Part shown: in pieces, positions 1 to 64,000 of the stretch | Numbering within the stretch: position 1 is the first letter of the stretch | Layout of the letters: each line of letters begins with the position of its first letter | Source: Phycisphaerae bacterium | GTDB taxonomy: Bacteria > Planctomycetota > Phycisphaerae > Phycisphaerales > SM1A02 | Assembly (NCBI GenBank): GCA_016873275.1 | Contig: VGXO01000003.1 | Span: 1 to 64,000, forward strand | DNA: 64,000 bases | Reading direction: 5' to 3' | Notes under the pieces: model-generated | Databases searched by the model: none | What the model saw: only the letters and a program-made list of their open reading frames with translations | What the model was told of the DNA's origin: nothing | Position numbers and translations under genes: made by a program

Positions 1-169
1 CCCCGCCTCCCCCTCCTCGCGCAATTTCGCCTCCGCCGCCGCCGAGCGTCGCGGCGACCGCGAGCCGACCCGTCTCGCCCCCGGCGCCCCCGGCACCGCC
101 CGCCGCTCCTCCATCAACGCGTCCCGCTCCCCCGCCTCCCCCTCCTCGCGCGAGTTCGCCTCCGCCGCC
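1..169 (+). repeat. 40-bp direct repeat inside the proline-rich coding region
   Basis: Bases 1-40 recur at 130-169 with two mismatches. The offset is 129 bp, exactly 43 codons, so the encoded PPPPPRA-x-SPPPP segment is duplicated in frame. This looks like internal expansion of a proline-rich linker. The first copy may continue left of the window. Confidence 0.8.
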
Positions 170-461
170 GGCTCATCCCTCGGCTCCGCCTCTGATCCGA
201 CCGCCGTTGGCGGCGTCTGGCGGGCAGGACCGCGCGACGCCGATCGACGCGGCGCGCGGGTCGCCGAACGAACCGGACGCGACGAACGCATCGTCAGGTG
301 CCTCCCGCCCGAGCCCCAACGAATCCGAACGGAGGCAGGCTCGACCAAACGCGGATCCGGTCTTGGACTTGCCGCCGCTGCCCGTCTTCGACGACCTGCT
401 TGATGAGCCGCCTTCGCCAGCCGCGGGCGCCCGGCGATCCTCGACGGAGTCGGATCGCTGA
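1..461 (+). CDS. Proline-rich C-terminal tail of a protein truncated by the left edge
   Basis: The frame is open from the first bases to a TGA at 459-461, so the start lies outside the window. About 150 residues are visible. The first two thirds are almost only Pro, Ala, Ser and Arg in runs such as PPPPPRAS. The last third is polar and ends in an acidic patch (VFDDLLDEPP). No domain can be recognised; this looks like a disordered linker or tail. The stop overlaps the next ATG as TGATG, which couples it to the SGNH-like gene and supports it being translated. An internal TTG at 207 could be called as a start, but the same composition continues upstream of it. Function is unknown. Confidence 0.55.
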   Translation, partial: PPPPPRAISPPPPPSVAATASRPVSPPAPPAPPAAPPSTRPAPPPPPPRASSPPPPAHPSAPPLIRPPLAASGGQDRATPIDAARGSPNEPDATNASSGASRPSPNESERRQARPNADPVLDLPPLPVFDDLLDEPPSPAAGARRSSTESDR

Positions 462-1408
462 TGCCTGACCTGACTCGCCGCCGTGCGGTTGCCGCCGGTC
501 TCGCGGCGGTCCTCGTGGCGATCGGAGCCGCCGACGTTGCGGTCCCGACCGACGAGCGAGAAGCCGAACTCCGGGGGGTCGAGCGCGTGCGGGAACGACC
601 CTGCATCGCGATCATCGGCGCAAGCGCCAGCGCCGGCTTCGGGGTGTTCGTCGAGGGTCCGGGCGGCGACGGTCCGGGCATCGTCGACCTGCGGCTCCGG
701 GACCTCCTCGAGGCGGTCGTGGATCCCTGTCCGGTGACCTTCAGCGACTGGTCCACCGCGATGTTCTTCCGGGATCCGATCGACGTCGGCCGGGAGTCGG
801 TCGAGCGGGCGATGGCGGTCGAGCCCGCGGCGGTGCTGGCGATCGACTACCTCTTCTGGTTCGCCTACGGAAGCCACGACGCCGAGGGGCGACCGATCCG
901 CGAGGAGTCGCAGCGCGAGGCGCTCTTCGAGATCGGACTTGCGAACCTCGATCGGCTGTCGGCACCGATCCTCGTCGGCGACCTTCCGAACGCCAAGGGC
1001 GCAAGCACGCGGATCCTCTCCGAGCGGCAGATCCCGGCGCCGGAGACGCTCGCGCGTCTCAATGCCCGCCTCGAGGCGTTCGCCGCGGAGCGTCCCCGCA
1101 TCCGCGTGCTTCGGCTCTCCGAGGAGATGCGGCGGGCGAAGGAGCTCGACGCGGCGCGTCCGCCGCCCGCGGTCGGCGACGACGGCACGCCCGCGCCATC
1201 CATCCGGCGCCCGCGACTGCAGCGCGACCGCATGCATCCGACCTTCGACGGTCTCGTCGAGATCGCCCGCGCCTCGCTCGTCGCGATGCGGGAGGTGCCG
1301 GCGATGGAGACGCTCGCGACGGAGGTCGACGAGGTCGAGCTGGAGGACCTCAGGTCACGGATTCAGTCGCGAGTCCTGAACGGGTCCGCCGCCGGCGTTG
1401 CCCCGTAG
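461..1408 (+). CDS. SGNH/GDSL-like hydrolase-family protein, exported
   Basis: A 315-aa protein. The N-terminus has an Arg run followed by a hydrophobic stretch (AAGLAAVLVAIGAADVAV), consistent with a signal peptide or anchor. A block near residue 50 (IAIIGASASAGFG) resembles the catalytic-Ser strand-loop of SGNH hydrolases, with Ser in GAS. LQRDRMHPTFDG near residue 255 resembles the C-terminal DxxH block. It could be an esterase or deacetylase of an exported polymer; the substrate is not evident. The ATG overlaps the stop of the preceding proline-rich gene. The 3' end overlaps the convergent gene by 54 bp. Family call moderate, function inferred only. Confidence 0.6.
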   Translation: MPDLTRRRAVAAGLAAVLVAIGAADVAVPTDEREAELRGVERVRERPCIAIIGASASAGFGVFVEGPGGDGPGIVDLRLRDLLEAVVDPCPVTFSDWSTAMFFRDPIDVGRESVERAMAVEPAAVLAIDYLFWFAYGSHDAEGRPIREESQREALFEIGLANLDRLSAPILVGDLPNAKGASTRILSERQIPAPETLARLNARLEAFAAERPRIRVLRLSEEMRRAKELDAARPPPAVGDDGTPAPSIRRPRLQRDRMHPTFDGLVEIARASLVAMREVPAMETLATEVDEVELEDLRSRIQSRVLNGSAAGVAP

Positions 1409-3493
1409 CGGTCCGCTCGGAATCGTTGCGTCTCGACCGACCTCGGCATCGACGCCGCCCTCAAGTCCCGCGCCGCCGAGCGACGCCACGATCCGCTGCA
1501 TCTGACGGAGGTCCTCGGCGTCCACCGCCTCGTCGAGCTCGCGCTGGGCGAGGCGACGGGCGAAGCCGGGTCCGAGCGACTGGCTCACGACCGGGAGCAC
1601 CCGCTCGAGGTCGATCCATCGCCGCGGCGTCCGCAGCTGGGTGGTCATGAAGCGAGCGAGGTCGCCATTCGGTCGGTCGATCAGGCTCGGCATCGCGAGG
1701 CGCCAGAGCATGGCGCGATCCTGCTCGCTCGGCGCGCGAAGCAGGCGATAGGCCTCCACGAAGCCGCCCACGTCGCCGCGGTCGAAGTAGATCGGGAGCG
1801 CCGCCGTCGCCGCCGACCGGAGCTCGGCGGTGGATCGCAGCGACGCCCAGAGCTTGAGGGCGATCTCCTCCTCGCCGAGCATCCGGAGCTCGACGAGCGC
1901 CCGCGCCGCCGCTGCGGGGTCGGTCCTCGCGGCGCGGATCGAGTTCTTCACCGCCTCGCGGAGGTCCTCGCCAGCGACGAGCTCGGTCGCCGGCGGCGGG
2001 ATCCGCGGCAGCGCGTGCGTGGTCGGTCCCATGATCAGCATCAGCGGGTCGCCGTAGGTCATCACCCGCCAGGGCGGGGCGAACGGGCCCTCGTAGCTCC
2101 GCGCGGCGGCGAGGAACGGCACGCGGTTGACCAGCCGCTCCAGCAGCGACGCGGGCGGGATGAACGACGCGAGGAAGGGCTCGCTGACCGCCCCGACGTA
2201 CGCGTAGACGCCCGCGTCGAGGAGGGCGCCGCCGAGCGTCGCGAGGTCGTCCGGTCGCTCGAGCGAGAAGCTGTGGATCAGGTGAAGCGCGAGCGGTCGG
2301 CGGAGCACCGGCAGGTCGGCGACGAAGCCCGTGCTCCCGTCGCCGAGGGACATCTGCGTCGCGAGGCCGGAGCTGTTCGCGAACAGGACGTCCGGCGGAT
2401 CGTCGCCCTCCTCGATCCGCCACCACGAGACGAGCCCGGCGGCGTTCCCCTCGAGGAAGGTCGCCCGCCAGCCGAGCGTGGGAAGGATCGGCTCGAGCGA
2501 CCCCACCGCGTAGACCCCGCGGTCTCCCGCCGAGTCGTAGGTGTTGAAGAAGGAGAGCCGCTCGCGGGGAAGGAACAGCGAGCACATCGCGGCGTAGGTC
2601 GCCCGCCCGCGGCTTCCGAAGATCTGACCCACCACGGCGAAGCGCGTCCCGTCGGCGCCGCGACCGAGCAGGTCGGTGGTGGCGAGGTCGGCGTTGGGAT
2701 CGAGCCCCTGCACCGGGATGTCCACCCGCCTGCCTGCGGGGAGCGACCCCTTCGCCTTCGCCGGGAGGGTCCGCACCAGGCTGATCGCCTCGATCGCGTC
2801 GCGGTTGCCGCCGTACGGAAGCCCGGTCCGATCGAGCGCCGCCCCGACCGCCGCCTGCAGTCGGGCGAGGGCGTCGGGCTCGAGCGTGCTCGACGCGCCG
2901 CCGAAGTTTCCCTCCACGACGTCGAGCATCTGCCCGCGCCCCGCGGCGAGCGCGACCGCCGCGGGCCACGCGGGATCGGCGAAGTCGGTGAGCACCACGC
3001 CGGGCGGGGTCCATCCCCGCGACTGGTACGCCTGCATCAGGGTCTGTCGCGCGGGATCGCCGCCGAAGGCGCGGATGATCGCCTTGAGCGCCGCCTCGCG
3101 GCAGACCGCCGGATCGGCGGGGAGCGAGCCGACGCTCGCCCGTCGGAAGACCCGCTTCGGCGCGAACCGCTCGATGAAGAGGGGCGCGAGGCGGTCGTCC
3201 TCGAAGAGCACCGGCCAGTGCGCCGTCGGCGTCCAGCGACCGATCTCGGCGAGGAAGGTCGCCTCGTCCGGCACGAGGACCACGGTCTCGACGACCGGCC
3301 ACTGCCGCTCCAGCGCGACGACCCGCATGCCGAGCACCATCGGCCAGGGCAACGTCGCCGGATCGACCTCCTGCTGCTCGAGCCTCGGTCCGTCCGCCGC
3401 CGCGGGAGGCGCCCCGGCGTCCTGCGGCGCGCTGGCGCCCGACATCGCTGCGGAGAAGACGAGGACCGCGAGGAGGAGCGTCGTCCGTGGCAT
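1355..3493 (-). CDS. Large secreted protein of unknown function
   Basis: A 712-aa protein with a clear signal peptide (MPRTTLLLAVLVFSAAMSGASA). The frame stays open upstream, but upstream residues are Arg/Ser rich like antisense translation, so the ATG at 3493 is chosen. The middle has alternating strands and helices with segments such as DVLFANSSG, ALHLIHSFS and VMTYGDPLMLIMGP. This order loosely recalls clostripain/gingipain-like folds, but no His-Cys pair is apparent, so catalysis is not claimed. The last 200 residues are helical and repeat-like. It is divergent from the methyltransferase, with only 7 bp between the chosen starts. Confidence 0.7.
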   Translation of the reverse strand: MPRTTLLLAVLVFSAAMSGASAPQDAGAPPAAADGPRLEQQEVDPATLPWPMVLGMRVVALERQWPVVETVVLVPDEATFLAEIGRWTPTAHWPVLFEDDRLAPLFIERFAPKRVFRRASVGSLPADPAVCREAALKAIIRAFGGDPARQTLMQAYQSRGWTPPGVVLTDFADPAWPAAVALAAGRGQMLDVVEGNFGGASSTLEPDALARLQAAVGAALDRTGLPYGGNRDAIEAISLVRTLPAKAKGSLPAGRRVDIPVQGLDPNADLATTDLLGRGADGTRFAVVGQIFGSRGRATYAAMCSLFLPRERLSFFNTYDSAGDRGVYAVGSLEPILPTLGWRATFLEGNAAGLVSWWRIEEGDDPPDVLFANSSGLATQMSLGDGSTGFVADLPVLRRPLALHLIHSFSLERPDDLATLGGALLDAGVYAYVGAVSEPFLASFIPPASLLERLVNRVPFLAAARSYEGPFAPPWRVMTYGDPLMLIMGPTTHALPRIPPPATELVAGEDLREAVKNSIRAARTDPAAAARALVELRMLGEEEIALKLWASLRSTAELRSAATAALPIYFDRGDVGGFVEAYRLLRAPSEQDRAMLWRLAMPSLIDRPNGDLARFMTTQLRTPRRWIDLERVLPVVSQSLGPGFARRLAQRELDEAVDAEDLRQMQRIVASLGGAGLEGGVDAEVGRDATIPSGPLRGNAGGGPVQDSRLNP

Positions 3494-3500
3494 CGCGACG

Positions 3501-4271
3501 ATGATAAGGAGACACTCCCCTCCGGAACCGACCTTGATCACGCGGCGGCAGATCATCCCGGAGCGGCTCGACGACCCCCACGCCTCGCGGGAGGAGATCG
3601 ACGCGAGCTTCCGCTTCATCCGCCTCGTCAACGCCAGGCTCGGCGGGATCCGCGTGCTGCTCCGCGAACTGGAGGCGGAGCGACCCCGCTGGCCGATCGA
3701 CCGCCCGCTGCGTCTGCTTGATCTTGGCACCGGGGTCGGCGACCTGCCCCGCGCGGCGCTTCGCTGGGCGGACCGACGGGGACTGCGCCTCGAGTGCATG
3801 GGGATCGACCTGCATCCGGCGGTCGTCGAGCTCGCCCGCCGGGAGCATGCCGACGAGCCGCGTCTCGAGATCCGCGCCCTCGACGCCCATCGCGCGGTCG
3901 AGGAGTTCGGCGACGCGAGCTTCGACGTCGTGCACGCCGGGATGTTCCTGCACCACCTGCCCGACGCGGAGATCCTCACCGTGCTGCGGGTGATGGACCG
4001 GCTCGCGAGGCGGCGGCTCGTGTGGAACGACCTGCGCCGAAGCGCCCTGAACCGCTGGCTCGTCTGGCTGCTCGCGCTGCCCTGGCATCCGAGCGTGCGG
4101 CATGACGCCTCGGTCAGCGTCGCGAAGGGCTTCGTCGCCTCGGAGATGCGGGAGTTCGCGCGGCGGCTCGAGCTCCCGTCGCCGCGCGTGCGTCGGGCGT
4201 TCGCCGGACGGATGGTGCTCGTCTCGACGCGGCGCGAGCTCGGCGTGGCGGGTCAGGCGGGCAGCCGATAG
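3501..4271 (+). CDS. Class I SAM-dependent methyltransferase
   Basis: A 256-aa protein with glycine-rich motif I LLDLGTGVGDLP near residues 72-83. An acidic residue ends strand 2 (MGIDLHP), and FDVVHAGMFLHHLPDAE fits motifs IV and V. The rest matches the methyltransferase_11/25 fold. The acceptor is unknown; the DVVHAGMFLHHL segment is typical of small-molecule or quinone-type methyltransferases. ATG 3501 is the only in-frame ATG near the coding boundary; TTG 3534 is an alternative. The end overlaps the convergent glpD by 19 bp. Confidence 0.8.
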   Translation: MIRRHSPPEPTLITRRQIIPERLDDPHASREEIDASFRFIRLVNARLGGIRVLLRELEAERPRWPIDRPLRLLDLGTGVGDLPRAALRWADRRGLRLECMGIDLHPAVVELARREHADEPRLEIRALDAHRAVEEFGDASFDVVHAGMFLHHLPDAEILTVLRVMDRLARRRLVWNDLRRSALNRWLVWLLALPWHPSVRHDASVSVAKGFVASEMREFARRLELPSPRVRRAFAGRMVLVSTRRELGVAGQAGSR

Positions 4272-5836
4272 CCCTCGGCGAGCCGACGAAACGACTCGAC
4301 CTCGCGGGCGCGTCGCGCCGCGTCCCAGCGGAGCTCCTCGCCGAGGATCTCCGCGGCGCGGGGCGCGACCTCCGCCGCCGCCGCGGCGCCGAGCAGCAGG
4401 CACCGGGTGCGACGGGAGAGGGCATCCTCCACCGACCGTGCCATCTCCTCCCGCGCCGCGTAGAGAAGCTCGGCGCCCGTGTACGGAAGCCGCGGATGCA
4501 GCGGTCGGCTCAGGTCGGGACGGGTCCGACCGATCGCGAGGATCTCCGCCGCGTCCGCGCCGTAGGTGCGGAGGGGATCCTCCGCGGGAAGCGCCGGATC
4601 GGTCCGCTCGAGCGCGCCATGCACCTGCAGCGTCTCCGTGACGCAGGGACGCGGCTCGAGCCCGCCGACGATGGTCGCGTGGCTCATCGTGTCCTCCGCC
4701 ATCTTGCGGTAGGTCGTCCACTTGCCGCCGACGATGGTGACGAGCCCGCTCGGCGAGACGATCACCTCGTGGCTCCGGGAGAGGCTCTTGGTCGCGGTGC
4801 CGCTCCCTCCGCGGTGGACGAGCGGACGTTGCCCCGCGAAGACGCTCAGCACGTCCTCCCGCCGCGGATCGCGGGCGAGGTAGCGGGCGGCGTTCCGCAG
4901 GATGAACTCGACCTCGTCGGGAAGCGCCCGCGGCTCGAGGTCCGCCTTCGGCATCGGCGTGTCGGTGGTGCCGACGAGGGTCACGCCATGCCAGGGAATC
5001 ACGAAGAGGACGCGACCATCGTCGGTGTGCGGCACCATGATCGCCGTGTCGCCCGCGAGGAAGGAGCGATCGAGGACGAGGTGCACCCCCTGCGCGGGCT
5101 CGACCTGCGCCGGCGCCGACGGGTCGTCGAGCCGCCGGAGCGAGTCGGCGAAGATCCCCGTCGCGTTGATCACCACCTTCGCCCGCACGGCGATCTCTCG
5201 TCCGGTCTCGCGGTCGACCACCCGCGCGCCCGCGCAGTGACCGTCGCGACGCTCGAATCCGACCACCTCGACGCGGTTCGCGACCGCCGCGCCGTGGGCG
5301 ACCGCGGTGCGGGCGAGGGCGATCGCGAGGCGGGCGTCGTCGAACTGCCCGTCGTGGTAGCGGATCCCGCCGAGGAGTCCCTGACGCTCGACGTTCGGGA
5401 TCGCCGCGACGACCTCGTCGCGGGAGAGCCCGCGGCTCGGCGCGAGGTTGAGCCGACCCGCGAGGGCGTCGTAGAGCTTGAGTCCGATCCCGTAGAACGG
5501 TCCCTCCCACCAATGGAACCGCGGCACCACGAAGGAGAGGTCGCGGACGAGGTGCGGCGCGTTGCGGTAGAGGATCCCCCGCTCCCGCAGCGCCTCGGTC
5601 ACGAGCGAGAAGTCCATCTGCTCGAGGTAGCGCACCCCGCCGTGCACGAGCTTGGTGCTCCGGCTCGAGGTCGCCTGCGCGAAGTCGTGCGCCTCGACGA
5701 GCGCGGTGCGGAACCCCCGGCTCGCCGCGTCGACCGCGACGCCGAGCCCGGTCGCGCCGCCGCCGACGACGAGCACCTCGAACGAGTCCGACCCGAGCCG
5801 GGCGATCGCCGCGTCCCGATCCATGCGTGGCGCCAT
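4253..5836 (-). CDS. glpD: Aerobic-type glycerol-3-phosphate dehydrogenase, FAD-dependent
   Basis: This enzyme oxidises sn-glycerol 3-phosphate to dihydroxyacetone phosphate at the membrane and passes electrons to quinone. The 527-aa length is normal. The N-terminal FAD motif VVGGGATGLGVAVDAASRG is followed by the family block TSSRSTKLVHGGVRYLEQ. Substrate-region blocks (VPHTDDGRVLFVIPWHG, GTTDTP, GGKWTTYRKMAED) are all present. The ATG at 5836 is chosen because AGGAG stands 6 nt upstream; an ATG at 5875 overlaps the glpK stop but has a weaker ribosome site. It lies directly downstream of glpK, giving a two-step glycerol pathway in one transcript. No glpF transporter is in the window. Confidence 0.95.
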   Translation of the reverse strand: MAPRMDRDAAIARLGSDSFEVLVVGGGATGLGVAVDAASRGFRTALVEAHDFAQATSSRSTKLVHGGVRYLEQMDFSLVTEALRERGILYRNAPHLVRDLSFVVPRFHWWEGPFYGIGLKLYDALAGRLNLAPSRGLSRDEVVAAIPNVERQGLLGGIRYHDGQFDDARLAIALARTAVAHGAAVANRVEVVGFERRDGHCAGARVVDRETGREIAVRAKVVINATGIFADSLRRLDDPSAPAQVEPAQGVHLVLDRSFLAGDTAIMVPHTDDGRVLFVIPWHGVTLVGTTDTPMPKADLEPRALPDEVEFILRNAARYLARDPRREDVLSVFAGQRPLVHRGGSGTATKSLSRSHEVIVSPSGLVTIVGGKWTTYRKMAEDTMSHATIVGGLEPRPCVTETLQVHGALERTDPALPAEDPLRTYGADAAEILAIGRTRPDLSRPLHPRLPYTGAELLYAAREEMARSVEDALSRRTRCLLLGAAAAAEVAPRAAEILGEELRWDAARRAREVESFRRLAEGYRLPA

Positions 5837-5842
5837 GCGCGT

Positions 5843-5847
5843 CTCCT
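5843..5847 (-). promoter_or_regulatory. Shine-Dalgarno site deciding the glpD start
   Basis: On the minus strand AGGAG lies 6 nt before ATG 5836. Neither upstream in-frame ATG (5875, 5887) has a comparable site. This supports the shorter GlpD, with the FAD motif beginning about 20 residues from the N-terminus. Confidence 0.6.
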
Positions 5848-5871
5848 GATTTCCTCGTTCCTGAGTTCCCT

Positions 5872-7395
5872 TCATCGAGTTCCCCATCGCGTGGCGACCG
5901 CCACCGCCTCCGACCACCGCCGACGCCTCGTCCCGCGCCAGCCCTCGTCGCGCCGCGGCTCGAACCGCCGCTCGACCGCCGCCTCGCCCCGCCACGCGGC
6001 GAGGTCGGGCACCACGCCCGCGGCGACCGCCGCCATCCCCGCGGCGCCGAACACCGTCGTCTCGAGCCGCCGCGGTCGCTCGATCGGGATGCCGAGGACG
6101 TCCGCCTGGACCTGCATCAGCGGATCGCTCGCCGCGGCGCCGCCATCGACGCGGACCGCCGAGACGGGTCTCACCTTCGCCGCCTCGAGGTCATGGTCGG
6201 CGGCCTCGATCACGTCGGCGACCTGCATCGCGACCCCCTCGAGGAGGGCGCGGGCGAGATGCGCCTTGGTCGAGCCGCGGGTGAGCCCGAGGATCATGCC
6301 CCGCGCCGAGGGATCCCAGTGCGGCGCACCGAGTCCCGTGAAGGAAGGCACCATCACCACGCCCTCGGAGTCCTCGACCGAGGCGGCAAGCTCGCCGATC
6401 TCCGCGGCGTCGCGGATGATCCCGAGCCCGTCCCGCATCCACTGCACCGTGGCGCCGCCCATGAAGACGCTTCCCTCGAGGGCGTGCTGCAGCGGTCCGT
6501 CGCCGATCCGCCACGCGACGGTCGAGAGCAGGCGAGCCCCGCTCCGCACGCGTCGCCCGCCGGTCTGGACGAGGAGGAAGCACCCGGTGCCGTAGGTCGT
6601 CTTCGAGTCGCCCGGCGCGACGCACCCCTGCCCGGCGAGGGCGGCCTGCTGGTCGCCGATCATGCCGAGGATCGGGATCGCGGCGCCGAGCACCGCCGCA
6701 TCGCACTCGCCGATCCTGCCGGCGCTCGGCAGGACCGCCGGGAGGAGGGCACGTGGCACCCGGAAGAGCCGAAGAAGCTCCTCGTCCCAGGTCGCGGAGT
6801 CGAGGTTCCACAGCTGCGTCCGCGAGGCGTTGCTCGGATCGGTCGCGTGGACCCGTCCGCCGGAGAGGTTCCAGGCAAGCCAGGAGTCCACCGTGCCCAT
6901 CGCGAGCTCGCCCCGCTCGGCCCCGCCCCGGGCGCCCGGCTGCTCGTCGAGGAGCCACTCGATCTTCGAGGCGGAGAAGTAGGGATCGGCGAGGAGCCCG
7001 GTCCGATCGACGAGCAGCGGCTCCGTCCCCTCGTCGCGCAGCCGCTGGGTTCGATCGGTGGTGCGGCGGTCCTGCCAGACGATCGCCGGTCCAATGGCAC
7101 GACCGCTCGATCGCTCCCACAGCATCACCGTCTCGCGTTGGTTGGTGATGCCCACGCCGAGGATCTGCGATGGCGCCACGCCGCCCGACGCGATCGCCGC
7201 CTTCGCCGCGTCGAGCTGGCTCCGCCAGATCTCCGCGGGATCCTGCTCGACCCAGCCCGGGCGCGGATAGCGGCAGGCAAGCTCGCGCCGTCCCTCGCCG
7301 AGCACGCGACCGCGGTCCGCGCCCTCCGCCGAGAACACCACCGCCCGCGAGCTCGTGGTCCCCTGATCGAGGGCAAGGATCGCCCGTCGCGGCAT
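5872..7395 (-). CDS. glpK: Glycerol kinase
   Basis: GlpK phosphorylates glycerol with ATP to sn-glycerol 3-phosphate. The 507-aa protein begins with the FGGY-kinase phosphate-binding motif LALDQGTTSSRAVVF. It contains VGITNQRETVMLWE, the IVWQDRRT block, the GMIGDQQAALAGQ segment and a C-terminal VRVDGGAAASDPLMQ block. ATG 7395 is preceded by GGAGGA with 7 nt spacing; an upstream in-frame start adds only unconserved residues. Its stop lies 35 bp before the chosen glpD start. Gene order glpK-glpD argues for inducible glycerol catabolism or glycerolipid turnover. Confidence 0.96.
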   Translation of the reverse strand: MPRRAILALDQGTTSSRAVVFSAEGADRGRVLGEGRRELACRYPRPGWVEQDPAEIWRSQLDAAKAAIASGGVAPSQILGVGITNQRETVMLWERSSGRAIGPAIVWQDRRTTDRTQRLRDEGTEPLLVDRTGLLADPYFSASKIEWLLDEQPGARGGAERGELAMGTVDSWLAWNLSGGRVHATDPSNASRTQLWNLDSATWDEELLRLFRVPRALLPAVLPSAGRIGECDAAVLGAAIPILGMIGDQQAALAGQGCVAPGDSKTTYGTGCFLLVQTGGRRVRSGARLLSTVAWRIGDGPLQHALEGSVFMGGATVQWMRDGLGIIRDAAEIGELAASVEDSEGVVMVPSFTGLGAPHWDPSARGMILGLTRGSTKAHLARALLEGVAMQVADVIEAADHDLEAAKVRPVSAVRVDGGAAASDPLMQVQADVLGIPIERPRRLETTVFGAAGMAAVAAGVVPDLAAWRGEAAVERRFEPRRDEGWRGTRRRRWSEAVAVATRWGTR

Positions 7396-7417
7396 CGTCG
7401 AGTCCTCCGCCGGCGGG

Positions 7418-7942
7418 TCAGAACGCCGAGCCAAGGCCCATGACGCGGCGCCACGCGCTCACCTGACCGAGGTGCATCATCACGTGGTTGTTGAGGAGGA
7501 AGTTCGTGGCGGCGCCGACGGTCGGGAACATCTCCTTCATCCGCCCCTCCATCGGATTCGGCGCCGCGAGGCGCTCGGCGGGGACCTCCGCCATCGCCTC
7601 CAGGACGGTGACGGAGTGGGGAAGGAAGTAGCCGAGGAGCACCGACTTCGCCGGATAGCGGCCATCCTGCTCGACGCAGGGCGAGCCCGCCTTGAAGGTC
7701 GCCTCGTCGAAGGGAAGCGCGAGGGCGAGGTCCTTGCGTCCGACGAGGTCGAGGACGCGGTTGAGGTAGATCGCGAGGTGTCCCGTGCAGAAGGCGGGAT
7801 GGTTCACCTGCGGGTGCGCGAGGTGGGCGAAGACCGCGACGGGAATCGGCTCGAGCAGCGCCTTCGCGTAGTCGAGGCTCATCATGCCGCAGGCGCTGAT
7901 CGCGGCGGCGAACGGGGACGAGGTGGCGGCGGCGGGGCTCAT
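7418..7942 (-). CDS. DinB-superfamily protein
   Basis: A 174-aa protein resembling the DinB/YfiT four-helix metal-binding fold. Histidines sit at the usual helix positions: H in FCTGHLAIYLNRV, and two in the C-terminal LLNNHVMMHLGQVSAWRR. The C-terminal HLGQV..WRR block is characteristic. Members include thiol transferases and metal-dependent hydrolases; the specific reaction cannot be told here. A GGAG site 7 nt before ATG 7942 supports the start. It ends 22 bp upstream of glpK and probably shares its transcript. Confidence 0.75.
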   Translation of the reverse strand: MSPAAATSSPFAAAISACGMMSLDYAKALLEPIPVAVFAHLAHPQVNHPAFCTGHLAIYLNRVLDLVGRKDLALALPFDEATFKAGSPCVEQDGRYPAKSVLLGYFLPHSVTVLEAMAEVPAERLAAPNPMEGRMKEMFPTVGAATNFLLNNHVMMHLGQVSAWRRVMGLGSAF

Positions 7943-8034
7943 GGTGCTTCTCCGGGTTGGACGCGCGCCGCGGGACGCTCCCGACGCGAGAGGCGGTCAG
8001 GGTACGGGAGCGCGGACTCCCCCGCGACCTCGCC

Positions 8035-9156
8035 TCACGAGCCCACGTAGCGGGCGTAGATCGCCCGCGCGAAATCCGGCTCCGTCGAGCCCCGCACGAT
8101 GGCGCGACCGTCGGCGAAGACGGAGAGCTCCACCGCCTCGCCCCCGGGAGTCCGCTCCCGCGCGAGCACGCCGACGATCAGGGCGCCCTCCCTCCGGAAC
8201 GATCCATGCGGGGCGAGCCTCGCGGCGAGCGCGGCGAGGTCGATCCCGGTCTGGTCCCGCCGGTCTGGTCGAACCTGCACCGCGCCGCGACCGCAGAGCA
8301 CCGCGGCGTCCGACCGCCGACCGCCCTCGAGGAACTCGAAGCGGCGCGCCGCGCAGCAGGGGCAGCCGGAGTCCGGCGACGCGGGCATCGCGACGCGCTC
8401 CAGCCGGTTCGACCATGCGTCGATCGAGAGCGCCGAACGGTCGAGCGATCCGACCTCGCCCACGAGGAGCTTGATCGCCTCGGTCGCCTGCCGCGCCGCG
8501 ATCATCGCGGTCACCGTGCCGAGGACGCCGGCGGTGTCGCAGGTCGGCGCCGAGCCGGCGGGCGGCGGCTCGGGGAAGACGCAGCGGAGGCAGGGCGTGC
8601 GGTCGGCGGCGTCGTGGAGCCGTCGCCTCGCGCGACCGTTGCGTGGTGCCCGGGCTCCATCGGGCGGCAGGATCGTCCACGCGAGACCCTGCGTTCCGAC
8701 GGCGCCCCCATAGAGGTAGGGAACCCCCGCCTCGACGCAGGCGTCGTTGAGGAGGTACCGCGCCTCGAAGTTGTCGAGCCCGTCGACCACGAGGTCCGCC
8801 TCGTCGAGGTAGTCGCGGACGTTCGAGGCGTCGAGGTCGTCGACCCAGCCCCGCACGCGGATCCCCGAGTTCACCGCGGCGAGGCGCTCCCGCGCCGCCT
8901 CCGCCTTCGCGCGACCCGCGTCCGCGTCCCGCTCGCCGTAGAGGAGCTGCCGCTGGAGATTGGTCCGCTCGACCACGTCGCGATCGACGAGGTGGAGCGT
9001 GCCCACGCCGGCGCGGGCGAGGAACTCCGCCGCCGCCGATCCCAGCGCGCCGCATCCCACGACGAGCACCGACGACTCGCCGAGCCGTCGCTGCCCCTCG
9101 ACGCCGATCCCCGGCAGCAGCATCTGTCGGTGGTAGCGGGCGTCGGGCGAGGTCAT
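8035..9156 (-). CDS. ThiF/MoeB-family E1-like adenylyltransferase
   Basis: This family adenylates the C-terminal glycine of a ubiquitin-like sulfur carrier (MoaD or ThiS type). The 373-aa protein has the nucleotide-binding loop VVGCGALGSAAAEFLARAG, acidic DRD after strand 2, NLQRQLLYGERD, and the catalytic region PTCDTAGVLGTVTAMIA. Zinc-binding cysteines are present as CLRC and CPCC. The roughly 100 residues after the second Cys pair replace the usual rhodanese domain and lack its active-site Cys loop. Whether it serves molybdopterin, thiamine or another thio-pathway is open; no carrier gene is adjacent. Confidence 0.88.
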   Translation of the reverse strand: MTSPDARYHRQMLLPGIGVEGQRRLGESSVLVVGCGALGSAAAEFLARAGVGTLHLVDRDVVERTNLQRQLLYGERDADAGRAKAEAARERLAAVNSGIRVRGWVDDLDASNVRDYLDEADLVVDGLDNFEARYLLNDACVEAGVPYLYGGAVGTQGLAWTILPPDGARAPRNGRARRRLHDAADRTPCLRCVFPEPPPAGSAPTCDTAGVLGTVTAMIAARQATEAIKLLVGEVGSLDRSALSIDAWSNRLERVAMPASPDSGCPCCAARRFEFLEGGRRSDAAVLCGRGAVQVRPDRRDQTGIDLAALAARLAPHGSFRREGALIVGVLARERTPGGEAVELSVFADGRAIVRGSTEPDFARAIYARYVGS

Positions 9157-9235
9157 GGGGAGATGCTACGGGGTCGCGCCGGAACTTCCGCGCGTGCCGA
9201 TGGACCTCGCGACCGCCCCGGCTATCCCACCGAGC

Positions 9236-11158
9236 ATGCCTTCACGATGCCTGCTCGCGGTCCTCGCGCTCGGTCTGCTCGCGGCGACCATCGGCGTCGC
9301 CTCCGCGGGACCGCCCGCGCTCCCCGATGTCCCTCCGCACCCGCGACGAGAGGTGCACGCGCTTGACCGCCTCGTCCGGGAGCTCCGCCGGGAGGCGACC
9401 CGCCGCGTGCTGCGCGGCGAGGAGGATGACGCGGAGCGGCTTGCCGGCTGGATCGTCGCCCGCGCCGGCGAGCTCGACGTCGATCCAGTCCGCCTTGCTC
9501 CGACCGCGCTGCGGCGCTTCTCCGGGGACCCGGACGTGGATCGCCTCGTGCGGGCGGCGCTCGTCGCGGTCGCGCCGACGCCGCCGGCGGTCGGCGCCGC
9601 CGAGGTGCCCGAAGTCCTTCGCGAGATGCCGCGGATCCCGCCGGATCCCGCCGCGGAGGTCGGGCTGCTGCGCGTGCTCGGCGCGACGGGTCCCGGGGCG
9701 ATCGAGTTCGCGACGCGGGGGCGACGGGACCTCGTGCATCGACTCGAGCGGCTGGAGAGCGATCGACCCGCCGATGCGGCGCGGCTTGGGGAGTGCTCGC
9801 GGGTGCGCCGATGGATCCGCGAGTCGGTTGGTCGCGCCGGAGGCGATCCCGGCGAGGTGGCGGTCGCGCTGGCGGACCTCGCGGAGGTCGCCGACCTCGC
9901 CCTCGCGGGGAGGCTCGTGCGCGACGCGAAGACGAGGCTCCTCCGCACGCTCGAGCCGCTGCGGGCCTCGCCGCCGGAGGCGCTCGAGCTGCTGCGGCGG
10001 GCGATCGAGGCGATGCCGGAGGTCGATCGGCTCGCGGTCACCACCATCGACGACCTCGCGGACGAGCGCGTGCGGGTCACGGTCGCGCGGATCTCGATCG
10101 ACGAGGAGGACCGCGTGCGATGGCGCGAGGCGATCGGGGCGGCGGGACGCCCGCCGCTCCCCCGCGGACCGCGGGGCTACGGCGCGGGCGGTCCGGTCGG
10201 AAGCAGCTCGAGCGATGCGCGGATCGCCGACGCCCTCGCCGACTGCTCCGGAGACAACCGCCCGCCGAATCGCCGGTCGACCTCCTCGAGCAGGACCTCC
10301 GCCTCGGCTGGATCGGAGAGGGCGAGCCGCTCGAGCACGTCGAGCCACGGCGCCGGCAGCGCGTGCTGCGCCGCGGCGCGGTCGAAGCGACCGGCGCGGA
10401 GCCTCGCCTCGAAGAGGATCGGCGACAGCGCCTGCTCGGTCATGATCGCGAACGGCTCGAGCAGGTCGGCTGCCTCCTCGGCGCGGGCGAGGGTCAGCAG
10501 CAGCGATGCCCGCCGCTCGAGGAGGCGGTCGCGGTCGAGGGGCGTCATCGCCTTGACGTCGTCGCTGCTCGGTCTCGCGAGGGACGCCAGCCGACGATCA
10601 AGCCCCACGCCGTTCCCCGCAAGGAGATCGTCGGCCTGCACGAGCTGGTTGGCGGGCAGACCCGCGAGGATCTTGACGAGCGCCGCGTCGAGGTCCGCCG
10701 CACCGGCGTCCTCCGCCGGACGATCAAGCCCAAGCAGCGTCGAGACCGCCTCGAGCGAGGACGGACCGGCGCTGATGGTGCCCACGACCGCGGCGAAGAC
10801 CACCGGATCACGGAGGCGCGGGCGGAGCGAGTCGAGGCGTCCGCTCCTGGTCCAGCCCTCCGCGACCGCCCGCCGAACCGCCGGATTGTCGCGGTCGAGG
10901 AGAGCCTCGAGCAGCGCTCGATCGGCGTCCTCGCCCGCGAGGGCGAGGAGCCGGACCGTCTGCGGCGTCGGGGCGACCTCGACGATCGTCCTCGCCGCAG
11001 GCACGGCGACGACGCGCCAGTCCGCCGGCGCGAGCCCGGCGATCACCAGTCGGAAGATCGCCCGCGCCGCGGCGTCGCTCGTGCCGGGAGGACCCAGCCT
11101 CCCGAGGATCACCGGCAGCGTGTCCGCGCGAGGTCGTTCCGCGAGGACCTCGAGGTAG
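9236..11158 (+). CDS. Exported helical protein whose frame has no stop before the convergent gene
   Basis: ATG 9236 starts a signal peptide (CLLAVLALGLLAATIGVASA) followed by about 290 residues of Ala/Leu/Arg/Asp/Glu-rich helical sequence with normal codon bias. Coding character ends near 10,185, where composition abruptly becomes Ser/Arg rich. From there the frame lies antisense to the convergent HEAT-repeat gene and stays open until TAG at 11156-11158. No plus-strand frame has a stop between about 10,180 and 10,443. The protein therefore either has a long non-conserved tail, or its stop was lost by mutation or a base error. No domain recognised. The first 945 bp are confidently coding; the end coordinate is not. 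Confidence 0.5.
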   Translation: MPSRCLLAVLALGLLAATIGVASAGPPALPDVPPHPRREVHALDRLVRELRREATRRVLRGEEDDAERLAGWIVARAGELDVDPVRLAPTALRRFSGDPDVDRLVRAALVAVAPTPPAVGAAEVPEVLREMPRIPPDPAAEVGLLRVLGATGPGAIEFATRGRRDLVHRLERLESDRPADAARLGECSRVRRWIRESVGRAGGDPGEVAVALADLAEVADLALAGRLVRDAKTRLLRTLEPLRASPPEALELLRRAIEAMPEVDRLAVTTIDDLADERVRVTVARISIDEEDRVRWREAIGAAGRPPLPRGPRGYGAGGPVGSSSSDARIADALADCSGDNRPPNRRSTSSSRTSASAGSERASRSSTSSHGAGSACCAAARSKRPARSLASKRIGDSACSVMIANGSSRSAASSARARVSSSDARRSRRRSRSRGVIALTSSLLGLARDASRRSSPTPFPARRSSACTSWLAGRPARILTSAASRSAAPASSAGRSSPSSVETASSEDGPALMVPTTAAKTTGSRRRGRSESRRPLLVQPSATARRTAGLSRSRRASSSARSASSPARARSRTVCGVGATSTIVLAAGTATTRQSAGASPAITSRKIARAAASLVPGGPSLPRITGSVSARGRSARTSR

Positions 11159-12285
11159 ATGCTCCCGAGCTCCGGATCGAACTCGTCCTTCAGGCGCCGC
11201 GCGACCTCCTCCGCGATCGGCTCCCAGCCAAGGGTGCCGAGCAGCCTCGCCGCCTTGCCGCGGATCACGAGGGATGGATCGTCGAGCAACGTGGCGAGGC
11301 GGGCGATCGTCTCCTCGCCGATGCGATCGCCGTTGCGGAAGGCGCGATCGACCTGCTCGACCGCAAGCTCGCGGAGCGACTCGAGCTCGTCGCCGAGGAG
11401 CCGCTGGACCCGCTCCTGCCGCGCCGCGGGCTCGAGCCCGACGAGGACGTCGGCGAGGAGCACCCGCAGGCGCACCGCGGTGCGGTCGGCGCGGTCCTCG
11501 ATCCCTCGCCGATCGCGGTCGAGCCGACCGATCTGCGCGGCGAGGTCGGCGACCCGCTCCTCGCAGGTCCGCTCGAGGGTGGACTCGCCGCCCTCCCGCC
11601 ACCACCGCCGCCACGCCTCGGCGTCCTCTCCGAGCGGGACCCCGCTGATCTTCTCGAGCGCCCGGAAGACGCGCGACCGCATCTCGGCGGTCTCCTCCCG
11701 CCCCTCCGCGACGAGGACGAGCAGCGACTCCACGGAGGTCCGCGTCGGCAGCCCGCCCAGCGCCTCCACCGCCATCAGCCTGGCGCGGACGTCCCGTCTC
11801 GGATCGACCGCGACCACCGCGACGAGCTCGTCGACCCCGGGGCCGAGGTCCGCGAGCAAGGCGAGGAGCCGGGGACGATCCTTCGCCGCCGAGACCGGAA
11901 GGGCATCGATGAGCGCCTCCGCGAGCTCGGGCGACTCGACGGTCGCGTCCTCGAAGATCGCCCGAAGCGCCGGTCGATCCGCGTCGGTCGACTCCTCGAA
12001 CGCCCCGACGATCGCCCCGACCGCGAGCGGCGTCGGCATGCGGAGGAGCTTCTCCGCCGCCCGACGTCGGATCTCCAGGCCGTTCGACGCGTTGGCGACG
12101 ATCGAGCGGAGCCAGTCGATCTCCTCCTCGTCGACGACCACCGCCGCCGCCCCTGCCGCGGGGGGATCCGGTCGCGCCTGGAGGAGCGGCGACCCGTGGA
12201 TCACTCCCGCCGAGAGCACCAGCCACGCCGGCACCACGATGCCGCCGAGGCGCCAGGCGCGGGCAGGGGGCGGGGTCGACGTCAT
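10177..12285 (-). CDS. HEAT-repeat-like exported or membrane-anchored protein
   Basis: A 702-aa protein. One hydrophobic segment near the N-terminus (GGIVVPAWLVLSAGVI) is a signal or anchor. Most of the rest is paired amphipathic helices of HEAT/PBS type, for example RRRAAEKLLRMPTPLAVGAI and DPSLVIRGKAARLLGTLGW. Such proteins usually act as binding scaffolds. A region near residues 225-280 containing an EERVADLAAQIGRLDRDR segment may form a coiled coil. ATG 12285 is chosen; a GTG at 12303 has AAGGAG 8 nt upstream and is a good alternative. It is divergent from the TPR gene, suggesting a shared regulatory region. Confidence 0.8.
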   Translation of the reverse strand: MTSTPPPARAWRLGGIVVPAWLVLSAGVIHGSPLLQARPDPPAAGAAAVVVDEEEIDWLRSIVANASNGLEIRRRAAEKLLRMPTPLAVGAIVGAFEESTDADRPALRAIFEDATVESPELAEALIDALPVSAAKDRPRLLALLADLGPGVDELVAVVAVDPRRDVRARLMAVEALGGLPTRTSVESLLVLVAEGREETAEMRSRVFRALEKISGVPLGEDAEAWRRWWREGGESTLERTCEERVADLAAQIGRLDRDRRGIEDRADRTAVRLRVLLADVLVGLEPAARQERVQRLLGDELESLRELAVEQVDRAFRNGDRIGEETIARLATLLDDPSLVIRGKAARLLGTLGWEPIAEEVARRLKDEFDPELGSIYLEVLAERPRADTLPVILGRLGPPGTSDAAARAIFRLVIAGLAPADWRVVAVPAARTIVEVAPTPQTVRLLALAGEDADRALLEALLDRDNPAVRRAVAEGWTRSGRLDSLRPRLRDPVVFAAVVGTISAGPSSLEAVSTLLGLDRPAEDAGAADLDAALVKILAGLPANQLVQADDLLAGNGVGLDRRLASLARPSSDDVKAMTPLDRDRLLERRASLLLTLARAEEAADLLEPFAIMTEQALSPILFEARLRAGRFDRAAAQHALPAPWLDVLERLALSDPAEAEVLLEEVDRRFGGRLSPEQSARASAIRASLELLPTGPPAP

Positions 12286-12563
12286 GCTCCGATCGATCGG
12301 CACGCACGATGCTCCTTGGACGCTCCGGAGGTCCAATCCCCCCACCACTTTCGACGGAAGATCCCCTCGACGCTTGCCGCCGAGCGGGAGACAACGTTGA
12401 ATGCTACCGAACGTCGGGTTCGAGGAGGCCGGTCGGCCTCCATCGTGACTTCGACATCGTCTCGAGGTCGCGGGTCGCGGCAGATTCGCCGCGGACGGAT
12501 CCCGAGTCGGACCTCTCGCGACCCTCGTCCAACCACCGATCGGATCGACCCGTGGACCAACCG

Positions 12564-13952
12564 ATGGACGACTGGCAGACCGCGGAGGAGCACGTCGATC
12601 GAGGGCTCGAGCTGTATCACCGGGGCAAGTGGTCCGAGGCCGAGCACGAGTTCCGCAAGGCGATCGACGTCGATCCGACCCGAGGCGACTGGCACTTCAA
12701 CCTCGGGCTTGCCCTCGAGGCCGCCGGTCGCGACGCCGAGGCGGTCGAGTGCTTCCAGCATGCCGCGAGGCTGCTGCCGGACGAGGTCGAGCCGTGGATC
12801 GCCGCGGGGTCCGCCGCGATCCGCCTCGGCCGCGCCGTCGATGCGCTCCCGTGGCTCGAGCGGGCGAGCGCGATCGATCCGAAGCTCGAGATCGCCTATG
12901 CGAGGCGGATGGAGGCGCTGACGGCGCTCGACCGCCACGAGGACGCGGAGACCGTCTACTTCCTCGCCCAGAGCGCGCTCGAGGAGTACCCGCTCTGCCT
13001 CAAGGCGATGGGCGAGGACCTGATGCGTCGGGGTCAGCTCGACCGTGCCGGGTGGTGCTTCCGTGAGGCGCTGCGCCAGGATCCCACGCTCCTCGGGGTG
13101 CGGTCGCGCCTCGCGGCGGTCCTCGCCGCGACCGGTCGCCCCAACCGCGCCCTCCAGATGTACCTGCAGGATCTCCGCGACGATCCGGGCAACATCGACA
13201 CGCTGCTCAGCTACGGTCGCCTGCTGGCGGACCTGAAGCGGTATCCCGAGGCGGGCGAGAAGTTCCGTCGGGTCCTGGAGCTCGAGCCCGCCAACGCCGA
13301 GGCGCATTGGCACCTCGGCGAGCTCGCGGACCGGGCGGGTCGGCTCGAGCAGGCCCGCGGCGAGTACGAGCTTGCCCTGCAGCTCGACCCCGAGCGACCC
13401 GACGCCCATCTCGTCCTCGCCGACGTGAGGCTCCGCGCCGGGCACCGCCCGGAGGCGCTTCGCCACCTCGCCGAGCAGTGCCAGCGCCTTCTCGAACAGG
13501 ACTCGCCCTCGCCGGTGTCCATCCGGCGGACGGCGGAGCTCCTCCTCGATGCGGGCGCACCCGGCAAGGCGGTCGAGGTCCTCGAGAAGCTCCGGCAGCT
13601 CTCGCTTCGCGACCCGGAGCTGCTCCGGCTGCTCGCCTTCGCCCGCTTCGCAGCGGGCGACGTCTCAGGCGGAGCCTCCCTCAGCCGGCGGGTGCTTCGC
13701 CTCGATCCGACCTGCGTGCGGGCGATCCACAACCTCAGCCTCGCGGCGCTGGAGGAAGGTCGGCTCCGGCTCGCGTGGGGATGGTGGCGGAAGGGCTCGC
13801 GCATCTCGCCCCACGACGATGGGCTGCGGCGGCTGCGGACGCGACTCGTCCTTGCGGGGGTCAGTCGCGCCGCGGATCGACTGCACGAGGCGTTCGCGAG
13901 ACCGTTCGGTCGTCTGAGACGGGCGATCGATCGACTTCGGCGTCAGGGCTAG
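12564..13952 (+). CDS. Tetratricopeptide-repeat protein
   Basis: A 462-aa soluble protein made of roughly ten consecutive 34-residue TPR units. Diagnostic spacing is visible in RGLELYHRGKWSEAEHEF, FNLGLALEAAGRDAEAVE, LLADLKRYPEAGEKFRRVLE and HLGELADRAGRLEQARGEYE, each with Pro near the unit end. It has no signal peptide or membrane segment, so a cytoplasmic protein-protein scaffold is likely. The C-terminus is strongly basic (RRAIDRLRRQ). GTG 12552 in the same frame is an alternative start. Partner and function unknown. Confidence 0.85.
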   Translation: MDDWQTAEEHVDRGLELYHRGKWSEAEHEFRKAIDVDPTRGDWHFNLGLALEAAGRDAEAVECFQHAARLLPDEVEPWIAAGSAAIRLGRAVDALPWLERASAIDPKLEIAYARRMEALTALDRHEDAETVYFLAQSALEEYPLCLKAMGEDLMRRGQLDRAGWCFREALRQDPTLLGVRSRLAAVLAATGRPNRALQMYLQDLRDDPGNIDTLLSYGRLLADLKRYPEAGEKFRRVLELEPANAEAHWHLGELADRAGRLEQARGEYELALQLDPERPDAHLVLADVRLRAGHRPEALRHLAEQCQRLLEQDSPSPVSIRRTAELLLDAGAPGKAVEVLEKLRQLSLRDPELLRLLAFARFAAGDVSGGASLSRRVLRLDPTCVRAIHNLSLAALEEGRLRLAWGWWRKGSRISPHDDGLRRLRTRLVLAGVSRAADRLHEAFARPFGRLRRAIDRLRRQG

Positions 13953-14150
13953 ATCCGCCTCCCCGAGGCGCAGCGCACCGACCGCAAGGTCACTCGGGTC
14001 TCCGCCGGGAGCGCGGGACGGTTCGAGGCATTCGTCGACGCCGCGACCAAGTCACGTCGTGCGTCTCGGGCTGCCCTCGACGCGGAAGGACCCCCGCGCT
14101 TCGCCCGGCGAGCCGTTCTCGATCGCCCGCGGAGTGCTGACCGTCCAGGA

Positions 14151-14381
14151 TCAGAGGGTCGCGTCGGTGTACGGCAGGAGCGCCATGAAGCGGGCCCGCT
14201 TGATCGCCGTGGCGATCTGACGCTGCTCCCACGCCGACGCTTGGAGGCGACGCCGGCTGTAGATCTTCCCGTTGGGGGTCAGGAGGCGACGCAGGTCCTC
14301 GACGTTCTTGTAGTCGACGTACTTGCGTCCGCTGACGGCGTTGCTGTGGGGGATCTGCGGCGTGGTCTGGAACTGGGTCAT
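14151..14381 (-). CDS. rpsR: 30S ribosomal protein S18
   Basis: A 76-aa protein matching bacterial S18 in length and in its core: [19 protein letters not shown], then [20 protein letters not shown], the rRNA- and S6-facing helix. It binds the platform of the small subunit with S6. The usual N-terminal Arg/Cys segment is replaced by a neutral [20 protein letters not shown]. The gene stands alone, whereas rpsF-ssb-rpsR-rplI is the common order. ATG 14381 marks the start of conservation; upstream in-frame sequence is the repeat array. Confidence 0.96.
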
Positions 14382-14905
14382 GGGGTGGTCGCCTGGACGT
14401 AAACGACTAGAAGAGGATCGCCCCTTACCCGGGGGCGACCGCGACGAGCCGCGAAGCATAGCAGGAGCCATGACCGGACCGAAGGTCTCGGGAGGTCTCG
14501 GGAAGGTCTCGGACGAAGGTCTCGGACAGGCACGGCCTCCGGGACGGTCTCGGACAGGCACGGCCTCCGCGAACGCGGAGGTCTCGGACAGGCACCGTCG
14601 TCGGGGGGAAGGTCTCGGACAGGCACGGCCTCCGGGACGGTCTCGGACAGGCACGGCCTCCGCGAACGCGGAGGTCTCGGACAGGCACCGTCGTCGGGGG
14701 GAAGGTCTCGGGGGAAGGTCTCGGACAGGCACGGCCTCCGGAGGTCTCGGACAGGCACCGTCGTCGGGGAAGGTGTCGCGGGGGCACGGTCTCGGGGGCA
14801 CGGTCTCGGACAGGCACCGTCGTCGCCGTCGTCGAGATCCACTGCCCCGCGAACCGCCAAAGGGTGGTAGAAACCTTGACGTCGAAGTCTCGACGGAGGA
14901 ACCCC
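14382..14905. other. 524-bp intergenic region, mostly repeats
   Basis: Both neighbours are transcribed away from this gap, so their promoters should lie here. Apart from the 14-mer array at 14478-14831, the unique parts are about 95 bp upstream of rpsR and 75 bp before the chagasin-like gene. Open frames across the array exist on both strands only because the 93-bp period is a multiple of three. No clear -35/-10 pair is visible. Confidence 0.6.
14478..14831. repeat. Array of nine TCTCGGACAGGCAC repeats with a 93-bp tandem duplication
   Basis: Identical 14-mers TCTCGGACAGGCAC start at 14520, 14548, 14582, 14613, 14641, 14675, 14719, 14745 and 14804. Copies 1-3 and 4-6 form a tandem duplication with a period of 93 bp. 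Two following contexts alternate, GGCCTCCG and CGTCGTCGG. The third-copy junction CTCCGCGAACGCGGAG is a perfect hairpin (7-bp stem), present twice at a 93-bp distance. Shorter GGTCTCGG units precede the array. It fills the gap between rpsR and the chagasin-like gene. The complement GTGCCTGTCCGAGA recalls REP-type repeats; no transposase of that class is in the window. Confidence 0.9.
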
Positions 14906-15421
14906 ATGCCACGAGCCGCCCCGATCCGCCGAGTCCCCCGTTCCTGCCGCCATCTGGGTCCGGCACTCCTTCGAGCCGGGGCGTTCATGGCGGCTTCCCT
15001 GCTGCTCGGCGCCTGCGCGAGCCGCGGCGCCACGAGTGACGCCTCTCCCACCTCCTCCCCGCCTCGGACGGTGACGGTCCGACCGCAGGGCGACGCCGAG
15101 AGGGCGCCCGGACCGGTCATGGTCGGAGTCGGTGGGAGCGTCACGCTCGAGCTTCCGGTCACGACCGGCACGGGCTACCTCTGGGAGCTGACGCTCGACC
15201 CGATCGGCATCCTCGAGGGTGATCTCGCCGGGACGACCGTCCGCCAGGACGGCGCGATGCCGGGAGCCGTGACCGATCAGCGCTGGCTGTTGAACGCCGT
15301 CGCCCCGGGTCGGACCACGATCAGGGCGACCTACCGGCGTCCTTGGGAACGCAACGTCGAGCCCGCCCGGCGGTTCTCGGTCGAGGTCGAGGCCAAGGTC
15401 GAGGTCAAGGTCGGGGTCTAG
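14906..15421 (+). CDS. Chagasin-family (I42) cysteine-peptidase-inhibitor-like lipoprotein
   Basis: A 171-aa protein. A lipobox-like LLLGAC follows a hydrophobic stretch near residue 40, so it is probably lipidated and periplasmic. The mature part carries chagasin-like loops: TGTGYLWEL (family NPTTGY loop), the central [21 protein letters not shown] and the C-terminal YRRPWE loop. Family members block papain-like proteases by inserting these loops. GGAGGA lies 5 nt before ATG 14906. The last residues ([11 protein letters not shown]) come from a hexanucleotide repeat. No papain-like target is seen in the window. Confidence 0.8.
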
Positions 15422-15432
15422 GTCGGGGTCTA
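15379..15432 (+). repeat. Hexanucleotide tandem repeat spanning the stop codon
   Basis: Nine 6-bp units of the form GGTCRR/GGTCTA run from 15379 to 15432. They encode the alternating Val-Glu/Lys tail of the chagasin-like protein. The TAG stop at 15419-15421 arises at the junction of units 7 and 8. Gain or loss of a unit would add or remove two residues and keep the frame. Confidence 0.75.
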
Positions 15433-15628
15433 GATCAGGGGCGACTCGTTTCCTTGCTCGAAGTCCTGAGCGGCCGCTCGCCCACGGGGCGAAGCGCGAC
15501 ATGGTTGGACGGACGTCGCGGAACCAGGCCTCGGCGGCGGCGCGATCGTCGCGCCGGCGATCTAGCATGGACCGGGCGACCGGGTCTGTCGGCTCGGTGG
15601 ATGGATCCGCACGACGATCGACAGACCA

Positions 15629-16087
15629 ATGGCGAACTCCGATCCAAGGACGAGCGTGCAGGTCGTGTTCGTGGGGCGGCAGCCGCCCCCGCCGTCGATC
15701 GCGTCGCTCCTCCGCGCGGATCACGTCCGGCACGAGCGGCATCCGCTGCGGGCGCTCGCGGTGCTCGGGCAGTGCGAACTCGCGGCGAGGAGTGGCGGGA
15801 CATGGGGTGCTCCGCGCACCGAGCGGGTCGCGCTCGTCATCGGCGAAGAGCTCCCCGGGGTCGATCGTCTACGCGAGGCGGTGGAGCGGCACCTCCATGA
15901 CGTCGAGGTGTGGCTCGCCGTGGGAGGACCGCCTCGTCGGGTGACGACCGTTCCGGCGGACCAGCCCGCCCGACCCTCGGGCGCCTCCACGAGCGACGAC
16001 GCGACGCCGCGCCGGCTCGTCTCCGCGGAGGAGATCCGGATGCTGCTCGGCGACGCACGCACCCCGGACGCGGAGCCTCCGCGATGA
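15629..16087 (+). CDS. Small protein of unknown function coupled to a diguanylate cyclase
   Basis: A 152-aa protein. The first 95 residues look like a compact alpha/beta fold (VQVVFVGRQPP, RVALVIGEELPGVDRL, DVEVWLAVGG). The final 40 residues are a Pro/Ser/Thr linker ending with SAEEIRMLLGD. No family recognised. The stop overlaps the next ATG (ATGA at 16084-16087), so it is translated with the GGDEF protein and may be a partner or sensor for it. The coding call rests on codon bias and this coupling. Confidence 0.65.
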   Translation: MANSDPRTSVQVVFVGRQPPPPSIASLLRADHVRHERHPLRALAVLGQCELAARSGGTWGAPRTERVALVIGEELPGVDRLREAVERHLHDVEVWLAVGGPPRRVTTVPADQPARPSGASTSDDATPRRLVSAEEIRMLLGDARTPDAEPPR

Positions 16088-17481
16088 CCCGCTCCCGCGC
16101 GAGCCGCGGTCGCCGCGGTCGAGTGCTCCTCGTCGGAGACGCCGAGGGCGACCTCGGCGCCATCGTCCCGCGCTGGTCGATGGCGACCTCGTCGAGCGAT
16201 CCGTTCGACGCCCTCGCGCGGGTGATCGCATCCACCGCGCGGGAGCCGATCCTCGCGGCGGTCTTCGACGCGACGAGCCTCGGCGAGGACGCCGAGCTGG
16301 TGCAGGAGTGCTTCGAGCAGGTGGATCCATCGATCGACCTCGCCCTCTGGTCGCGCCCGGTCGATCCGCTTCCGACCGCGGGCGGCGGCTTCCTGCTGAT
16401 CCGCTCGGACGGCGACGCCGCCACGCTTCTCGGCGAAGTGGTGAAGACGCTCGGTCTTCCCGCCGACAACCTGCCGGTGGCGCCAGACGCGGCGCCCCGG
16501 AGCCCGACCGTGCCCGCCGCCGAGACCCGACCCGCCGCTCCAACCCCCGCGGTCCCTCCGCCCGCGGAGACGCGGTCGGTGGCGTCGATCGAGGTCCTGC
16601 AGACGACTCCGCCGCCGAGGGTGGAGGCTCGACCGGAGCCGCTCGGCGACGTCGACCTCGTCCAGGCGGTCGCGGAGGGCGGCGGGCGCCTCGCCGAGGT
16701 TGCCTTGAGCGTGATGCGCCAGCGCCTCCGTGCAAGCGACGTGGAGCTCCTGCCTCCGACGACGCTCCCGGGATCTCGGCGGAGCTCGATGATCGAGGTC
16801 GCCGCGGGCGAGGACCGCGTGGGCTGGCTCGCCAGCGCGACCGTGCCCGCCTCGGCGCTCGCGCCGTGGGCGCCGTGGCTCGCGGCGTGGATGCGCCTTG
16901 ACCGCGAGCACGCGGAGCTCCGCCGTCAGGCGATGACCGACGAGCTCACCGGCGTGGGCAACCGCCGGGCGTTCGAGCGGGTGCTGGCGGAGACCCTCGC
17001 CGCGGCGCGACCGCAGCGCCGCCCGGTCACCGTGATGGTCTTCGACATCGACAACTTCAAGACCTACAACGACCAGTTCGGTCACGAGGCGGGCGACGAG
17101 GTGCTCCGGGAGACCGTGCAGCTGCTCCGCTCGACGATCCGCAAGGGCGATCACGTCTTCCGGATCGGCGGCGACGAGTTCGTGGTGATCTTCTCCGACC
17201 CCGGAGGACCGCGCAGCGCCGGCACCTCGCCGCCGGACTCGATCGAGCAGGTGGTGCGACGCTTCCAGGGACAGGTCGAGCGCCTGCGGCTTCCGAAGAT
17301 CGGTCTCGATGCCCCCGGCACGGTGACGATCTCCGCCGGACTCGCGACCTATCCGTGGGACGGTCTCGATCCGGCGGCGCTGCTCGATCATGCCGACCAG
17401 CTCGCGCTGCAGTCGAAGCGCAGCGGCAAGAACCGGCTCACGCTCGGGCCCGGCGCCCGCGAGCACCTCGAGGGTCACTAG
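16084..17481 (+). CDS. GGDEF-domain diguanylate cyclase
   Basis: A 465-aa protein that should make cyclic di-GMP from two GTP. The C-terminal domain (about residues 280-455) has the intact signature RIGGDEFVVIF with GGDEF at 362-366. The inhibitory I-site RxxD (RKGD) lies five residues before it. DELTGVGNRRAFE and FDIDNFKTYNDQFGHEAGD are canonical. The first 130 residues resemble a receiver-like or Rossmann fold, followed by a Pro/Ala linker and a putative GAF-like region near 190-270. No membrane segment is evident. It is translationally coupled to the preceding small gene; the metallophosphoesterase follows after 15 bp. Confidence 0.93.
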   Translation: MTRSRASRGRRGRVLLVGDAEGDLGAIVPRWSMATSSSDPFDALARVIASTAREPILAAVFDATSLGEDAELVQECFEQVDPSIDLALWSRPVDPLPTAGGGFLLIRSDGDAATLLGEVVKTLGLPADNLPVAPDAAPRSPTVPAAETRPAAPTPAVPPPAETRSVASIEVLQTTPPPRVEARPEPLGDVDLVQAVAEGGGRLAEVALSVMRQRLRASDVELLPPTTLPGSRRSSMIEVAAGEDRVGWLASATVPASALAPWAPWLAAWMRLDREHAELRRQAMTDELTGVGNRRAFERVLAETLAAARPQRRPVTVMVFDIDNFKTYNDQFGHEAGDEVLRETVQLLRSTIRKGDHVFRIGGDEFVVIFSDPGGPRSAGTSPPDSIEQVVRRFQGQVERLRLPKIGLDAPGTVTISAGLATYPWDGLDPAALLDHADQLALQSKRSGKNRLTLGPGAREHLEGH

Positions 17482-17496
17482 CAAGGTTGCCGCGGG

Positions 17497-18441
17497 ATGT
17501 CGCTCCGCACCCTCGTCATCTCCGACCTCCACCTCGGTCGCCCCTGTCCCATCGACGTGGTGGGGGCGCTGGAGCCGGTGCTTGCGGAGGCGGACGAGGT
17601 CGTCCTGAACGGCGACGTCGCGGAGCTTCACATCCCCCGCCACCGCGACGCCGCGGCAAGGGATCTCGCGCGACTTCGCGCCATGCTCGACCTTCGAGGC
17701 GTGCGCCTCGCGGTGATCGCCGGGAACCATGACCCGCTCGTCGACGAGCGGCGGTCGATGCGGCTCGCCTCGGGCAACATCCTCGCGTTCCATGGGGACG
17801 CGGTGCATCCGAGCCTCGCACCGTGGAGTCCCGCGGCGCGGGCGCTCCGCGCCGCGTATCGCCGCCGTCTCGAGAGCCATCCGCCCGAGGATCGAGGTCG
17901 GCTCGAGGTGATCCTCGAGGCGAGCCGCGAGGCGGCGACCCACGAGTGGTCCGGGCCGAACGCCGCGCGGCATGCCGGGCAGGCGTGGCGGCTCCTGCTG
18001 CGTCCCTTCGCGGTGCTCCGCGTGATCGCCTTCTGGCGCGAGTATCCGGCGCTCGTGGCGGACTTCGCGGGTCGTCACGCCCCGGACGCGCGGATGACGC
18101 TCGTCGGGCACTCCCACTGGCCTGGCGCTTGGGAAGTGGGCGGACGGGTGATCCTCAACACCGGATCGTTCCAGGCGCCGCACCGACCGCACGCGGTCTC
18201 GATCGAGGGAGCGTGCGTCGAGCTGCGCCCGCTGCGGCGAGCAGACCGCGCCTACCGGCTCGACCCGGCGCCCGAGTCCTGGCGATGGACGCTCGGACCT
18301 CCGCAGTCCCCCGCCGCGACGATCGCCGCGAGCACCCGCGAGGGCAGCCGACGCCCGAGCACCGCCGAGATCGCCGACGCGGCGGCGGCGACGCCGTCGA
18401 GGCGGACGCCCGTCGAGACGCCGCTCCGCTCGCACAGGTAG
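17497..18441 (+). CDS. Calcineurin-like metallophosphoesterase
   Basis: A 314-aa protein with the full metal-ligand set of the family in order: ISDLHLG (DxH), LNGDVAEL (GDxxE), IAGNHDP (GNHD), FHGDAVHP, and VGHSHWPGAW (GHxH). The substrate is unknown; small members act on nucleotides, cyclic nucleotides or UDP-diacylglucosamine, and the LpxH type would fit a lipid A organism, but LpxH-specific features are not clear. It follows the cyclase by 15 bp and is probably cotranscribed. The C-terminal 60 residues are low complexity and antisense to the next gene for 190 bp. Confidence 0.88.
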   Translation: MSLRTLVISDLHLGRPCPIDVVGALEPVLAEADEVVLNGDVAELHIPRHRDAAARDLARLRAMLDLRGVRLAVIAGNHDPLVDERRSMRLASGNILAFHGDAVHPSLAPWSPAARALRAAYRRRLESHPPEDRGRLEVILEASREAATHEWSGPNAARHAGQAWRLLLRPFAVLRVIAFWREYPALVADFAGRHAPDARMTLVGHSHWPGAWEVGGRVILNTGSFQAPHRPHAVSIEGACVELRPLRRADRAYRLDPAPESWRWTLGPPQSPAATIAASTREGSRRPSTAEIADAAAATPSRRTPVETPLRSHR

Positions 18442-19199
18442 AGGAGATCCTCGGTCGCGAGGTTTCCCGTCGCGCCCGGCGCGAAGGGACAGCCGCCGAG
18501 CCCGCCGCAGCAGGCGTCGAGGATGGTCACCCCTCCGCGGATCGCGGTCCAGGCGTTCGCGACCGCGGTGCCTCGCGTGTCGTGGAAGTGCATGACGGTG
18601 CGCTCCCGAGGCACGACGGGTCCGATCGCGTCGAGGACCGCCTCGACGTCGCGCGGGACGGCGACGCCGATCGTGTCCGAGACGTCCACCTCCGCCGCGC
18701 CCATCGAGAGGAGCTCGCCGGAGAGGCGGGCGACGACGGAGGGCGAGATCGCTCCCTCGTCGGGACAGCCGAAGGCGCAGCTGAGGTAGGCCCGCACGGG
18801 GACGCGGCGGGAGGAGGCGAGCTCCATCACCGGCGCGAACCGCGCGAGGGTCTCCGCGATCGACGCGTTCACGTTGCGGCGCGAGAAGCTCTCGCTTGCC
18901 GAGGCGAACACCGCGAGCTTGTCGGCGCTGGACTCGAGCGCCGCCTCCGCGCCGCGGAGGTTCGGCACGAGCGCGGAGTAGACGGTGCCGCTCCGGCGGC
19001 GGACGCGGCGGAAGACCTCCGGCGTGTCCGCCATCCGCGGCACCCGCCGGGGATCGACGAAGCTGCCGACCTCGACCTCCGGCACCCCCGCCTCCGCGAG
19101 CGCCTCGACGAGCGCGATCTTCGCCTCGACCGGCACCTCGCCGGGCTCGTTCTGCAGTCCGTCCCTCGGACCGACGTCGCAGACGCGGATCGCGGTCAT
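18252..19199 (-). CDS. Hydroxymethylglutaryl-CoA lyase-family enzyme
   Basis: A 315-aa TIM-barrel aldolase-type lyase predicted to cleave HMG-CoA to acetoacetate and acetyl-CoA. It begins CDVGPRDGLQNEPG (catalytic Arg-Asp). It carries VEVGSFVDP, the metal-ligand HFHDTRG, and the active-site cysteine loop GLGGCPFAPGATGNLATED, which matches HMG-CoA lyases better than the related isopropylmalate or homocitrate synthases. The ATG at 19199 overlaps the stop of the upstream 57-aa membrane protein (ATGA). Likely role: leucine or ketone-body catabolism; no other genes of that pathway are nearby. Confidence 0.9.
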   Translation of the reverse strand: MTAIRVCDVGPRDGLQNEPGEVPVEAKIALVEALAEAGVPEVEVGSFVDPRRVPRMADTPEVFRRVRRRSGTVYSALVPNLRGAEAALESSADKLAVFASASESFSRRNVNASIAETLARFAPVMELASSRRVPVRAYLSCAFGCPDEGAISPSVVARLSGELLSMGAAEVDVSDTIGVAVPRDVEAVLDAIGPVVPRERTVMHFHDTRGTAVANAWTAIRGGVTILDACCGGLGGCPFAPGATGNLATEDLLYLCERSGVSTGVRLDGVAAAASAISAVLGRRLPSRVLAAIVAAGDCGGPSVHRQDSGAGSSR

Positions 19200-19369
19200 G
19201 GCGATCCTCCCGGGCGCGACCGCTCCGCCTCGCGCTCTCTTCGATCCGCGCGATGGATCACGACGCCGAAGATGACCGTGCCGACGAGGAGCGCGAGGGT
19301 GATCACCGCCCCCGCCGCGAAGAGGATCGTCTCGCCGGCGCTCAGTCCGCCGACCTCCGGCTCGGTCAC
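19196..19369 (-). CDS. 57-aa single-pass membrane protein
   Basis: A GTG-started ORF with one transmembrane helix (ILFAAGAVITLALLVGTVIF) near residues 16-38 and a highly charged C-terminus (HRADRREREAERSRP) that should be cytoplasmic. GGAGG precedes the GTG with 7 nt spacing. It overlaps its upstream neighbour (GTGA) and downstream neighbour (ATGA), so it is embedded in a coupled three-gene operon. Function unknown; size and topology fit a regulatory or assembly subunit. Confidence comes from the double coupling and the ribosome site. Confidence 0.75.
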   Translation of the reverse strand: MTEPEVGGLSAGETILFAAGAVITLALLVGTVIFGVVIHRADRREREAERSRPGGSP

Positions 19370-20613
19370 GGTCGAGCCTCCGTCGGGGGCGAGACGAAGC
19401 GGAGGTCGACCACCTCGGCCGAATGGACCTCCCCCTCCGCGGCGACGCGGACCCGCGTGCCCCGGTCCGCATGGCTCGTGCGGAGCATCGCGAAGGCGAT
19501 GGGCGCGGCGCCGAGGAGCGGACTGATCGTGCTGCTCGTGACCGCGCCGATCGGCTCGCCGAGCCCATCCTCGCCGCCCGCGAAGACCTGACCGCCGGCG
19601 ATCGGGAGCGCCCCACCATCGACGCGGAGCCCCACGAGCTGCTGCTTGGGACGCCCGAGCGATTCCATCCGCGCGACGATCTCCTGCCCGAGGTAGCACC
19701 CCTTGCGGAAGCTCACCCGCCGCGCAAGCACCCCGGTCTCGTGCGGCAGCGAGTCGCCGGAGAAGTCGATCTGGAAGAGCGGCGTGCCGGACTCGATGCG
19801 GGCGACGTTGAACGCGAGCCATCCAACCGGCCGCACGAGCGGACGCCGGGCGCCATCCTGCGCCAGGACCGCGTCCCAGACCGCACCGACCTGCTCGCGC
19901 GGCGCGATGAGGACGAACCCGCGCGTGCCGATCCAGTCGACCGCGATCGCGGTCACCTCCACGCCGCCGAGAGGAACGACCGCGGCGCCCCCGACCGGCG
20001 GCGGCGCGACGCCGGACGCGGCGGCGAGGAGATCGCCCGCCCGCGGACCGAGCAGCCACAGGTGGTGGTGGAGCGAGGTCTCGTCGGAGACGGATGCATC
20101 CTCGCTGACCAGGAAGCGACCGAGGGACTCCGAGGTCGCCGCCGCGGCATGCAGGTCGCAGTCCATCACGATCCGGTCGCCGAGCTCCGCGATCAGCAGG
20201 TCCGCCTCGATGCGACCCTTGCGGTTCAGCCAGAACCCCTCGGCGGCGCGGCCTGGCGGAAGCTCCTTGAGGTCGGCGGTGACCATGCGGTTGAGGAAGT
20301 CGCGGCGGTCCGGACCCCGAACCACCAGCGTGCCCCGGTGGTTGGCGTCGAGGAGCCCGGCGGCGCTGCGGAGCGCGGCGTACTCGACCTCGACGGAGTC
20401 GAGGTTCGCCAGCACCTCGCAGCGGATCGCCTCCGTCCCGTCGGGTCCGTACGGAAGGTAGTCCGGCTCGACCGCCGCCATCGCTCCCGTCGCCTCCGCG
20501 CCGCGACCCGCGAGGACCGAGGACCGCCGTCGGGCATGCTCCGCCGCGGCGAACGCCCGAAGTCGCTCGCGCAACGGACTCTCGCGGAGGCGTGGAGCGC
20601 TGGTCGAGGTCAT
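19366..20613 (-). CDS. ygfZ: YgfZ/GcvT-family folate-binding protein
   Basis: A 415-aa protein. The C-terminal half has the YgfZ signature KGCYLGQEIVARM. The N-terminal half has the GcvT-like fold with RDFLNRMVTADLKELPPG and GFWLNRKGRIEADLLIAEL. YgfZ uses tetrahydrofolate to support repair or assembly of certain Fe-S enzymes; MiaB is a known client in E. coli and is encoded 4 kb away. True GcvT aminomethyltransferases lack the KGCYxGQE cysteine motif. It heads an operon through a GTGA overlap with the 57-aa membrane protein. ATG 20613 is the first start consistent with conservation. Confidence 0.88.
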   Translation of the reverse strand: MTSTSAPRLRESPLRERLRAFAAAEHARRRSSVLAGRGAEATGAMAAVEPDYLPYGPDGTEAIRCEVLANLDSVEVEYAALRSAAGLLDANHRGTLVVRGPDRRDFLNRMVTADLKELPPGRAAEGFWLNRKGRIEADLLIAELGDRIVMDCDLHAAAATSESLGRFLVSEDASVSDETSLHHHLWLLGPRAGDLLAAASGVAPPPVGGAAVVPLGGVEVTAIAVDWIGTRGFVLIAPREQVGAVWDAVLAQDGARRPLVRPVGWLAFNVARIESGTPLFQIDFSGDSLPHETGVLARRVSFRKGCYLGQEIVARMESLGRPKQQLVGLRVDGGALPIAGGQVFAGGEDGLGEPIGAVTSSTISPLLGAAPIAFAMLRTSHADRGTRVRVAAEGEVHSAEVVDLRFVSPPTEARP

Positions 20614-20697
20614 GGCGGCTCGATGATAGTTCGGCGCATCGCGGCGCCCGGAGTCGTCCGCTAGCATCGATGCCTTGCCGTCATCACGAGGGACCTC

Positions 20698-21759
20698 ATG
20701 AACATCGAGCTGCTCCGCCGTCTCTGCGAGACTCCCGGCGTTCCCGGTCGCGAGGACCGCGTCCGCGCCCTCATCGAGAAGGAGATCCGCGGGCTCTTCG
20801 ACGAGGTGCGGGTGGACGCGCTCGGCTCGCTGATCGCGACGCGTCATCCGACCGCCGGCAAGCGGGGGCGCTCGACCACCAAGGTCCTCATGGCGGCGCA
20901 CATGGACGAGATCGGGTTCCTCGTCCGCGACGTCGATGCGAACGGATTCCTCTGGCTCAACGCCTCCGGCGGCTTCGACACCCGCAACCTCTTCTCCCGC
21001 CGCGTGCGGGTCTGCACGCCCAAGGGCGACCACCTCGGCGTGCTGAATCCCGGGGGCAAGCCGATCCACATCTCGAGCGAGGCGGAGCGGTCGAAGGTGC
21101 CGCCGGTCGAGGAGTTCTTCGTCGACCTCGGCATGGAGGCGGCGGAGGTGAAGCGGCTCGTCTCGATCGGCGACGTGGTCGTGCCGGAGGAGCCATTCCT
21201 CGATCTGCCGGCGAAGGTCGTCTCCAAGGCGCTCGACAACCGCTTCGCCTGCTGGCTCGCCATCGAGTCGGTGCGCCGCCTCGCCGGCGGTCGCTCGAAG
21301 GCACGGCACGCGGCGGAGATCACCGTCGCGTTCACCGTGCAGGAGGAGGTCGGTCTCCGCGGCGCCCAGACCGTCGCGAACGCGGTCGGCGCGGACATCG
21401 GCATCGGTCTCGACGTGACGCTCGCCTGCGACACGCCGGGCGTGCCCGACCATCAGCGGGTCTCGCGGCAGGGCGACGGCGCGGCGATCCTCATCCAGGA
21501 CTCCTCGATGATCTCCGACGCGCGGCTCGTCGAGGACCTCTGCGCGGTCGCGCGGCGTCATCGCATCCCCTACCAGCGGTCGATCCTTCCCCGCGGCGGG
21601 CAGGATGGCGCGGCGATCCAACGCGCCGGTCGCGGCGCCCGCACGATCGGGGTCTGCTGCGGCACCCGCTACATCCACACGGTCACCGAGTCGATCGACA
21701 AGCGCGACCTGAAGGCGTCGGTCGACCTGCTCGCCGCGTGGCTGCCCACGATCGAGTGA
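20698..21759 (+). CDS. M42-family metallopeptidase
   Basis: A 353-aa protein of the glutamyl-aminopeptidase/tetrahedral-aminopeptidase family. Co-catalytic metal ligands are visible: His in MAAHMDEIGF, bridging Asp in KALDNRFAC, Glu pair in VQEEVGLRGA, Asp in GLDVTLACD and the final His in GTRYIHTVTE. It is cytoplasmic with no signal peptide. It would trim N-terminal residues from peptides, forming dodecameric shells in known members. It ends 5 bp before the convergent murG stop. Confidence 0.93.
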   Translation: MNIELLRRLCETPGVPGREDRVRALIEKEIRGLFDEVRVDALGSLIATRHPTAGKRGRSTTKVLMAAHMDEIGFLVRDVDANGFLWLNASGGFDTRNLFSRRVRVCTPKGDHLGVLNPGGKPIHISSEAERSKVPPVEEFFVDLGMEAAEVKRLVSIGDVVVPEEPFLDLPAKVVSKALDNRFACWLAIESVRRLAGGRSKARHAAEITVAFTVQEEVGLRGAQTVANAVGADIGIGLDVTLACDTPGVPDHQRVSRQGDGAAILIQDSSMISDARLVEDLCAVARRHRIPYQRSILPRGGQDGAAIQRAGRGARTIGVCCGTRYIHTVTESIDKRDLKASVDLLAAWLPTIE

Positions 21760-21763
21760 CCGC

Positions 21764-22885
21764 TCAGCCCGCGCCGACCTTCCCGAGCAGCCGGGTCGCC
21801 ACCGCGGTGGCGCCATCCGCCGGAGGACGCGCTCGAAGCACCTCGGTCATGCGCCGTCGGCGGGCGGCATCCTGCAGGAGCCACGCCGCCGCGTCGGCGA
21901 TCGTCGCGAGGTTTGCGTCGGGGTCGATCCGGTCCTCCGCGACCACCGCGCCGCCGAGCTCGACGAGCGGCGCCGCGTTGAGCCACTGATGCCGATCGCG
22001 GTGATGGGGATACGGCACGAGCACGCTTGGCACTGCGTTCGCGTGGATCTCGGCGACGGAGTTCGCGCCGGCGCGGCTGATCGCGAGCGACGCGGCGCCC
22101 CAGGCGAGCGACATCGGATGCTGGAACGCGACCACCCTCGCCTCGACGCCCGCCTCCGCGTACGCCGCGCGGAGCATCTCCTCCTCGCCGCCGCCGGTGA
22201 GGTGGAGGACCTGCCAGCCCGCGAGCCGCGACGCGTCGCGGCGAAGCCACCGCGGCATGAGGCGGTTGAGCGAGGTCGAGCCCTGGCTCGCGCCGGTGAC
22301 GAGGAGGACCGGAAGCTCCGGACGCAGCCCGATCGCCTGGCGGCATCCCGCGGCGTCGAGCGACGCGACCGCCTCGCGGCGGATCGGCGGTCCCACGACC
22401 TCGGCCCATCCGAGGCGACCCGTCACCACCGGCACGGCGGACACCATCGAGTCGGCGAATCGGGAGAGCACGCGGTTCGCGCGACCCGGTCGAGCGTCGA
22501 GGTTGAAGAGGATCGTGCGGATCCCGAGGCGCCGGGCGGCGAGCAGTCCCGCGGCGCTCGCGAAGCCGCCGACCGAGACGAGCGCCTCCGGCGCGAAGTC
22601 GCGGAGCTGCGCGGTCGCCTCGGCGATCGCCCGCCACTGCCCGCGCAGGAACGCGACCACCTGTCGAGGCGAGCGTGGCGCCGGGACCGAGGGCAGCGCA
22701 TGGAACCTCGCCCCGTGCCGCGAGAGCACCTCCGCATCGACCGCCCGCGACGAGCAGAGGAAGAGCACGCTGGTCTTGCTCGACCGCTCCGCGAGCCGCT
22801 CGGCGATGGCGAGGCTCGGGGTCAGGTGACCGCCGCTTCCGCCTCCGGCGAAGGCGAAGCGGCGGGCGACCATCGGGGCGCTCAT
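21764..22885 (-). CDS. murG: UDP-GlcNAc transferase for lipid II synthesis
   Basis: MurG adds GlcNAc to lipid I at the inner membrane face to give lipid II. The 373-aa GT-B protein has the glycine loop FAGGGSGGHLTPSLAIAERL, the VSVGGFAS segment, VTGASQGSTSLNR near the domain hinge, and the UDP-binding ISRAGANSVAEIHANAVPSVLVPYP with a HQWLNA block. All diagnostic parts are present. The ATG overlaps the ftsW stop (ATGA), giving an ftsW-murG couple as in the heart of a dcw cluster, although no other dcw genes flank it here. Confidence 0.95.
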   Translation of the reverse strand: MSAPMVARRFAFAGGGSGGHLTPSLAIAERLAERSSKTSVLFLCSSRAVDAEVLSRHGARFHALPSVPAPRSPRQVVAFLRGQWRAIAEATAQLRDFAPEALVSVGGFASAAGLLAARRLGIRTILFNLDARPGRANRVLSRFADSMVSAVPVVTGRLGWAEVVGPPIRREAVASLDAAGCRQAIGLRPELPVLLVTGASQGSTSLNRLMPRWLRRDASRLAGWQVLHLTGGGEEEMLRAAYAEAGVEARVVAFQHPMSLAWGAASLAISRAGANSVAEIHANAVPSVLVPYPHHRDRHQWLNAAPLVELGGAVVAEDRIDPDANLATIADAAAWLLQDAARRRRMTEVLRARPPADGATAVATRLLGKVGAG

Positions 22886-24102
22886 GTCGTCGCCGGCACC
22901 GCGTCCGGCGCGGAGGTCGAGGACTCCTGCGCCGTCGCGCGGCGGGACCGATCGATCGAGGCAAGCAGGCCGAGCGAGAACGCCGTGAGCACCCATCCGG
23001 TTCCTCCGTGCGAGACGAGCGGCAGGGCGATGCCCTTGGTCGGGGCGAGCCCGGTCACGACGAGCAGGTTCATCAGCGCCTGGAGCCCCACGGTCATCAC
23101 CACCCCGAACCCGAACAGGCGCAGTCCCGGCGAGGCGGAACGCCCCTCGGAGGACGCCGTGATGATCTGCAGCCCGCTCCACAGGAGCGCCGCGAAGAGT
23201 CCCACCACCAGCACCGCGCCCGCGAGCCCGAGCTCCTCGCAGATGTTCGCGAAGATGAAGTCGGTCGTGCCTTCCGGGAGGTAGCCGAACTTCTGGATCC
23301 CCTGCCCGAGCCCGCGACCCGACACGCCCCCGCCGGCGATCGCGGAGAGCGATTGGATGATGTGGTAGCCGATCCCCTGCGGATCCGCGAAGGGATCCTG
23401 CCACGCGAGAAGCCGCCGCACGCGGTAGGGACTCTCGATGATCGCGACCGTCACCGCGGCGAGTCCCGCGGGCACGAGCAGCATCAGGTGCGCGATTCGG
23501 ACGCCACCCGCGGCGAGGAGGAGCACCGCCACCCCCACCACCAGCACCCCGGTGCCGAGGTCCTCGATCCCGATCATGCCCCCGACGATCATCACCCACG
23601 CGATCGCGGGCAGGAAGCCGCGGCGGAACCAGTCGATCGTGTCGCCACGGGTGACGCACCACCACGCGATCAGCGCGGGCATCGTCCACTTCGCGATCTC
23701 GCTCGGCTGCATCGTCCACGAGCCGATCTCGACCCAGCGGCGGGCGCCGTTCACCTCCTTGCCGAGCCCGGGGACGTAGACCGACGCCAGCGCGAGCAGC
23801 GTGCACGCGGCGGCCACGCCAGCGATCCACGGTCCGAGGGAGCGGCGACCGATGGCGTCCACGAGGCGCCCGATCGGCACCGCGGTCCCGACGAGGAGCG
23901 CCGCCACGGCGAGCGCCGCGTAGAGCGTGGGACGTCCCCAGAGAAGACCCGCCGCCGTCACCGGTCCAGCCGGGGGCGCAGAGGCGAGCGCCGCTGCCTC
24001 AAGACCAGGATTCCGCGCGAGACCGACCGAGTTCACCATCAGGACCCCCACCGTCATCAAGGCGAAGACGGCGAGGATCACGCCATGGGCCGGTCGAAGC
24101 AT
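22882..24102 (-). CDS. ftsW: FtsW/RodA-type lipid II polymerase (SEDS family)
   Basis: A 406-aa polytopic membrane protein, about ten helices, of the SEDS glycosyltransferase family that polymerises lipid II at the septum or side wall. Key motifs are NGARRWVEIGSWTMQPSEIAKW, LPEGTTDFIFANICEELG and the C-terminal ALPLVSHGGTG. The extracytoplasmic catalytic Asp region is plausible at GIEDLGTG. ATG 24102 is chosen; a TTG at 24150 adds a non-conserved N-terminus. Pairing with murG favours FtsW over RodA. Confidence 0.93.
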   Translation of the reverse strand: MLRPAHGVILAVFALMTVGVLMVNSVGLARNPGLEAAALASAPPAGPVTAAGLLWGRPTLYAALAVAALLVGTAVPIGRLVDAIGRRSLGPWIAGVAAACTLLALASVYVPGLGKEVNGARRWVEIGSWTMQPSEIAKWTMPALIAWWCVTRGDTIDWFRRGFLPAIAWVMIVGGMIGIEDLGTGVLVVGVAVLLLAAGGVRIAHLMLLVPAGLAAVTVAIIESPYRVRRLLAWQDPFADPQGIGYHIIQSLSAIAGGGVSGRGLGQGIQKFGYLPEGTTDFIFANICEELGLAGAVLVVGLFAALLWSGLQIITASSEGRSASPGLRLFGFGVVMTVGLQALMNLLVVTGLAPTKGIALPLVSHGGTGWVLTAFSLGLLASIDRSRRATAQESSTSAPDAVPATT

Positions 24103-24197
24103 CCGGCGTACATCGGTCGGATGACCGCCCGCAGTTTGAACGCCGACCAACGGCCTTGGCGGCCAAGTCGCGGTGACGCCGCGACTAGACTCCCCGC

Positions 24198-24305
24198 ATG
24201 GCGCTCACCCTCTGGGAGATCCTGGCGGTCAGCGGCGTCGCCCTGCTCCTCGCGGCGGTCGTCGCGACGTACATGATCGTCACCCGCCGCAAGGGCTGGA
24301 TGTGA
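24198..24305 (+). CDS. 35-aa single-helix membrane peptide upstream of miaB
   Basis: A short ORF from ATG 24198 to TGA 24305 encodes 35 residues. It begins MALTLWEILAV, carries one transmembrane helix (VSGVALLLAAVVATYMIV), and ends in a basic-aromatic tail TRRKGWM. Codon third positions are nearly all G or C, as in neighbouring genes. It stands 19 bp ahead of miaB in the same direction. No SD is obvious (CTCCCCGC precedes). Could be a genuine small membrane protein or a leader; no family recognised. Confidence 0.5.
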   Translation: MALTLWEILAVSGVALLLAAVVATYMIVTRRKGWM

Positions 24306-24324
24306 CCATCGCGGATGGCTCGTG

Positions 24325-25887
24325 ATGCGCGTCTTCCTCGAGACCTTCGGCTGCCAGATGAACGAGCTCGACAGCGAGCTCGTGCGGAGTCAGTTGGCGT
24401 CGCTCGGCTACCGCTTCACCGACGATCCGGAGGCGGCGGAGATCGTCCTCTACAACACCTGCTCGGTCCGGGATCACGCCGAACAGAAGGTTCGAAGCAG
24501 GGTCGGGATGATCGCCGCCCAGAAGGAGGAGGGTCGGCAGGTCATCCTGGGTCTGCTCGGATGCATGGCCGAGCGGGAGGGCTTGGGGCTCCTGCGACGA
24601 AACCCTGAGATCGACCTTCTCTGCGGACCGGGGGAGCTCGATCGGCTGCCGCTTCTCCTCGACAACCTGCGGCGGACGGGTCGGGCGGCGATCTCCGAGC
24701 GGGCGGCGCTCGCCGGGAACCAGAGCCGCCGGGCGGCGGTGCTCTCCGCGGCGTCGGATGACCTCGAGACCCTTGATCTCGGCCGGTCGTTCGATCCGGA
24801 TCCGGGGGATCGCCCATGGACCGCCTACGTGCGCATCACCCGCGGCTGCAACAAGTTCTGCACCTACTGCGTGGTCCCGAACACCCGGGGCGCGGAGGTC
24901 CATCGACCTCCCGACTCGATCGTCGAGGAGTGCCGTCGGCTGGTCGAGCGGGGAGTCATCGAGATCACGCTGCTCGGGCAGACGGTGAATCACTACCGCT
25001 ACACCCACGGGCTCGCCCTGACCATCGACGGACGCGAGGCGCCCCAGGTCGGTCCCGGTCTCGCCGCGTTCCGCCGCCCCCCCGCTCCGGGCGAGCGGGT
25101 GACCTCCTTCGCGATGCTCCTGCGGAGGATCCACGACGAGGTGCCCGCCCTTCGCCGCCTGCGGTTCGTGACGAGCTATCCAAGGGACCTCGGCGATGAC
25201 GTCCTCGACGCGCTCGCGGAGTGCCCGAGGATCTGCCCGTATCTGCACATGCCGGCACAGTCGGGGTCCAACCGAATCCTCCGCCTCATGAATCGCGGCT
25301 ACGAGGTCGAGGACTACCTCGCCACGGTCGAGCGGGCGATCGCCCGAGTGCCTGGAGTCTCGATCGCCGGCGACCTGATCGTGGGGTTCCCCGGCGAGAC
25401 CGAGGCAGACTTCGAGGCGACGGTGGATCTGCTGCGGCGGGTGCCCTTCAAGAACAACTTCATCTTCAAGTACTCGCCTCGCCCGGGAACGACCGCGTTC
25501 GACAAGCTCGCCGACGACGTCCCCGATGAGGTGAAGCGGTGGCGGAACAACCGCCTGCTCGAGGTGCAGGGCGACGTCAGCCGCGAGGTGCATCGAGCGT
25601 GGATCTCCCGCGAGGTCGAGGTGCTCTTCGATCGGGTCAACTTCCTTCCGGACCGAACGAGGAAATCCAACGTCGAGCTGCGGTGGGAGCGCGGGAGCGA
25701 CGTTGGTCCCCCGGAGCTCCACGCTCCCGGTCGCTGGCAGGCGTGCGGACGGACGCCCGGGGACCTGATCATCGAGGTGGCGACTTCCGGCGAGGCGTCT
25801 GCCCGCGCCCTAGTGGGCGGCATTCATCGCGTGCGGGTGATCGACGCGGCGCCGCTGCTGCTCCATGGATCGCTGCTCCATGGTTGA
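24325..25887 (+). CDS. miaB: tRNA-2-methylthio-N6-dimethylallyladenosine synthase
   Basis: MiaB is a radical-SAM methylthiotransferase acting on i6A37 of tRNA. It carries two Fe-S clusters: the N-terminal UPF0004 cysteines (TFGCQMN, YNTCSVRD, LGCMAE) and the radical-SAM CNKFCTYC. RKSNVELRW and the sequence that follows belong to the C-terminal TRAM domain. At 520 aa it is longer than most MiaB; the extra residues are an insert after TLLGQTVNHY (a THGLALTIDGREAPQVGPG stretch) and in the TRAM region. GTG 24322 immediately precedes ATG 24325. Confidence 0.93.
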   Translation: MRVFLETFGCQMNELDSELVRSQLASLGYRFTDDPEAAEIVLYNTCSVRDHAEQKVRSRVGMIAAQKEEGRQVILGLLGCMAEREGLGLLRRNPEIDLLCGPGELDRLPLLLDNLRRTGRAAISERAALAGNQSRRAAVLSAASDDLETLDLGRSFDPDPGDRPWTAYVRITRGCNKFCTYCVVPNTRGAEVHRPPDSIVEECRRLVERGVIEITLLGQTVNHYRYTHGLALTIDGREAPQVGPGLAAFRRPPAPGERVTSFAMLLRRIHDEVPALRRLRFVTSYPRDLGDDVLDALAECPRICPYLHMPAQSGSNRILRLMNRGYEVEDYLATVERAIARVPGVSIAGDLIVGFPGETEADFEATVDLLRRVPFKNNFIFKYSPRPGTTAFDKLADDVPDEVKRWRNNRLLEVQGDVSREVHRAWISREVEVLFDRVNFLPDRTRKSNVELRWERGSDVGPPELHAPGRWQACGRTPGDLIIEVATSGEASARALVGGIHRVRVIDAAPLLLHGSLLHG

Positions 25888-26285
25888 CGGGGATGGTGGG
25901 AATCATGGGGTGACCCGGATGATTGGGATGATCGATTGGGTCGCGAGCCCCGACCGACCCGGGCATCCTCTGATCCACGTCGTGAGCATCGCGTGAGGAT
26001 CCCCGAGGACTTGCACGCAGTCCTCGTCCGCCGCCTACGAATGGGGAACTCCTCTCAAACTGGTGTCATTGAAGCGTTTGGAGCAGGGCGACGCGGACGA
26101 GGCGACCCCCGTAAGCCTTGGGAGCCGAAGTGATGACGAGCCGCGGCGGTGGAAATGTCCGAGAAACCGCTTGACCATGCCCTCGCATGCAGTAGATTCT
26201 TGGTTGAGGGATCCGGAGCACCGTGCGTCCGGTACTTGGGTAAGAGCGACACCGCTGGTGTCCTCGGGAAAAGGGAGATTTCATC
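25888..26285. other. 398-bp intergenic region before the sorting-tail gene
   Basis: It contains a perfect hairpin at 26004-26026 (CGAGGACT, 7-nt loop, AGTCCTCG) without a T-run, and a sigma-70-like promoter at 26171-26198. The region just after miaB is rich in GGGATGATTGGG-like simple sequence. Short open frames on both strands are not supported by codon bias. A long 5' leader (about 85 nt after the promoter) precedes the next gene. Confidence 0.5.
26171..26198 (+). promoter_or_regulatory. Candidate sigma-70 promoter for the first sorting-tail gene
   Basis: TTGACC at 26171-26176 and TAGATT at 26193-26198 are separated by 16 bp. The TAGATT lies about 88 bp before the ATG at 26286. Such A/T-rich boxes are rare in this GC-rich window, which strengthens the call. 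Confidence 0.5.
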
Positions 26286-26987
26286 ATGTTGAGGAAGGGA
26301 GCTTTGGCGGCGGGCCTGATGGGTACCGTTTGCCTCGCCGGAACTGCTTCGGCGGACTTCACCGGCTGGTTCTTTGACAGCTACACGGTCACCGTTGGCG
26401 GTGCCCAGTACGCCGTCATCGACGTGTATGGTCAGTTCAACGGCACCACCGACACCGTGTTGAGCGTGTTCAACTCGAACATCTCCAACTCGGGCGGCGT
26501 GGCGTTCAAGCACAACGACTCGGGCACCCTCGGCGGTCAGCCCGGCTCGTGGGCGGTCACTGCGTGCCTCGACATTCCGGCAATCGGGATCGTCCCGACG
26601 AACGACTCGTTCGTCACCATCGGCGGCACTCCGGGCGCGACCAACACCACCTCGCTCGACCCGTCGTTCACCCCGTCGAACGCGGCGGTTCCCCCGGCGA
26701 ACGCCGGCTGGTTCAACAGCAGCCCGCCGAACCTCCAGGGCCGCGTGAATCCAGCGACTCAGCGCACGTGGGTTGGTCGGTTCGTCAAGACCGGCATCTC
26801 CACCGCTGCGACGCTGAACTTCGCTGCGAACCTCGGCTACAACCAGGGTGCCGGCACCCCCTCGCAGTTCGCCTTCAATAACGGTCAGGGCTCGGGCCCG
26901 ACGTTCACGGTGTCTTACGTTCCCGCCCCCGGCGCGATCGCCCTCCTGGGCCTCGCCGGTCTCGCGGGTCGTCGCCGTCGCAACTGA
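26286..26987 (+). CDS. Secreted protein with PEP-CTERM-like C-terminal sorting tail (paralog 1)
   Basis: A 233-aa protein: signal peptide (KGALAAGLMGTVCLAGTASA), a Thr/Asn/Gly-rich beta-type mature region, and a C-terminal tripartite tail made of PAPG, a hydrophobic helix (AIALLGLAGLAG) and an RRRRN end. This arrangement matches PEP-CTERM-like sorting signals processed by exosortase-type enzymes in other bacteria; no such enzyme is in the window. AGGGAG lies 8 nt before the ATG. The following gene is a tandem paralog. Function unknown, probably surface or extracellular. A strong terminator follows. Confidence 0.88.
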   Translation: MLRKGALAAGLMGTVCLAGTASADFTGWFFDSYTVTVGGAQYAVIDVYGQFNGTTDTVLSVFNSNISNSGGVAFKHNDSGTLGGQPGSWAVTACLDIPAIGIVPTNDSFVTIGGTPGATNTTSLDPSFTPSNAAVPPANAGWFNSSPPNLQGRVNPATQRTWVGRFVKTGISTAATLNFAANLGYNQGAGTPSQFAFNNGQGSGPTFTVSYVPAPGAIALLGLAGLAGRRRRN

Positions 26988-27434
26988 TCGGTCCGACACG
27001 GACGCACGGACGTCTCTCGAACCACCGTCGCCTCGGCGACGGTGGTTCTTTTCCTTTTGGTTTGAGGCATGTCCTCAAGCTTCGAGGACAGGAGGTCTCT
27101 GCGTCCCCTGCCTCCGTGTGGCGTACTCCGTCTTGAGACCAGGTGACCTCCGCCGAAGGGAGGTTCCGGCGATCCCGACGACCGCCCCTGCCCCACGCCT
27201 CGGGAGCACCCCACCTCGGCCGAACTTGTTCAGATTGATCGCGGACGCCCGGTAATCTCGCAGAGCCTTGCTTCCAGGATGGGGGTCCCGACATGCCCGC
27301 GTCGGAACCCCGTGCATCACAGCGTCTTGCGCTTGCCTCCGACGCCTCCAACGCCATGTTTGGGAGGTCTTGAGGGCGTCAGCCATGGCGGCTGCTCGCT
27401 GGTTTCTCAAGGAAACTCAGAGAGGAGAGGGATC
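26988..27434. other. 447-bp intergenic region between the paralogs
   Basis: Besides the terminator it holds a second hairpin at 27070-27090 (TGTCCTC, AAGCTTC loop, GAGGACA) and the 5' leader of the second paralog with GAGGAGAGGG before ATG 27435. No convincing -35/-10 pair is visible. The leader shows no obvious similarity to the leader of paralog 1, although the coding regions are clearly related. Confidence 0.5.
27020..27058 (+). terminator. Intrinsic terminator after paralog 1
   Basis: A perfect 13-bp stem (AACCACCGTCGCC / GGCGACGGTGGTT) with a TC dinucleotide loop is followed by CTTTTCCTTTT. It lies 33 bp after the stop codon. Very convincing rho-independent terminator. Confidence 0.92.
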
Positions 27435-28133
27435 ATGAGAAGGACTGTTCTTGCCATCGGCGGCGCTGCCGCTCTTGGCGCTGCCGGGTCTGCCTCGGCG
27501 GCCTTCGTGGGTGCGTACTTCGACAGCTACGCCGTCAATGTCGGCGGCGCGAACTATGCGGTGATCGACGCGTACGCCCAGTTCAACAGCACCGCCGACA
27601 CGGTGCTGAGCATCTTCAATACGTCGATCTCGAATGTCGGTGGCGCCGCGTTCCACCACAACGACTTCAACACGTTCAGTGGGCAGCCGGGATCGTGGGC
27701 GGTCACCGCGTGCGGCAACATTCCCGCGCTCGGTCTCGTCCCGACCAACGACTCGTTCGTGCTGATCGGCGGTCCGACCTCGTCGACCAACACGACGTCG
27801 CTCGACCCGTCGTTCACCCCGGCGACCGCCGCGGTGCCGCCGAACAACGCTGGCTGGTTCAACAGCAGCCCGCCGAACCTCCAGGGCCGCGTCGATCCGA
27901 CCACCCTGCGGACCTTCATCGGTCGGTTCGTGAAGGCTGGAACCTCCACCGCCGCGTCCCTGAGCTTTGCCTTCAACATGGGCTTCAACCAGGGCGCCGG
28001 AACCGGCAACCAGTTCGCCTACAACAACGGCGCTGGTCGGGGTCCTGACTTCGTCGTCGCCTACGTCCCGGCTCCGGGCGCGTTGGCGCTCCTCGGTCTC
28101 GCGGGCTTCGCCGCCCGTCGCCGCCGCGACTGA
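27435..28133 (+). CDS. Secreted protein with PEP-CTERM-like sorting tail (paralog 2)
   Basis: A 232-aa tandem paralog of the preceding protein. They align end to end with shared segments such as GWFNSSPPNLQGRV, PGSWAVTAC, NTTSLDPSFTP and YVPAPGA. The signal peptide is RRTVLAIGGAAALGAAGSASA; the tail is PAPG, a hydrophobic LALLGLAGFA and RRRRD. A purine-rich GAGGAGAGGG run precedes the ATG. Divergence is spread over the protein, so the duplication is not recent. It has its own terminator. Function unknown; likely anchored or processed at the cell surface. Confidence 0.88.
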   Translation: MRRTVLAIGGAAALGAAGSASAAFVGAYFDSYAVNVGGANYAVIDAYAQFNSTADTVLSIFNTSISNVGGAAFHHNDFNTFSGQPGSWAVTACGNIPALGLVPTNDSFVLIGGPTSSTNTTSLDPSFTPATAAVPPNNAGWFNSSPPNLQGRVDPTTLRTFIGRFVKAGTSTAASLSFAFNMGFNQGAGTGNQFAYNNGAGRGPDFVVAYVPAPGALALLGLAGFAARRRRD

Positions 28134-28173
28134 GTCCCTGACCGCTCCGGCCGGTCTCTGAACTCGAGAAACC

Positions 28174-28210
28174 AAGTCGTCGCTGCCCTCGGCAGCGACG
28201 ACTTTTCCTT
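28174..28210 (+). terminator. Intrinsic terminator after paralog 2
   Basis: A perfect 14-bp stem (AAGTCGTCGCTGCC / GGCAGCGACGACTT) with loop CTC is followed by TTCCTTT. It lies about 40 bp after the stop codon. Confidence 0.92.
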
Positions 28211-28390
28211 TCCGGATCCTGCTCCCCCGACGGGGCGGGAGACCCTTCCAGCCGTGCTGGTGGTCCCTGCCGAATTTCTGCCAAACCTGAAACCCGCGCG
28301 ATCCCGAGGTCGGAACCGCTCTATTTTGGTGGTGGACCGGGATTCGCCCGGTGCTCGACCCCCCTGGTCAGTCCTGAGGAGCTCCATGCA

Positions 28391-29773
28391 ATGAAGACCT
28401 GTCTTCCCCTGTGCGGAACCATCGTGCTCGGTTCCGCGGTCCTTCTTGGGCAGTATGCCGCGATCGCCATGCCGGACGGCAAGGACGACGGCGGGGTCGC
28501 TGGCGCCACTGGTCCGGACGTGATCGTCGGCGCCCTGCCCGACATCGCGAAGTTCGGCACGGTGAACGGCGTCACCGCCTACTCCGTCGCAACTACGAGC
28601 TGCAACATCGGCGATCAGAACCTCAGCTGGTACTCGAACACGAACCAGCACCCGGTGATCGCGATGAACATGTTCCGTCTCAAGGGCGGGCGCTTCGAGC
28701 AGATCGGCATGAGCTGGCTGAAGCACGGCTTCTGCGCTCTGCAGCAGAACCTCTGCGGCGCCTGTCAGCCCGCGGGCTCGGGCTGCCCATCGCTCCTCGG
28801 CATTGGCTGCTCGGATCCCTACTCGTCGAGCCTCAACGGTCAGCAGTCGAACTTGGGTCCCCGCTCGCTGGTGAACGCCGCGACCGGCTACTTCCCGTAC
28901 CCGTGGTCCGCGCCCCCGGCACCCGCGACCGTCGGACGTCGCCTTCAGGTCGCAAACAACGACTTGAATCCTTCGATGAACTCCGGTGCGACCTTCTTCT
29001 GCGAGGGCATCTACATTCATCCGCAGGATTCGTCGTTCGGGAACAGCGGGAACAATGCGTCCTATCGCAAGTTCAACGTCGGCTCGCTCTCGAGCGGTGG
29101 CTACAGCCTGACCACCACCGGACCGACCTATCAGCAGAAGCCTGCCGTGTACGCCTGGCAGGCGGCGGACAACAACGTGGTGATCCGCGTCATCGACGTC
29201 CCGAACGACGGTCGCTTCTACGTCGCCTACAACGCCACCTCGAACGGCGACGGCACCTACCGCTACGAGTACTTCGTCTACAACCTGACTTCGGACCTCT
29301 CCGGCGGCTCGTTCACCCTCCCCAAGTCGGCGAACGCGGTGATCACGAACCTCGGCTTCCGCGACGTGAACGCCCACTCCGGCGAGCCCTACTCGGTGGT
29401 GGACTGGGCGGCGACGGTGACCGACGACGCAATCATCTGGAGCCCCGGGCAGACCTTCTCGCAGAACCCCAACGCCAACGCGATCCGCTGGGGAACCGGC
29501 TACAGCTTCTGGTTCACGAGCAACGTGGCTCCGACCGAGGTGGAGGGAGTGCTTGGACTCTTCAAGAACGGCGGAAGCGTCACCTTCGCCGGCGTCGGTC
29601 CGGTCGACACCTCGTCGATCCTCGGCGACCTCAACGACGATAGCGTCGTCAACGGCGCCGACCTCTCGATCATGCTCGGGGATTGGGGTCTTCCGGGTGG
29701 TCCCGCCGACCTGAACCAGGATGCCATCGTCAATGGGGCGGATCTGTCGATCCTGCTCGGCAACTGGACCTGA
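28391..29773 (+). CDS. Secreted protein with two C-terminal dockerin-like repeats
   Basis: A 460-aa exported protein. The signal peptide is MKTCLPLCGTIVLGSAVLLGQYAAIA. The mature region is rich in Ser, Asn, Gly and aromatic residues with several cysteines (SCNIG, FCALQQNLCGACQPAG), probably an all-beta disulfide-containing fold. The last 50 residues are two EF-hand-like dockerin repeats, GDLNDDSVVNGADLSIML and ADLNQDAIVNGADLSILL. In Phycisphaerae-type genomes such repeats end many secreted proteins. No cohesin is seen here. An intrinsic terminator follows directly. Confidence 0.9.
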   Translation: MKTCLPLCGTIVLGSAVLLGQYAAIAMPDGKDDGGVAGATGPDVIVGALPDIAKFGTVNGVTAYSVATTSCNIGDQNLSWYSNTNQHPVIAMNMFRLKGGRFEQIGMSWLKHGFCALQQNLCGACQPAGSGCPSLLGIGCSDPYSSSLNGQQSNLGPRSLVNAATGYFPYPWSAPPAPATVGRRLQVANNDLNPSMNSGATFFCEGIYIHPQDSSFGNSGNNASYRKFNVGSLSSGGYSLTTTGPTYQQKPAVYAWQAADNNVVIRVIDVPNDGRFYVAYNATSNGDGTYRYEYFVYNLTSDLSGGSFTLPKSANAVITNLGFRDVNAHSGEPYSVVDWAATVTDDAIIWSPGQTFSQNPNANAIRWGTGYSFWFTSNVAPTEVEGVLGLFKNGGSVTFAGVGPVDTSSILGDLNDDSVVNGADLSIMLGDWGLPGGPADLNQDAIVNGADLSILLGNWT

Positions 29774-29798
29774 TCTCCCCTTTCCCGATCGAACCTCT

Positions 29799-29837
29799 CG
29801 AGCCGGATCCCCCGGAGGGGTCCGGCTCGCTTCTTTG
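29799..29837 (+). terminator. Intrinsic terminator after the dockerin-like protein gene
   Basis: The stem pairs CGAGCCGGA with TCCGGCTCG and CCCC with GGGG, with one bulged T and a short CGGA-type loop. It is followed by CTTCTTT. It starts about 25 bp after the stop. Confidence 0.8.
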
Positions 29838-30024
29838 GCGATGCCCGGCGTCCAGTAACCCCCCACCATCGCGCGATCCGACCCGCTTTCCAAGGATCTC
29901 CGCTTCGGGAAGGAACCTCCGCGTCGTCCTGAAACAAACTAGGTTGCCCCGTCGTAGGTGACCGATCGCGTCTCGCTTCCGACTCCAACGCCTCGTGAAG
30001 ATTCGAGTGCCCCGGACCCACACC

Positions 30025-32346
30025 ATGCCCTCCTTCGCCCGCCGCCTTTCCGTCACCGGACTGCTCGCCGCCTCGCTCGTCGCGATCGGGTTCGCCCAAG
30101 GGGTGCCCGGTCGTGGAGGCAAGACCGCCACCCGTCCGGCGTCGAAGCTGGCGATCCCGGCCCGACTCGACCTCACCTCGTTCCGGACGGAGACCTTCGA
30201 CCTCCCGGCGAACCGCCCGGAGCAGGCGTCGATCACGGTTCGGACCGCCGAGGGGCCCATCGTCCTCGACCTGCGGCGATGGAGCATCCGCACCGCCGAC
30301 TTCCGCGTGCTCGAGGACCGCGGCGACGGCGTGCTGCATCCCGTCGCGGCACCCCCGGTCAGCACCTATCGCGGCGTGGTGTCGGGCGTTCCCGGCAGCA
30401 CCGTCGCGGCGTCCATCCAGGACGGCAAGTTGTGGGCGGTCATCGAGCGACCGGATCGCGCCGACCTCGTCATCGAGCCGATCGATCCCCTGGCGGTTCC
30501 TGGTCGTCAGAAGGTCGCCCACTACGTCTACGACGCGGATCAGGTCCGCGACGACGGTCGCGGGTGCGGCAACGAGTTCTTCGACATGGATCCGCACGGT
30601 CTCGCCGAGGTCGGCGGTCCGCGGGGCGACGAGGGCGGCGTCGCGGGCGTCGAGGAGTACCTCGTCGAGATCGGCTGCGACACCGACTTCGAGTTCTTCC
30701 AGAAGAACGGCAACAGCATCGTCAACACCGTCAACGACATCGAGAACATGCTCAACGGCGTCGATGTCGTCTACTCCCGCGACGTCGGCATCACCTACGA
30801 GATCTCGACGATCATCGTCCGCTCGAACTCCTCGGATCCCTACGTCGCCACCACCATCGACGGGCTGCTCTGCGAGTTCCGCAACAAGTGGAACGCGGCG
30901 CCGGAGAGCGCGATCCTTCGCGACGTCGCGCAGTTCTTCACCGGCAAGAACATGGGCTCGACGATCGGTCTCGCCTGGCTCGGCGTGATGTGCAACCAGT
31001 CGGGCAACGACTGCGGCGGCAACGGCAACCTCGCCTACTCGGTCGTCGAGAGCCGCTACACCACGACCTACAACTTCCGGGTCTCGCTCTCCTCGCACGA
31101 GCTCGGGCACAACTGGAACGCCACGCACTGCACCGGCAGCACCTGCCACATCATGTGCGCGTCCAACGGCGGCTGCGGCGGCATCAGCGGGAGCAACCTG
31201 AAGTTCGGTCCGGGCGAGGTCTCCCAGATCGTCGCCTACCGCAACCAGATGTCCTGCGACGTGCTGCTGCCGCCGCCCCTCTCGCTTCCCTTCATCGAGC
31301 AGTTCCCCTCGTCGGCGATCGACTCGAGCAAGTGGATCTTCGTGAAGGGCGCCACCTCGAGCCTCTCCGCGACCTCGCCGCCCTCGCCCCCGCGGGCGCT
31401 CAACCTCGACTCCTCCGGCAACGGCGAGTACCAGGACGACGAGATCCGCAGCAACTTCATGCTGCTCGCGGGCATCCCCGAGAGCATCCGCCTGACCTAC
31501 TGGACCCAGCACAAGAACACGGAGGCAGGCGAGCAGCTCATCGTCGAGTACACCAACCTCTCGAACGACTGGGTCGTCCTGAACACCGTCACCTCCGACG
31601 GCACCTCGCAGGCGACCTTCACCCAGCACCAGCAGGTGCTTCCCAACAACGCGAAGCACGACAAGTTCCGGATCCGCTTCCGCACCGCCGGCGACCAGAC
31701 CGACGACGATTGGTACCTGGACGACGTCTCGGTCCAGATCATCCCGCCGACTCCGGCGCCGCCGAACAACCTCTGCACGGCCGCGATCGCGATCGGGCAG
31801 GGCGCCACGAGCTTCACGACGGTTGGCGCGACCTCCTCCGGTCCGGACCTGCCGCTCTCCTGCTCCACCGGCGGCAGCGTGCAGATGCTGGCGGACGTCT
31901 GGTACTCGCTCGTCGCTCCCTGCACGGGTCTGCTCGAGATCGACACCTGCAGCGCGACCTTCGACACCTCGCTCGCGATCTACGGCGGTCCGACCTGCCC
32001 CGGCGCGTCGAGCGCTCCTCTCGTCTGCAACGACGACTTCCCCGCCTGCGGCAACAAGTCGAAGGTGTTCCTCGAGGTCTCGGCGGGGGCACCACTGCTC
32101 ATCCGCGTCGGCACCCGCCTCAGCGACGTCACCGGCACCGGCACGCTGCAGGTCACCTGCACGCCCTCCGCGCCGCCCTGCCCCGGCGACGTCAACGACA
32201 ACGGGGTCGTCGATGGCGCCGACCTTGCCGGACTGCTGGGCTCCTGGGGCGTCTGCCCCGGGTGTGCCGCGGACTTCGACGGCAACGGCATCGTCGACGG
32301 GACCGATCTCGCGACGCTGCTCGGCGGCTGGGGCAACTGCCCCTGA
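30025..32346 (+). CDS. Metzincin-like secreted metalloprotease with dockerin-like C-terminus
   Basis: A 773-aa protein. The signal peptide is LSVTGLLAASLVAIGFA, then a propeptide-like region. The catalytic domain carries HELGHNWNATH at residues 358-368, so HExxHxxxxxH is kept but the usual Gly before the last His is Asn. A Met-turn candidate HIMCAS follows. Disulfide-rich segments surround it. Later parts look like a MAM/concanavalin-like domain (about 430-580) and a CUB/pre-peptidase-like beta domain (about 580-715). Two dockerin-like repeats (GDVNDNGVVDGADL, ADFDGNGIVDGTDL) end it. An upstream GTG at 29995 is an alternative start. Likely zinc-dependent extracellular protease. Confidence 0.88.
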   Translation: MPSFARRLSVTGLLAASLVAIGFAQGVPGRGGKTATRPASKLAIPARLDLTSFRTETFDLPANRPEQASITVRTAEGPIVLDLRRWSIRTADFRVLEDRGDGVLHPVAAPPVSTYRGVVSGVPGSTVAASIQDGKLWAVIERPDRADLVIEPIDPLAVPGRQKVAHYVYDADQVRDDGRGCGNEFFDMDPHGLAEVGGPRGDEGGVAGVEEYLVEIGCDTDFEFFQKNGNSIVNTVNDIENMLNGVDVVYSRDVGITYEISTIIVRSNSSDPYVATTIDGLLCEFRNKWNAAPESAILRDVAQFFTGKNMGSTIGLAWLGVMCNQSGNDCGGNGNLAYSVVESRYTTTYNFRVSLSSHELGHNWNATHCTGSTCHIMCASNGGCGGISGSNLKFGPGEVSQIVAYRNQMSCDVLLPPPLSLPFIEQFPSSAIDSSKWIFVKGATSSLSATSPPSPPRALNLDSSGNGEYQDDEIRSNFMLLAGIPESIRLTYWTQHKNTEAGEQLIVEYTNLSNDWVVLNTVTSDGTSQATFTQHQQVLPNNAKHDKFRIRFRTAGDQTDDDWYLDDVSVQIIPPTPAPPNNLCTAAIAIGQGATSFTTVGATSSGPDLPLSCSTGGSVQMLADVWYSLVAPCTGLLEIDTCSATFDTSLAIYGGPTCPGASSAPLVCNDDFPACGNKSKVFLEVSAGAPLLIRVGTRLSDVTGTGTLQVTCTPSAPPCPGDVNDNGVVDGADLAGLLGSWGVCPGCAADFDGNGIVDGTDLATLLGGWGNCP

Positions 32347-32391
32347 CCGCCGGACCAGCGACGGCGGGACGCCGAGGGCGGCGGACGCAGG

Positions 32392-33276
32392 TCACGCGGA
32401 GCCGAGCAGGTCGTCGGCAAAACCCAGCGCCTCGCGGCGCTGCGTGATCGGTCCGATCGGGTCGCCCCGCAGGAACTGGCGGATGATCTGCCCCTGTTCG
32501 TCGAGCGACTTCGACTCCTCGTCGCCCATCCGGCGGATCGCGTCGAACTCGTCGCGGGTGCCGATCTTCAGCACCCGTCCCTTGTCGAGCATCACCATGC
32601 GGTCGGCGATGGTGAACGCCGAGTCCATCTCATGGGTGACCACCACGCTCGTCACGCCGAGCTTGCGGGTCAGGTCCACGATCAGCTGATCGATCTCCGC
32701 CGACGTCACCGGGTCGAGCCCGGCCGACGGCTCGTCGTAGAAGAGGATCGTCGGATCGAGCGAGAGCGCCCGGGCAAGCCCCGCCCGCTTCTTCATGCCG
32801 CCGGAGATCTGCGAGGGCAGCTTCTGGGCATGCTCGCGGAGCCCGACGAGCTCCAGCTTGATCTTCACCTGGATGTCGATGATCGAGCGATCGAGCTCGG
32901 TGTGCTCCTCGAGCGGCAGCGCGACGTTCTCGGCGAGCGTCATCGACTGGAAGAGCGCGCCCGACTGGAACAGGATTCCGAATCGCTGACGGATCGCGTC
33001 GAGCCCCGTTTCGTCGAGCACCGACAGGTCCTCGCCGAACAGCTGGATCCGCCCGGCGGTCGGCTGGATCGAGCCGATGAGGAGGCGCAGCAGCGTGCTC
33101 TTGCCGCAGCCCGATCCGCCCATGATGACGAGCGTCTCGCCGCGGCGGACCCGCAGGTTCACCCCGGAGAGGACGGTCTGGCTGCCGAACTTCTTGATGA
33201 GGTCCTCGACGACGATCACCGCGTCGTCCGACGCGGACGACGCCGCCCCGCCGCTCGCCGGCGCGTCGGGGGTCAT
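32392..33276 (-). CDS. MlaF-like ABC transporter ATP-binding protein
   Basis: A 294-aa ATPase of the MlaF/Ttg2A/Mkl subfamily that powers phospholipid transport between Gram-negative membranes. It has Walker A GGSGCGKST, Q-loop FQSGALFQSMT, signature QISGGMKKRAGLARAL, Walker B ILFYDEPSAGLDP and switch His in VVVTHEMDS. GGMKKRAGLARA and YDEPSAGLDP are typical of this group rather than of importers. The 40-residue C-terminal extension (DEESKSLDEQGQIIRQFLRG) is also MlaF-like. The ATG overlaps the stop of the upstream membrane gene. No mlaE or mlaD gene accompanies it. Confidence 0.88.
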   Translation of the reverse strand: MTPDAPASGGAASSASDDAVIVVEDLIKKFGSQTVLSGVNLRVRRGETLVIMGGSGCGKSTLLRLLIGSIQPTAGRIQLFGEDLSVLDETGLDAIRQRFGILFQSGALFQSMTLAENVALPLEEHTELDRSIIDIQVKIKLELVGLREHAQKLPSQISGGMKKRAGLARALSLDPTILFYDEPSAGLDPVTSAEIDQLIVDLTRKLGVTSVVVTHEMDSAFTIADRMVMLDKGRVLKIGTRDEFDAIRRMGDEESKSLDEQGQIIRQFLRGDPIGPITQRREALGFADDLLGSA

Positions 33277-34049
33277 GACCCGCCGGACTCCTCTCCGCCG
33301 CCGAGGTCCGCGTCAGGCTCGGTCGAGTCGCCATCCGACGCGGGCACGCTCGACGCGTCCGACGAGCCATCCGTCGAGTCCGGTTCCTCGATCTGCGGGA
33401 ACACCAAGACCCGCCCGTCCGCCCCGCGAAGCTCGAACTGGCTGACGAGCGGCTGACCCGTCAGCGGCTCCGGGCGGAAGAACACCATGGCGACGACCTC
33501 GGTCGTCGCGCCCGAGTCGGAGCGGAAGAGCATCCGATAGGGCATGACGAACTCCTGCGAGCTCCGGCCCGGCGGCGGCGTCTGCGTGAAGTCGAAGCTC
33601 GCCTCCACGAAGGTCCCGAAGCGATCCTCGATCTCCGCGGCGAAGAGCTCGACCGAACGGTCATCCGCCTCGTTCGCCGTGATCCCCTGCGCCGCCTCGC
33701 GGAACGCCGGCAGGTCGTCGGCGCTCAACGCCAGCATCGCGTCCGAGGGAAGCTGCGCCAGTTGCCGGAAGGCGTTCACGGTCTGCCATCCGCCCCAGAT
33801 CCAGAACCCGGAGAAGACGACCCCCAGCACGATGCCCGCGATCGCGAGTCCGCCCCCGCGAATCCACGGCTTGCCCGCGGCGACCGCGAAGTGCAGGAGT
33901 CCGAGGATCGGCCCGACGACCGTCGCGAGCGGGCAGCAGAGGATGAGGCTGCAGGTGAGCGAGGCGACCGCCAACTTGCCGGTCTTCGTGGGCGGAGCCG
34001 GATTGCCTCGATCGTCGAACCCTCCGGCGTAGGGATTGATGCTCGTCAT
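33273..34049 (-). CDS. Two-helix membrane protein with DUF4190-like N-terminus (A)
   Basis: A 258-aa protein. After a short polar N-terminus there are two or three hydrophobic helices (AVASLTCSLILCCPLATVVGP, GGLAIAGIVLGVVFSGFWIW) in the DUF4190 style. A roughly 130-residue extracytoplasmic alpha/beta region follows, then a Ser/Asp/Glu-rich tail that is probably disordered. It is coupled by ATGA to the MlaF-like ATPase. The preceding gene has the same plan, so the two look like diverged paralogs. A role with the ATPase is inferred from coupling only. Confidence 0.75.
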   Translation of the reverse strand: MTSINPYAGGFDDRGNPAPPTKTGKLAVASLTCSLILCCPLATVVGPILGLLHFAVAAGKPWIRGGGLAIAGIVLGVVFSGFWIWGGWQTVNAFRQLAQLPSDAMLALSADDLPAFREAAQGITANEADDRSVELFAAEIEDRFGTFVEASFDFTQTPPPGRSSQEFVMPYRMLFRSDSGATTEVVAMVFFRPEPLTGQPLVSQFELRGADGRVLVFPQIEEPDSTDGSSDASSVPASDGDSTEPDADLGGGEESGGS

Positions 34050-34097
34050 GCATGGGTCTCCAGAGTGGGATCGTACTTCCGCCGAGCAGCGACAGGA

Positions 34098-34787
34098 TCA
34101 TCGCGGTTCGGGGACGGGATCGGAGGAGGGCTCCGCGTCCGGAGTCCCGATCCGGAGGTCTCCGAGCCGCTCGTCGGCGATGACGACCTCGAGCGGCTCC
34201 GGGGCGGGATACGGATCCGCCAAGTTGGTGGAGGGTCGGAGGAGCATCCGGACGCTTCCGGTCAGCTCCCGCTGCTCGAAGCGCCAGATGACGGCGGCGG
34301 TGAGGTCGGGACTGCCGAGGTCGCCCGCGTAGGTCCAGTCGACCACGGAGAGCCCGATGAACGCCCCGTACCGCCCGCGAGCGGTCCTCCCGAGCGATCG
34401 GAGCGATCGCCCCTCCGGTCCGGCGACGGCGCTCCACGAGGAGGGGACGGGAGCCTCCGAGTCGAGCGTCGCGGTCGTCATCAGCTCCGCCGCGATCCGC
34501 TCGCTGCGCGACTCGACCTCCTCGCGGAAGCGATGGGAGAACCAGTCGAAGAGGAGCCCCTGTCCGACGAGACCGACGGCGCCGAGGACGATCGCGATCA
34601 GCGCCATCCTCGCGCCGGAGAGGCTGGCATCGAGACGGATCCGGCGCCGGGCGACCCACCCGAGGATCACCGCGACCGCCGGCACGAGCGGGCAGCAGGG
34701 AAGCAGCACGCCCACGGCGCCCACGACGAGCGCCGCGATCGCCAGCTGGCTCGGCACCGTGGTCGTCGAAGCGGCTCGCGTCTCCAT
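34098..34787 (-). CDS. Two-helix membrane protein with DUF4190-like N-terminus (B)
   Basis: A 229-aa protein of the same plan as its downstream neighbour. N-terminal hydrophobic helices (LAIAALVVGAVGVLLPCCPLV, MALIAIVLGAVGLVGQGLLF) share the CCPL motif with protein A. An extracytoplasmic domain with GRYGAFIGLSVVDWTYAG and GSVRMLLRPSTN follows, then an acidic Pro-rich tail. It ends 48 bp before protein A and likely forms a three-gene operon with it and the MlaF-like ATPase. No known function. Confidence 0.75.
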   Translation of the reverse strand: METRAASTTTVPSQLAIAALVVGAVGVLLPCCPLVPAVAVILGWVARRRIRLDASLSGARMALIAIVLGAVGLVGQGLLFDWFSHRFREEVESRSERIAAELMTTATLDSEAPVPSSWSAVAGPEGRSLRSLGRTARGRYGAFIGLSVVDWTYAGDLGSPDLTAAVIWRFEQRELTGSVRMLLRPSTNLADPYPAPEPLEVVIADERLGDLRIGTPDAEPSSDPVPEPR

Positions 34788-34841
34788 GGACGGAATCTAC
34801 CCGCCGCCACCGAGCGATCACCCGCCTCTACACTCGGGTTG

Positions 34842-36293
34842 ATGAGCCGCGCTTCGAAGAACGGACCGCCCCCGTCGCTCGCTGGCGCCCGGGTCACGGT
34901 CATGGGCATCGGTCGCTTCGGCGGCGGCGTGGGCGTCATCCGCCACCTGCTCGCCCGCGGCGCGAGCGTGATCGCGACCGACGTGCTCGACGCCTCCGCG
35001 CTCTCCGACTCGCTCGCGATGCTCGAGCGGCTCGACGGTCGCGACCGCCTCGAGCTTCGGCTCGGAGGACACGCCCGCCGGGAGTTCGTCGAGACGGACC
35101 TCGTGGTCGCGAATCCCGCGGTGCGGTCCCCGTGGAGCAACGAGTGGCTCGCCGCCGCGCGGACGGCGGGCGTCCCGATCACCACGGAGATCCGCCTCGC
35201 GATCGACGCCCTGCCCGGACGCCGCTTCATCGGCGTGACCGGCACCGTCGGCAAGAGCTCGACCGCCTCGATGATCCATCACGCCCTCGGTCGACTCGGC
35301 GTCGAGACCGCCCTTGGAGGAAACATCGGCGGATCGCTCCTCGACGAGGTCGACGCCATCCCCGCGAGGTCGTGGGTCGTGCTCGAGCTCTCGAGCTTCA
35401 TGCTTCACTGGCTCGGCGAGGATGCGCGACCGTGGTCGCCGGAGGTCGCGGTGCTCACCAACCTCCGCCCCAACCACCTCGACTGGCACGGGGAGTTCGG
35501 TCACTACGTCGCGAGCAAGGGTCGCATCGTCGCCCATCAGCAGACGCCGCGGCTGGTCACGGCGTTCGGCACGGAAGATCCCGCGGGGGCGCGAGCCGCC
35601 GCGACCGCGGGCGGCGACTGGTGGACCTCGCCCTCGACCGAGGGCGACGAGATCCTCCGCGCGATCGACCTCGACTCGATCTCGCTCCTGATCCCCGGAC
35701 CCCACCAGCGCCGCAACGCCCGCCTCGCCCTCGCGACCGCGGCGCTGGCGTGCCGACTCGAGGGTCGCGAGGTCGCCCGGTCCGAGCTCCGCGCGGCGCT
35801 CGCGGACTTCCGTGGTCTTCCGCATCGGCTCGAGGCGCTGCCCTCGCGGCGCGGACTCCTCTTCGTGAACGACTCGAAGTCGACCACGCCCGAGTCGACG
35901 CTGCTCGCGATCGAGTCGCTCGGCGATCCGTCGCGGGTGCACCTCATCGCCGGCGGCGCCGACAAGGGGATCGACCTCGCCAGCATCCGTGATCGCGCCG
36001 GCTCGCTCGCGGGGCTCTACGCGATCGGGGTGACCGCGGCGCAGCTTGCCGGCGGAAGCAGGGCGCGACTGAGCGGCACGCTGCGCCAGGCGGTCGCCGA
36101 CGCCGCGGCACGGATGTCGCCGGGCGACGTGCTGCTCCTGAGCCCGGGCTGCGCGAGTTGGGACCAGTTCACCGACTACCGCGCCCGGGGCGAGGCGTTC
36201 GCGGCGGCGGTCATCGAGGTGTTCGGCGCCGGCGAGCAGGGCGACCGCGCGACCGACGCGCCGGATCGCGCCGCGACCGCCCTCTCACGCTGA
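34842..36293 (+). CDS. murD: UDP-N-acetylmuramoyl-L-alanine:D-glutamate ligase
   Basis: MurD adds D-Glu to UDP-MurNAc-L-Ala in peptidoglycan synthesis. The 483-aa protein shows the three Mur-ligase domains: an N-terminal Rossmann part (VTVMGIGRFGGGVGVIRHLL), the ATP-binding GVTGTVGKSSTASMI with ELSSFMLHW and NLRPNHLDWHGEFGHYVASK, and the C-terminal domain with HRLEALPSRRGLLFVNDSKST and IAGGADKGID. The NDSKST block separates MurD from MurC/E/F. It is transcribed divergently from the DUF4190-like operon and is not next to other mur genes. Confidence 0.94.
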   Translation: MSRASKNGPPPSLAGARVTVMGIGRFGGGVGVIRHLLARGASVIATDVLDASALSDSLAMLERLDGRDRLELRLGGHARREFVETDLVVANPAVRSPWSNEWLAAARTAGVPITTEIRLAIDALPGRRFIGVTGTVGKSSTASMIHHALGRLGVETALGGNIGGSLLDEVDAIPARSWVVLELSSFMLHWLGEDARPWSPEVAVLTNLRPNHLDWHGEFGHYVASKGRIVAHQQTPRLVTAFGTEDPAGARAAATAGGDWWTSPSTEGDEILRAIDLDSISLLIPGPHQRRNARLALATAALACRLEGREVARSELRAALADFRGLPHRLEALPSRRGLLFVNDSKSTTPESTLLAIESLGDPSRVHLIAGGADKGIDLASIRDRAGSLAGLYAIGVTAAQLAGGSRARLSGTLRQAVADAAARMSPGDVLLLSPGCASWDQFTDYRARGEAFAAAVIEVFGAGEQGDRATDAPDRAATALSR

Positions 36294-36316
36294 GGAGATG
36301 CCGACGCGTCCTCGGA

Positions 36317-36814
36317 TCAGTCGTAGATCCGGGGTCGAGCCTCGGGCATCGGACCGCCCTCGGGCGTCCACCACACCGGCTTGCCGTCCGGATCGCGGGT
36401 GAGCGGCTGCTCATGCGGCTGCACCTCGGGATCCTCCGGGGTCTGACGGATCGAGACGTCGATGCGCCGACAACTCGCCGGCGGGCAGGTCATCTGGTTG
36501 CTCAGCTGACCCATCGTCGTGACCTTCGGATAGAGCTCCCACTGCATGCGGTCGGGCGTCCAGACCGGATCGTCGCCCTTCCCCTCGAGGAAGCGGAAGG
36601 TGAGCTGCTGCCCGGGCGGGATCGCGACCGCGAAGAAGGGCTCCTCCGTGCGCACGTCGACGAGGGTGATCGTCAACGGCTTCATCGGGGTGGAGACGTA
36701 GGTGAAGCCGCGTCCCGAGGCAGGCATGAAGCCGCCATCCGGCGCGTAGCAGCCGGCCGCGGCGATCACGGCGACGAGGGCGGTCGAGGCGACGAGGGTT
36801 CGAAGAGTCGTCAT
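36317..36814 (-). CDS. Predicted lipoprotein of unknown function
   Basis: A 165-aa protein with a lipoprotein signal (LVASTALVAVIAAAGC, lipobox AAGC). A small beta-rich domain (TYVSTPMKPLTITLVDVRTE, EPFFAVAIPPGQQLTFRFLE) and a Pro-rich end follow. A CPPASC pair could form a disulfide. No family recognised. ATG 36814 is chosen because the signal peptide begins there. It is convergent with murD and divergent from ispF. Coding call supported by the lipobox and codon bias. Confidence 0.75.
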   Translation of the reverse strand: MTTLRTLVASTALVAVIAAAGCYAPDGGFMPASGRGFTYVSTPMKPLTITLVDVRTEEPFFAVAIPPGQQLTFRFLEGKGDDPVWTPDRMQWELYPKVTTMGQLSNQMTCPPASCRRIDVSIRQTPEDPEVQPHEQPLTRDPDGKPVWWTPEGGPMPEARPRIYD

Positions 36815-36965
36815 GGCACGGTCGATCCGGGCGAGTCCGCGTGGGGACTCGAACGACGACCGCAGGCGAGTACGCACGCCCGCGGTCGTTCGCTTATCGA
36901 CCAAGGCGACGCGGTCCACCCGCACAAACCGCGAAATCCGGGCGCGGCGTTATCGTGCTCGACCC

Positions 36966-37496
36966 ATGCCGCGTCCTCGCCTCCGCATCGGTCACGGCTA
37001 CGACCTCCACCGCCTCGAGCCACCACCGCCCGCCGGTCAGGGGCGTCCGATGGTGCTCGGCGGCGTGCGGCTCGAACACCCCACCGGTCCGGTCGGGCAC
37101 TCCGATGGCGACGTGGTGCTTCACGCGGTCACCGACGCGGTGCTGGGCGCTCTGGGGCTTCCCGACATCGGGCAGCTCTTCTCCGACCGCGATCCCCGCT
37201 GGGAGGGTGCCGACTCGCGTCAGTTCCTCTCGGAGGCGACCCGCCTGATGGGAGAGCATGGTTATCGGATCGGCAACGTCGACGTGACGATCATCTGCGA
37301 GCGTCCCAAGATCGGTCCGGTGAAGGGCGAGATCGCCCGGGTCATCGCGGCGCTGCTCGGCTGCGGGGTGGACCGGGTCAACGTGAAGGGCAAGACCCAC
37401 GAGAAGGTCGACGCGGTCGGAGAGGGCCGGGCGGTCGAGACCCACGTCGTCGCGCTGCTCGAGCTCGTCGAGTCGTCGCGTCCGACCTCGGGCTGA
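36966..37496 (+). CDS. ispF: 2-C-methyl-D-erythritol 2,4-cyclodiphosphate synthase
   Basis: IspF makes MEcPP in the non-mevalonate isoprenoid pathway. The 176-aa protein has the zinc ligands Asp and His in GHGYDLHRL, the GPVGHSDGDVVLHAVTDAVLGA signature with the third ligand His, a FSDRDPRWEGADSRQFL loop, and the C-terminal VNVKGKTHEKVDAVGEGRAVETH. A short insert (PPPPAGQGRP) lies after the first motif. It stands alone, without ispD. Confidence 0.96.
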   Translation: MPRPRLRIGHGYDLHRLEPPPPAGQGRPMVLGGVRLEHPTGPVGHSDGDVVLHAVTDAVLGALGLPDIGQLFSDRDPRWEGADSRQFLSEATRLMGEHGYRIGNVDVTIICERPKIGPVKGEIARVIAALLGCGVDRVNVKGKTHEKVDAVGEGRAVETHVVALLELVESSRPTSG

Positions 37497-37558
37497 TCCA
37501 GCGGTCCGCGCCTCGCGAGGCTCGCGATTTCAAGACCGGGGGCGCTTGCGGGTCCGTC

Positions 37559-37725
37559 CTAGGTTCTGTCTGATGGATCCCCGTAGACCAAAGATCCGCG
37601 CGGCGCCCGGATGGCAAGGAGGCGAAACGAAGCTGTATCCGCAGCGATACAGCGAGTTGAAGCCGACGCGGCCAGCCGGGATGCCGCGCGGATCGACGTC
37701 CGGGGATCCGTCGGACAGAACCTAG
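37559..37725. mobile_element. 165-bp palindromic MITE-like element
   Basis: The ends are a 24-bp imperfect inverted repeat (37560-37583 against 37701-37724, 22 matches), starting GGTTCTGTC and ending GACAGAACC. Nested inside are a perfect 12-bp pair GATCCGCGCGGC / GCCGCGCGGATC (37593-37604, 37683-37694) and a central hairpin CTGTATC / GATACAG (37633-37652). The whole could fold into one long branched hairpin. Each end lies in a CTAG, which would fit a 4-bp YTAR target duplication as used by IS5-family elements; that link is inference. No transposase is encoded. It sits between ispF and the DedA gene. Confidence 0.75.
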
Positions 37726-37784
37726 AGTCCTCCCCGTCGCGACGCGGTCGGACCGCCAACCAACGTCCATTGCCCGAACACCCC

Positions 37785-38483
37785 GTGGAAGACCTGCACA
37801 GCCTGATCTCCGAGCACGGCGCGACCTTCGGTCCGTGGGCGCCGTGGATCGTCCTTGGGCTCCTCCTCCTCGCGGGCGTCGGGATCCCCCTCAGCGAGGA
37901 CGTCGTCAACATCCCGGCGGGCGTGCTGATCGGGCAGGGAATCTGGCCGCTCGGACCCGTGCTGCTCGCCGCATACGTCGGGGTGATCGCGGGCGACGTC
38001 CTCTGGTTCGCGCTGCTGCGGCGCTTCGGCACCCCCTTGATGCACCGCCGATGGTTCAAGCGCTTCGTGCACCCCCGGCGCCTGCTTCAGGTCAAGCATC
38101 AGATCGAGCGACGCGGCGGCATGGTCCTCGCCGCGGCGAGGTTCATTCCAGGCACGCGGGCACCCGTCATCACCGCCGCCGGCTTGATGCACATGCCCTG
38201 GCGGACCTTCCTGACCGTCGAGTGCCTCTGCTGTCTCGTGACGGTGCCGGTGCAGGTGGGGATCGGCGTGCTGATCGGTCGACGACTCACCGGCGACGAC
38301 GCCGCCCGGTCGATCGGGGTCGTCCTCGCCGTCGCGGCTGGAGCGATGCTGGCGTCCGCGACGATCCCGGCGATCATCCACCACTTCCAGGCGAGGCGAT
38401 CGGTGCCGCGGGCACCCGCCGCCTGGCTGCGAGAGTTCCGAAGCCCCTCCGGTCGCCCTGCCGCGGCGCCCGGACCCAAGTAG
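37785..38483 (+). CDS. DedA-family membrane protein
   Basis: A 232-aa integral membrane protein of the DedA/SNARE-associated (PF09335-type) family, whose members flip or transport polyprenyl phosphate and phospholipids. It has hydrophobic helices at LGLLLLAGVGIPLSEDVVNIPAG, LLAAYVGVIAGDVLWF and a C-terminal pair, and the conserved ARFIPGTRAPVITAAGLMHMPW block. The Glu-Asp after the first helix is typical. GTG 37785 is chosen because the longer frame to ATG 37611 runs through the palindromic element; a TTG at 37770 is possible. The basic C-tail is cytoplasmic. Confidence 0.85.
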   Translation: MEDLHSLISEHGATFGPWAPWIVLGLLLLAGVGIPLSEDVVNIPAGVLIGQGIWPLGPVLLAAYVGVIAGDVLWFALLRRFGTPLMHRRWFKRFVHPRRLLQVKHQIERRGGMVLAAARFIPGTRAPVITAAGLMHMPWRTFLTVECLCCLVTVPVQVGIGVLIGRRLTGDDAARSIGVVLAVAAGAMLASATIPAIIHHFQARRSVPRAPAAWLREFRSPSGRPAAAPGPK

Positions 38484-38525
38484 TCCGTCCCGCGGCGCCG
38501 GCAGGACCGGCGAGGAGCGTCCTCG

Positions 38526-39659
38526 ATGCGAGCCATCGTCACCGGTCAGATCGGCGTGGAGAAGAAGCCCTACCTCAACGCCGTGGAGCGCCTCGCGCGG
38601 GACGAGGGCGAGCGGCTCGCGGTCTTCCACCTCGGCGACATGATGTACGCCGAGGCGCCGGACGTTCGACCCGGGAGGATCCTCGACCTCTCGCTCAGCC
38701 GTCTCGCCACCCTCCGCCGCGCCGCCTTCCGCGACGTCATCGCCGCGACCTCGCCGGCGTCCGCCCATCGCCACGTCGTCGTGAACACGCACGCCACCTT
38801 CCGCTGGCGGCACGGGCTCTTCAGCGCCTTCGACTTCGACCTGATGCAGCGCTTCGAGCCGGACATGTTCATCTGCCTCGTCGACAACGTGGAGATGGTC
38901 CACCAGCGCCTGCACGCCGAGCACGTCATCGACGCGACCCTCAAGGACTGCATGGTCTGGCGCGAGGAGGAGATCCTCGCGACCGAGCTCCTCGCCGACG
39001 CCCTCGGCGGGCGGAACCGCTTCTACATCCTCAGCCGCGGCCGCGCCGCCGAGACGATCGACACCTGCGTGCGTCTCGTCACGCGACCGGACATGCGGAA
39101 GGTCTACCCGAGCTTCCCGATGAGCCACGTGGTGGACCTGCCCGACGTCCTCGACGAGATCGACCGATTCCGCGCAGCGATCGCCAAGCACTTCATCGCG
39201 TTCGATCCCGGCGACGTCGACGAGAAGCTGCTGCTCGACCGGGCGCTCGCCGCGGCGCGGGCGGGCGAGGACTTCATCGAGGTGACGAGCCATGGCTTCG
39301 GTCGCTCCGGCACCGCGCCCCCGATGCGGCTCGCGGTGCGGGAGGTCCTCGACATCGCGGGCGACATCGACGGTCAGATCTACATGCGCGACTTCAAGCT
39401 GATCGACCAGTCGGACATGATCGTCTCGCTGATCCCCGAGCTCCCCGGCGGCGTGCCGGGGCTCTCGAGCGGCGTCGAGCGCGAGCTGCAGCACGCCTTC
39501 GAGCACACCAAGGAGGTCTACGTGGTGTGGAAGCCGCGGAAGCCTCCGAGCCCCTTCATCACCGAGACCGCGACCAAGATCTTCCGGAGCGTGGACGAGG
39601 CGCTCGCCTGGTTCGAGTCGAAGGGCATGTTCGCGAGCACCAACCTCTTCGGGCGCTGA
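38526..39659 (+). CDS. P-loop-like NTPase fused to a nucleoside-deoxyribosyltransferase-like domain
   Basis: A 377-aa soluble protein of unknown function. The N-terminus MRAIVTGQIGVEKKPYL aligns with a P-loop (GxxGxxK) but lacks the Ser/Thr after Lys. VVVNTHATFRWRHGLF and FEPDMFICLVDNVEMV recall archaeal-type adenylate kinases (the HA.. and nucleoside-binding strands). The C-terminal third (YMRDFKLIDQSDMIVSLIPE, VERELQHAFEHTKEVYVVW) resembles nucleoside 2-deoxyribosyltransferase-like Rossmann folds with a conserved acidic residue. The two-part reading is by eye. truA follows 9 bp later. Confidence 0.7.
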   Translation: MRAIVTGQIGVEKKPYLNAVERLARDEGERLAVFHLGDMMYAEAPDVRPGRILDLSLSRLATLRRAAFRDVIAATSPASAHRHVVVNTHATFRWRHGLFSAFDFDLMQRFEPDMFICLVDNVEMVHQRLHAEHVIDATLKDCMVWREEEILATELLADALGGRNRFYILSRGRAAETIDTCVRLVTRPDMRKVYPSFPMSHVVDLPDVLDEIDRFRAAIAKHFIAFDPGDVDEKLLLDRALAAARAGEDFIEVTSHGFGRSGTAPPMRLAVREVLDIAGDIDGQIYMRDFKLIDQSDMIVSLIPELPGGVPGLSSGVERELQHAFEHTKEVYVVWKPRKPPSPFITETATKIFRSVDEALAWFESKGMFASTNLFGR

Positions 39660-39668
39660 GCGCGGTCC

Positions 39669-40463
39669 ATGCCCCGCTTCCGCCTGACCGTCGCCTACGA
39701 GGGAACCGAGTTCCACGGCTGGCAGGCGCAGCATCCGCCCGACGCGCCGCCGCTGCGCACGGTGCAGGGCGTGCTCGGCGAGGCGGCGACCGAGGTCCTG
39801 CGCCGGCCGGTCACGCTGGTCGGCGCCTCGCGGACCGACGCGGGCGTGCACGCCCTCGGGCAGGTCGCGGCGCTCGACGCGGAGACCTCGATCCCGGTCG
39901 ATCGCCTGGCGCTCGCGATCACCGCGCGGCTTCCGCCCGACGTGCAGGTCCGCGACGCCCGGATCGCCCCCGACGACTTCGACCCGATCGCGCATCCGAT
40001 CAGCAAGGGCTACCGCTACCGCCTGCGCACCGCCCGGCCTCCGGAGGGCTGGCCGCCCCTCCTCGATCGACGCACCGTCGCGTGGACGCGGGCGGTGCTG
40101 GAGGTCGACCGCATGCGGGACGCCGCCGCGCGGCTCCTCGGCGAGCACGACTTCGCCGGCTTCGCCGCGATCGATCATGGACGGCTGACCACCGTCCGGA
40201 CGATCCACTCCTGCGAGGTGCAGGAGGTCGCGCCGGGCGACTTCTCGATCGAGGTCTCGGGCAGCGGGTTCCTCTACAACATGGTGCGGATCATCGCGGG
40301 CACGCTGCACGAGGTCGGTCGAGGTCAGGTGCCTCCCGCGCGGATCGACGAGATCCTCGCGGGCGGCGATCGGCGGCTCGCGGGTCCCACCATGCCGCCC
40401 GAGGGTCTCTGCCTGATGTGGATCCGCTATCCGGGCGACCCGTCGGCGGAGTGGGGCGCGTGA
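39669..40463 (+). CDS. truA: tRNA pseudouridine(38-40) synthase
   Basis: TruA isomerises uridines 38-40 in the anticodon arm. The 264-aa protein has LTVAYEGTEFHGWQAQ, the catalytic block VGASRTDAGVHALGQVA with nucleophile Asp in RTDAG, KGYRYRLRTA, and SGSGFLYNMVRIIAGTLHEVG, all diagnostic. The normal length is kept. The stop overlaps the next gene start (GTGA), coupling it to a large exported protein; the P-loop-like gene lies 9 bp upstream, so the three probably share a transcript. Confidence 0.95.
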   Translation: MPRFRLTVAYEGTEFHGWQAQHPPDAPPLRTVQGVLGEAATEVLRRPVTLVGASRTDAGVHALGQVAALDAETSIPVDRLALAITARLPPDVQVRDARIAPDDFDPIAHPISKGYRYRLRTARPPEGWPPLLDRRTVAWTRAVLEVDRMRDAAARLLGEHDFAGFAAIDHGRLTTVRTIHSCEVQEVAPGDFSIEVSGSGFLYNMVRIIAGTLHEVGRGQVPPARIDEILAGGDRRLAGPTMPPEGLCLMWIRYPGDPSAEWGA

Positions 40464-42487
40464 TCGCGCTGATCCTGGCGCTCGTGCTCCAGTCGGTGCC
40501 GCCCACCTCGGCTCCACGAGCCCCGGACGCCCCGGACGCCGCCGACGCGGCCCGACCCGACGACGCGGCGCTCCGGGCGCTCGTCGATGCGATGCGCTCG
40601 GAGTTCATGCGGCTCGACCGCGAGACCGGCGATCCCGGCGCCGATGCCCGGCGACGGCTGCGGGAGATCGCGATCCTGCTCGCGGAGCTCGACGCGCCGA
40701 TCGAGGCGAGGACGACCGCGATCCGGCTCGCCCGGGCGCGCGAGTCGATCGATGGCTGGATCGCCAAGGCGCTCCGGAGCGACGTCGCCCCCGGCGAGCG
40801 ACGGAGGGCGGAGTGGACCCGCCTGCTTCTCGAGCGCTTCGCGGGAGCCTCCCTCGAGCGGCTGCAGCGGGTCGGGTCCCGCCGCGGCGGCGAGCTCGAC
40901 CTCGCGCTCGCGGAGACGCTCGCGCCGCTGCTCGAGGCGGTCGCCGCCTCCGAGGAGGTGATGCCGCATTCGCACTGGCCCGCCCGGAGCATCGGCACCG
41001 CGGTCGCGCCTCCCTCCTCGCCTTCGACCGTGGAGGTGCCCGGCGACTGGTCGGCGCCCCTCCGCGAGTCGCTCGAGGCGTGGCGGCGCGGTGCGAGCCA
41101 GCCGTCGCCCTCGGTGGTCGCCGCCGCGATCGCCTCGATCGATCGCCTCGTCCGGATCGAGTGGCTCGCGCCCGCGCGCCGACCGGCGATCGAGGCGTGG
41201 ATCGTGAGCGTGCTCGTCGATCGGAACGCCGACGCTCCGTCCCTGATCGCTCGCGCCGCGGATCTCGTAGACGCCGCGAACGGCGCCGCGAACGCCTCGG
41301 ATCCCGACTCGTCTCGCGAGATCCTCGCGCTGGTGGAGGGCTGGCTTCCGCCCGCGACGAGTCCCGAGTCACCCGCGCTCGACGAGGCGAGCCGCCTCGT
41401 CGCGACGCTCGCCGAGGTGCGACGCCGATCGAGGGGCGAGGTCGATGCGTCGCTCCGACCGATCCGCGAGACGCTGCGCCAGCGCCTTGCGACCGAGGAG
41501 GTCCTGGCGGCGCGGCGGCTCGCGACCCGCGTCCCGGGCGATCCCCTCGCCGAGGAGCGAGAGCTCGCCGCCTCGCTTGCCGCGATGCGACCGCTCCGCG
41601 CCGACCTCGCCCGCATCGACGCGGCGAGCGCCTGGCTCGACCGGATCCGCGTCGACTCGCCGCGCCTCGCGAACGCCGCAGGCAGGCGCCTCCGCCGGCT
41701 CGCCGCCGACCTCAACACGACCGAGGCGAGGATCGCCGCGGCGAGGTCGATCGATCGCCTGCTCCGCGAGTCTCCGCTCGCCCCGATGCCGCACGAGGGG
41801 ACGCTCCTCGACGGCAGCCGTCCGGCGCCGCGGGAGCTCTCCCCGGTGCGCGGCGAGGTCGCCGCCGCGATCGTCAAGCAGCGCTGGGCGTGGCTCGAGG
41901 CGTGGAGCGCCGACCGCGACGCCGAGGCCGACTCGATCTGGCGATCGATCGCCGCGCTTCGCGCGATCCTCGACGTCGCGTTCGCCCTGCCGGTGGTCGC
42001 CGCCGAGGAGGAGGTGCCGCTCGCCCGCCGCGTCGCGCGGTGGGCGGCATGGTCGGTCGATCCCGCGGTGATCGCCGCCGCGGTCTCCGCCCTCGGACCT
42101 CGGGTGCGGCTCGCGCTGCACGCCTGGCTCCGCGGCGAGCTCGACGCGGTCGCCCGCCACCTCGAGGGATGGCGCCGCGAGGCGCCCCTCGCCCTCGCCG
42201 CGATCGAGATCGACGCCGTGCTCGGTCCAGCGCTGGCACCGCTCGCGGACGGCGTGCGGGGCGCGGTGGAGGCGGCGGCGATCGGTCCGGCGCGAGACGC
42301 CTTCCTCGCCGAGTCTCGCGCCCTCCTCGCCCGCATCTCGTCGGGTCTCCTCGAGCTCGAGACCTCGCGAGGCGCCGCCACGACCGCCGACGTCGAGCGG
42401 ATCTCTCGGCAGGTCGACGAGGACCTCGCCCTGCTCCTCGCGGCGCTCCGGGAGAGCCGCCCACGCGAGCCGGTCGATCCGGAGTGA
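40460..42487 (+). CDS. Large exported Ala/Arg-rich helical protein
   Basis: A 675-aa protein starting with GTG that overlaps the truA stop. The N-terminal IALILALVLQSVPP is a short signal or anchor. The rest is Ala/Leu/Arg/Glu-rich amphipathic helix with few aromatic residues, without a recognised domain. Segments such as LATLAEVRRRSRGEVDASLRPI suggest coiled-coil or helical-repeat structure. Codon bias is strong across its whole length. Antisense frames in the same span are Ser/Arg-rich shadows. Function unknown; coupling to a tRNA enzyme gives no functional hint. Confidence 0.75.
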   Translation: MIALILALVLQSVPPTSAPRAPDAPDAADAARPDDAALRALVDAMRSEFMRLDRETGDPGADARRRLREIAILLAELDAPIEARTTAIRLARARESIDGWIAKALRSDVAPGERRRAEWTRLLLERFAGASLERLQRVGSRRGGELDLALAETLAPLLEAVAASEEVMPHSHWPARSIGTAVAPPSSPSTVEVPGDWSAPLRESLEAWRRGASQPSPSVVAAAIASIDRLVRIEWLAPARRPAIEAWIVSVLVDRNADAPSLIARAADLVDAANGAANASDPDSSREILALVEGWLPPATSPESPALDEASRLVATLAEVRRRSRGEVDASLRPIRETLRQRLATEEVLAARRLATRVPGDPLAEERELAASLAAMRPLRADLARIDAASAWLDRIRVDSPRLANAAGRRLRRLAADLNTTEARIAAARSIDRLLRESPLAPMPHEGTLLDGSRPAPRELSPVRGEVAAAIVKQRWAWLEAWSADRDAEADSIWRSIAALRAILDVAFALPVVAAEEEVPLARRVARWAAWSVDPAVIAAAVSALGPRVRLALHAWLRGELDAVARHLEGWRREAPLALAAIEIDAVLGPALAPLADGVRGAVEAAAIGPARDAFLAESRALLARISSGLLELETSRGAATTADVERISRQVDEDLALLLAALRESRPREPVDPE

Positions 42488-42565
42488 GGCACGTCCCTCC
42501 TCCCGGTCGAGCGCCGCCGCTGCGCCGGATCCCTACCATCGCGACCTTCGTCACGGGAGCCAGCG

Positions 42566-43243
42566 ATGAACGTCCTCGTGGTGGGTCCGCATCCGGATGA
42601 TCAGGAGCTCGGGATGGGCGGCTCCATCGCCCGCCTCGTCGCGGACGGTCACCGGGTGCACCTGCTCGACATGACCAACGGCGAGCCGACGCCGCACGGG
42701 ACGCCGGAGATCCGCGCCCGCGAGGCGGCGAGGGCGGCGGAGATCCTCGGCGTCACCCGCGAGTGCCTGCATCTTCCCAACCGCGAGGTGGTACACTCGA
42801 TCGAGGCGCGGCACGCCGTCGCCGGCGTGATCCGGCGCCATCGCATCGAGGTGATGTTCGTCCCGCACCCCGAGGACGCCCATCCCGATCACCGCGCGGT
42901 CACCCGCATCGCCGAGGACGCGCGGTTCGACGCGAAGCTGACGAAGACCGACCTCCCCGGCGAGCCCACCTATCCCAAGTGGCTCTTCCACTACTGGTGC
43001 ACGCACCTGCGGATCGTGCCGAGCCCGTCGTTCCTGATCGACACCACCGGCTTCGCGGAGCGGAAGCTCGAGGCGATCCTCGCCTACGAGAGCCAGTTCG
43101 TCGCGAACCCGCGGAACCGCCACGTGCCGGAGTGGATCAACGCCGCCGGCGTCTACTTCGGCAGCCGCCTCGGCACCGCCTCGGCGGAGCCCTTCTTCAG
43201 CCGCGAACCGCTCGGCCTGACGGGACTGTCGGGGCTCGCGTGA
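42566..43243 (+). CDS. PIG-L/LmbE-family deacetylase
   Basis: A 225-aa protein of the zinc-dependent N-acetylglucosamine deacetylase family. The N-terminal VVGPHPDDQELGMGGSIARL carries the His-Asp-Asp metal site. VPHPEDAHPDHRAVTRIAEDA carries the second His and catalytic residues. GEPTYPKWLFHYWCTH and YESQF are typical of BshB-type enzymes of bacillithiol synthesis, but other substrates are possible. GGGAG lies 6 nt before the ATG. No bshA or bshC is in the window. Confidence 0.9.
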   Translation: MNVLVVGPHPDDQELGMGGSIARLVADGHRVHLLDMTNGEPTPHGTPEIRAREAARAAEILGVTRECLHLPNREVVHSIEARHAVAGVIRRHRIEVMFVPHPEDAHPDHRAVTRIAEDARFDAKLTKTDLPGEPTYPKWLFHYWCTHLRIVPSPSFLIDTTGFAERKLEAILAYESQFVANPRNRHVPEWINAAGVYFGSRLGTASAEPFFSREPLGLTGLSGLA

Positions 43244-43465
43244 GGGCTTGGCGGTTCGGAGCGCACGATCGGCTGGCCTGCGATTCGATGAGGGGTCGGT
43301 CGCCTCGCTCCGCTTGCCCGGACGCTCACCCGCCTTGCTCCATCCGTGCGGCCCGCGCGATCCAGGCATGAGGACGAGGCCGTGGCGGGCGGCAGCGCCG
43401 GTGGCGGCGCTCGCGCCCTCGCCGAACCGGACCCCGCCGCCGGCGACCGCCCGCCGATCCTTCAA

Positions 43466-43502
43466 CCATGCAAATCCCTCATCCGATGGCGGATTTGCAT
43501 GG
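43466..43502 (+). promoter_or_regulatory. Perfect palindrome upstream of the DUF4143-type ATPase
   Basis: CCATGCAAATCC (43466-43477) and GGATTTGCATGG (43491-43502) are perfect inverted copies, 13 bp apart. The second copy ends 13 bp before the ATG at 43516. Symmetry, A/T content and position suggest an operator or transcript hairpin controlling the ATPase. A related half, CCATGCAGATCC, occurs at 44759-44770 after the gene. Confidence 0.6.
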
Positions 43503-43515
43503 TACGCTCTCTCCG

Positions 43516-44691
43516 ATGATCGACCGGCTACGCCATCTCCGCACCATCGAGCGACTGCTGCGGTCGTTCCCGGCGGTCGCGCTGCTCGGCGCGCGACAGG
43601 TCGGCAAGACCACGCTCGCGACGCAGGTCGCCGATCGACGCCGAGGCCCCGCCCGCACCTTCGACCTCGAGTCCGACCGCGACCTGCGCCTGCTTTCGGA
43701 CCCCGAGCCGATCCTCTCGGCCCTGCGGGGTCTCGTGATCGTCGACGAGGTGCAGCGGCTGCCCTCCCTCTTCCCGCCCCTGCGTCCGCTTCTCGATCGC
43801 CGGCCGCTGCCCGCGCGGTTCCTGCTGCTCGGGAGCGCCTCGCCGGAGGTCGCCACCCGCGGCAGCGAGAGCCTCGCCGGGCGCCTCGCGTTCCACGAGC
43901 TCGACGGGCTCGCGCTCGACGAGGTGGGCGGCTCCGCCTGGCGACGCCTGTGGCTGCGCGGCGGATTCCCGCGCTCCTTCACCGCGCGGTCCGACGCCGC
44001 GAGCCTCGAGTGGCGCGAGGCGTTCCTGCGGACCTACCTCGAGCGCGATCTGCTCGATGTGGGCCTGCGCATGCCGCCCGCAGAGCTGCGGCGGTTCTGG
44101 CAGATGCTGGCGCACTGGCATGGGCAGCGCTGGAACGCCGCGGAGTTCGCCCGAGCCTTCGGCACCGCGGAGGCGACGGTGCGCCGCTGGCTGGAGACGC
44201 TCGAGGGCTTCTTCGCGATCAGAATCCTCCGGCCGTGGGCGGCGTCGATCGCCAAGCGGCAGGTGAAGGCGCCCAAGGTCTACATCCGCGACTGCGGCAT
44301 GCTCCATTCGCTGCTCGGCGTCGGGACGCTCGAGGATCTGCGGGAGCGGCCGCAGGTCGGTGCATCCTTCGAGGGATTCGTCATCGAGCAGGCGATCCAG
44401 CTGCTCGGAGCCCGCGGCGCGGAGTGCCACCACTGGGCGACCCCGCAGGGGGCCGAACTCGACCTCCTCGTCGCCCGCGGCGATCGCCGGATCGGCGTCG
44501 AGGTCAAGTGCACGCAGGCGCCGAGCGTCACGCGCTCGATGGAGATCGCGATGGCGGACCTCCGGCTCGAGAAGCTCTGGGTGGTGCACCAGGGCGAGGA
44601 CCGCTTCGAGATGCGTCCGGGCATCGAGGCGCTCCCCGTGTCGGCGCTCGAGGCGATCGCGGCGCCGGCAGCGAAGCGCCGCGCGACCTGA
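43516..44691 (+). CDS. ATP-binding protein, AAA_14/DUF4143 family
   Basis: A 391-aa protein. The N-terminal AAA-type ATPase has Walker A GARQVGKTT (residues 25-33) and Walker B GLVIVDEVQ (72-80), with sensor-like LLGSAS. The C-terminal DUF4143-like part contains RTYLERDLLDVG, the PKVYIRDCGMLHSLLG block, and a nuclease-like core ELDLLVARGDRRIGVEVKC. That E-x-D...ExK arrangement matches the PD-(D/E)xK fold often attached to this family. Members are patchily distributed and have been suggested to act in defence or toxin-like roles; function is unproven. Flanked by a palindrome and a repeat cluster, it may be horizontally acquired. Confidence 0.88.
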   Translation: MIDRLRHLRTIERLLRSFPAVALLGARQVGKTTLATQVADRRRGPARTFDLESDRDLRLLSDPEPILSALRGLVIVDEVQRLPSLFPPLRPLLDRRPLPARFLLLGSASPEVATRGSESLAGRLAFHELDGLALDEVGGSAWRRLWLRGGFPRSFTARSDAASLEWREAFLRTYLERDLLDVGLRMPPAELRRFWQMLAHWHGQRWNAAEFARAFGTAEATVRRWLETLEGFFAIRILRPWAASIAKRQVKAPKVYIRDCGMLHSLLGVGTLEDLRERPQVGASFEGFVIEQAIQLLGARGAECHHWATPQGAELDLLVARGDRRIGVEVKCTQAPSVTRSMEIAMADLRLEKLWVVHQGEDRFEMRPGIEALPVSALEAIAAPAAKRRAT

Positions 44692-44855
44692 CCTCGTTCA
44701 TCGCTCGCCCTCACGCCTCTCGGACCGCGCGTGTCCTCGCCGCGACCCGAACCATCCACCATGCAGATCCGCCACTCCGTCCAACGCGCGATTGAGCCTC
44801 GCAACAGTTGATCGCGCAGTCGAACCACCACGGGCTCCATCGCGCCAACGGCGAC

Positions 44856-44946
44856 ACTCCTCCCCGGCGGAGCGCAGCGACTCAGGGGAGGTGCCGAGCG
44901 CAGCGAGGCGGAGGGGACGTGCGAACGCGGAAGGCGAACGCCGCGC
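44856..44946. repeat. 91-bp dispersed repeat, copy 1
   Basis: It begins ACTCCTCCCCGGCGGAGCGC, which contains a CTCCCCGGCGGAG hairpin-like core. It continues with CAGGGGAGGTGCCGAG, AGCGAGGCGGAGGGGACGT and ends near CGCCGCGC. A second copy lies 290 bp downstream with few differences. The two halves (GGAGCGCAGCGAC and GAGCGCAGCGAGGCGGAG) are related to each other, as in widespread GC-rich intergenic repeats. Confidence 0.75.
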
Positions 44947-45145
44947 GATCACGCCAACTCCGATTCGCTCGAAAGCGCGATGGTCGCCTCCCGACTCACG
45001 ACGGCCCCTCCGTCTCGCTCGCTGCGCTCGCGGGCCACCTCCCCGCGACTGCGTCGCGAGGAGTATTTTCATCCAACGCGCGATCGAACGACGCGACGCT
45101 CGTTCGCGCGAACAGACCACGCCACGCTCATTCGCGCGAACAGCG

Positions 45146-45236
45146 GAACTCCTCCCCGGCGGAGCGCAGCGACGCGGGGGAGGTGCCGAGCTCAGCGAGG
45201 CGGAGGGGACGTACGGACGCGGAAGGCGAACTCCGC
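45146..45236. repeat. 91-bp dispersed repeat, copy 2
   Basis: Same sequence as the copy at 44856 with a handful of substitutions (ACGCGGGGGAGG instead of ACTCAGGGGAGG, CGAGCTCAGCG instead of CGAGCGCAGCG). Its 3' part runs into the 47-bp tandem array. Confidence 0.75.
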
Positions 45237-45303
45237 GCTCAGCGAGGCGGAGGGGACGTACGAACGCAGGAGGCGAACTCCGCGCTCAGCGAGGCGGAGG
45301 GGA
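45189..45303. repeat. 47-bp tandem repeat, about 2.4 copies
   Basis: Units begin with CTCAGCGAGGCGGAGGGGA at 45189, 45236 and 45283. Units 1 and 2 differ at about three positions; the third is cut after about 20 bp. The unit equals the 3' half of the 91-bp repeat, so the array arose by local amplification of that half. The period is not a multiple of three, which argues against a coding role. Confidence 0.85.
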
Positions 45304-45379
45304 TGCACGCGCTCGGCTGCGATCGACGAGACCCGCGTCGCGTGTCGCGCGTCGTGCGAGACCGGGCGCCTTGGCAGGT

Positions 45380-46576
45380 TCAGATCGCCTTCACGATCTC
45401 GACGAGGCTCTCCGCGACGTGCTGCCGCTGCGCCTCGGTGAGGTCGGGGTAGATCGGGATCGCGATCGTCTCGAGCGCCGCCCGCTCGGCGTGCGGCAGC
45501 ACGCCCGGCTCGTAGCCGAGGTGCTTGAAGCACTCCTGCATGTGGAGCGGCAGCGGGTAGTAGATCTCGGTGCCGATCTTCCGCGCCGACAGCTCCTTGC
45601 GCACCGCGTCGCGGTGCGCCGCGGGGACGCGGACCACGTACTGGTTGTAGATGTGCCGGGCGCCCCTCGCCGCGGGCTTCGGGAAGCGAAGCGGCAAGCC
45701 GCCCGCATCGACCGGCACGTCGCTCGCCGCGCCGCCCGCCTCGGTGAAGAAGGCGTCGTAGAACGCCGCGTTCTTCTGGCGACCCGCGGTCCATGCGTCG
45801 AGATGGCGGAGCTTCACCGAGAGGACCGCGGCCTGCAGCGCGTCGAGCCGCGAGTTCATCCCGACCTCGGCGTGGTAGTACTTCGGCTCCATGCCGTGGT
45901 TCCGCAGTCGACCCATCCGCGCCGCAAGGTCGGCGTCGTTGGTGGTCATGAGCCCGCCGTCGCCGAAGCCGCCGAGGTTCTTGCTCGGGAAGAAGCTGAA
46001 GGTGCCGATCGCGCCGCGGTTGCCGACGCGGATCCCGTCGCGGTCCTCGGTGCCGAGCGCCTGCGCGGCGTCCTCGACGACCGGCACGCCCTTCGCCTTC
46101 GCGATCGCGAGGACCCGGTCGAGGTCCACCGACTGCCCGAAGAGGTGGACCGGCATGATCGCCTTCACCTTGCGGAAGTTCGGGCAGGCGAAAGCCCGCT
46201 CGAGGCTCTCCGGGCACATGTTGTAGGTGGCGGGATCGACGTCCACGAAGACCGGCTTCGCCCCGAGGCGATGCACGCTGCCGGCGGTCGCGAAGAAGGT
46301 GTAGGTCGGGCAGATGACCTGATCGCCGGGTCCGATGCCGAGCGCCTGCAGGGCGAGCAGGATCGCGTCGGAGCCGTTCGCGCAGCCGACCGCGAAGCGC
46401 GAGCGGTTGTAGCGGGCGACCTCCTCCTCGAACGCCGACACCCGCGGACCCATGATGAAGTACTGGCTCTCGACGACGTCGCGGAGCACCGGCTCGATCT
46501 CGTGGCGGATGGTGGCGTACTGCGCCTTCAGGTCGAGGAGGGGAACTTCAATCACGGCGGTCGCGGCTCCGGGCAT
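45380..46576 (-). CDS. DegT/DnrJ/EryC1/StrS-family sugar aminotransferase
   Basis: A 398-aa PLP enzyme that aminates keto-sugar nucleotides for surface glycans or LPS. Family blocks are VPLLDLKAQYATIRHEIEPV, GCANGSDAILLALQALGIGPGD, TYTFFATAGSVHRLGAKPVFVD and VVEDAAQALG. The Schiff-base Lys lies in FSFFPSKNLGGFGDGG. RHIYNQYVVRVP and IGTEIYYPLPLHMQECF fit the C-terminal domain. No nucleotide-sugar dehydratase or acetyltransferase is adjacent, so the exact sugar is unknown. The 3' end faces the repeat cluster. Confidence 0.93.
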   Translation of the reverse strand: MPGAATAVIEVPLLDLKAQYATIRHEIEPVLRDVVESQYFIMGPRVSAFEEEVARYNRSRFAVGCANGSDAILLALQALGIGPGDQVICPTYTFFATAGSVHRLGAKPVFVDVDPATYNMCPESLERAFACPNFRKVKAIMPVHLFGQSVDLDRVLAIAKAKGVPVVEDAAQALGTEDRDGIRVGNRGAIGTFSFFPSKNLGGFGDGGLMTTNDADLAARMGRLRNHGMEPKYYHAEVGMNSRLDALQAAVLSVKLRHLDAWTAGRQKNAAFYDAFFTEAGGAASDVPVDAGGLPLRFPKPAARGARHIYNQYVVRVPAAHRDAVRKELSARKIGTEIYYPLPLHMQECFKHLGYEPGVLPHAERAALETIAIPIYPDLTEAQRQHVAESLVEIVKAI

Positions 46577-46693
46577 GGAAGCGTCTCGGGGAGGGAAATC
46601 AGGGCGGAAGCGGAGAGTCTATCGGCGCCGATCCTCCCGCCCAAGCAGGTGCTCGCGAGTCCCTCCGCGCGGGCGAGTTCGCCGGCGATCCAC

Positions 46694-47149
46694 CTACCGC
46701 CCGGTGCTGCCGAATCCCCCGCTGCCGCGGGCGGTCGCGTCGAGCTCGGCGACCTCCTCGATCCGTGCCCGCGCGACCGGGCACAGCACCGCCTGGGCGA
46801 TCCGCATGCCCGGCTCGACGGTGAAGGGCATCTTGCCCAGATTGATGAGGGGCACCTTCACCTCGCCGCGGTAGTCGGCGTCGATCGTGCCGGGCGCGTT
46901 CGGCATCGAGATTCCGAACTTGGTCGCGAGCCCGCTGCGCGGCCGCACCTGCAGCTCGAACCCCGGCGGAAACGCGACCGCGAAGCCGCAGGCGACGAGG
47001 AGGATCTCGCCCGGCTCGATCACCACCGGCGAGGCGAGCGCGGCATGCAGGTCCATGCCCGCCGCGTGCTCGGACTGGTAGGCGGGAATCGTCGCGAGCG
47101 GCGAGAGTCGCTTGATTCGGAGGACTGCCTCGCGAGGTCGGTCGTGCAC
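46694..47149 (-). CDS. dut: dUTP diphosphatase
   Basis: Dut hydrolyses dUTP to dUMP and pyrophosphate, keeping uracil out of DNA and feeding dTMP synthesis. The 151-aa trimeric-type protein has all five motifs: [45 protein letters not shown] and the C-terminal P-loop-like [10 protein letters not shown]. The length and motifs are complete. It lies between the aminotransferase and bcp in the same direction, separated by gaps of 117 and 66 bp. Confidence 0.96.
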
Positions 47150-47215
47150 GCCGCGAGTGTACGGGACCGCGACCCGTCACCGACCGCGCGGTCAATGACG
47201 ATCAGCCCTCGTCAC

Positions 47216-47707
47216 TCAGCCCTTCCCAAGCGCCTTCACCGCCGCGAGCACTTCCTCGGCGTGGCCGGGCACCTTCACGTTGTCCCAGCGCTGCGCGACC
47301 TTGCCCGCAGCGTCGATCAGGTAGGTCGTCCGCACGACGCCCATGTACTTGCGGCCGTACATCGACTTCTCCTGCCAGACGCCGTACTTCACGCAGATCG
47401 CCGGCTCGCCGCCCTCGGGGGCGACGTCGGCGAGCAGCGTGAAGTTCAGGTCGTGCTTCGCGATGAACTTCTGGTGGCTCCGCTCGTCGTCCGGGCTGAC
47501 GCCGAGGATCACCGCCTTCAGCTTCGAGAAGTCGGGACGAAGGTCGCGGAAGTCGCACGCCTCCGCGGTGCAGCCGGAGGTGTCGTCCTTGGGATAGAAG
47601 TAGAGGACGACCGGCTTCCCCGCGAAGCCGCTCAGGCGATGCGTGGTGCCGTCCTGGTCCTTCGCGGAGAACGCGGGCGCCTTCTTGCCGGGTTCGATCA
47701 CGGGCAT
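47216..47707 (-). CDS. bcp: Thioredoxin-dependent thiol peroxidase (BCP-type peroxiredoxin)
   Basis: A 163-aa atypical 2-Cys or 1-Cys peroxiredoxin that reduces peroxides. The active site is YPKDDTSGCTAEACDFRD, with the peroxidatic Cys in SGCT and the second Cys five residues later, as in E. coli BCP. VILGVSPDDERSHQKF and the conserved Arg in VVRTTYLID are present. It is cytoplasmic. ATG 47707 matches the family N-terminus. Confidence 0.95.
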   Translation of the reverse strand: MPVIEPGKKAPAFSAKDQDGTTHRLSGFAGKPVVLYFYPKDDTSGCTAEACDFRDLRPDFSKLKAVILGVSPDDERSHQKFIAKHDLNFTLLADVAPEGGEPAICVKYGVWQEKSMYGRKYMGVVRTTYLIDAAGKVAQRWDNVKVPGHAEEVLAAVKALGKG

Positions 47708-47748
47708 GGGTGGGTCTCGGGGGTGGCCATGAAATCAGCGATGGGATC

Positions 47749-48126
47749 TCAGTCGGGAGTTCGACGAATCGGCAGGATTCGAATTCGTGCGGCGTGCCGA
47801 TCGATCGTGACGAGAGCGCCTTGCTCCAGCTCGGCGCGCGTCGCTTGGACCATGTCCACGACGAAGTCGCCGGCTTCCTCCGGCATGACGACGCCACCCC
47901 GAATCTGAATCACGCTCGGCCCAAGCTCGCCCGTGAGTGCCAGTGCGATGCCGAAGTCGAGATCGTGGGTCATGACCGTCATGCCATGACGGCGGGCGTA
48001 CTCCATGACGACACGATCGGGCGCGTCGTGCGCTCCGACCGCGGACCAGTGCTCGACTGTGAACCCGTGAGACGACAAGAACGACACCCAATCGGGTGAC
48101 AGGTTCATGTCGAGCAGCAGTCTCAT
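47749..48126 (-). CDS. DUF5615-like PIN-fold protein, candidate toxin
   Basis: A 125-aa protein. MRLLLDMNLSPDWVSFLSSHG and VMTHDLDFGIALALTG are the characteristic DUF5615 blocks: an Asp after the first strand and a central DxDF resembling PIN-domain metal ligands. Members pair with DUF433 proteins and are thought to act like VapC-type ribonucleases; activity is unproven here. Its ATG overlaps the stop of the upstream DUF433 gene (ATGA), as in a toxin-antitoxin operon. Confidence 0.85.
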   Translation of the reverse strand: MRLLLDMNLSPDWVSFLSSHGFTVEHWSAVGAHDAPDRVVMEYARRHGMTVMTHDLDFGIALALTGELGPSVIQIRGGVVMPEEAGDFVVDMVQATRAELEQGALVTIDRHAARIRILPIRRTPD

Positions 48127-48368
48127 GGCCTGACCAGAGGCAGATCCATCTCCTCGCTCCGCCACGCCGCGTATGCCAGCGCCGCTCGAACGTCATCGCG
48201 CTCGAGATACGGGTACGCCGCGAGGACCGCATCCTCCGTGCGACCGCTCGCCAGCAGTCCGACGACCGTCCCCACCGTGACCCGCATGCCGCGAATGCAA
48301 GGCCGACCGCCCATCACGTGTGGATCACGCGTGATTCGTCGAAGCAGTTCGGCAGTCGGATCGGTCAT
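48123..48368 (-). CDS. DUF433-family protein, candidate antitoxin
   Basis: An 81-aa protein with the family core ITRDPHVMGGRPCIRGMRVTVGTVVGLLASG and YPYLERDDVRAALAYAAWRSEE. The first half resembles a winged-helix-like VapB/DUF433 domain expected to bind its own promoter. It precedes and overlaps the DUF5615 gene, the usual antitoxin-first order. It lies 21 bp downstream of the oppD stop on the same strand. Confidence 0.88.
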   Translation of the reverse strand: MTDPTAELLRRITRDPHVMGGRPCIRGMRVTVGTVVGLLASGRTEDAVLAAYPYLERDDVRAALAYAAWRSEEMDLPLVRP

Positions 48369-48389
48369 CGGATAACTCCGGCGATTCGC

Positions 48390-49502
48390 TCACCCGCGGT
48401 CGTCGCGGCGGTACGCGAGGTCGGGACGCCGGCTCGCGCGCGACTCGAGGTGCCTCGAGCGCCAGCAGCCGACCCAGCGGTTCGGCTCGATCTCGTGCAG
48501 GCAGTACTCGTTGCGGTCGCGGGCGAGGTCGGGCATGACCTCCTTGGGGGTTGACGGCCACCACGGCACCACCCCGTCGCGGAAGCCGGGGAGCCTGCGG
48601 AACTCCTCCGCGTTGCCGACCACCTCCTCGACGGTGGTGAGGCGGTGGCGCCGGTCGCGGAGACCCGGGATCGAGTTGAAGAGCCCGCGGGTGTAGGGAT
48701 GGAGCGGGCGGTCGAAGAGCTCGAAGACGTTCGCGTACTCGACGACGCGACCGGCGTACATCACGCACACCACGTCGGCGTTCTCCGCGACGACGCCGAG
48801 GTTGTGGGTGATCAGCATGATCGCCATGCCGCGGGTCCGCTGCAGGTCGCGCAGGAGGTCGAGGATCTGCGCCTGGATCGTCACGTCGAGCGCGGTGGTG
48901 GGCTCGTCGGCGAGGAGGAGGTCCGGCTGGCAGGCGAGCGCCATCGCGATCATCACCCGCTGCCGCATGCCGCCGGAGAACTGGTGGGGATACGCCTTGA
49001 GCCGCTCCTCGGGCCGCGGGATCCCGACCTCCTTCATCGCCCGCACCGCGATCGACTCCGCCTCGTCGGCGCCGACCTTCTGGTGCAGCAGGATCGCCTC
49101 GATGATCTGGTCGCCGATCGTGTAGACCGGGTTCAGCGAGGTCATCGGCTCCTGGAAGATCATCGCGATCTGCCCGCCGCGGATCGCGAGCATCTCCGCC
49201 TCGCTGCGGCTGAGGAGGTCGCGCCCCTTGTAGAGGATCGAGCCGCGGTCGAAGCGTCCCGGCGGTCGCGGGATGAGCTGGAGGGCGCTCATCGCCGTCA
49301 CGCTCTTGCCGCAGCCGGACTCCCCCACCACCGCGAGGGTCTGCGCGGGATAGACGGTCATGTGGACGCCGTTCACCGCCTGGATGCGCGGACCGCCGGT
49401 CGAGTTGTCGAAGCTCACCGCGAGGTCCGCGACCTCCATCAGCGGCGCGGCGCGGTCGAGCCCGTCCCTCGCGGGAGCTGGATTCGTCGAGGTGGTGCTC
49501 AC
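48390..49502 (-). CDS. Peptide/nickel ABC transporter ATP-binding protein (OppD type)
   Basis: A 370-aa ATPase for an oligopeptide-type importer. Walker A is [10 protein letters not shown]-loop [10 protein letters not shown], signature [18 protein letters not shown], Walker [13 protein letters not shown] and switch [13 protein letters not shown]-terminal oligopeptide-HPY-like region ([16 protein letters not shown]) is present, with two late cysteines ([14 protein letters not shown]) that fit the Fe-S-binding tail of OppD/DppD proteins. GTG 49502 overlaps the permease stop (GTGA). No partner OppF ATPase is encoded nearby, so it may act as a homodimer. Confidence 0.92.
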
Positions 49503-50995
49503 GCCTGCGCCGCCTTTCGGAGCTTCGGGTCGATCGCGTCGCGGAGCGCCTCGCCGAGCAGGTTGTAGCCGAGCACCGTGAGGAAGATCGCCAGCCCCGG
49601 GAAGATCGCGAGCCACCACACGAAGGTGCCGGTGGTGTTCGTCGCGCTCGCGAGGAGCTTGCCCCAGCTCGCCTGCCCCTCGGGACCGAGCCCGAGGAAG
49701 CTGAGCGTTGCCTCGGCGAGGATCGCCGCGGCGACCGCGAACGAGGCGTCGACGAGGACCGGCGTCACCCCGTTGGGCAGCATGTGCTTGAAGAGGATCG
49801 AGCGGAGCGGCAGCCCCACCGCCCGCGCCGACTGCACGAAGTCCTGGCTTCGCAGGCGCAGGAACTCGGCGCGGATGAACCGCGCGGCGCCGGTCCAGCT
49901 GACGCAGCCGATGATCGCCATCATCACGTAGGTGTTCCGCGGCAGCACCGCCGCCGCGACGATCAGCAGGAAGAGGACGGGGATCGCCATGAACACCTCG
50001 ACCACGCGGTAGAGGAGGAGGTCGACCTTGCCGCCGAAGTAGCCCATGAGCGAGCCGATGGTCACGCCGATCACCACCGCGATGCCGGTCGAGACGAGCC
50101 CGACCGAGATCGACAGCCGGCAGGCGTGCAGCATCTGGCTCATCACGTCGCGACCGACCGCGTCGGAGCCCATCACGAAGGTCCGCTCGCCGAAGCCGCC
50201 CTCGACGCCCAGCTTCTCGCCGATCGGGAGCCCCGGCTTGACGAGGTAGAGGTCGCTCCGCGACTGGTTCGGCGACCACGGCACCAGCGTCCAGACGTTC
50301 CGCATCGAGCCCGCCTGCTCCCGCTCGATGAAGGCGTCGTGGTCGACGAGCGGATCGACCCAGCGGTCGGCGACGAGCATCGAGGCGGCGACGCCGACGA
50401 GGAGCACCGCGAGCAGCCGCCCGAGCCACGCGTCGCAGGTCGGGATCAGCGCCGCGAGGATGGTGAAGAGGAGCCCGAGCGCCGTTGCGGCGGCGGTCGG
50501 GAACCACTCCTCCCGTCCCCACTCGAGCGCCCACGCCGGCGGGTTCGCCCCGCGGACCCACGCGGAGATCCCGGCGCCGATCGCGACGATGAAGCCCGCC
50601 TGCAGCGCCGCCACGATGAGCATCGCCAGCCGCGTCGAGCGGGGAATGCCGAGCGGCAGCGCCATCCACGGCACGCCGACCACCGCGCCGACGATGAGGA
50701 GCAGGTCCGCCGAGGTGAGGTTCTCCCAGAGCGGGCTCCACGCCGCCTCCACCGAGCCGTCCGGGGCGAGCTCCTCCGTCCACAGCGGGAGCCCGTTCGC
50801 GATGAGCGGGCTGAACACCGCGAAGAAGGCGACGATCGAGATCCAGACGAGCGCGAGCATCGCGCCGCGGCGGCGGAGCACCCGGCTCCAGGCGTCCTCC
50901 CAGAAGCCCTTCGCCTCGACCGCGCCGATCCCGCGCATGAGGTCCACGCCGGTGACGGCGTCGGGCATCGGGTTCTTCTCGGCGAGGTCGGGCAT
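49499..50995 (-). CDS. OppC-type permease with a large N-terminal membrane insert
   Basis: A 498-aa permease. The C-terminal 250 residues are a standard OppC/DppC core: [21 protein letters not shown], the EAA-like loop [27 protein letters not shown], and SFLGLG. Between the first helix ([22 protein letters not shown]) and this core lie about 200 extra residues with four or five helices ([32 protein letters not shown] and others). Typical OppC is about 300 aa. It follows oppB after 8 bp and is coupled to the ATPase. Confidence 0.9.
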
Positions 50996-51003
50996 GGCGG
51001 GGA

Positions 51004-52545
51004 TCAGTCGTAGGAGACGCGGGGATCGGCGAGGGCGTAGAGGATGTCCGCGAGGAGGAGCGCGAGCAGGTTCACGCAGGCGATCATCAGGGTGTTGGCG
51101 AGGATCAGCTCGCGGTCGCGGAGGTTGATCGCCTCGATGATGAGGCTTCCCATCCCCGGCACCGAGAAGATCCGCTCGATGACGACCGAGCCCGCGAGCA
51201 TCGCGGGGAAGACGCTCACGAACATGGTGATCAGGGGCAGCAGGCTGTTCCGGAAGACGTGCCGGAGGATCACCGCCCGCGCGGGCACGCCCTTCGCGCG
51301 GGCGGTGCGGACGTAGTCGGCGCTCAGGTTGTCGAGCATCGCCGCGCGGGTCTGCTTGGCGAGCACCGCGAAGCCGCCGTAGACCAGGCACGCCACCGGC
51401 AGCGCGAGGTGCCAGAGGAGGTCGAGCAGGTAGCCGGGCTCGAGCGTGCCGTCGACGACGCGCGGCAGGTAGAGCATCGAGTCGGCGCCGCTGTCGTGGA
51501 GACCGCTCACCGGGAAGAGCCCGAGGTACTGCTTGTTCGCGAGGTAGCCGATCGCGAGCACGCCCGCCCAGACCGTGGGCACCGACCAGAGCGCGACGAA
51601 GAGGGCGCCGGTGCCGACGTCCACCCACGAGCCGCGACGCACCGCGGCGAGCATGCCGGTCGGGATCGCGATGAGGTAGATGACGGGGATCGCGAGGACG
51701 TTCAGGAGGATCGTCACCGGAAGCGCCGTCGCGATGAGGTCGAGCACCGGTCGACCGCGGCTGAAGGCGACGCCGAAGTCGGGCGCCGCGAGGCTCAGCG
51801 AGCCCGGGATGATCGGCACGCCCACCTCGGGGAAGGGTCTCGCGTCGAACGCCCGCCCGAGCCGAGCGCCCGCCGCCTCCGCCGCCTCGAGCGACTCGAG
51901 CGCCTGCAGCGCCGCCGCCTGCACCGGCTGCCAGCTCGGCGCCGCGTCGACCGGGTCATGGCGGGCGAGCACGCCCTCGACCGGCTTGCCGTCGGCGTCG
52001 ACGGCGCCGGCGATCCCGGTCTCCTCGGCGTAGGTCGCGACCGCGTCCTTCAGGCGCCGCGTCGCCGCCACGTAGGACGCCCGCGCCGCGGCATATGCAC
52101 GGGTCGCCGCCTTGTGCTCCTCGAGCACCTGCGCCTCGTCGAGGAGCGGTCCCGGCGGCGGCAGCGCGGCGAGGCGGGCCTTCGCCGCGTCGTCGAGCGC
52201 GAGGTCGGAGAACCACGAGTCCCCGAGGAACAGCGGCTTCACGTCCTTCGGAGGTCGGACCAGCTCGCCGGAGGGCGTGACCTGATCACGGGCGCCGAAC
52301 TTCACCGGGCTGATGCGGCCGAGCCACCGGGCGTACTGCATCAGCACCGGATCGTCGAGGCCGTAGCGGTCCTCGAGGTACGCCTCGAGCTGCGCCGCCT
52401 TGCTTGCCTCCATCTGACCGCCGCTCACCCGCAGGCTCGCCCCGATCCCGCCCGGCGAGAGCGCGATCAGCAGGAAGACGAGCAGCGTGATGCCGACGAG
52501 GGTCGGCAGCATCATCGCGAGTCGTCGGGCGATGTAGGAGAGCAT
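51004..52545 (-). CDS. OppB-type permease with a coiled-coil periplasmic insert
   Basis: A 513-aa permease; usual OppB proteins are about 310-340 aa. The N-terminal helix ([21 protein letters not shown]) and the C-terminal core with [30 protein letters not shown] and [18 protein letters not shown] are standard. Between them is a roughly 200-residue soluble insert with a helical, Ala-rich part ([32 protein letters not shown]) predicted as coiled coil and placed in the periplasm. It lies 48 bp downstream of the binding-protein gene and 8 bp before the OppC gene. Confidence 0.92.
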
Positions 52546-52593
52546 CGATCGGGCGTCCGCGGGGTCGAGTCGGCGTCTCGGTCGTCGGGCGGC

Positions 52594-54609
52594 TCAGGAG
52601 CCCGGCTTCGGCACCGGCCCGGCGCCGCGGAAGAACTCGCTCGGCACGAGGCCCACCTTGTAGGTCTCCACGTTGCCGATGTCGCCCTTCACGAAGCGGA
52701 GCCACGGCGAGACGCGGATGAAGGTGTAGGGCTGGTCCTCGTGCACCACCTCGTGGAAGCGGTGCCAGATCATCATCCGCTCGTCCACGTCGAGGGTCCG
52801 GCGGATCGCGTCGATCAGCCCGTCCGCGTCCGCGTTCGACCACTGGATGAAGTTGTCGCCCTGGTCGAGGATCGAAGAGGAGTGCCAGATCTGCTTCGGA
52901 TCGCTCTCGGGCGACGACGCCGACCACGCCATCATCACCGCGTCGAAGTCGCGGCGCTTGAGCAGGTCCTGGTAGATCGACCAGTCCACGAGGCGGATGT
53001 TGCAGCGGATCCCGGCGCGGGTGCACTGCCCCTTCACGTAGCTGGTGATCCGCTCGACGATCTCGCCGCCGGTCGCCATGGTGAGCTCGAACTGGAACTC
53101 CTTGCCCTCCGCGTCCTCGAGGACGCCGTCGCCGTTGCGGTCCTCCCATCCCGCCTCGGCGAAGAGCGCCCTTGCCTGCTCGGGGTCATAGGGCCAGGGC
53201 TCGACGGCGGGATTCGCGGTCGGGCTCTCGGGGTTGTTGGGACCCGTCGAGACGATCCCGATGCCGTCGAAGATGTCGCGGATCATCCGCTCGCGGTCGA
53301 GGATCATCGTCATGCCGCGGCGAACCCGGCGGTCGTGGAAGGGCGTGAGCCGACCGTTGCGCGGACCGCACTGCCACGCGATGAAGCTGTAGCCCGAGCG
53401 CATGTTCACCCACTCGAGCGACCAGTTGTTCTTCTCCCAGTCCGGCTCCGCGCGGGTCTGGTTGAACTGCGGCGAGGTGGGGGTGAGCATGTCGCCCTCG
53501 CCGTTTCGGTACGCGACGAGCGACGCGAGGTCGTTGGTCACGGTCTTGTAGCGGAGCCGCTCGAGCGGCGTTCGCGGGCCCCAGAAGCGGTCGTTTCGGA
53601 CGATGACCACGTCCTCGCCCGGCGCCCACTGCCGCGCGGGATCGAGCGCCGGCATCTTGAACCCTCCGGAGCCCATGAGCAGACCCGTCGACTGGTTGAT
53701 GGTGGAGGGCTCGAACTGCGCGTAGAAGTGCTTCGGCAGCACGTAGATCCCGAGCGAGTACGCGAGGTTCGTGAAGAGCGCCTGGTTGAAGACGAACTCG
53801 ACGGTCTTCTCGTCGATCACCGTCACGTCCTCGATCATGTCGAGGGTCGAGCGCGAGCGCTCCGCCTCGATCTGGGGATTGAAGACGAAGTCCTTCAGCG
53901 TCCAGCGAACGTCCTCGGCGGTGACCGGGGCGCCATCGCTGAAGACCGCGTCGTCGCGGATCCGCACGCGGAGCCAGAGGCCGTCCGGATCCTGCTGCCA
54001 CGCCGAGGCGAGGCGACCGCGGATCGCGAGCGTCGCGGGGTCGTACGCGGCGAGCGAGTCGCAGACCTCGTCGATCACCCGCCGCCCGTAGACGTCCGAG
54101 GAGAGGTAGGGCGTCAGCTTCGCCGGCTGGGCGCCGAAGATCTCGGTGAACTCGCCGCCGACGCGGAAGCCGGGCACCTCGCGCGGATCGGAGGAGAACC
54201 GCCACGGCTCCTGCCACTCGATCGCGACGCCCGGTCGCGCCCAGGACTCGTCGCGGGAGGCGGTCGTCGCGGAGGGAGACGAGGGCGTCGAGGTCGGCGC
54301 CTGGCCGCTCCCCGCGGGAACGACCTCGGCGGGCGCGGCGCTCGCGGTGCCGCCACCCTGGATGATGACGTTCACCGGTCGCTGGAGGATGGCGGTCCGG
54401 AGCTCCGCCACCTCCTTCGCGAGGTCGCCGGTCTTGGCGGAGTCGCCGCCCGTGAAGAGGCTCGTCTCGAGGTCGCCGAGCCGCTTCTCGATGCGGAGCA
54501 GGACCTCCAGGTTCCGGTCGCCGGCGGAGATCCCGAGCCACACGCTCACGGCGACGACGACGAGGAGCACGAGGAGGACGAAGTCCTTCAGACCGAACCG
54601 GTTCTGCAT
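52594..54609 (-). CDS. Membrane-anchored extracellular solute-binding protein, family 5
   Basis: A 671-aa peptide-binding protein. Instead of a cleavable signal it has an N-terminal membrane helix (FVLLVLLVVVAVSVWLGI), a heptad-like segment (VLLRIEKRLGDLETSLF, KEVAELRTAILQ) likely forming a coiled coil, and a Pro/Ser linker. The SBP_bac_5 domain starts near residue 140: LTPYLSSDVYGRRVIDEVCDSL, DDAVFSDGAPVTAEDVRWTL, GIYVLPKHFY, and DRRVRRGMTMILDRERMI. ATG 54609 is chosen for the anchor; an upstream start at 54654 adds a polar leader. Confidence 0.93.
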   Translation of the reverse strand: MQNRFGLKDFVLLVLLVVVAVSVWLGISAGDRNLEVLLRIEKRLGDLETSLFTGGDSAKTGDLAKEVAELRTAILQRPVNVIIQGGGTASAAPAEVVPAGSGQAPTSTPSSPSATTASRDESWARPGVAIEWQEPWRFSSDPREVPGFRVGGEFTEIFGAQPAKLTPYLSSDVYGRRVIDEVCDSLAAYDPATLAIRGRLASAWQQDPDGLWLRVRIRDDAVFSDGAPVTAEDVRWTLKDFVFNPQIEAERSRSTLDMIEDVTVIDEKTVEFVFNQALFTNLAYSLGIYVLPKHFYAQFEPSTINQSTGLLMGSGGFKMPALDPARQWAPGEDVVIVRNDRFWGPRTPLERLRYKTVTNDLASLVAYRNGEGDMLTPTSPQFNQTRAEPDWEKNNWSLEWVNMRSGYSFIAWQCGPRNGRLTPFHDRRVRRGMTMILDRERMIRDIFDGIGIVSTGPNNPESPTANPAVEPWPYDPEQARALFAEAGWEDRNGDGVLEDAEGKEFQFELTMATGGEIVERITSYVKGQCTRAGIRCNIRLVDWSIYQDLLKRRDFDAVMMAWSASSPESDPKQIWHSSSILDQGDNFIQWSNADADGLIDAIRRTLDVDERMMIWHRFHEVVHEDQPYTFIRVSPWLRFVKGDIGNVETYKVGLVPSEFFRGAGPVPKPGS

Positions 54610-54693
54610 GGGTGAGTCCGAGGATCGAGGTGGCGGCGCCGTCGGATGCGTCACGTCCGCCGCGTCCGGCGGTGGATCCGGCGATCCCGCACC

Positions 54694-55713
54694 TTACGGC
54701 GTCCGGGTGGTCGGATCAAACCTCCGACGAAGGTGATCGCCGAGAAGATTGAGCCCCACCAGCGTCGCGGAGAGCGCGAGGCACGGCGCCGCGAGCAGCC
54801 ACCACCGGCTTCGGAAGGGATTCAGCTCCTGCAGTCCCTCGGCGGCGAGGTTGCCCCAGCTCGGCAGCGGCTCCCGCACGCCGATCCCGAGGAAGCTGAG
54901 GAAGCTCTCCGAGAGCATCGCGGCGGGCACGGCGAGGGTCGCGTAGACGAGCACCGGTCCCGCGAGGTTCGGCAGCACGTGCCGGAGCATCTGCCTCGTG
55001 CGCGGGATGGCGAGCGCCTCGCACGCCTCCATGAACGGCTGCCCCCGCAGGCTCAGCACCTGCCCGCGGACGATCCGCGCAAGCGTCAGCCAGCCGACCC
55101 CGCCGATCGCGACGAAGAGCGTGACGAGGCTGATCCACTGCCGCGAGGTCGAGTCGGGTCGCCAGCCGGACCGCTCGATCACGCCGTCCACCGCGATCGC
55201 GAGGAGCACCACCAGCAGGATCGAGGGGAGTCCGTACAGGACGTCGACCGACCGCATGAGGACCGCATCGACGCGTCCTCCCGCGAAGCCGCTGACCGCG
55301 CCGACCGCGGTGCCGAGGAGGAGGGCGATCGCCGCCGCGGAGGTCCCGACGGCGAGGCTCACCACGCCGCCGGCGAGCACCCGCGCGAGGACGTCGCGAC
55401 CGAGCCGATCGGTGCCCAGCGTGCTTCCCGGCACGAACTCCCCCGCCTCGATCGCCTCGCGGCGTCGGGTCGAGGACTCCGCGTCCTCCATCCACCAAGG
55501 GGCGAGCAGGTTGAGCTTGAGGTTCGCCGCCTCGAAGCGCCGCGGCGCCACGCCGCGCCCCGCGGCGTCGGGAAGCCGCTCGAACGTCCAGGGGATCGAG
55601 AGGAGGCAGGCCCCCGCGAGGAGCCCGAGCATCACCACGCCGACGCGCGCCGGCAGGGGCGCTCGACGACGACCGGTCGCGGCGACGGCGCCGCCCTCCG
55701 CGGACTCGGGCAT
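54694..55713 (-). CDS. Second OppC-type permease of standard size
   Basis: A 339-aa permease with one N-terminal helix (VGVVMLGLLAGACLLSIPW), a periplasmic loop containing LGTDRLGRDVLARVL, and the five-helix core with the EAA-like motif EACEALAIPRTRQMLRHVLPN and SFLSFLGIG. It is a normal-length OppC/DppC. Together with the enlarged OppC downstream, the cluster has two OppC but one OppB. It lies 84 bp upstream of the binding-protein gene and may belong to the same transcript. Confidence 0.92.
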   Translation of the reverse strand: MPESAEGGAVAATGRRRAPLPARVGVVMLGLLAGACLLSIPWTFERLPDAAGRGVAPRRFEAANLKLNLLAPWWMEDAESSTRRREAIEAGEFVPGSTLGTDRLGRDVLARVLAGGVVSLAVGTSAAAIALLLGTAVGAVSGFAGGRVDAVLMRSVDVLYGLPSILLVVLLAIAVDGVIERSGWRPDSTSRQWISLVTLFVAIGGVGWLTLARIVRGQVLSLRGQPFMEACEALAIPRTRQMLRHVLPNLAGPVLVYATLAVPAAMLSESFLSFLGIGVREPLPSWGNLAAEGLQELNPFRSRWWLLAAPCLALSATLVGLNLLGDHLRRRFDPTTRTP

Positions 55714-55749
55714 GAGGTCACGATACCGGCGGAGGCGGCTCGATCTGGC

Positions 55750-56619
55750 TCAGGGGACCGCGACCGGAGGCAGCGGCGGCGGCATCGGGCCGCGGTCCCG
55801 CGGCGCCGAGCGGTCCCGCCGCTCGCCGGGAACCCGCTCCCCCGACGCTGGATCGTCGGCGGGCGGGCGACCGCTCTCGATCGCCTCGACCATCGCGTCG
55901 ATCGACGCGGCGCGGGCGTTCGTGTCGGTGGCGAGCTCGTCCTTCATGCGGCGGAGCGCGTCGTCCATCGCCGCGAGCTCGAGCGCGCGGGTCCGGAGCT
56001 CGAGGTCGACCTGCTCGGTGGCGAGCACGCGGATCTGGGCGCGGAGCGCGCCGATCGCCTCCTCCTCCGCGCCGGCGCCGCGGAGCGCCGCCATCGCCTC
56101 CGAGAGGCGGCGAAGCTCCATCTGGTTGCGGAGCTCGGTGACCTTCAGCTCGTAGAGCTCGGGGTTCCGGCGACGGAGCATCGCGAGCGAGAAGAGCCGC
56201 CGCGCGTTGCTCGCGACCGCCCGCTCGAGCGCCTCCGGATCGGACGCCCGCATCTGCTCGAGCCGCTCGCCCCACTCGGGGAAGACCTCCCGCGCGACCT
56301 CGATGACCATCTCGACCTGCTCGGGCGTGAGCCGACGCGGCGAGCCGTCGCCCTCCCGCTCCCCGCGACCACCTCGCGGCCAGGGCGGGGCGCCGGGACG
56401 AGCACCTCGATCGCCACGCCGACGTTCCCCGCTCTCCGCCTCGCTCGGAGGCGCCGCCGGCGGAGACTCCGCGTGATCCGCCTGCCGATCCTGCGGTCTC
56501 GGCGGAGGAGGCGAAGGCTCCTGCGCCTTGGCGGTCGAGACCCCCGCGAGGAGGATCGCCGCGGCGAGGGAGGTCCGCGTCGGGCCGAGGAGCCGAGGGA
56601 ATCGCGAGGAGCCATCCAT
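55750..56619 (-). CDS. Spy/CpxP-like or heavy-metal-sensor-like periplasmic protein
   Basis: A 289-aa exported protein. The signal peptide is TSLAAAILLAGVSTAKA, then a Pro/Arg/Glu-rich disordered stretch to about residue 90. A helical domain follows (LTPEQVEMVIEVAREVFPEW, ARRLFSLAMLRRRNPELYELKV, LRAQIRVLATEQVDLELRTRAL). The RRNPELYEL region resembles antiparallel-helix chaperone or sensor folds such as Spy/CnrX. A Pro-rich tail ends it. Its start lies 3 bp after the stop of the anti-sigma candidate, so it is probably the third gene of a sigma operon. Confidence 0.7.
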   Translation of the reverse strand: MDGSSRFPRLLGPTRTSLAAAILLAGVSTAKAQEPSPPPPRPQDRQADHAESPPAAPPSEAESGERRRGDRGARPGAPPWPRGGRGEREGDGSPRRLTPEQVEMVIEVAREVFPEWGERLEQMRASDPEALERAVASNARRLFSLAMLRRRNPELYELKVTELRNQMELRRLSEAMAALRGAGAEEEAIGALRAQIRVLATEQVDLELRTRALELAAMDDALRRMKDELATDTNARAASIDAMVEAIESGRPPADDPASGERVPGERRDRSAPRDRGPMPPPLPPVAVP

Positions 56620-56622
56620 GGA

Positions 56623-57198
56623 TCACATCCCCTTCGCATCACGAAGGTCGCCGATGATCGCCTCGAACTCTGCGTCGTAGTCGTCGATCCGCGTGCGCCG
56701 CGCCTCGAGCACGGCAAGCGCCTCGACGCCGGACGCATCCGCGAAGTTGGCGGTCCACTCCGAGGCATCGACTCCGAGCATCGCGACGAGAAGCGGCTCG
56801 GCGACGCTCGGCGGCTCGTCCACGAGGTCGGCGGGTGGCGCCGGATCGACCGCGGGCGCCTCCGCGAGGTCCGGACCGGTCCGATTGATCGTCCACCACG
56901 CGCGACCCGCCCAGGCGAGGGCGAGCAGGATCGACGCCGCCATCGCGAGGCGGGCGAGCGACGGGAAGCGAAGCAGCTCGGTCCACGACGCGGACGAGGA
57001 GACCGACGACCCCGACCGGAGCGTCCGGCGGGCGAGGATCGCCGGTCGCGACGCCTCGAATGCCCGGCGTGCGAGGTCCTGCGGCGGGCGCGGACTGCCC
57101 GAGAGCGACTCGATGCCGCGGGCGAGCCGGCTCCAGCGCAGGTCGTCGCCCGCGTCCGGCGGAGTCCGAGGGTCACGGTTCGGGTCAGGGGTGTTCAT
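56623..57198 (-). CDS. Candidate anti-sigma factor with one membrane helix
   Basis: A 191-aa protein with a cytoplasmic N-terminal half (LRWSRLARGIESLSGSPRPPQDLARRAFEASR), one membrane helix (LARLAMAASILLALAWAGRAWW), and an acidic extracytoplasmic part. The order sigma factor, single-pass protein, periplasmic helical protein fits an ECF sigma/anti-sigma/sensor operon. No zinc-binding ZAS motif is seen. ATG 57198 is used; a longer frame to ATG 57312 overlaps the sigma gene end and remains possible. Confidence 0.7.
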   Translation of the reverse strand: MNTPDPNRDPRTPPDAGDDLRWSRLARGIESLSGSPRPPQDLARRAFEASRPAILARRTLRSGSSVSSSASWTELLRFPSLARLAMAASILLALAWAGRAWWTINRTGPDLAEAPAVDPAPPADLVDEPPSVAEPLLVAMLGVDASEWTANFADASGVEALAVLEARRTRIDDYDAEFEAIIGDLRDAKGM

Positions 57199-57304
57199 GG
57201 GAGGCGTCCGGGGTGATGGACGAGGTGGGGCAACGCCCCGGTCGCGGAGGCATTGCGGACGGTACGGACTCTTGACGCACGCGGGGCGACGCCCGCCGAC
57301 GCAA

Positions 57305-57892
57305 TCATGCAAGGTCCTCCATCTCCTCGGCGACGTCCGGGCCGAGCAGTTCCCGGAGCTTGCGGAGCGCCCGATGGTGCCGGGCGAGCAGGGTGCCGAG
57401 CGGCTCGTCGAGGAACTCCGCCATCTGCCGGAAGCTCAGACCGCCCACGTGACGCAGCTCGATGACCTGGCGGTCCGAGGGCGAGAGCCGCGCCATCGCG
57501 TCGGCGAGCGCCCGGAAGAGCCGCCGTCGATCGACCGGCTCGGGATCCCACCGCCCCGGGGCGATGCCCGTCAGGACGGAATCCTCCATCGGGGTCGCGT
57601 GCCGCTTCCGCCGACGCATCTCGTCGCGGAGGCGGTTCATGGCGATGCGGAAGATCCACGCCTCGAAGCGCCCGCTCTCGACGTACTCGTCGAGCTTCGC
57701 GGCGAGGGTGCAGAAGGTCGACTGGGTGATCTCCTCGGCGAGCTCGGCGTTGCCGCACTGCGCCCGGATCATGCCGAACACCCGCGGCGTGAACCACTCG
57801 ACGATGCGGCGCCACGCCGGCTCGTCGCCCTCCGCGGCGAGCTGCAGCGACTCCTGCACGGCTTCGGGGGTTGGGTCGTGGAGATCCGCCAT
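57305..57892 (-). CDS. ECF-type RNA polymerase sigma factor
   Basis: A 195-aa sigma-70-family protein with regions 2 and 4. Region 2 has PAWRRIVEWFTPRVFGMIRAQ, AEEITQSTFCTLAAKL and FEAWIFRIAMNRLRDEMRRR. Region 4 has LSPSDRQVIELRHVGGLSFRQMAEFLDEPLGTLLARHHRALRKL, the helix-turn-helix. The split GTLLARHHRAL resembles planctomycetal ECF groups. ATG 57892 begins the conserved part. It heads an operon with the anti-sigma candidate (start 106 bp downstream of the stop) and the Spy-like gene. Confidence 0.92.
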   Translation of the reverse strand: MADLHDPTPEAVQESLQLAAEGDEPAWRRIVEWFTPRVFGMIRAQCGNAELAEEITQSTFCTLAAKLDEYVESGRFEAWIFRIAMNRLRDEMRRRKRHATPMEDSVLTGIAPGRWDPEPVDRRRLFRALADAMARLSPSDRQVIELRHVGGLSFRQMAEFLDEPLGTLLARHHRALRKLRELLGPDVAEEMEDLA

Positions 57893-58018
57893 GCGCCGCT
57901 CGGTCCGGGACGCCGCCGCTTCCGCCTCGAGAGGATCGGCGGGCGCCCTCGCCTTCGGGTTCCCGAGGGATGGAACCGCCTCGCGGACCCGCGATTGCAC
58001 CCTCCGCGGGGTTCGGGA

Positions 58019-59506
58019 TCAGATCGGAATGTCGAAGCCGTCGTCGTCGGGGCGCGGGCGGCTGGGCGTCCGTGGGCGATCCACCACCACGCCCGCCGGC
58101 GGCGCGGCGTGACTCAGCGTCCGGAAGCGGGTCGTCGCGGAGTCCCAGGCGAGGTCGACCGTGCCGGTGGGGCCGTTTCGCTGCTTGGCGACGATCAGCT
58201 CGGCGACGCCGACCTTGTCGGGGTTCTGCTCGGCCCAGTCGGGCTCGGCGCGGTGGTAGTACTCCTCGCGGTGCAGCATGCAGACGACGTCCGCGTCCTG
58301 CTCGATCGAGCCGGACTCGCGGAGGTCGCTCATGCGGGGTCGATGCCCCTCGCGCTGCTCCGCCGCGCGATTGAGCTGGCTGAGGCAGACCACCGGCACC
58401 TCGAGCTCGCGGGCCATCGCCTTGATGCCGCGGCTGATCTCGCTGACCTCGAGCTGGCGGCTCTCCACGCGTCCTCCGGCGCTCATGAGCTGGAGGTAGT
58501 CGAGGAAGATCGCCTGGAGCCCGGACTTCTCCTTCATCCGCCGCGCCTTGGAGCGGAGCTGCAGCAGGGTGAGCCCGGGCGTGTCGTCGATCAGGATCGG
58601 CGCCGAGGAGAGCTCGTTGCACGCCGCCATGAGCCGCTGGTAGTCCTCCTGCCGGAGCAGGTTCCGCCGGAATCGCTGGCCGTCGATCTGCCCGCGCGAG
58701 CAGAGCAGGCGCTGCACCAGCTGCTGGCGGCTCATCTCCAGGCTGAAGAACGCGACCGGTCGCCCATCCATCGCGACGTTCTCCGCGAGGTTCAGGGCGA
58801 GCGCCGTCTTCCCCATGGAGGGACGCGCCGCGACGATGATCATCTCGCCGGGCTGCAGGCCGCTCGTCATCTCGTCGAGCTCGACGTAGCCGGTCGCGAC
58901 CCCGGTGATCGTGCGACCCTCGTTCTCCTCGAGCCGCCGCATCGTCTCGTCGAGGATCTGCCGGAGGTCGGTCATCACCGCCCGATCGCGGCGCTGGGCG
59001 ATCTGGAAGATCCGCTGCTCCGCGGACTCGAGCACCATCGACGCGCCGTCGCGGGAGTGGTGCGCCTCCTCGAGGATCTCGCCCGCGGCGCCGATCAGCT
59101 CGCGGAGGATCGCCTTCTCGCGCACGAGCTCCGCGTAGTGCACCGCGTTCGCGGCGCTCGGCACGCTCTCGGCGAGCTTGAGCACGTACTCGAGCCCGCC
59201 CACGTCGTCGAGGATGCCGCGGTCGGTCAGCCGCTGATGGAGCTGGACCACGTCCACGGCGCCGTGTCGGTCGTAGAGCTCGACGATCGAGTCGTAGATC
59301 ACCCGATGCGAGGGTCTCGCGAAGTCCTCGCCGCCGCGGAGCACCGTCACCACGTCGCCGACCACGCGGGAGTCCCAGAGGAGCGCGCCAAGCAGGCTCA
59401 TCTCCGCCTCGAGCGCCTGCGGCGGCAGCGACTGCATCAGGCGGGCGAGGTCAGGTGCAGTCCTCTCGCGGGCGGAGCGGAACGTCGACGGGAGCGCCTC
59501 GGGCAT
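58019..59506 (-). CDS. dnaB: Replicative DNA helicase
   Basis: DnaB unwinds DNA 5' to 3' at the fork as a hexamer. The 495-aa protein has the N-terminal helical domain (PQALEAEMSLLGALLWD) and the RecA-like domain: Walker A ARPSMGKTALALN, RPVAFFSLEMSRQQLVQRLL, Walker B AIFLDYLQLM, PVVCLSQLNRAAEQREGHRPRMSDLRESGSIEQDAD and the C-terminal KQRNGPTGTVDLAW. No intein is visible. The C-terminal 40 residues are Pro/Arg/Asp rich. Confidence 0.97.
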   Translation of the reverse strand: MPEALPSTFRSARERTAPDLARLMQSLPPQALEAEMSLLGALLWDSRVVGDVVTVLRGGEDFARPSHRVIYDSIVELYDRHGAVDVVQLHQRLTDRGILDDVGGLEYVLKLAESVPSAANAVHYAELVREKAILRELIGAAGEILEEAHHSRDGASMVLESAEQRIFQIAQRRDRAVMTDLRQILDETMRRLEENEGRTITGVATGYVELDEMTSGLQPGEMIIVAARPSMGKTALALNLAENVAMDGRPVAFFSLEMSRQQLVQRLLCSRGQIDGQRFRRNLLRQEDYQRLMAACNELSSAPILIDDTPGLTLLQLRSKARRMKEKSGLQAIFLDYLQLMSAGGRVESRQLEVSEISRGIKAMARELEVPVVCLSQLNRAAEQREGHRPRMSDLRESGSIEQDADVVCMLHREEYYHRAEPDWAEQNPDKVGVAELIVAKQRNGPTGTVDLAWDSATTRFRTLSHAAPPAGVVVDRPRTPSRPRPDDDGFDIPI

Positions 59507-59586
59507 CCTCTCATCATCGCCGCGACCGCCGCGCGGACAAGGTGGTCCGCCGACGCGACAGGATGTTCAGGGACCGCCGCTCGCGG

Positions 59587-59910
59587 TCACTCGTCGTCGG
59601 AGTCCTGGCTCGGATCGATCACGATCTCGCCGTCGAGGCTCTGCCGCATCAGGCGACCGAGCTTGAACTTGACCGTCCGCTTCGCCGGGACCTGCACCCG
59701 CTCGAGGGTCTTCGGGTTCTGGGCGAGCCGGGGCGCACGCTCCTTGATCTCGAACACCCCGAAGTCGCGGAACTCGAGGCGGTTCCCGCGCCCGAGCTCG
59801 TTGATCACGTGGTCAAGGAAGGACTGGACCGCCCGCTTCACGTCGGAGCGGCGGATCTGGGTCTCCTCGGAGATCCGGTCGATCAGTTCCTTCTTGGTCG
59901 TCGTCGCCAT
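59587..59910 (-). CDS. HU-family DNA-binding protein
   Basis: A 107-aa nucleoid protein. KKELIDRISEETQIRRSDVKRAVQSFLD forms the dimerisation helices. NRLEFRDFGVFEIKERAPRLAQNPKT is the beta-arm region with the family signature GxFxxxxRxxRxxxNPxT, here as RxAPRLAQNPKT. A roughly 15-residue acidic C-terminal tail (DGEIVIDPSQDSDDE) extends beyond standard HU. It could be HU or IHF-like. About 200 bp of noncoding sequence upstream should hold its promoter, including an inverted TCGTCC-GCT-GGACGA near 60040. Confidence 0.93.
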   Translation of the reverse strand: MATTTKKELIDRISEETQIRRSDVKRAVQSFLDHVINELGRGNRLEFRDFGVFEIKERAPRLAQNPKTLERVQVPAKRTVKFKLGRLMRQSLDGEIVIDPSQDSDDE

Positions 59911-60114
59911 GCACTCACCCCACTTCTCAGTTCCAAGCCTCGGAAGGCGCCTGCCGGTCGCACCAGTCCCTGCGACGACGGTCCCACGAGTCGATCCCAA
60001 CCGAGTAGATCAACTCAACCGTCCGATATCCGAGCTCGTCCGCTGGACGAGACTCGATCGAGTATGGGAGTGGATCAGGGGGTGGTCAAGGACAAGTCCG
60101 ACGGCAGCATGGAT

Positions 60115-61185
60115 TTAGGAGGTTTGTGCGGGGCGTCCGGTCCGCGGAACCACCTCATTGGATTGATCTCGGCGGATGGACTGCAGGAGTCGTTCGAGGA
60201 ACGCCTCCCGACCCTCGATCCATCGAAGCGAGAGAGAAGGCACGACCGCGGGCAGGCGACCTGACCAGACGCGACCCAGCTTGACCCAGTCCTTGGCGGT
60301 GGTGACGAGGCAGGACGCCCCGGCGGTCTCGACCGCTCGCTCGAGGCGGGCCGCCGCGGCGAGGTCGTAGTGCTGATGGTCCGCGGCGGGAAGATTCGCG
60401 AGTTCTTCCGCACCATGCTCCCGCACCATGGCTCGGAAGGAGTCCGGGTGACCGGTGCCGGACAGCGTCGCGACCCGGCGACCCCTCAGCCAATCCATGG
60501 ACGCGAGCTCCGGACCGGCCGTCCCGCGATGGATCTCGAGCAAGCTCCAGGCGTGGCTCGTCCATGCGACGGGAGGTCGTCCGTGAGCCCGCTCGATGCG
60601 GGACGCGAGGCGAGGGTCCACCCCGGGGGCTCGCGTGACGATCACCACGTCCGCGCGACGAAGCCCGCCCACCGGCTCGCGGAGCCATCCGGCGGGCACG
60701 AGCCGGTCATCGAGTCCCGGTCGCGTCGCATCGACCAGCACGACGTCGAGGTCGCGGGCGAGGCGACGGTGCTGGAAGCCATCGTCGAGGATCACGACGC
60801 TCGGCGGAGCAAGATCGACGCCCGACTCGAGGATCGCCCGTCGGCGATCGGCGCCGACGATCACCGGGATCGCGGGCAGCGCCTGGCGGTGCAGTTCCGC
60901 CTCGTCGCTTCGACCGTCGCGCGACTTGTAGCCGCGGAGCGCGACGATCGGACGCCGTTCGGCGGCGTCGAGCATCCTCGCCACCTCGGCGACCATCGGC
61001 GTCTTGCCGGTCCCCCCGAGGGTCAGGTTGCCGATCGAGACGACCGGACACGGGAGCCGCGCCACGCCTCGACCCGCGTCGAATCGTCGATTCCGGACCG
61101 CCACCGCCGCGCCGTAGATCCACGAGGGGAGCGCCCAGAGGATCGATGGACCTCCGACGGGCCCGCGGGCGATCGAGGAGGTCAC
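60115..61185 (-). CDS. lpxK: Tetraacyldisaccharide 4'-kinase
   Basis: LpxK phosphorylates the lipid A disaccharide at the inner membrane. The 356-aa protein has an N-terminal hydrophobic segment (ALPSWIYGAAVAVRNRRFDAG), the P-loop IGNLTLGGTGKTPMV (Gly58-Lys61), ALRGYKSRDG, VVILDDGFQHRRLARDLDVVLVDA, and the C-terminal FPADH-like block NLPAADHQHYD with VTTAKDWVKL. All are diagnostic. GTG 61185 overlaps the stop of the upstream membrane gene. Its presence implies a lipid A outer membrane. Confidence 0.93.
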   Translation of the reverse strand: MTSSIARGPVGGPSILWALPSWIYGAAVAVRNRRFDAGRGVARLPCPVVSIGNLTLGGTGKTPMVAEVARMLDAAERRPIVALRGYKSRDGRSDEAELHRQALPAIPVIVGADRRRAILESGVDLAPPSVVILDDGFQHRRLARDLDVVLVDATRPGLDDRLVPAGWLREPVGGLRRADVVIVTRAPGVDPRLASRIERAHGRPPVAWTSHAWSLLEIHRGTAGPELASMDWLRGRRVATLSGTGHPDSFRAMVREHGAEELANLPAADHQHYDLAAAARLERAVETAGASCLVTTAKDWVKLGRVWSGRLPAVVPSLSLRWIEGREAFLERLLQSIRRDQSNEVVPRTGRPAQTS

Positions 61186-61553
61186 GTCGCCTGCTCGCGT
61201 CGGGGCGAAGGTCCGACTCGCTCGATCAGTCGTCGACGCTCGCGTCGATGGAGCACCATCGTGCTGAGGACGTCCGCGACCGCCGTCAGCACGATGAGCA
61301 GCAGGATGCCCATGCACGCCACCCATCCGGTGACGTAGCCGACCGGATCGACCCGGTGATCGATGACGGCGGAGCACCAGACCAATCCCGGAAGCAGCAG
61401 CATCGAGAGCAGGATCGAGAAGCGGCGCAGGCGACGCGATGCCTCAGGAATCCCGGGTCGCTCGAGCCGACGCCAGTACCAGGCGCTCGCCGCGGCGAGC
61501 CCCACGGCGATCGCGACCGCCACGCCAAGAGGCAGGTCGGTCGAGGCGATCAC
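61182..61553 (-). CDS. Small three-helix membrane protein between maf and lpxK
   Basis: A 123-aa protein with hydrophobic helices at residues about 7-25 (LGVAVAIAVGLAAASAWYW), 45-63 (FSILLSMLLLPGLVWC) and 73-95 (GYVTGWVACMGILLLIVLTAVA), and a basic C-terminus (HRRERRRLIERVG). GTG 61553 overlaps the maf stop and its own stop overlaps lpxK, both as GTGA. No family recognised. The double coupling makes it a real gene; a link to lipid A assembly is only positional. Confidence 0.8.
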   Translation of the reverse strand: MIASTDLPLGVAVAIAVGLAAASAWYWRRLERPGIPEASRRLRRFSILLSMLLLPGLVWCSAVIDHRVDPVGYVTGWVACMGILLLIVLTAVADVLSTMVLHRRERRRLIERVGPSPRREQAT

Positions 61554-62203
61554 GCGGTCCCCCCACGCTCGGCTTGCGCGAGTTCGCGAAGGACGCTCTC
61601 CACCGGGAGCCCAAGAACGACCTGGGGATCGCCGACGCAGCGGATGGACCATCCCGCGCGACGAACCTCGTCGAGGCTGTAGCCGCCCGCCTTGCCCTGC
61701 CATGCTCCCGAGTCGAGATGCGACCGCACCAACGCAGCCGAGGGACGATCCACGGCGACCAAGGCAGCCTCCGCCCAGAGGCGTCGCGTCGGCGGAAGTG
61801 CTTCTCCGACCCGCACGAGGCATACGCCGGTGACGGTCCGGTGCTCGCGATCGAAGAGCGATTCGAGCATCCGCCTTGCATGCTCGCGGTCGCTCGGCTT
61901 GCCGAGCAACCTCCCGTCCAGGTCGCGGATGGTGTCGGCGGCGAGCACCCAGGTGCCCGCCGGGAGGTCCCCTTGGGTCAGGACGTCCCGTGCCTTCAGC
62001 CACGCCAACGCCGTCGCCGCGACCACCGGTCCGACGTCCGCGGCGAGGGGGACGAGCGCGTCGTCGATCCTCGCCGGTCGCACCAAGGCAGTGAAGCCGT
62101 GCGCCTCGAGCAGGCGGAGCCTCCGAGGCGAGCGGCTCGCGAGGACGAGGTCCGGGAGCCTGCGATCCCGACGGGCTTGCACTGAGGCGGTTGACACTGC
62201 CAC
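61550..62203 (-). CDS. maf: Maf-family nucleoside triphosphate pyrophosphatase
   Basis: A house-cleaning enzyme that hydrolyses non-canonical or particular NTPs (dTTP/UTP or m7GTP types). The 217-aa protein has the N-terminal LVLASRSPRRLRLLEAHGF, the catalytic VLAADTIRDLDGRLLGKP and the late GKAGGYSLDEV block. The usual GxA(G)GY element is kept, with Leu-Asp in place of Ile-Gln. No in-frame ATG exists near the beginning; GTG 62203 is chosen, with GTG 62197 and 62182 as alternatives. It leads the coupled maf - membrane protein - lpxK operon, divergent from the kinase. Confidence 0.88.
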   Translation of the reverse strand: MAVSTASVQARRDRRLPDLVLASRSPRRLRLLEAHGFTALVRPARIDDALVPLAADVGPVVAATALAWLKARDVLTQGDLPAGTWVLAADTIRDLDGRLLGKPSDREHARRMLESLFDREHRTVTGVCLVRVGEALPPTRRLWAEAALVAVDRPSAALVRSHLDSGAWQGKAGGYSLDEVRRAGWSIRCVGDPQVVLGLPVESVLRELAQAERGGTA

Positions 62204-62290
62204 GGGTATGAAGAATAGTCCGGGGCTCCGGGCGCTCCGGTCCGAACCGCCGCTGCACCCATTCCGCGGGTCCGTCCGAATCAGCCCCTC

Positions 62291-63613
62291 GTGGACACCT
62301 CCACCCCCGCCACCAGTCCCGACGAGCCGGTGCCCCCGACCGGCGACGCCGCCCCGACGCCTCGGAACGGCGATGCCTCGGACCGATCGCGAAGCGGCAC
62401 GGGCTACGACACGGTGCTGGGCAGGCTGCTCGTCGAGCGGGGGTTCCTCAGCATCGAGGAGCTGCAGGACTGCCTCCGCCAACTCGCCGCGCGGACGCCG
62501 CCACCCACCCTTCCGGAGGTCCTTCTCCACGAGCGGCTCGTCACCGAACGGCAGCTCCAGCGGATTCGGTCGGAGATGGAGACCGACCGCGCGAGCCAGC
62601 ACATCCCCGGCTACCGCATCATCAAGAAGCTCGGCGCCGGGGCGATGGCGACGGTGTACCTCGCGAAGCAGATCAGCCTCGACCGCATGGTCGCGATCAA
62701 GTTGATGCCGCGTCGCTTCTCCTCGGACGCGAAGTTCATCGAGCGGTTCTACCGCGAGGGTCGCGCCGCCGCGAAGTTCAACGACCAGAACATCGTCGCC
62801 GCGTACGACGTCGGTCAGTCCGGCGATCAGCACTACTTCGTGATGGAGTTCGTGGACGGAGAGACCGTCCATGACCGCATCACCCGCAGCGGTCGCATCC
62901 CCGAGCGCGAGGCGATCGAGATCGTGCGGCAGGTCGCCTCGGCGCTGAAGCACGCCCACTCGCAGGGCTTCATCCACCGCGACATCAAGCCCAAGAACAT
63001 CATGCTGAGCAAGGGCGGCGTCGTGAAGCTGGCGGACCTCGGTCTCGCCCGCGGCGTCTCCGACCGCGAGGCCGCGGAGGCGGAGGCGGGGAAGGCGTAC
63101 GGCACCCCCTACTACATCAGTCCCGAGCAGATCCGCGGTCTCCGCGAGATCGGTCCAGCGGCGGACCTCTACGGACTCGGCGCGACCTTCTATCACATGG
63201 TCGCCGGGCGGGTCCCCTTCTCCGGCAAGACGCCCAACGAGGTGATGAACCGCCACCTCAAGTCCGAGCTCACGCCGCCGGACCACGTGAACCCGCAGCT
63301 CTCCTCGGGCACCGCGCAGGTGATCGAGATGCTGCTCGAGAAGGATCCTGCCAAGCGTCATCAGGACGCCGGACAACTGCTCGAGGACCTCGACTCCGTC
63401 GCCCGGGGCGAGTCCCCGGTGCACGCCCGCGGCCACTCCGACCTCGGCGCGGTCGCGGCGGCGATCGTCGCCTCGCCATCGACGCCGCCCCCGGTCGCCA
63501 CCGAGGTTCGAAGCGCGAGCGGCGGCTCGTCGATCAGCCCCGTGCTCGTCGCCATCCTGGCGGCGAGCATCGTCGGGAACCTGGTGCTGATGGTCGTCGT
63601 GCTCTCCAAGTGA
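62291..63613 (+). CDS. Tail-anchored Ser/Thr protein kinase with GspE-N-like domain
   Basis: A 440-aa PknB-type kinase. Residues about 40-95 form a GspE/MshEN N-terminal-like module (LGRLLVERGFLSIEELQDCL, LPEVLLHERLVTERQLQRI). The kinase domain (108-375) has LGAGAMATVYLAK, the VAIKLM Lys137, HRDIKPKNIML (HRD 229-231), ADLGLA (DLG in place of DFG) and GTPYYISPEQIRG. After a Pro/Ser linker a single C-terminal membrane helix (VLVAILAASIVGNLVLMVVVL) ends two residues before the terminus, with no sensor domain outside. GTG 62291 is the start. Confidence 0.93.
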   Translation: MDTSTPATSPDEPVPPTGDAAPTPRNGDASDRSRSGTGYDTVLGRLLVERGFLSIEELQDCLRQLAARTPPPTLPEVLLHERLVTERQLQRIRSEMETDRASQHIPGYRIIKKLGAGAMATVYLAKQISLDRMVAIKLMPRRFSSDAKFIERFYREGRAAAKFNDQNIVAAYDVGQSGDQHYFVMEFVDGETVHDRITRSGRIPEREAIEIVRQVASALKHAHSQGFIHRDIKPKNIMLSKGGVVKLADLGLARGVSDREAAEAEAGKAYGTPYYISPEQIRGLREIGPAADLYGLGATFYHMVAGRVPFSGKTPNEVMNRHLKSELTPPDHVNPQLSSGTAQVIEMLLEKDPAKRHQDAGQLLEDLDSVARGESPVHARGHSDLGAVAAAIVASPSTPPPVATEVRSASGGSSISPVLVAILAASIVGNLVLMVVVLSK

Positions 63614-63643
63614 CGACCTTCGTTGCGCGTCGGGTCTGATCCG

Positions 63644-64000
63644 CTACGCCGACACCTCGAGCAGGACCTCCACCTCGACCGACGCGCCCCGGGGAAGCGA
63701 GGGAGATCCCACGGCGGCTCGCGCGTGGCGTCCGGACTCTCCGAACACCTCGAGCATCAGTTGGCTCGCTCCATCGGCGACCTTCGGATGGTCTTCGAAG
63801 GAAGGATCGCTCGCGACGAACACGCCGAGCCGCACGACCCTCCGCACCAAGGAGAGACGTCCGCCGAGCTCCGCGGAGGCGATGGCGAGGGCGTTCAGCC
63901 CGCACTGCCTCGCAGCCTCGATCGCGAGCTCGACCGAGGTCCGCGAGGGAACCGGACCCATCGCCATCAGCGTGCCGCCCCGAAAGGGGATCTGACCGGC
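63644..64000 (-). CDS. RidA (YjgF/YER057c/UK114) family protein, C-terminal part
   Basis: About 118 residues are visible and the frame continues past the right edge. The fragment begins near GQIPFRGGTLMAMG, the equivalent of the SGQxPxD segment. It holds TSVELAIEAARQCGLNALAIASAEL, RVVRLGVFVASDPSFEDHPKVADGASQLMLEVFGESGRHARAAVGSPSLPRGASVEVEVLLE. The Arg in RHARAAVG and the final Glu are the usual active-site residues of RidA enamine/imine deaminases. The start is outside the window; an internal ATG at 63967 is not the true start. Confidence 0.88.
   Translation of the reverse strand, partial: AGQIPFRGGTLMAMGPVPSRTSVELAIEAARQCGLNALAIASAELGGRLSLVRRVVRLGVFVASDPSFEDHPKVADGASQLMLEVFGESGRHARAAVGSPSLPRGASVEVEVLLEVSA

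Follow-up and report, generated by a model that had tools for sequence, protein, structure and literature searches.

The host gene rpsR (bS18; positions 14151-14381, minus strand; PF01084, E 6.8e-20) and a divergently oriented gene encoding a chagasin-like inhibitor (I42; 14906-15421, plus strand; PF09394, E 2.9e-14) are separated by a dense array of short direct repeats in the 64,000-nucleotide stretch of Phycisphaerae DNA analysed here, referred to below as the window. The question raised by this locus is what these repeats are and by what process they came to lie between these two genes.

The first-pass annotation had noted a 14-mer repeated exactly nine times, and this count holds: TCTCGGACAGGCAC is present in nine exact copies on the plus strand (at 14520, 14548, 14582, 14613, 14641, 14675, 14719, 14745 and 14804), compared with 1.04 +/- 0.95 copies in dinucleotide shuffles with two mismatches allowed, at least nine copies being reached in 0 of 100 shuffles. 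The exact repeat is longer, however, and consists of the 16-nt unit GGTCTCGGACAGGCAC, which spans 14518-14817 in nine copies and is made up of the flank GGTCTC, the 9-nt core GGACAGGCA and a terminal C. The units, all on the plus strand, lie at 14518-14533, 14546-14561, 14580-14595, 14611-14626, 14639-14654, 14673-14688, 14717-14732, 14743-14758 and 14802-14817. The annotated duplication of three copies as a 93-bp block was likewise borne out: an exact tandem duplication on the plus strand (14515-14700; copies 14515-14607 and 14608-14700, 100% identical) doubled units 1, 2 and 3 into units 4, 5 and 6. The whole array (14484-14830, plus strand) additionally contains five solo copies of the flank GGTCTCGG that lack a full core (at 14484, 14494, 14505, 14704 and 14788), although copy number inside arrays may be wrong in a fragmented metagenome-assembled genome (MAG) such as this one. 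Three of these solo copies (14484-14514, plus strand) stand 5' of the first full core, so that the 5' edge of the array reads GGTCTCGG-ga-GGTCTCGG-gaa-GGTCTCGG-acgaa-GGTCTCGGACAGGCAC, an outward duplication of the flank like that seen at the ends of the transposase genes described below.

Within 14151-15742, every minus-strand frame and one of the plus-strand frames stay open across the array, and gene finders may therefore call spurious proteins or extend rpsR there. Other repeats in the window include a 12-bp GGTCAAGGTCGA repeat at 15379-15430, encoding an 11-residue tail that ends the chagasin-like gene, and the tandem repeats at 44780-45303 (a 47-bp unit repeated 2.5 times at 94%, a 28-bp unit, and a related copy some 290 bp away), which bear no relation to the core GGACAGGCA.

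The core is widely dispersed in its own genome (3.23 Mb in 136 contigs), where 200 copies of GGACAGGCA compare with 11 of its reversed pattern and 67 copies of GGACAGGCAC with 3. The copies of GGACAGGCA form at least 20 arrays, each with flanks of its own: the 5' flank is GGTCTC in the window, GATCGT on contigs C57 and C76, GATCCG on C54, GATCCT on C93 and CGTGTCGA on C74. Across 60 arrays with at least three copies, in which cores have a median spacing of 33 nt, identity over the six bases preceding the core is 83% within an array and 49% between arrays of one genome. The first-pass annotation had taken absence of the 14-mer elsewhere in the genome and in relatives as a sign against its reading, which is not what we observed, and the genome-wide search that it suggested for the repeat and for Y1/REP-associated transposases detected both dispersed repeats and pieces of a RAYT-type transposase gene. 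Within the family the expansion is sporadic, with GGACAGGCA at background levels in two congeners (G001 and G002) and expanded in other genera.

Two of the loci in this genome, on C74 (L060, 1-1521) and C93 (L063, 3066-3481), are versions of a single locus that are about 97% identical and differ by a 44-bp array unit and by a 1.06-kb segment with a membrane-protein gene; the breakpoints of this segment adjoin GGACAGGCA flanks and a GGACACCCA site. Nine contigs (C45, C54, C63, C74, C76, C77, C93, C102 and C106) end inside or beside GGACAGGCA arrays, and the arrays are thus a likely cause of the fragmentation of this assembly.

The standard Y1_Tnp profile returned no match in this genome, as the assembly contains a divergent member of the family only in broken pieces; in other expanded genomes it detected long, partly matching proteins. 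An alignment of RAYT relatives located three pieces in the genome, all at contig ends. The end of C63 carries a RAYT N-terminus with the motif NHFH directly downstream of an array, and the ends of C8 and C97 carry two different C-terminal halves with the motif YVDLNE, that of C8 being followed, some 275 bp past the stop codon, by core copies in antisense orientation. No complete RAYT gene was found in the assembled contigs, and the two distinct C-terminal halves indicate that at least two copies of the gene are present in the genome and were broken in assembly.

Arrays and RAYT genes are strongly associated across the family. Both were present in 12 of 181 genomes, arrays only in 4, the gene only in 6 and neither in 159, so that RAYT genes occur in 12 of 16 array genomes and in 6 of 165 others (Fisher p 1.7e-11), in a sample of related species whose gene and array loci are not entirely independent of one another. 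Among genomes with at least three array pairs the gene was detected in 10 of 11, the exception being a genome that is 78% complete. The four array genomes outside the joint class lack a strong RAYT match, and several of the six with the gene and no GGACAGGCA pairs carry a different 9-mer beside it.

The placement of cognate cores around 54 RAYT genes from several phyla outlined a consistent arrangement. Upstream copies are in sense orientation relative to the gene in 119 of 126 cases (7 antisense) and downstream copies are antisense in 102 of 105 (3 sense), most of them 55-140 bp ahead of the start codon or 180-260 bp beyond the stop codon. This orientation indicates that the core is the inverted end of a gene-bearing element, and in the window array such ends are clustered head to tail without the gene. 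The gene ends also show duplication of the sequence just outside the core, where the adjoining 8 nt recur within the preceding 40 nt at 35 of 89 ends, against a control value of 1.3; in 24 cases no core lies between the two occurrences. Exact 6-nt recurrence was likewise found at 29 ends on the outside, compared with 8 for the inside analogue.

Complementarity between the two sides of the core was also examined. A strong conserved-loop hairpin in every copy was considered and rejected after a first test gave a weak result (2.84 against 2.73), and little stem complementarity is seen in the window's own core copies. Later register tests returned a modest but consistent signal, with bases at equal distance across the core complementary at a rate of 0.375 in gene ends and 0.381 in array copies, against approximately 0.20-0.35 in other registers. 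This is secondary evidence; base composition may contribute to it, and it corresponds to a weak hairpin at best.

Beyond the family, 84,980 species genomes were scanned, and the 79 best-scoring of at least 529 RAYT loci were retained, including loci from Planctomycetota, Gammaproteobacteria, Verrucomicrobia and Holophagae MAGs. When 8-mers lying no more than 700 bp from the gene were compared, with no motif assumed, with those 2.5-5 kb away, the enriched ones were GACACCCA (40 loci near versus 9 far), GGACAGGC (21 versus 5) and GACATCCA (20 versus 6), all of them versions of one core, GGACA-NN-CA. The resulting gene-specific 9-mers include GGACAGGCA, GGACACCCA, GGACACGCA, GGACATCCA and AGACACCCA, and different genes of a single genome may carry different ones. 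In genome G021, GGACACGCA occurs 9-10 times beside two of the genes and GGACAGGCA 5 times beside two others, and in G023 one gene is accompanied by GGACACACA (7 copies) and another by GGACAGGCA (9 copies). Several genes seemingly devoid of a core proved to have AGACACCCA, GGACACACC or GGCCAGACC; for some RAYT genes, a search of the flanks yielded no recognisable core. The two variable bases of the core cluster on the protein tree, requiring 14 changes compared with 22.7 under shuffling (0 of 200 shuffles). Among the matches listed in a literature search for the motif strings were primers and human genes.

In a separate genome (G032; loci L170 and L171), a perfect 8-bp stem (AAAAGTAG / CTACTTTT) encloses GGACAGGCA as its 9-nt loop, and one of these sites lies close to a canonical Y1 transposase that is shorter (267 aa), pairing a hairpin form of the core with a different transposase type.

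The RAYT proteins share an architecture of about 340 aa, in which an insert separates the NHxH motif from YVDLN[P/E] and the C-terminal region is long. The NHxH motif is present in all 91 genes (NHYH in 13, NHLH in 42) and YVDLNP in 64 of 87, with a median HUH-Y distance of 113 residues and a median length of 344 aa. These values match the published description of TnpAY1 subclass 2.3 (HUH-Y distance 110, length 325 aa, an NHYH-type HUH motif and YVDLNP; PMC6006769), an assignment made by description and not by the authors' profiles. Y1_Tnp (PF01797) matched 23 of 30 homologues at E <= 0.01, and the match to NF047646 fell below its cut-off. The predicted structure (pLDDT 82, pTM 0.82) has as its top fold match Escherichia coli TnpA-REP bound to REP DNA (4er8, probability 1.00), followed by the IS608 and ISDra2 transposases (2vju and 2xm3 among the top matches). 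According to the superfamily survey, REP-like sequences were found for subclasses 2.1 and 2.3 by "neither automatic nor manual searches" (PMC6006769). Its automatic search targeted a GT[AG]G foot and a stem-loop (PMC6006769), which would not detect the cores described here. The gene-specific 9-mers contradict this published negative for subclass 2.3, which is not a defining trait of the subclass.

A comparison of GG-type and CC-type genes provided a lead on how the variable bases might be read. The most informative alignment column lies two residues before a conserved Trp and contrasts His with Arg; the second most informative lies seven residues after the same Trp. His at the first of these columns goes with G at core position 6 and Arg with C or T, although the CG and CA types contain exceptions. 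This contrast appears three times among the gamma-proteobacterial genes of the tree, in what look like independent instances (L242, L234 and L232/L239, each against CC-type relatives). The column corresponds to residue 154 of alignment A2 (L258 numbering), a candidate specificity residue, and E. coli TnpA-REP contacts GTAG via residues in its W94-R104 stretch (PMC6006769). We hypothesise from these alignments that the His/Arg residue is a specificity determinant, with relatedness among the sequences as a confounding factor.

The dispersed arrays, the association of core and transposase at the level of genomes and of genes, the inverted ends, the cores that track the protein tree and the outward duplication 5' of the core are seen directly in these genomes, and the window array probably consists of clustered solo ends from a RAYT-type (TnpA-REP, HUH/Y1) element, with the 9-nt core GGACAGGCA as its unit, spread by a transposase of the subclass 2.3 type. 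The unit recognised would be the 9-nt core between short, weakly complementary and site-specific flanks. By analogy with TnpA-REP and IS608, the transposase may read the core in single-stranded DNA, cut at the junction between the 5' flank (X) and the core, and join strands at that same point. Repeated events, or strand slippage from such nicks, could then add flank-core units beside existing ones. Such a course of events would account for a 9-mer common to all arrays with an X particular to each, for the solo copies of X on the 5' side and for the variation in unit number. A broader reading, which we put forward tentatively and regard as somewhat less than evenly likely, is that the RAYTs of subclass 2.3 are active enzymes that follow a protein-DNA specificity code. 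Each would read the 9-nt GGACA-NN-CA core proper to it, exposed as a loop with variable flanks on either side, and the two variable bases would be read partly by residues around the W-E motif; each strand transfer would copy the local flank, so that arrays would grow at new sites with only 9 nt of their own.

Several of the same observations could also be expected of a passive minisatellite, in which replication slippage and unequal exchange would multiply a GC-rich unit without any transposase. The exact 93-bp tandem duplication, the partial units and the difference in unit number between the two locus versions on C74 and C93 all point in this direction, and the growth step itself may well be slippage. 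An enzyme-free mechanism of this kind is thus possible for the growth of an array. It does not extend to the spread of the core, since slippage alone cannot place one 9-mer at 20 or more unrelated sites with differing flanks, and it offers no reason for that core to co-occur with a RAYT gene and flank it in fixed orientation in many phyla. As a full account the minisatellite is refuted by these data, and we regard it as unlikely overall.

It is also rather improbable, in our estimation, that the arrays are functional rather than by-products, bound by a domesticated host RAYT for chromosome maintenance or gene control. TnpA-REP genes have been described near housekeeping genes (PMC8266576), and the core remains intact here while its flanks drift, both of which would suit such a role. 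The distribution of the gene does not: RAYT genes are patchy within genera and are present as many divergent copies per genome, a pattern that looks mobile or selfish.

The position of the array between divergent genes, together with the tandem arrangement of conserved sites, invites the alternative that it is a host regulatory array, whose units would be operators bound by a protein that controls rpsR or the chagasin-like gene. The first-pass annotation had in fact placed the array in the only possible promoter region of rpsR, a claim that does not stand. The array begins approximately 100 bp upstream of the rpsR start codon, and the intervening sequence contains a block (approximately 14433-14462, minus strand) that is kept in a congener lacking the array and is the likely position of the rpsR promoter. 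The rpsR gene of that congener does without the array next to a different neighbour, the two loci differing in one neighbouring gene with no clean empty site seen. Because of the array-less congener and of the conserved block between array and rpsR, the array is unlikely to owe its existence to a role in the expression of rpsR, although an effect on rpsR is possible. Searches within the array identified no sigma-70 promoter or terminator, and the other arrays of the genome adjoin unrelated sequence. Host regulation is therefore very improbable as the origin of the array.

A transcript with repeated hairpins, also put forward in the first-pass annotation, can be given very little credence. It drew on the 16-bp palindrome CTCCGCGAACGCGGAG, which does occur at two places (14565-14580 and 14658-14673), as annotated; since both lie in the 93-bp duplicated block, they reflect one event instead of two, and the hairpin is not a general feature of the units. 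The array folds no better than shuffled sequence as RNA (z -0.75 on the plus strand and +1.77 on the minus strand) or as DNA (z 0.88), and no Rfam family was found within the window. An assembly artefact, for which the many arrays at contig ends in a 136-contig assembly might speak, is the least credible explanation, given that the window array lies in the interior of a 124-kb contig and that at least 10 further genomes, some of them contiguous, have arrays of the same kind.

With the array read as a cluster of solo transposon ends, subclass 2.3, which the superfamily survey had left without cognate DNA, gains candidate sites in several phyla, and the enzyme-site pairs constitute a natural series for studying site choice by HUH nucleases. 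The arrays also provide a case of a REP-like repeat that is hardly palindromic, and they would explain contig breaks and spurious open reading frames in planctomycete MAGs.

Among known systems, the IS200/IS605 elements (IS608, ISDra2) share the HUH/Y1 fold with the proteins described here. Their ends are recognised on one strand. The elements studied here differ in having inverted 9-nt ends without the typical subterminal hairpins, a Y motif of the form YxDLN[P/E] in place of YxxxQ, and a much longer protein of about 344 aa.

REP/REPtron systems with a TnpA-REP (RAYT) have been described for subclasses 2.2, 2.4, 2.5, 2.7 and 2.8 (PMC6006769, PMC8266576). As in REPtrons, a Y1/HUH transposase gene is flanked by a short sequence that is also dispersed through the genome, the cognate sequence co-evolves with the protein, and the best solved fold match is 4er8. 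Unlike REPtrons, the present elements have a 9-nt core with neither GT[AG]G nor a conserved palindrome, copies away from the gene that are tandem direct repeats with site-specific flanks, and a protein approximately twice as long. The REP lead of the first-pass annotation was hence sound insofar as the core is dispersed in many genome copies, tied to a RAYT-type HUH transposase and found flanking its gene. The array is nevertheless REP-like and not a classical REP: the aligned copies lack a GT[AG]G or GGAG tetranucleotide at a stem-loop foot and have GGACAnnCA as their core, their hairpin is very weak, and the repeats are direct. A classical REP or BIME was rejected on the same basis, there being no GTAG and no palindromic unit, and the repeats being tandem and direct where REPs would form inverted pairs.

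Among published concepts the TIRtron comes closest: according to the accessible part of its description, inverted ends that are not REPs share GGGGWSAS and surround a RAYT-like gene (TIRYT; PMC3733652). This motif resembles GGGACAGG, and that text has TIR families in dimers or clusters and published TIRYTs mostly in the shorter subclass 2.1; a gene-specific 9-mer code, long direct arrays and flank duplication are not among the features that it describes (PMC3733652). In protein length, NHxH and YVDLNP motifs, HUH-Y distance, long C-terminus and presence in Alteromonadales, the proteins analysed here agree with published subclass 2.3 (PMC6006769). They differ from it in having cognate 9-mers, located in inverted ends and in arrays, and in occurring also in Planctomycetota, Verrucomicrobia and Holophagae MAGs.
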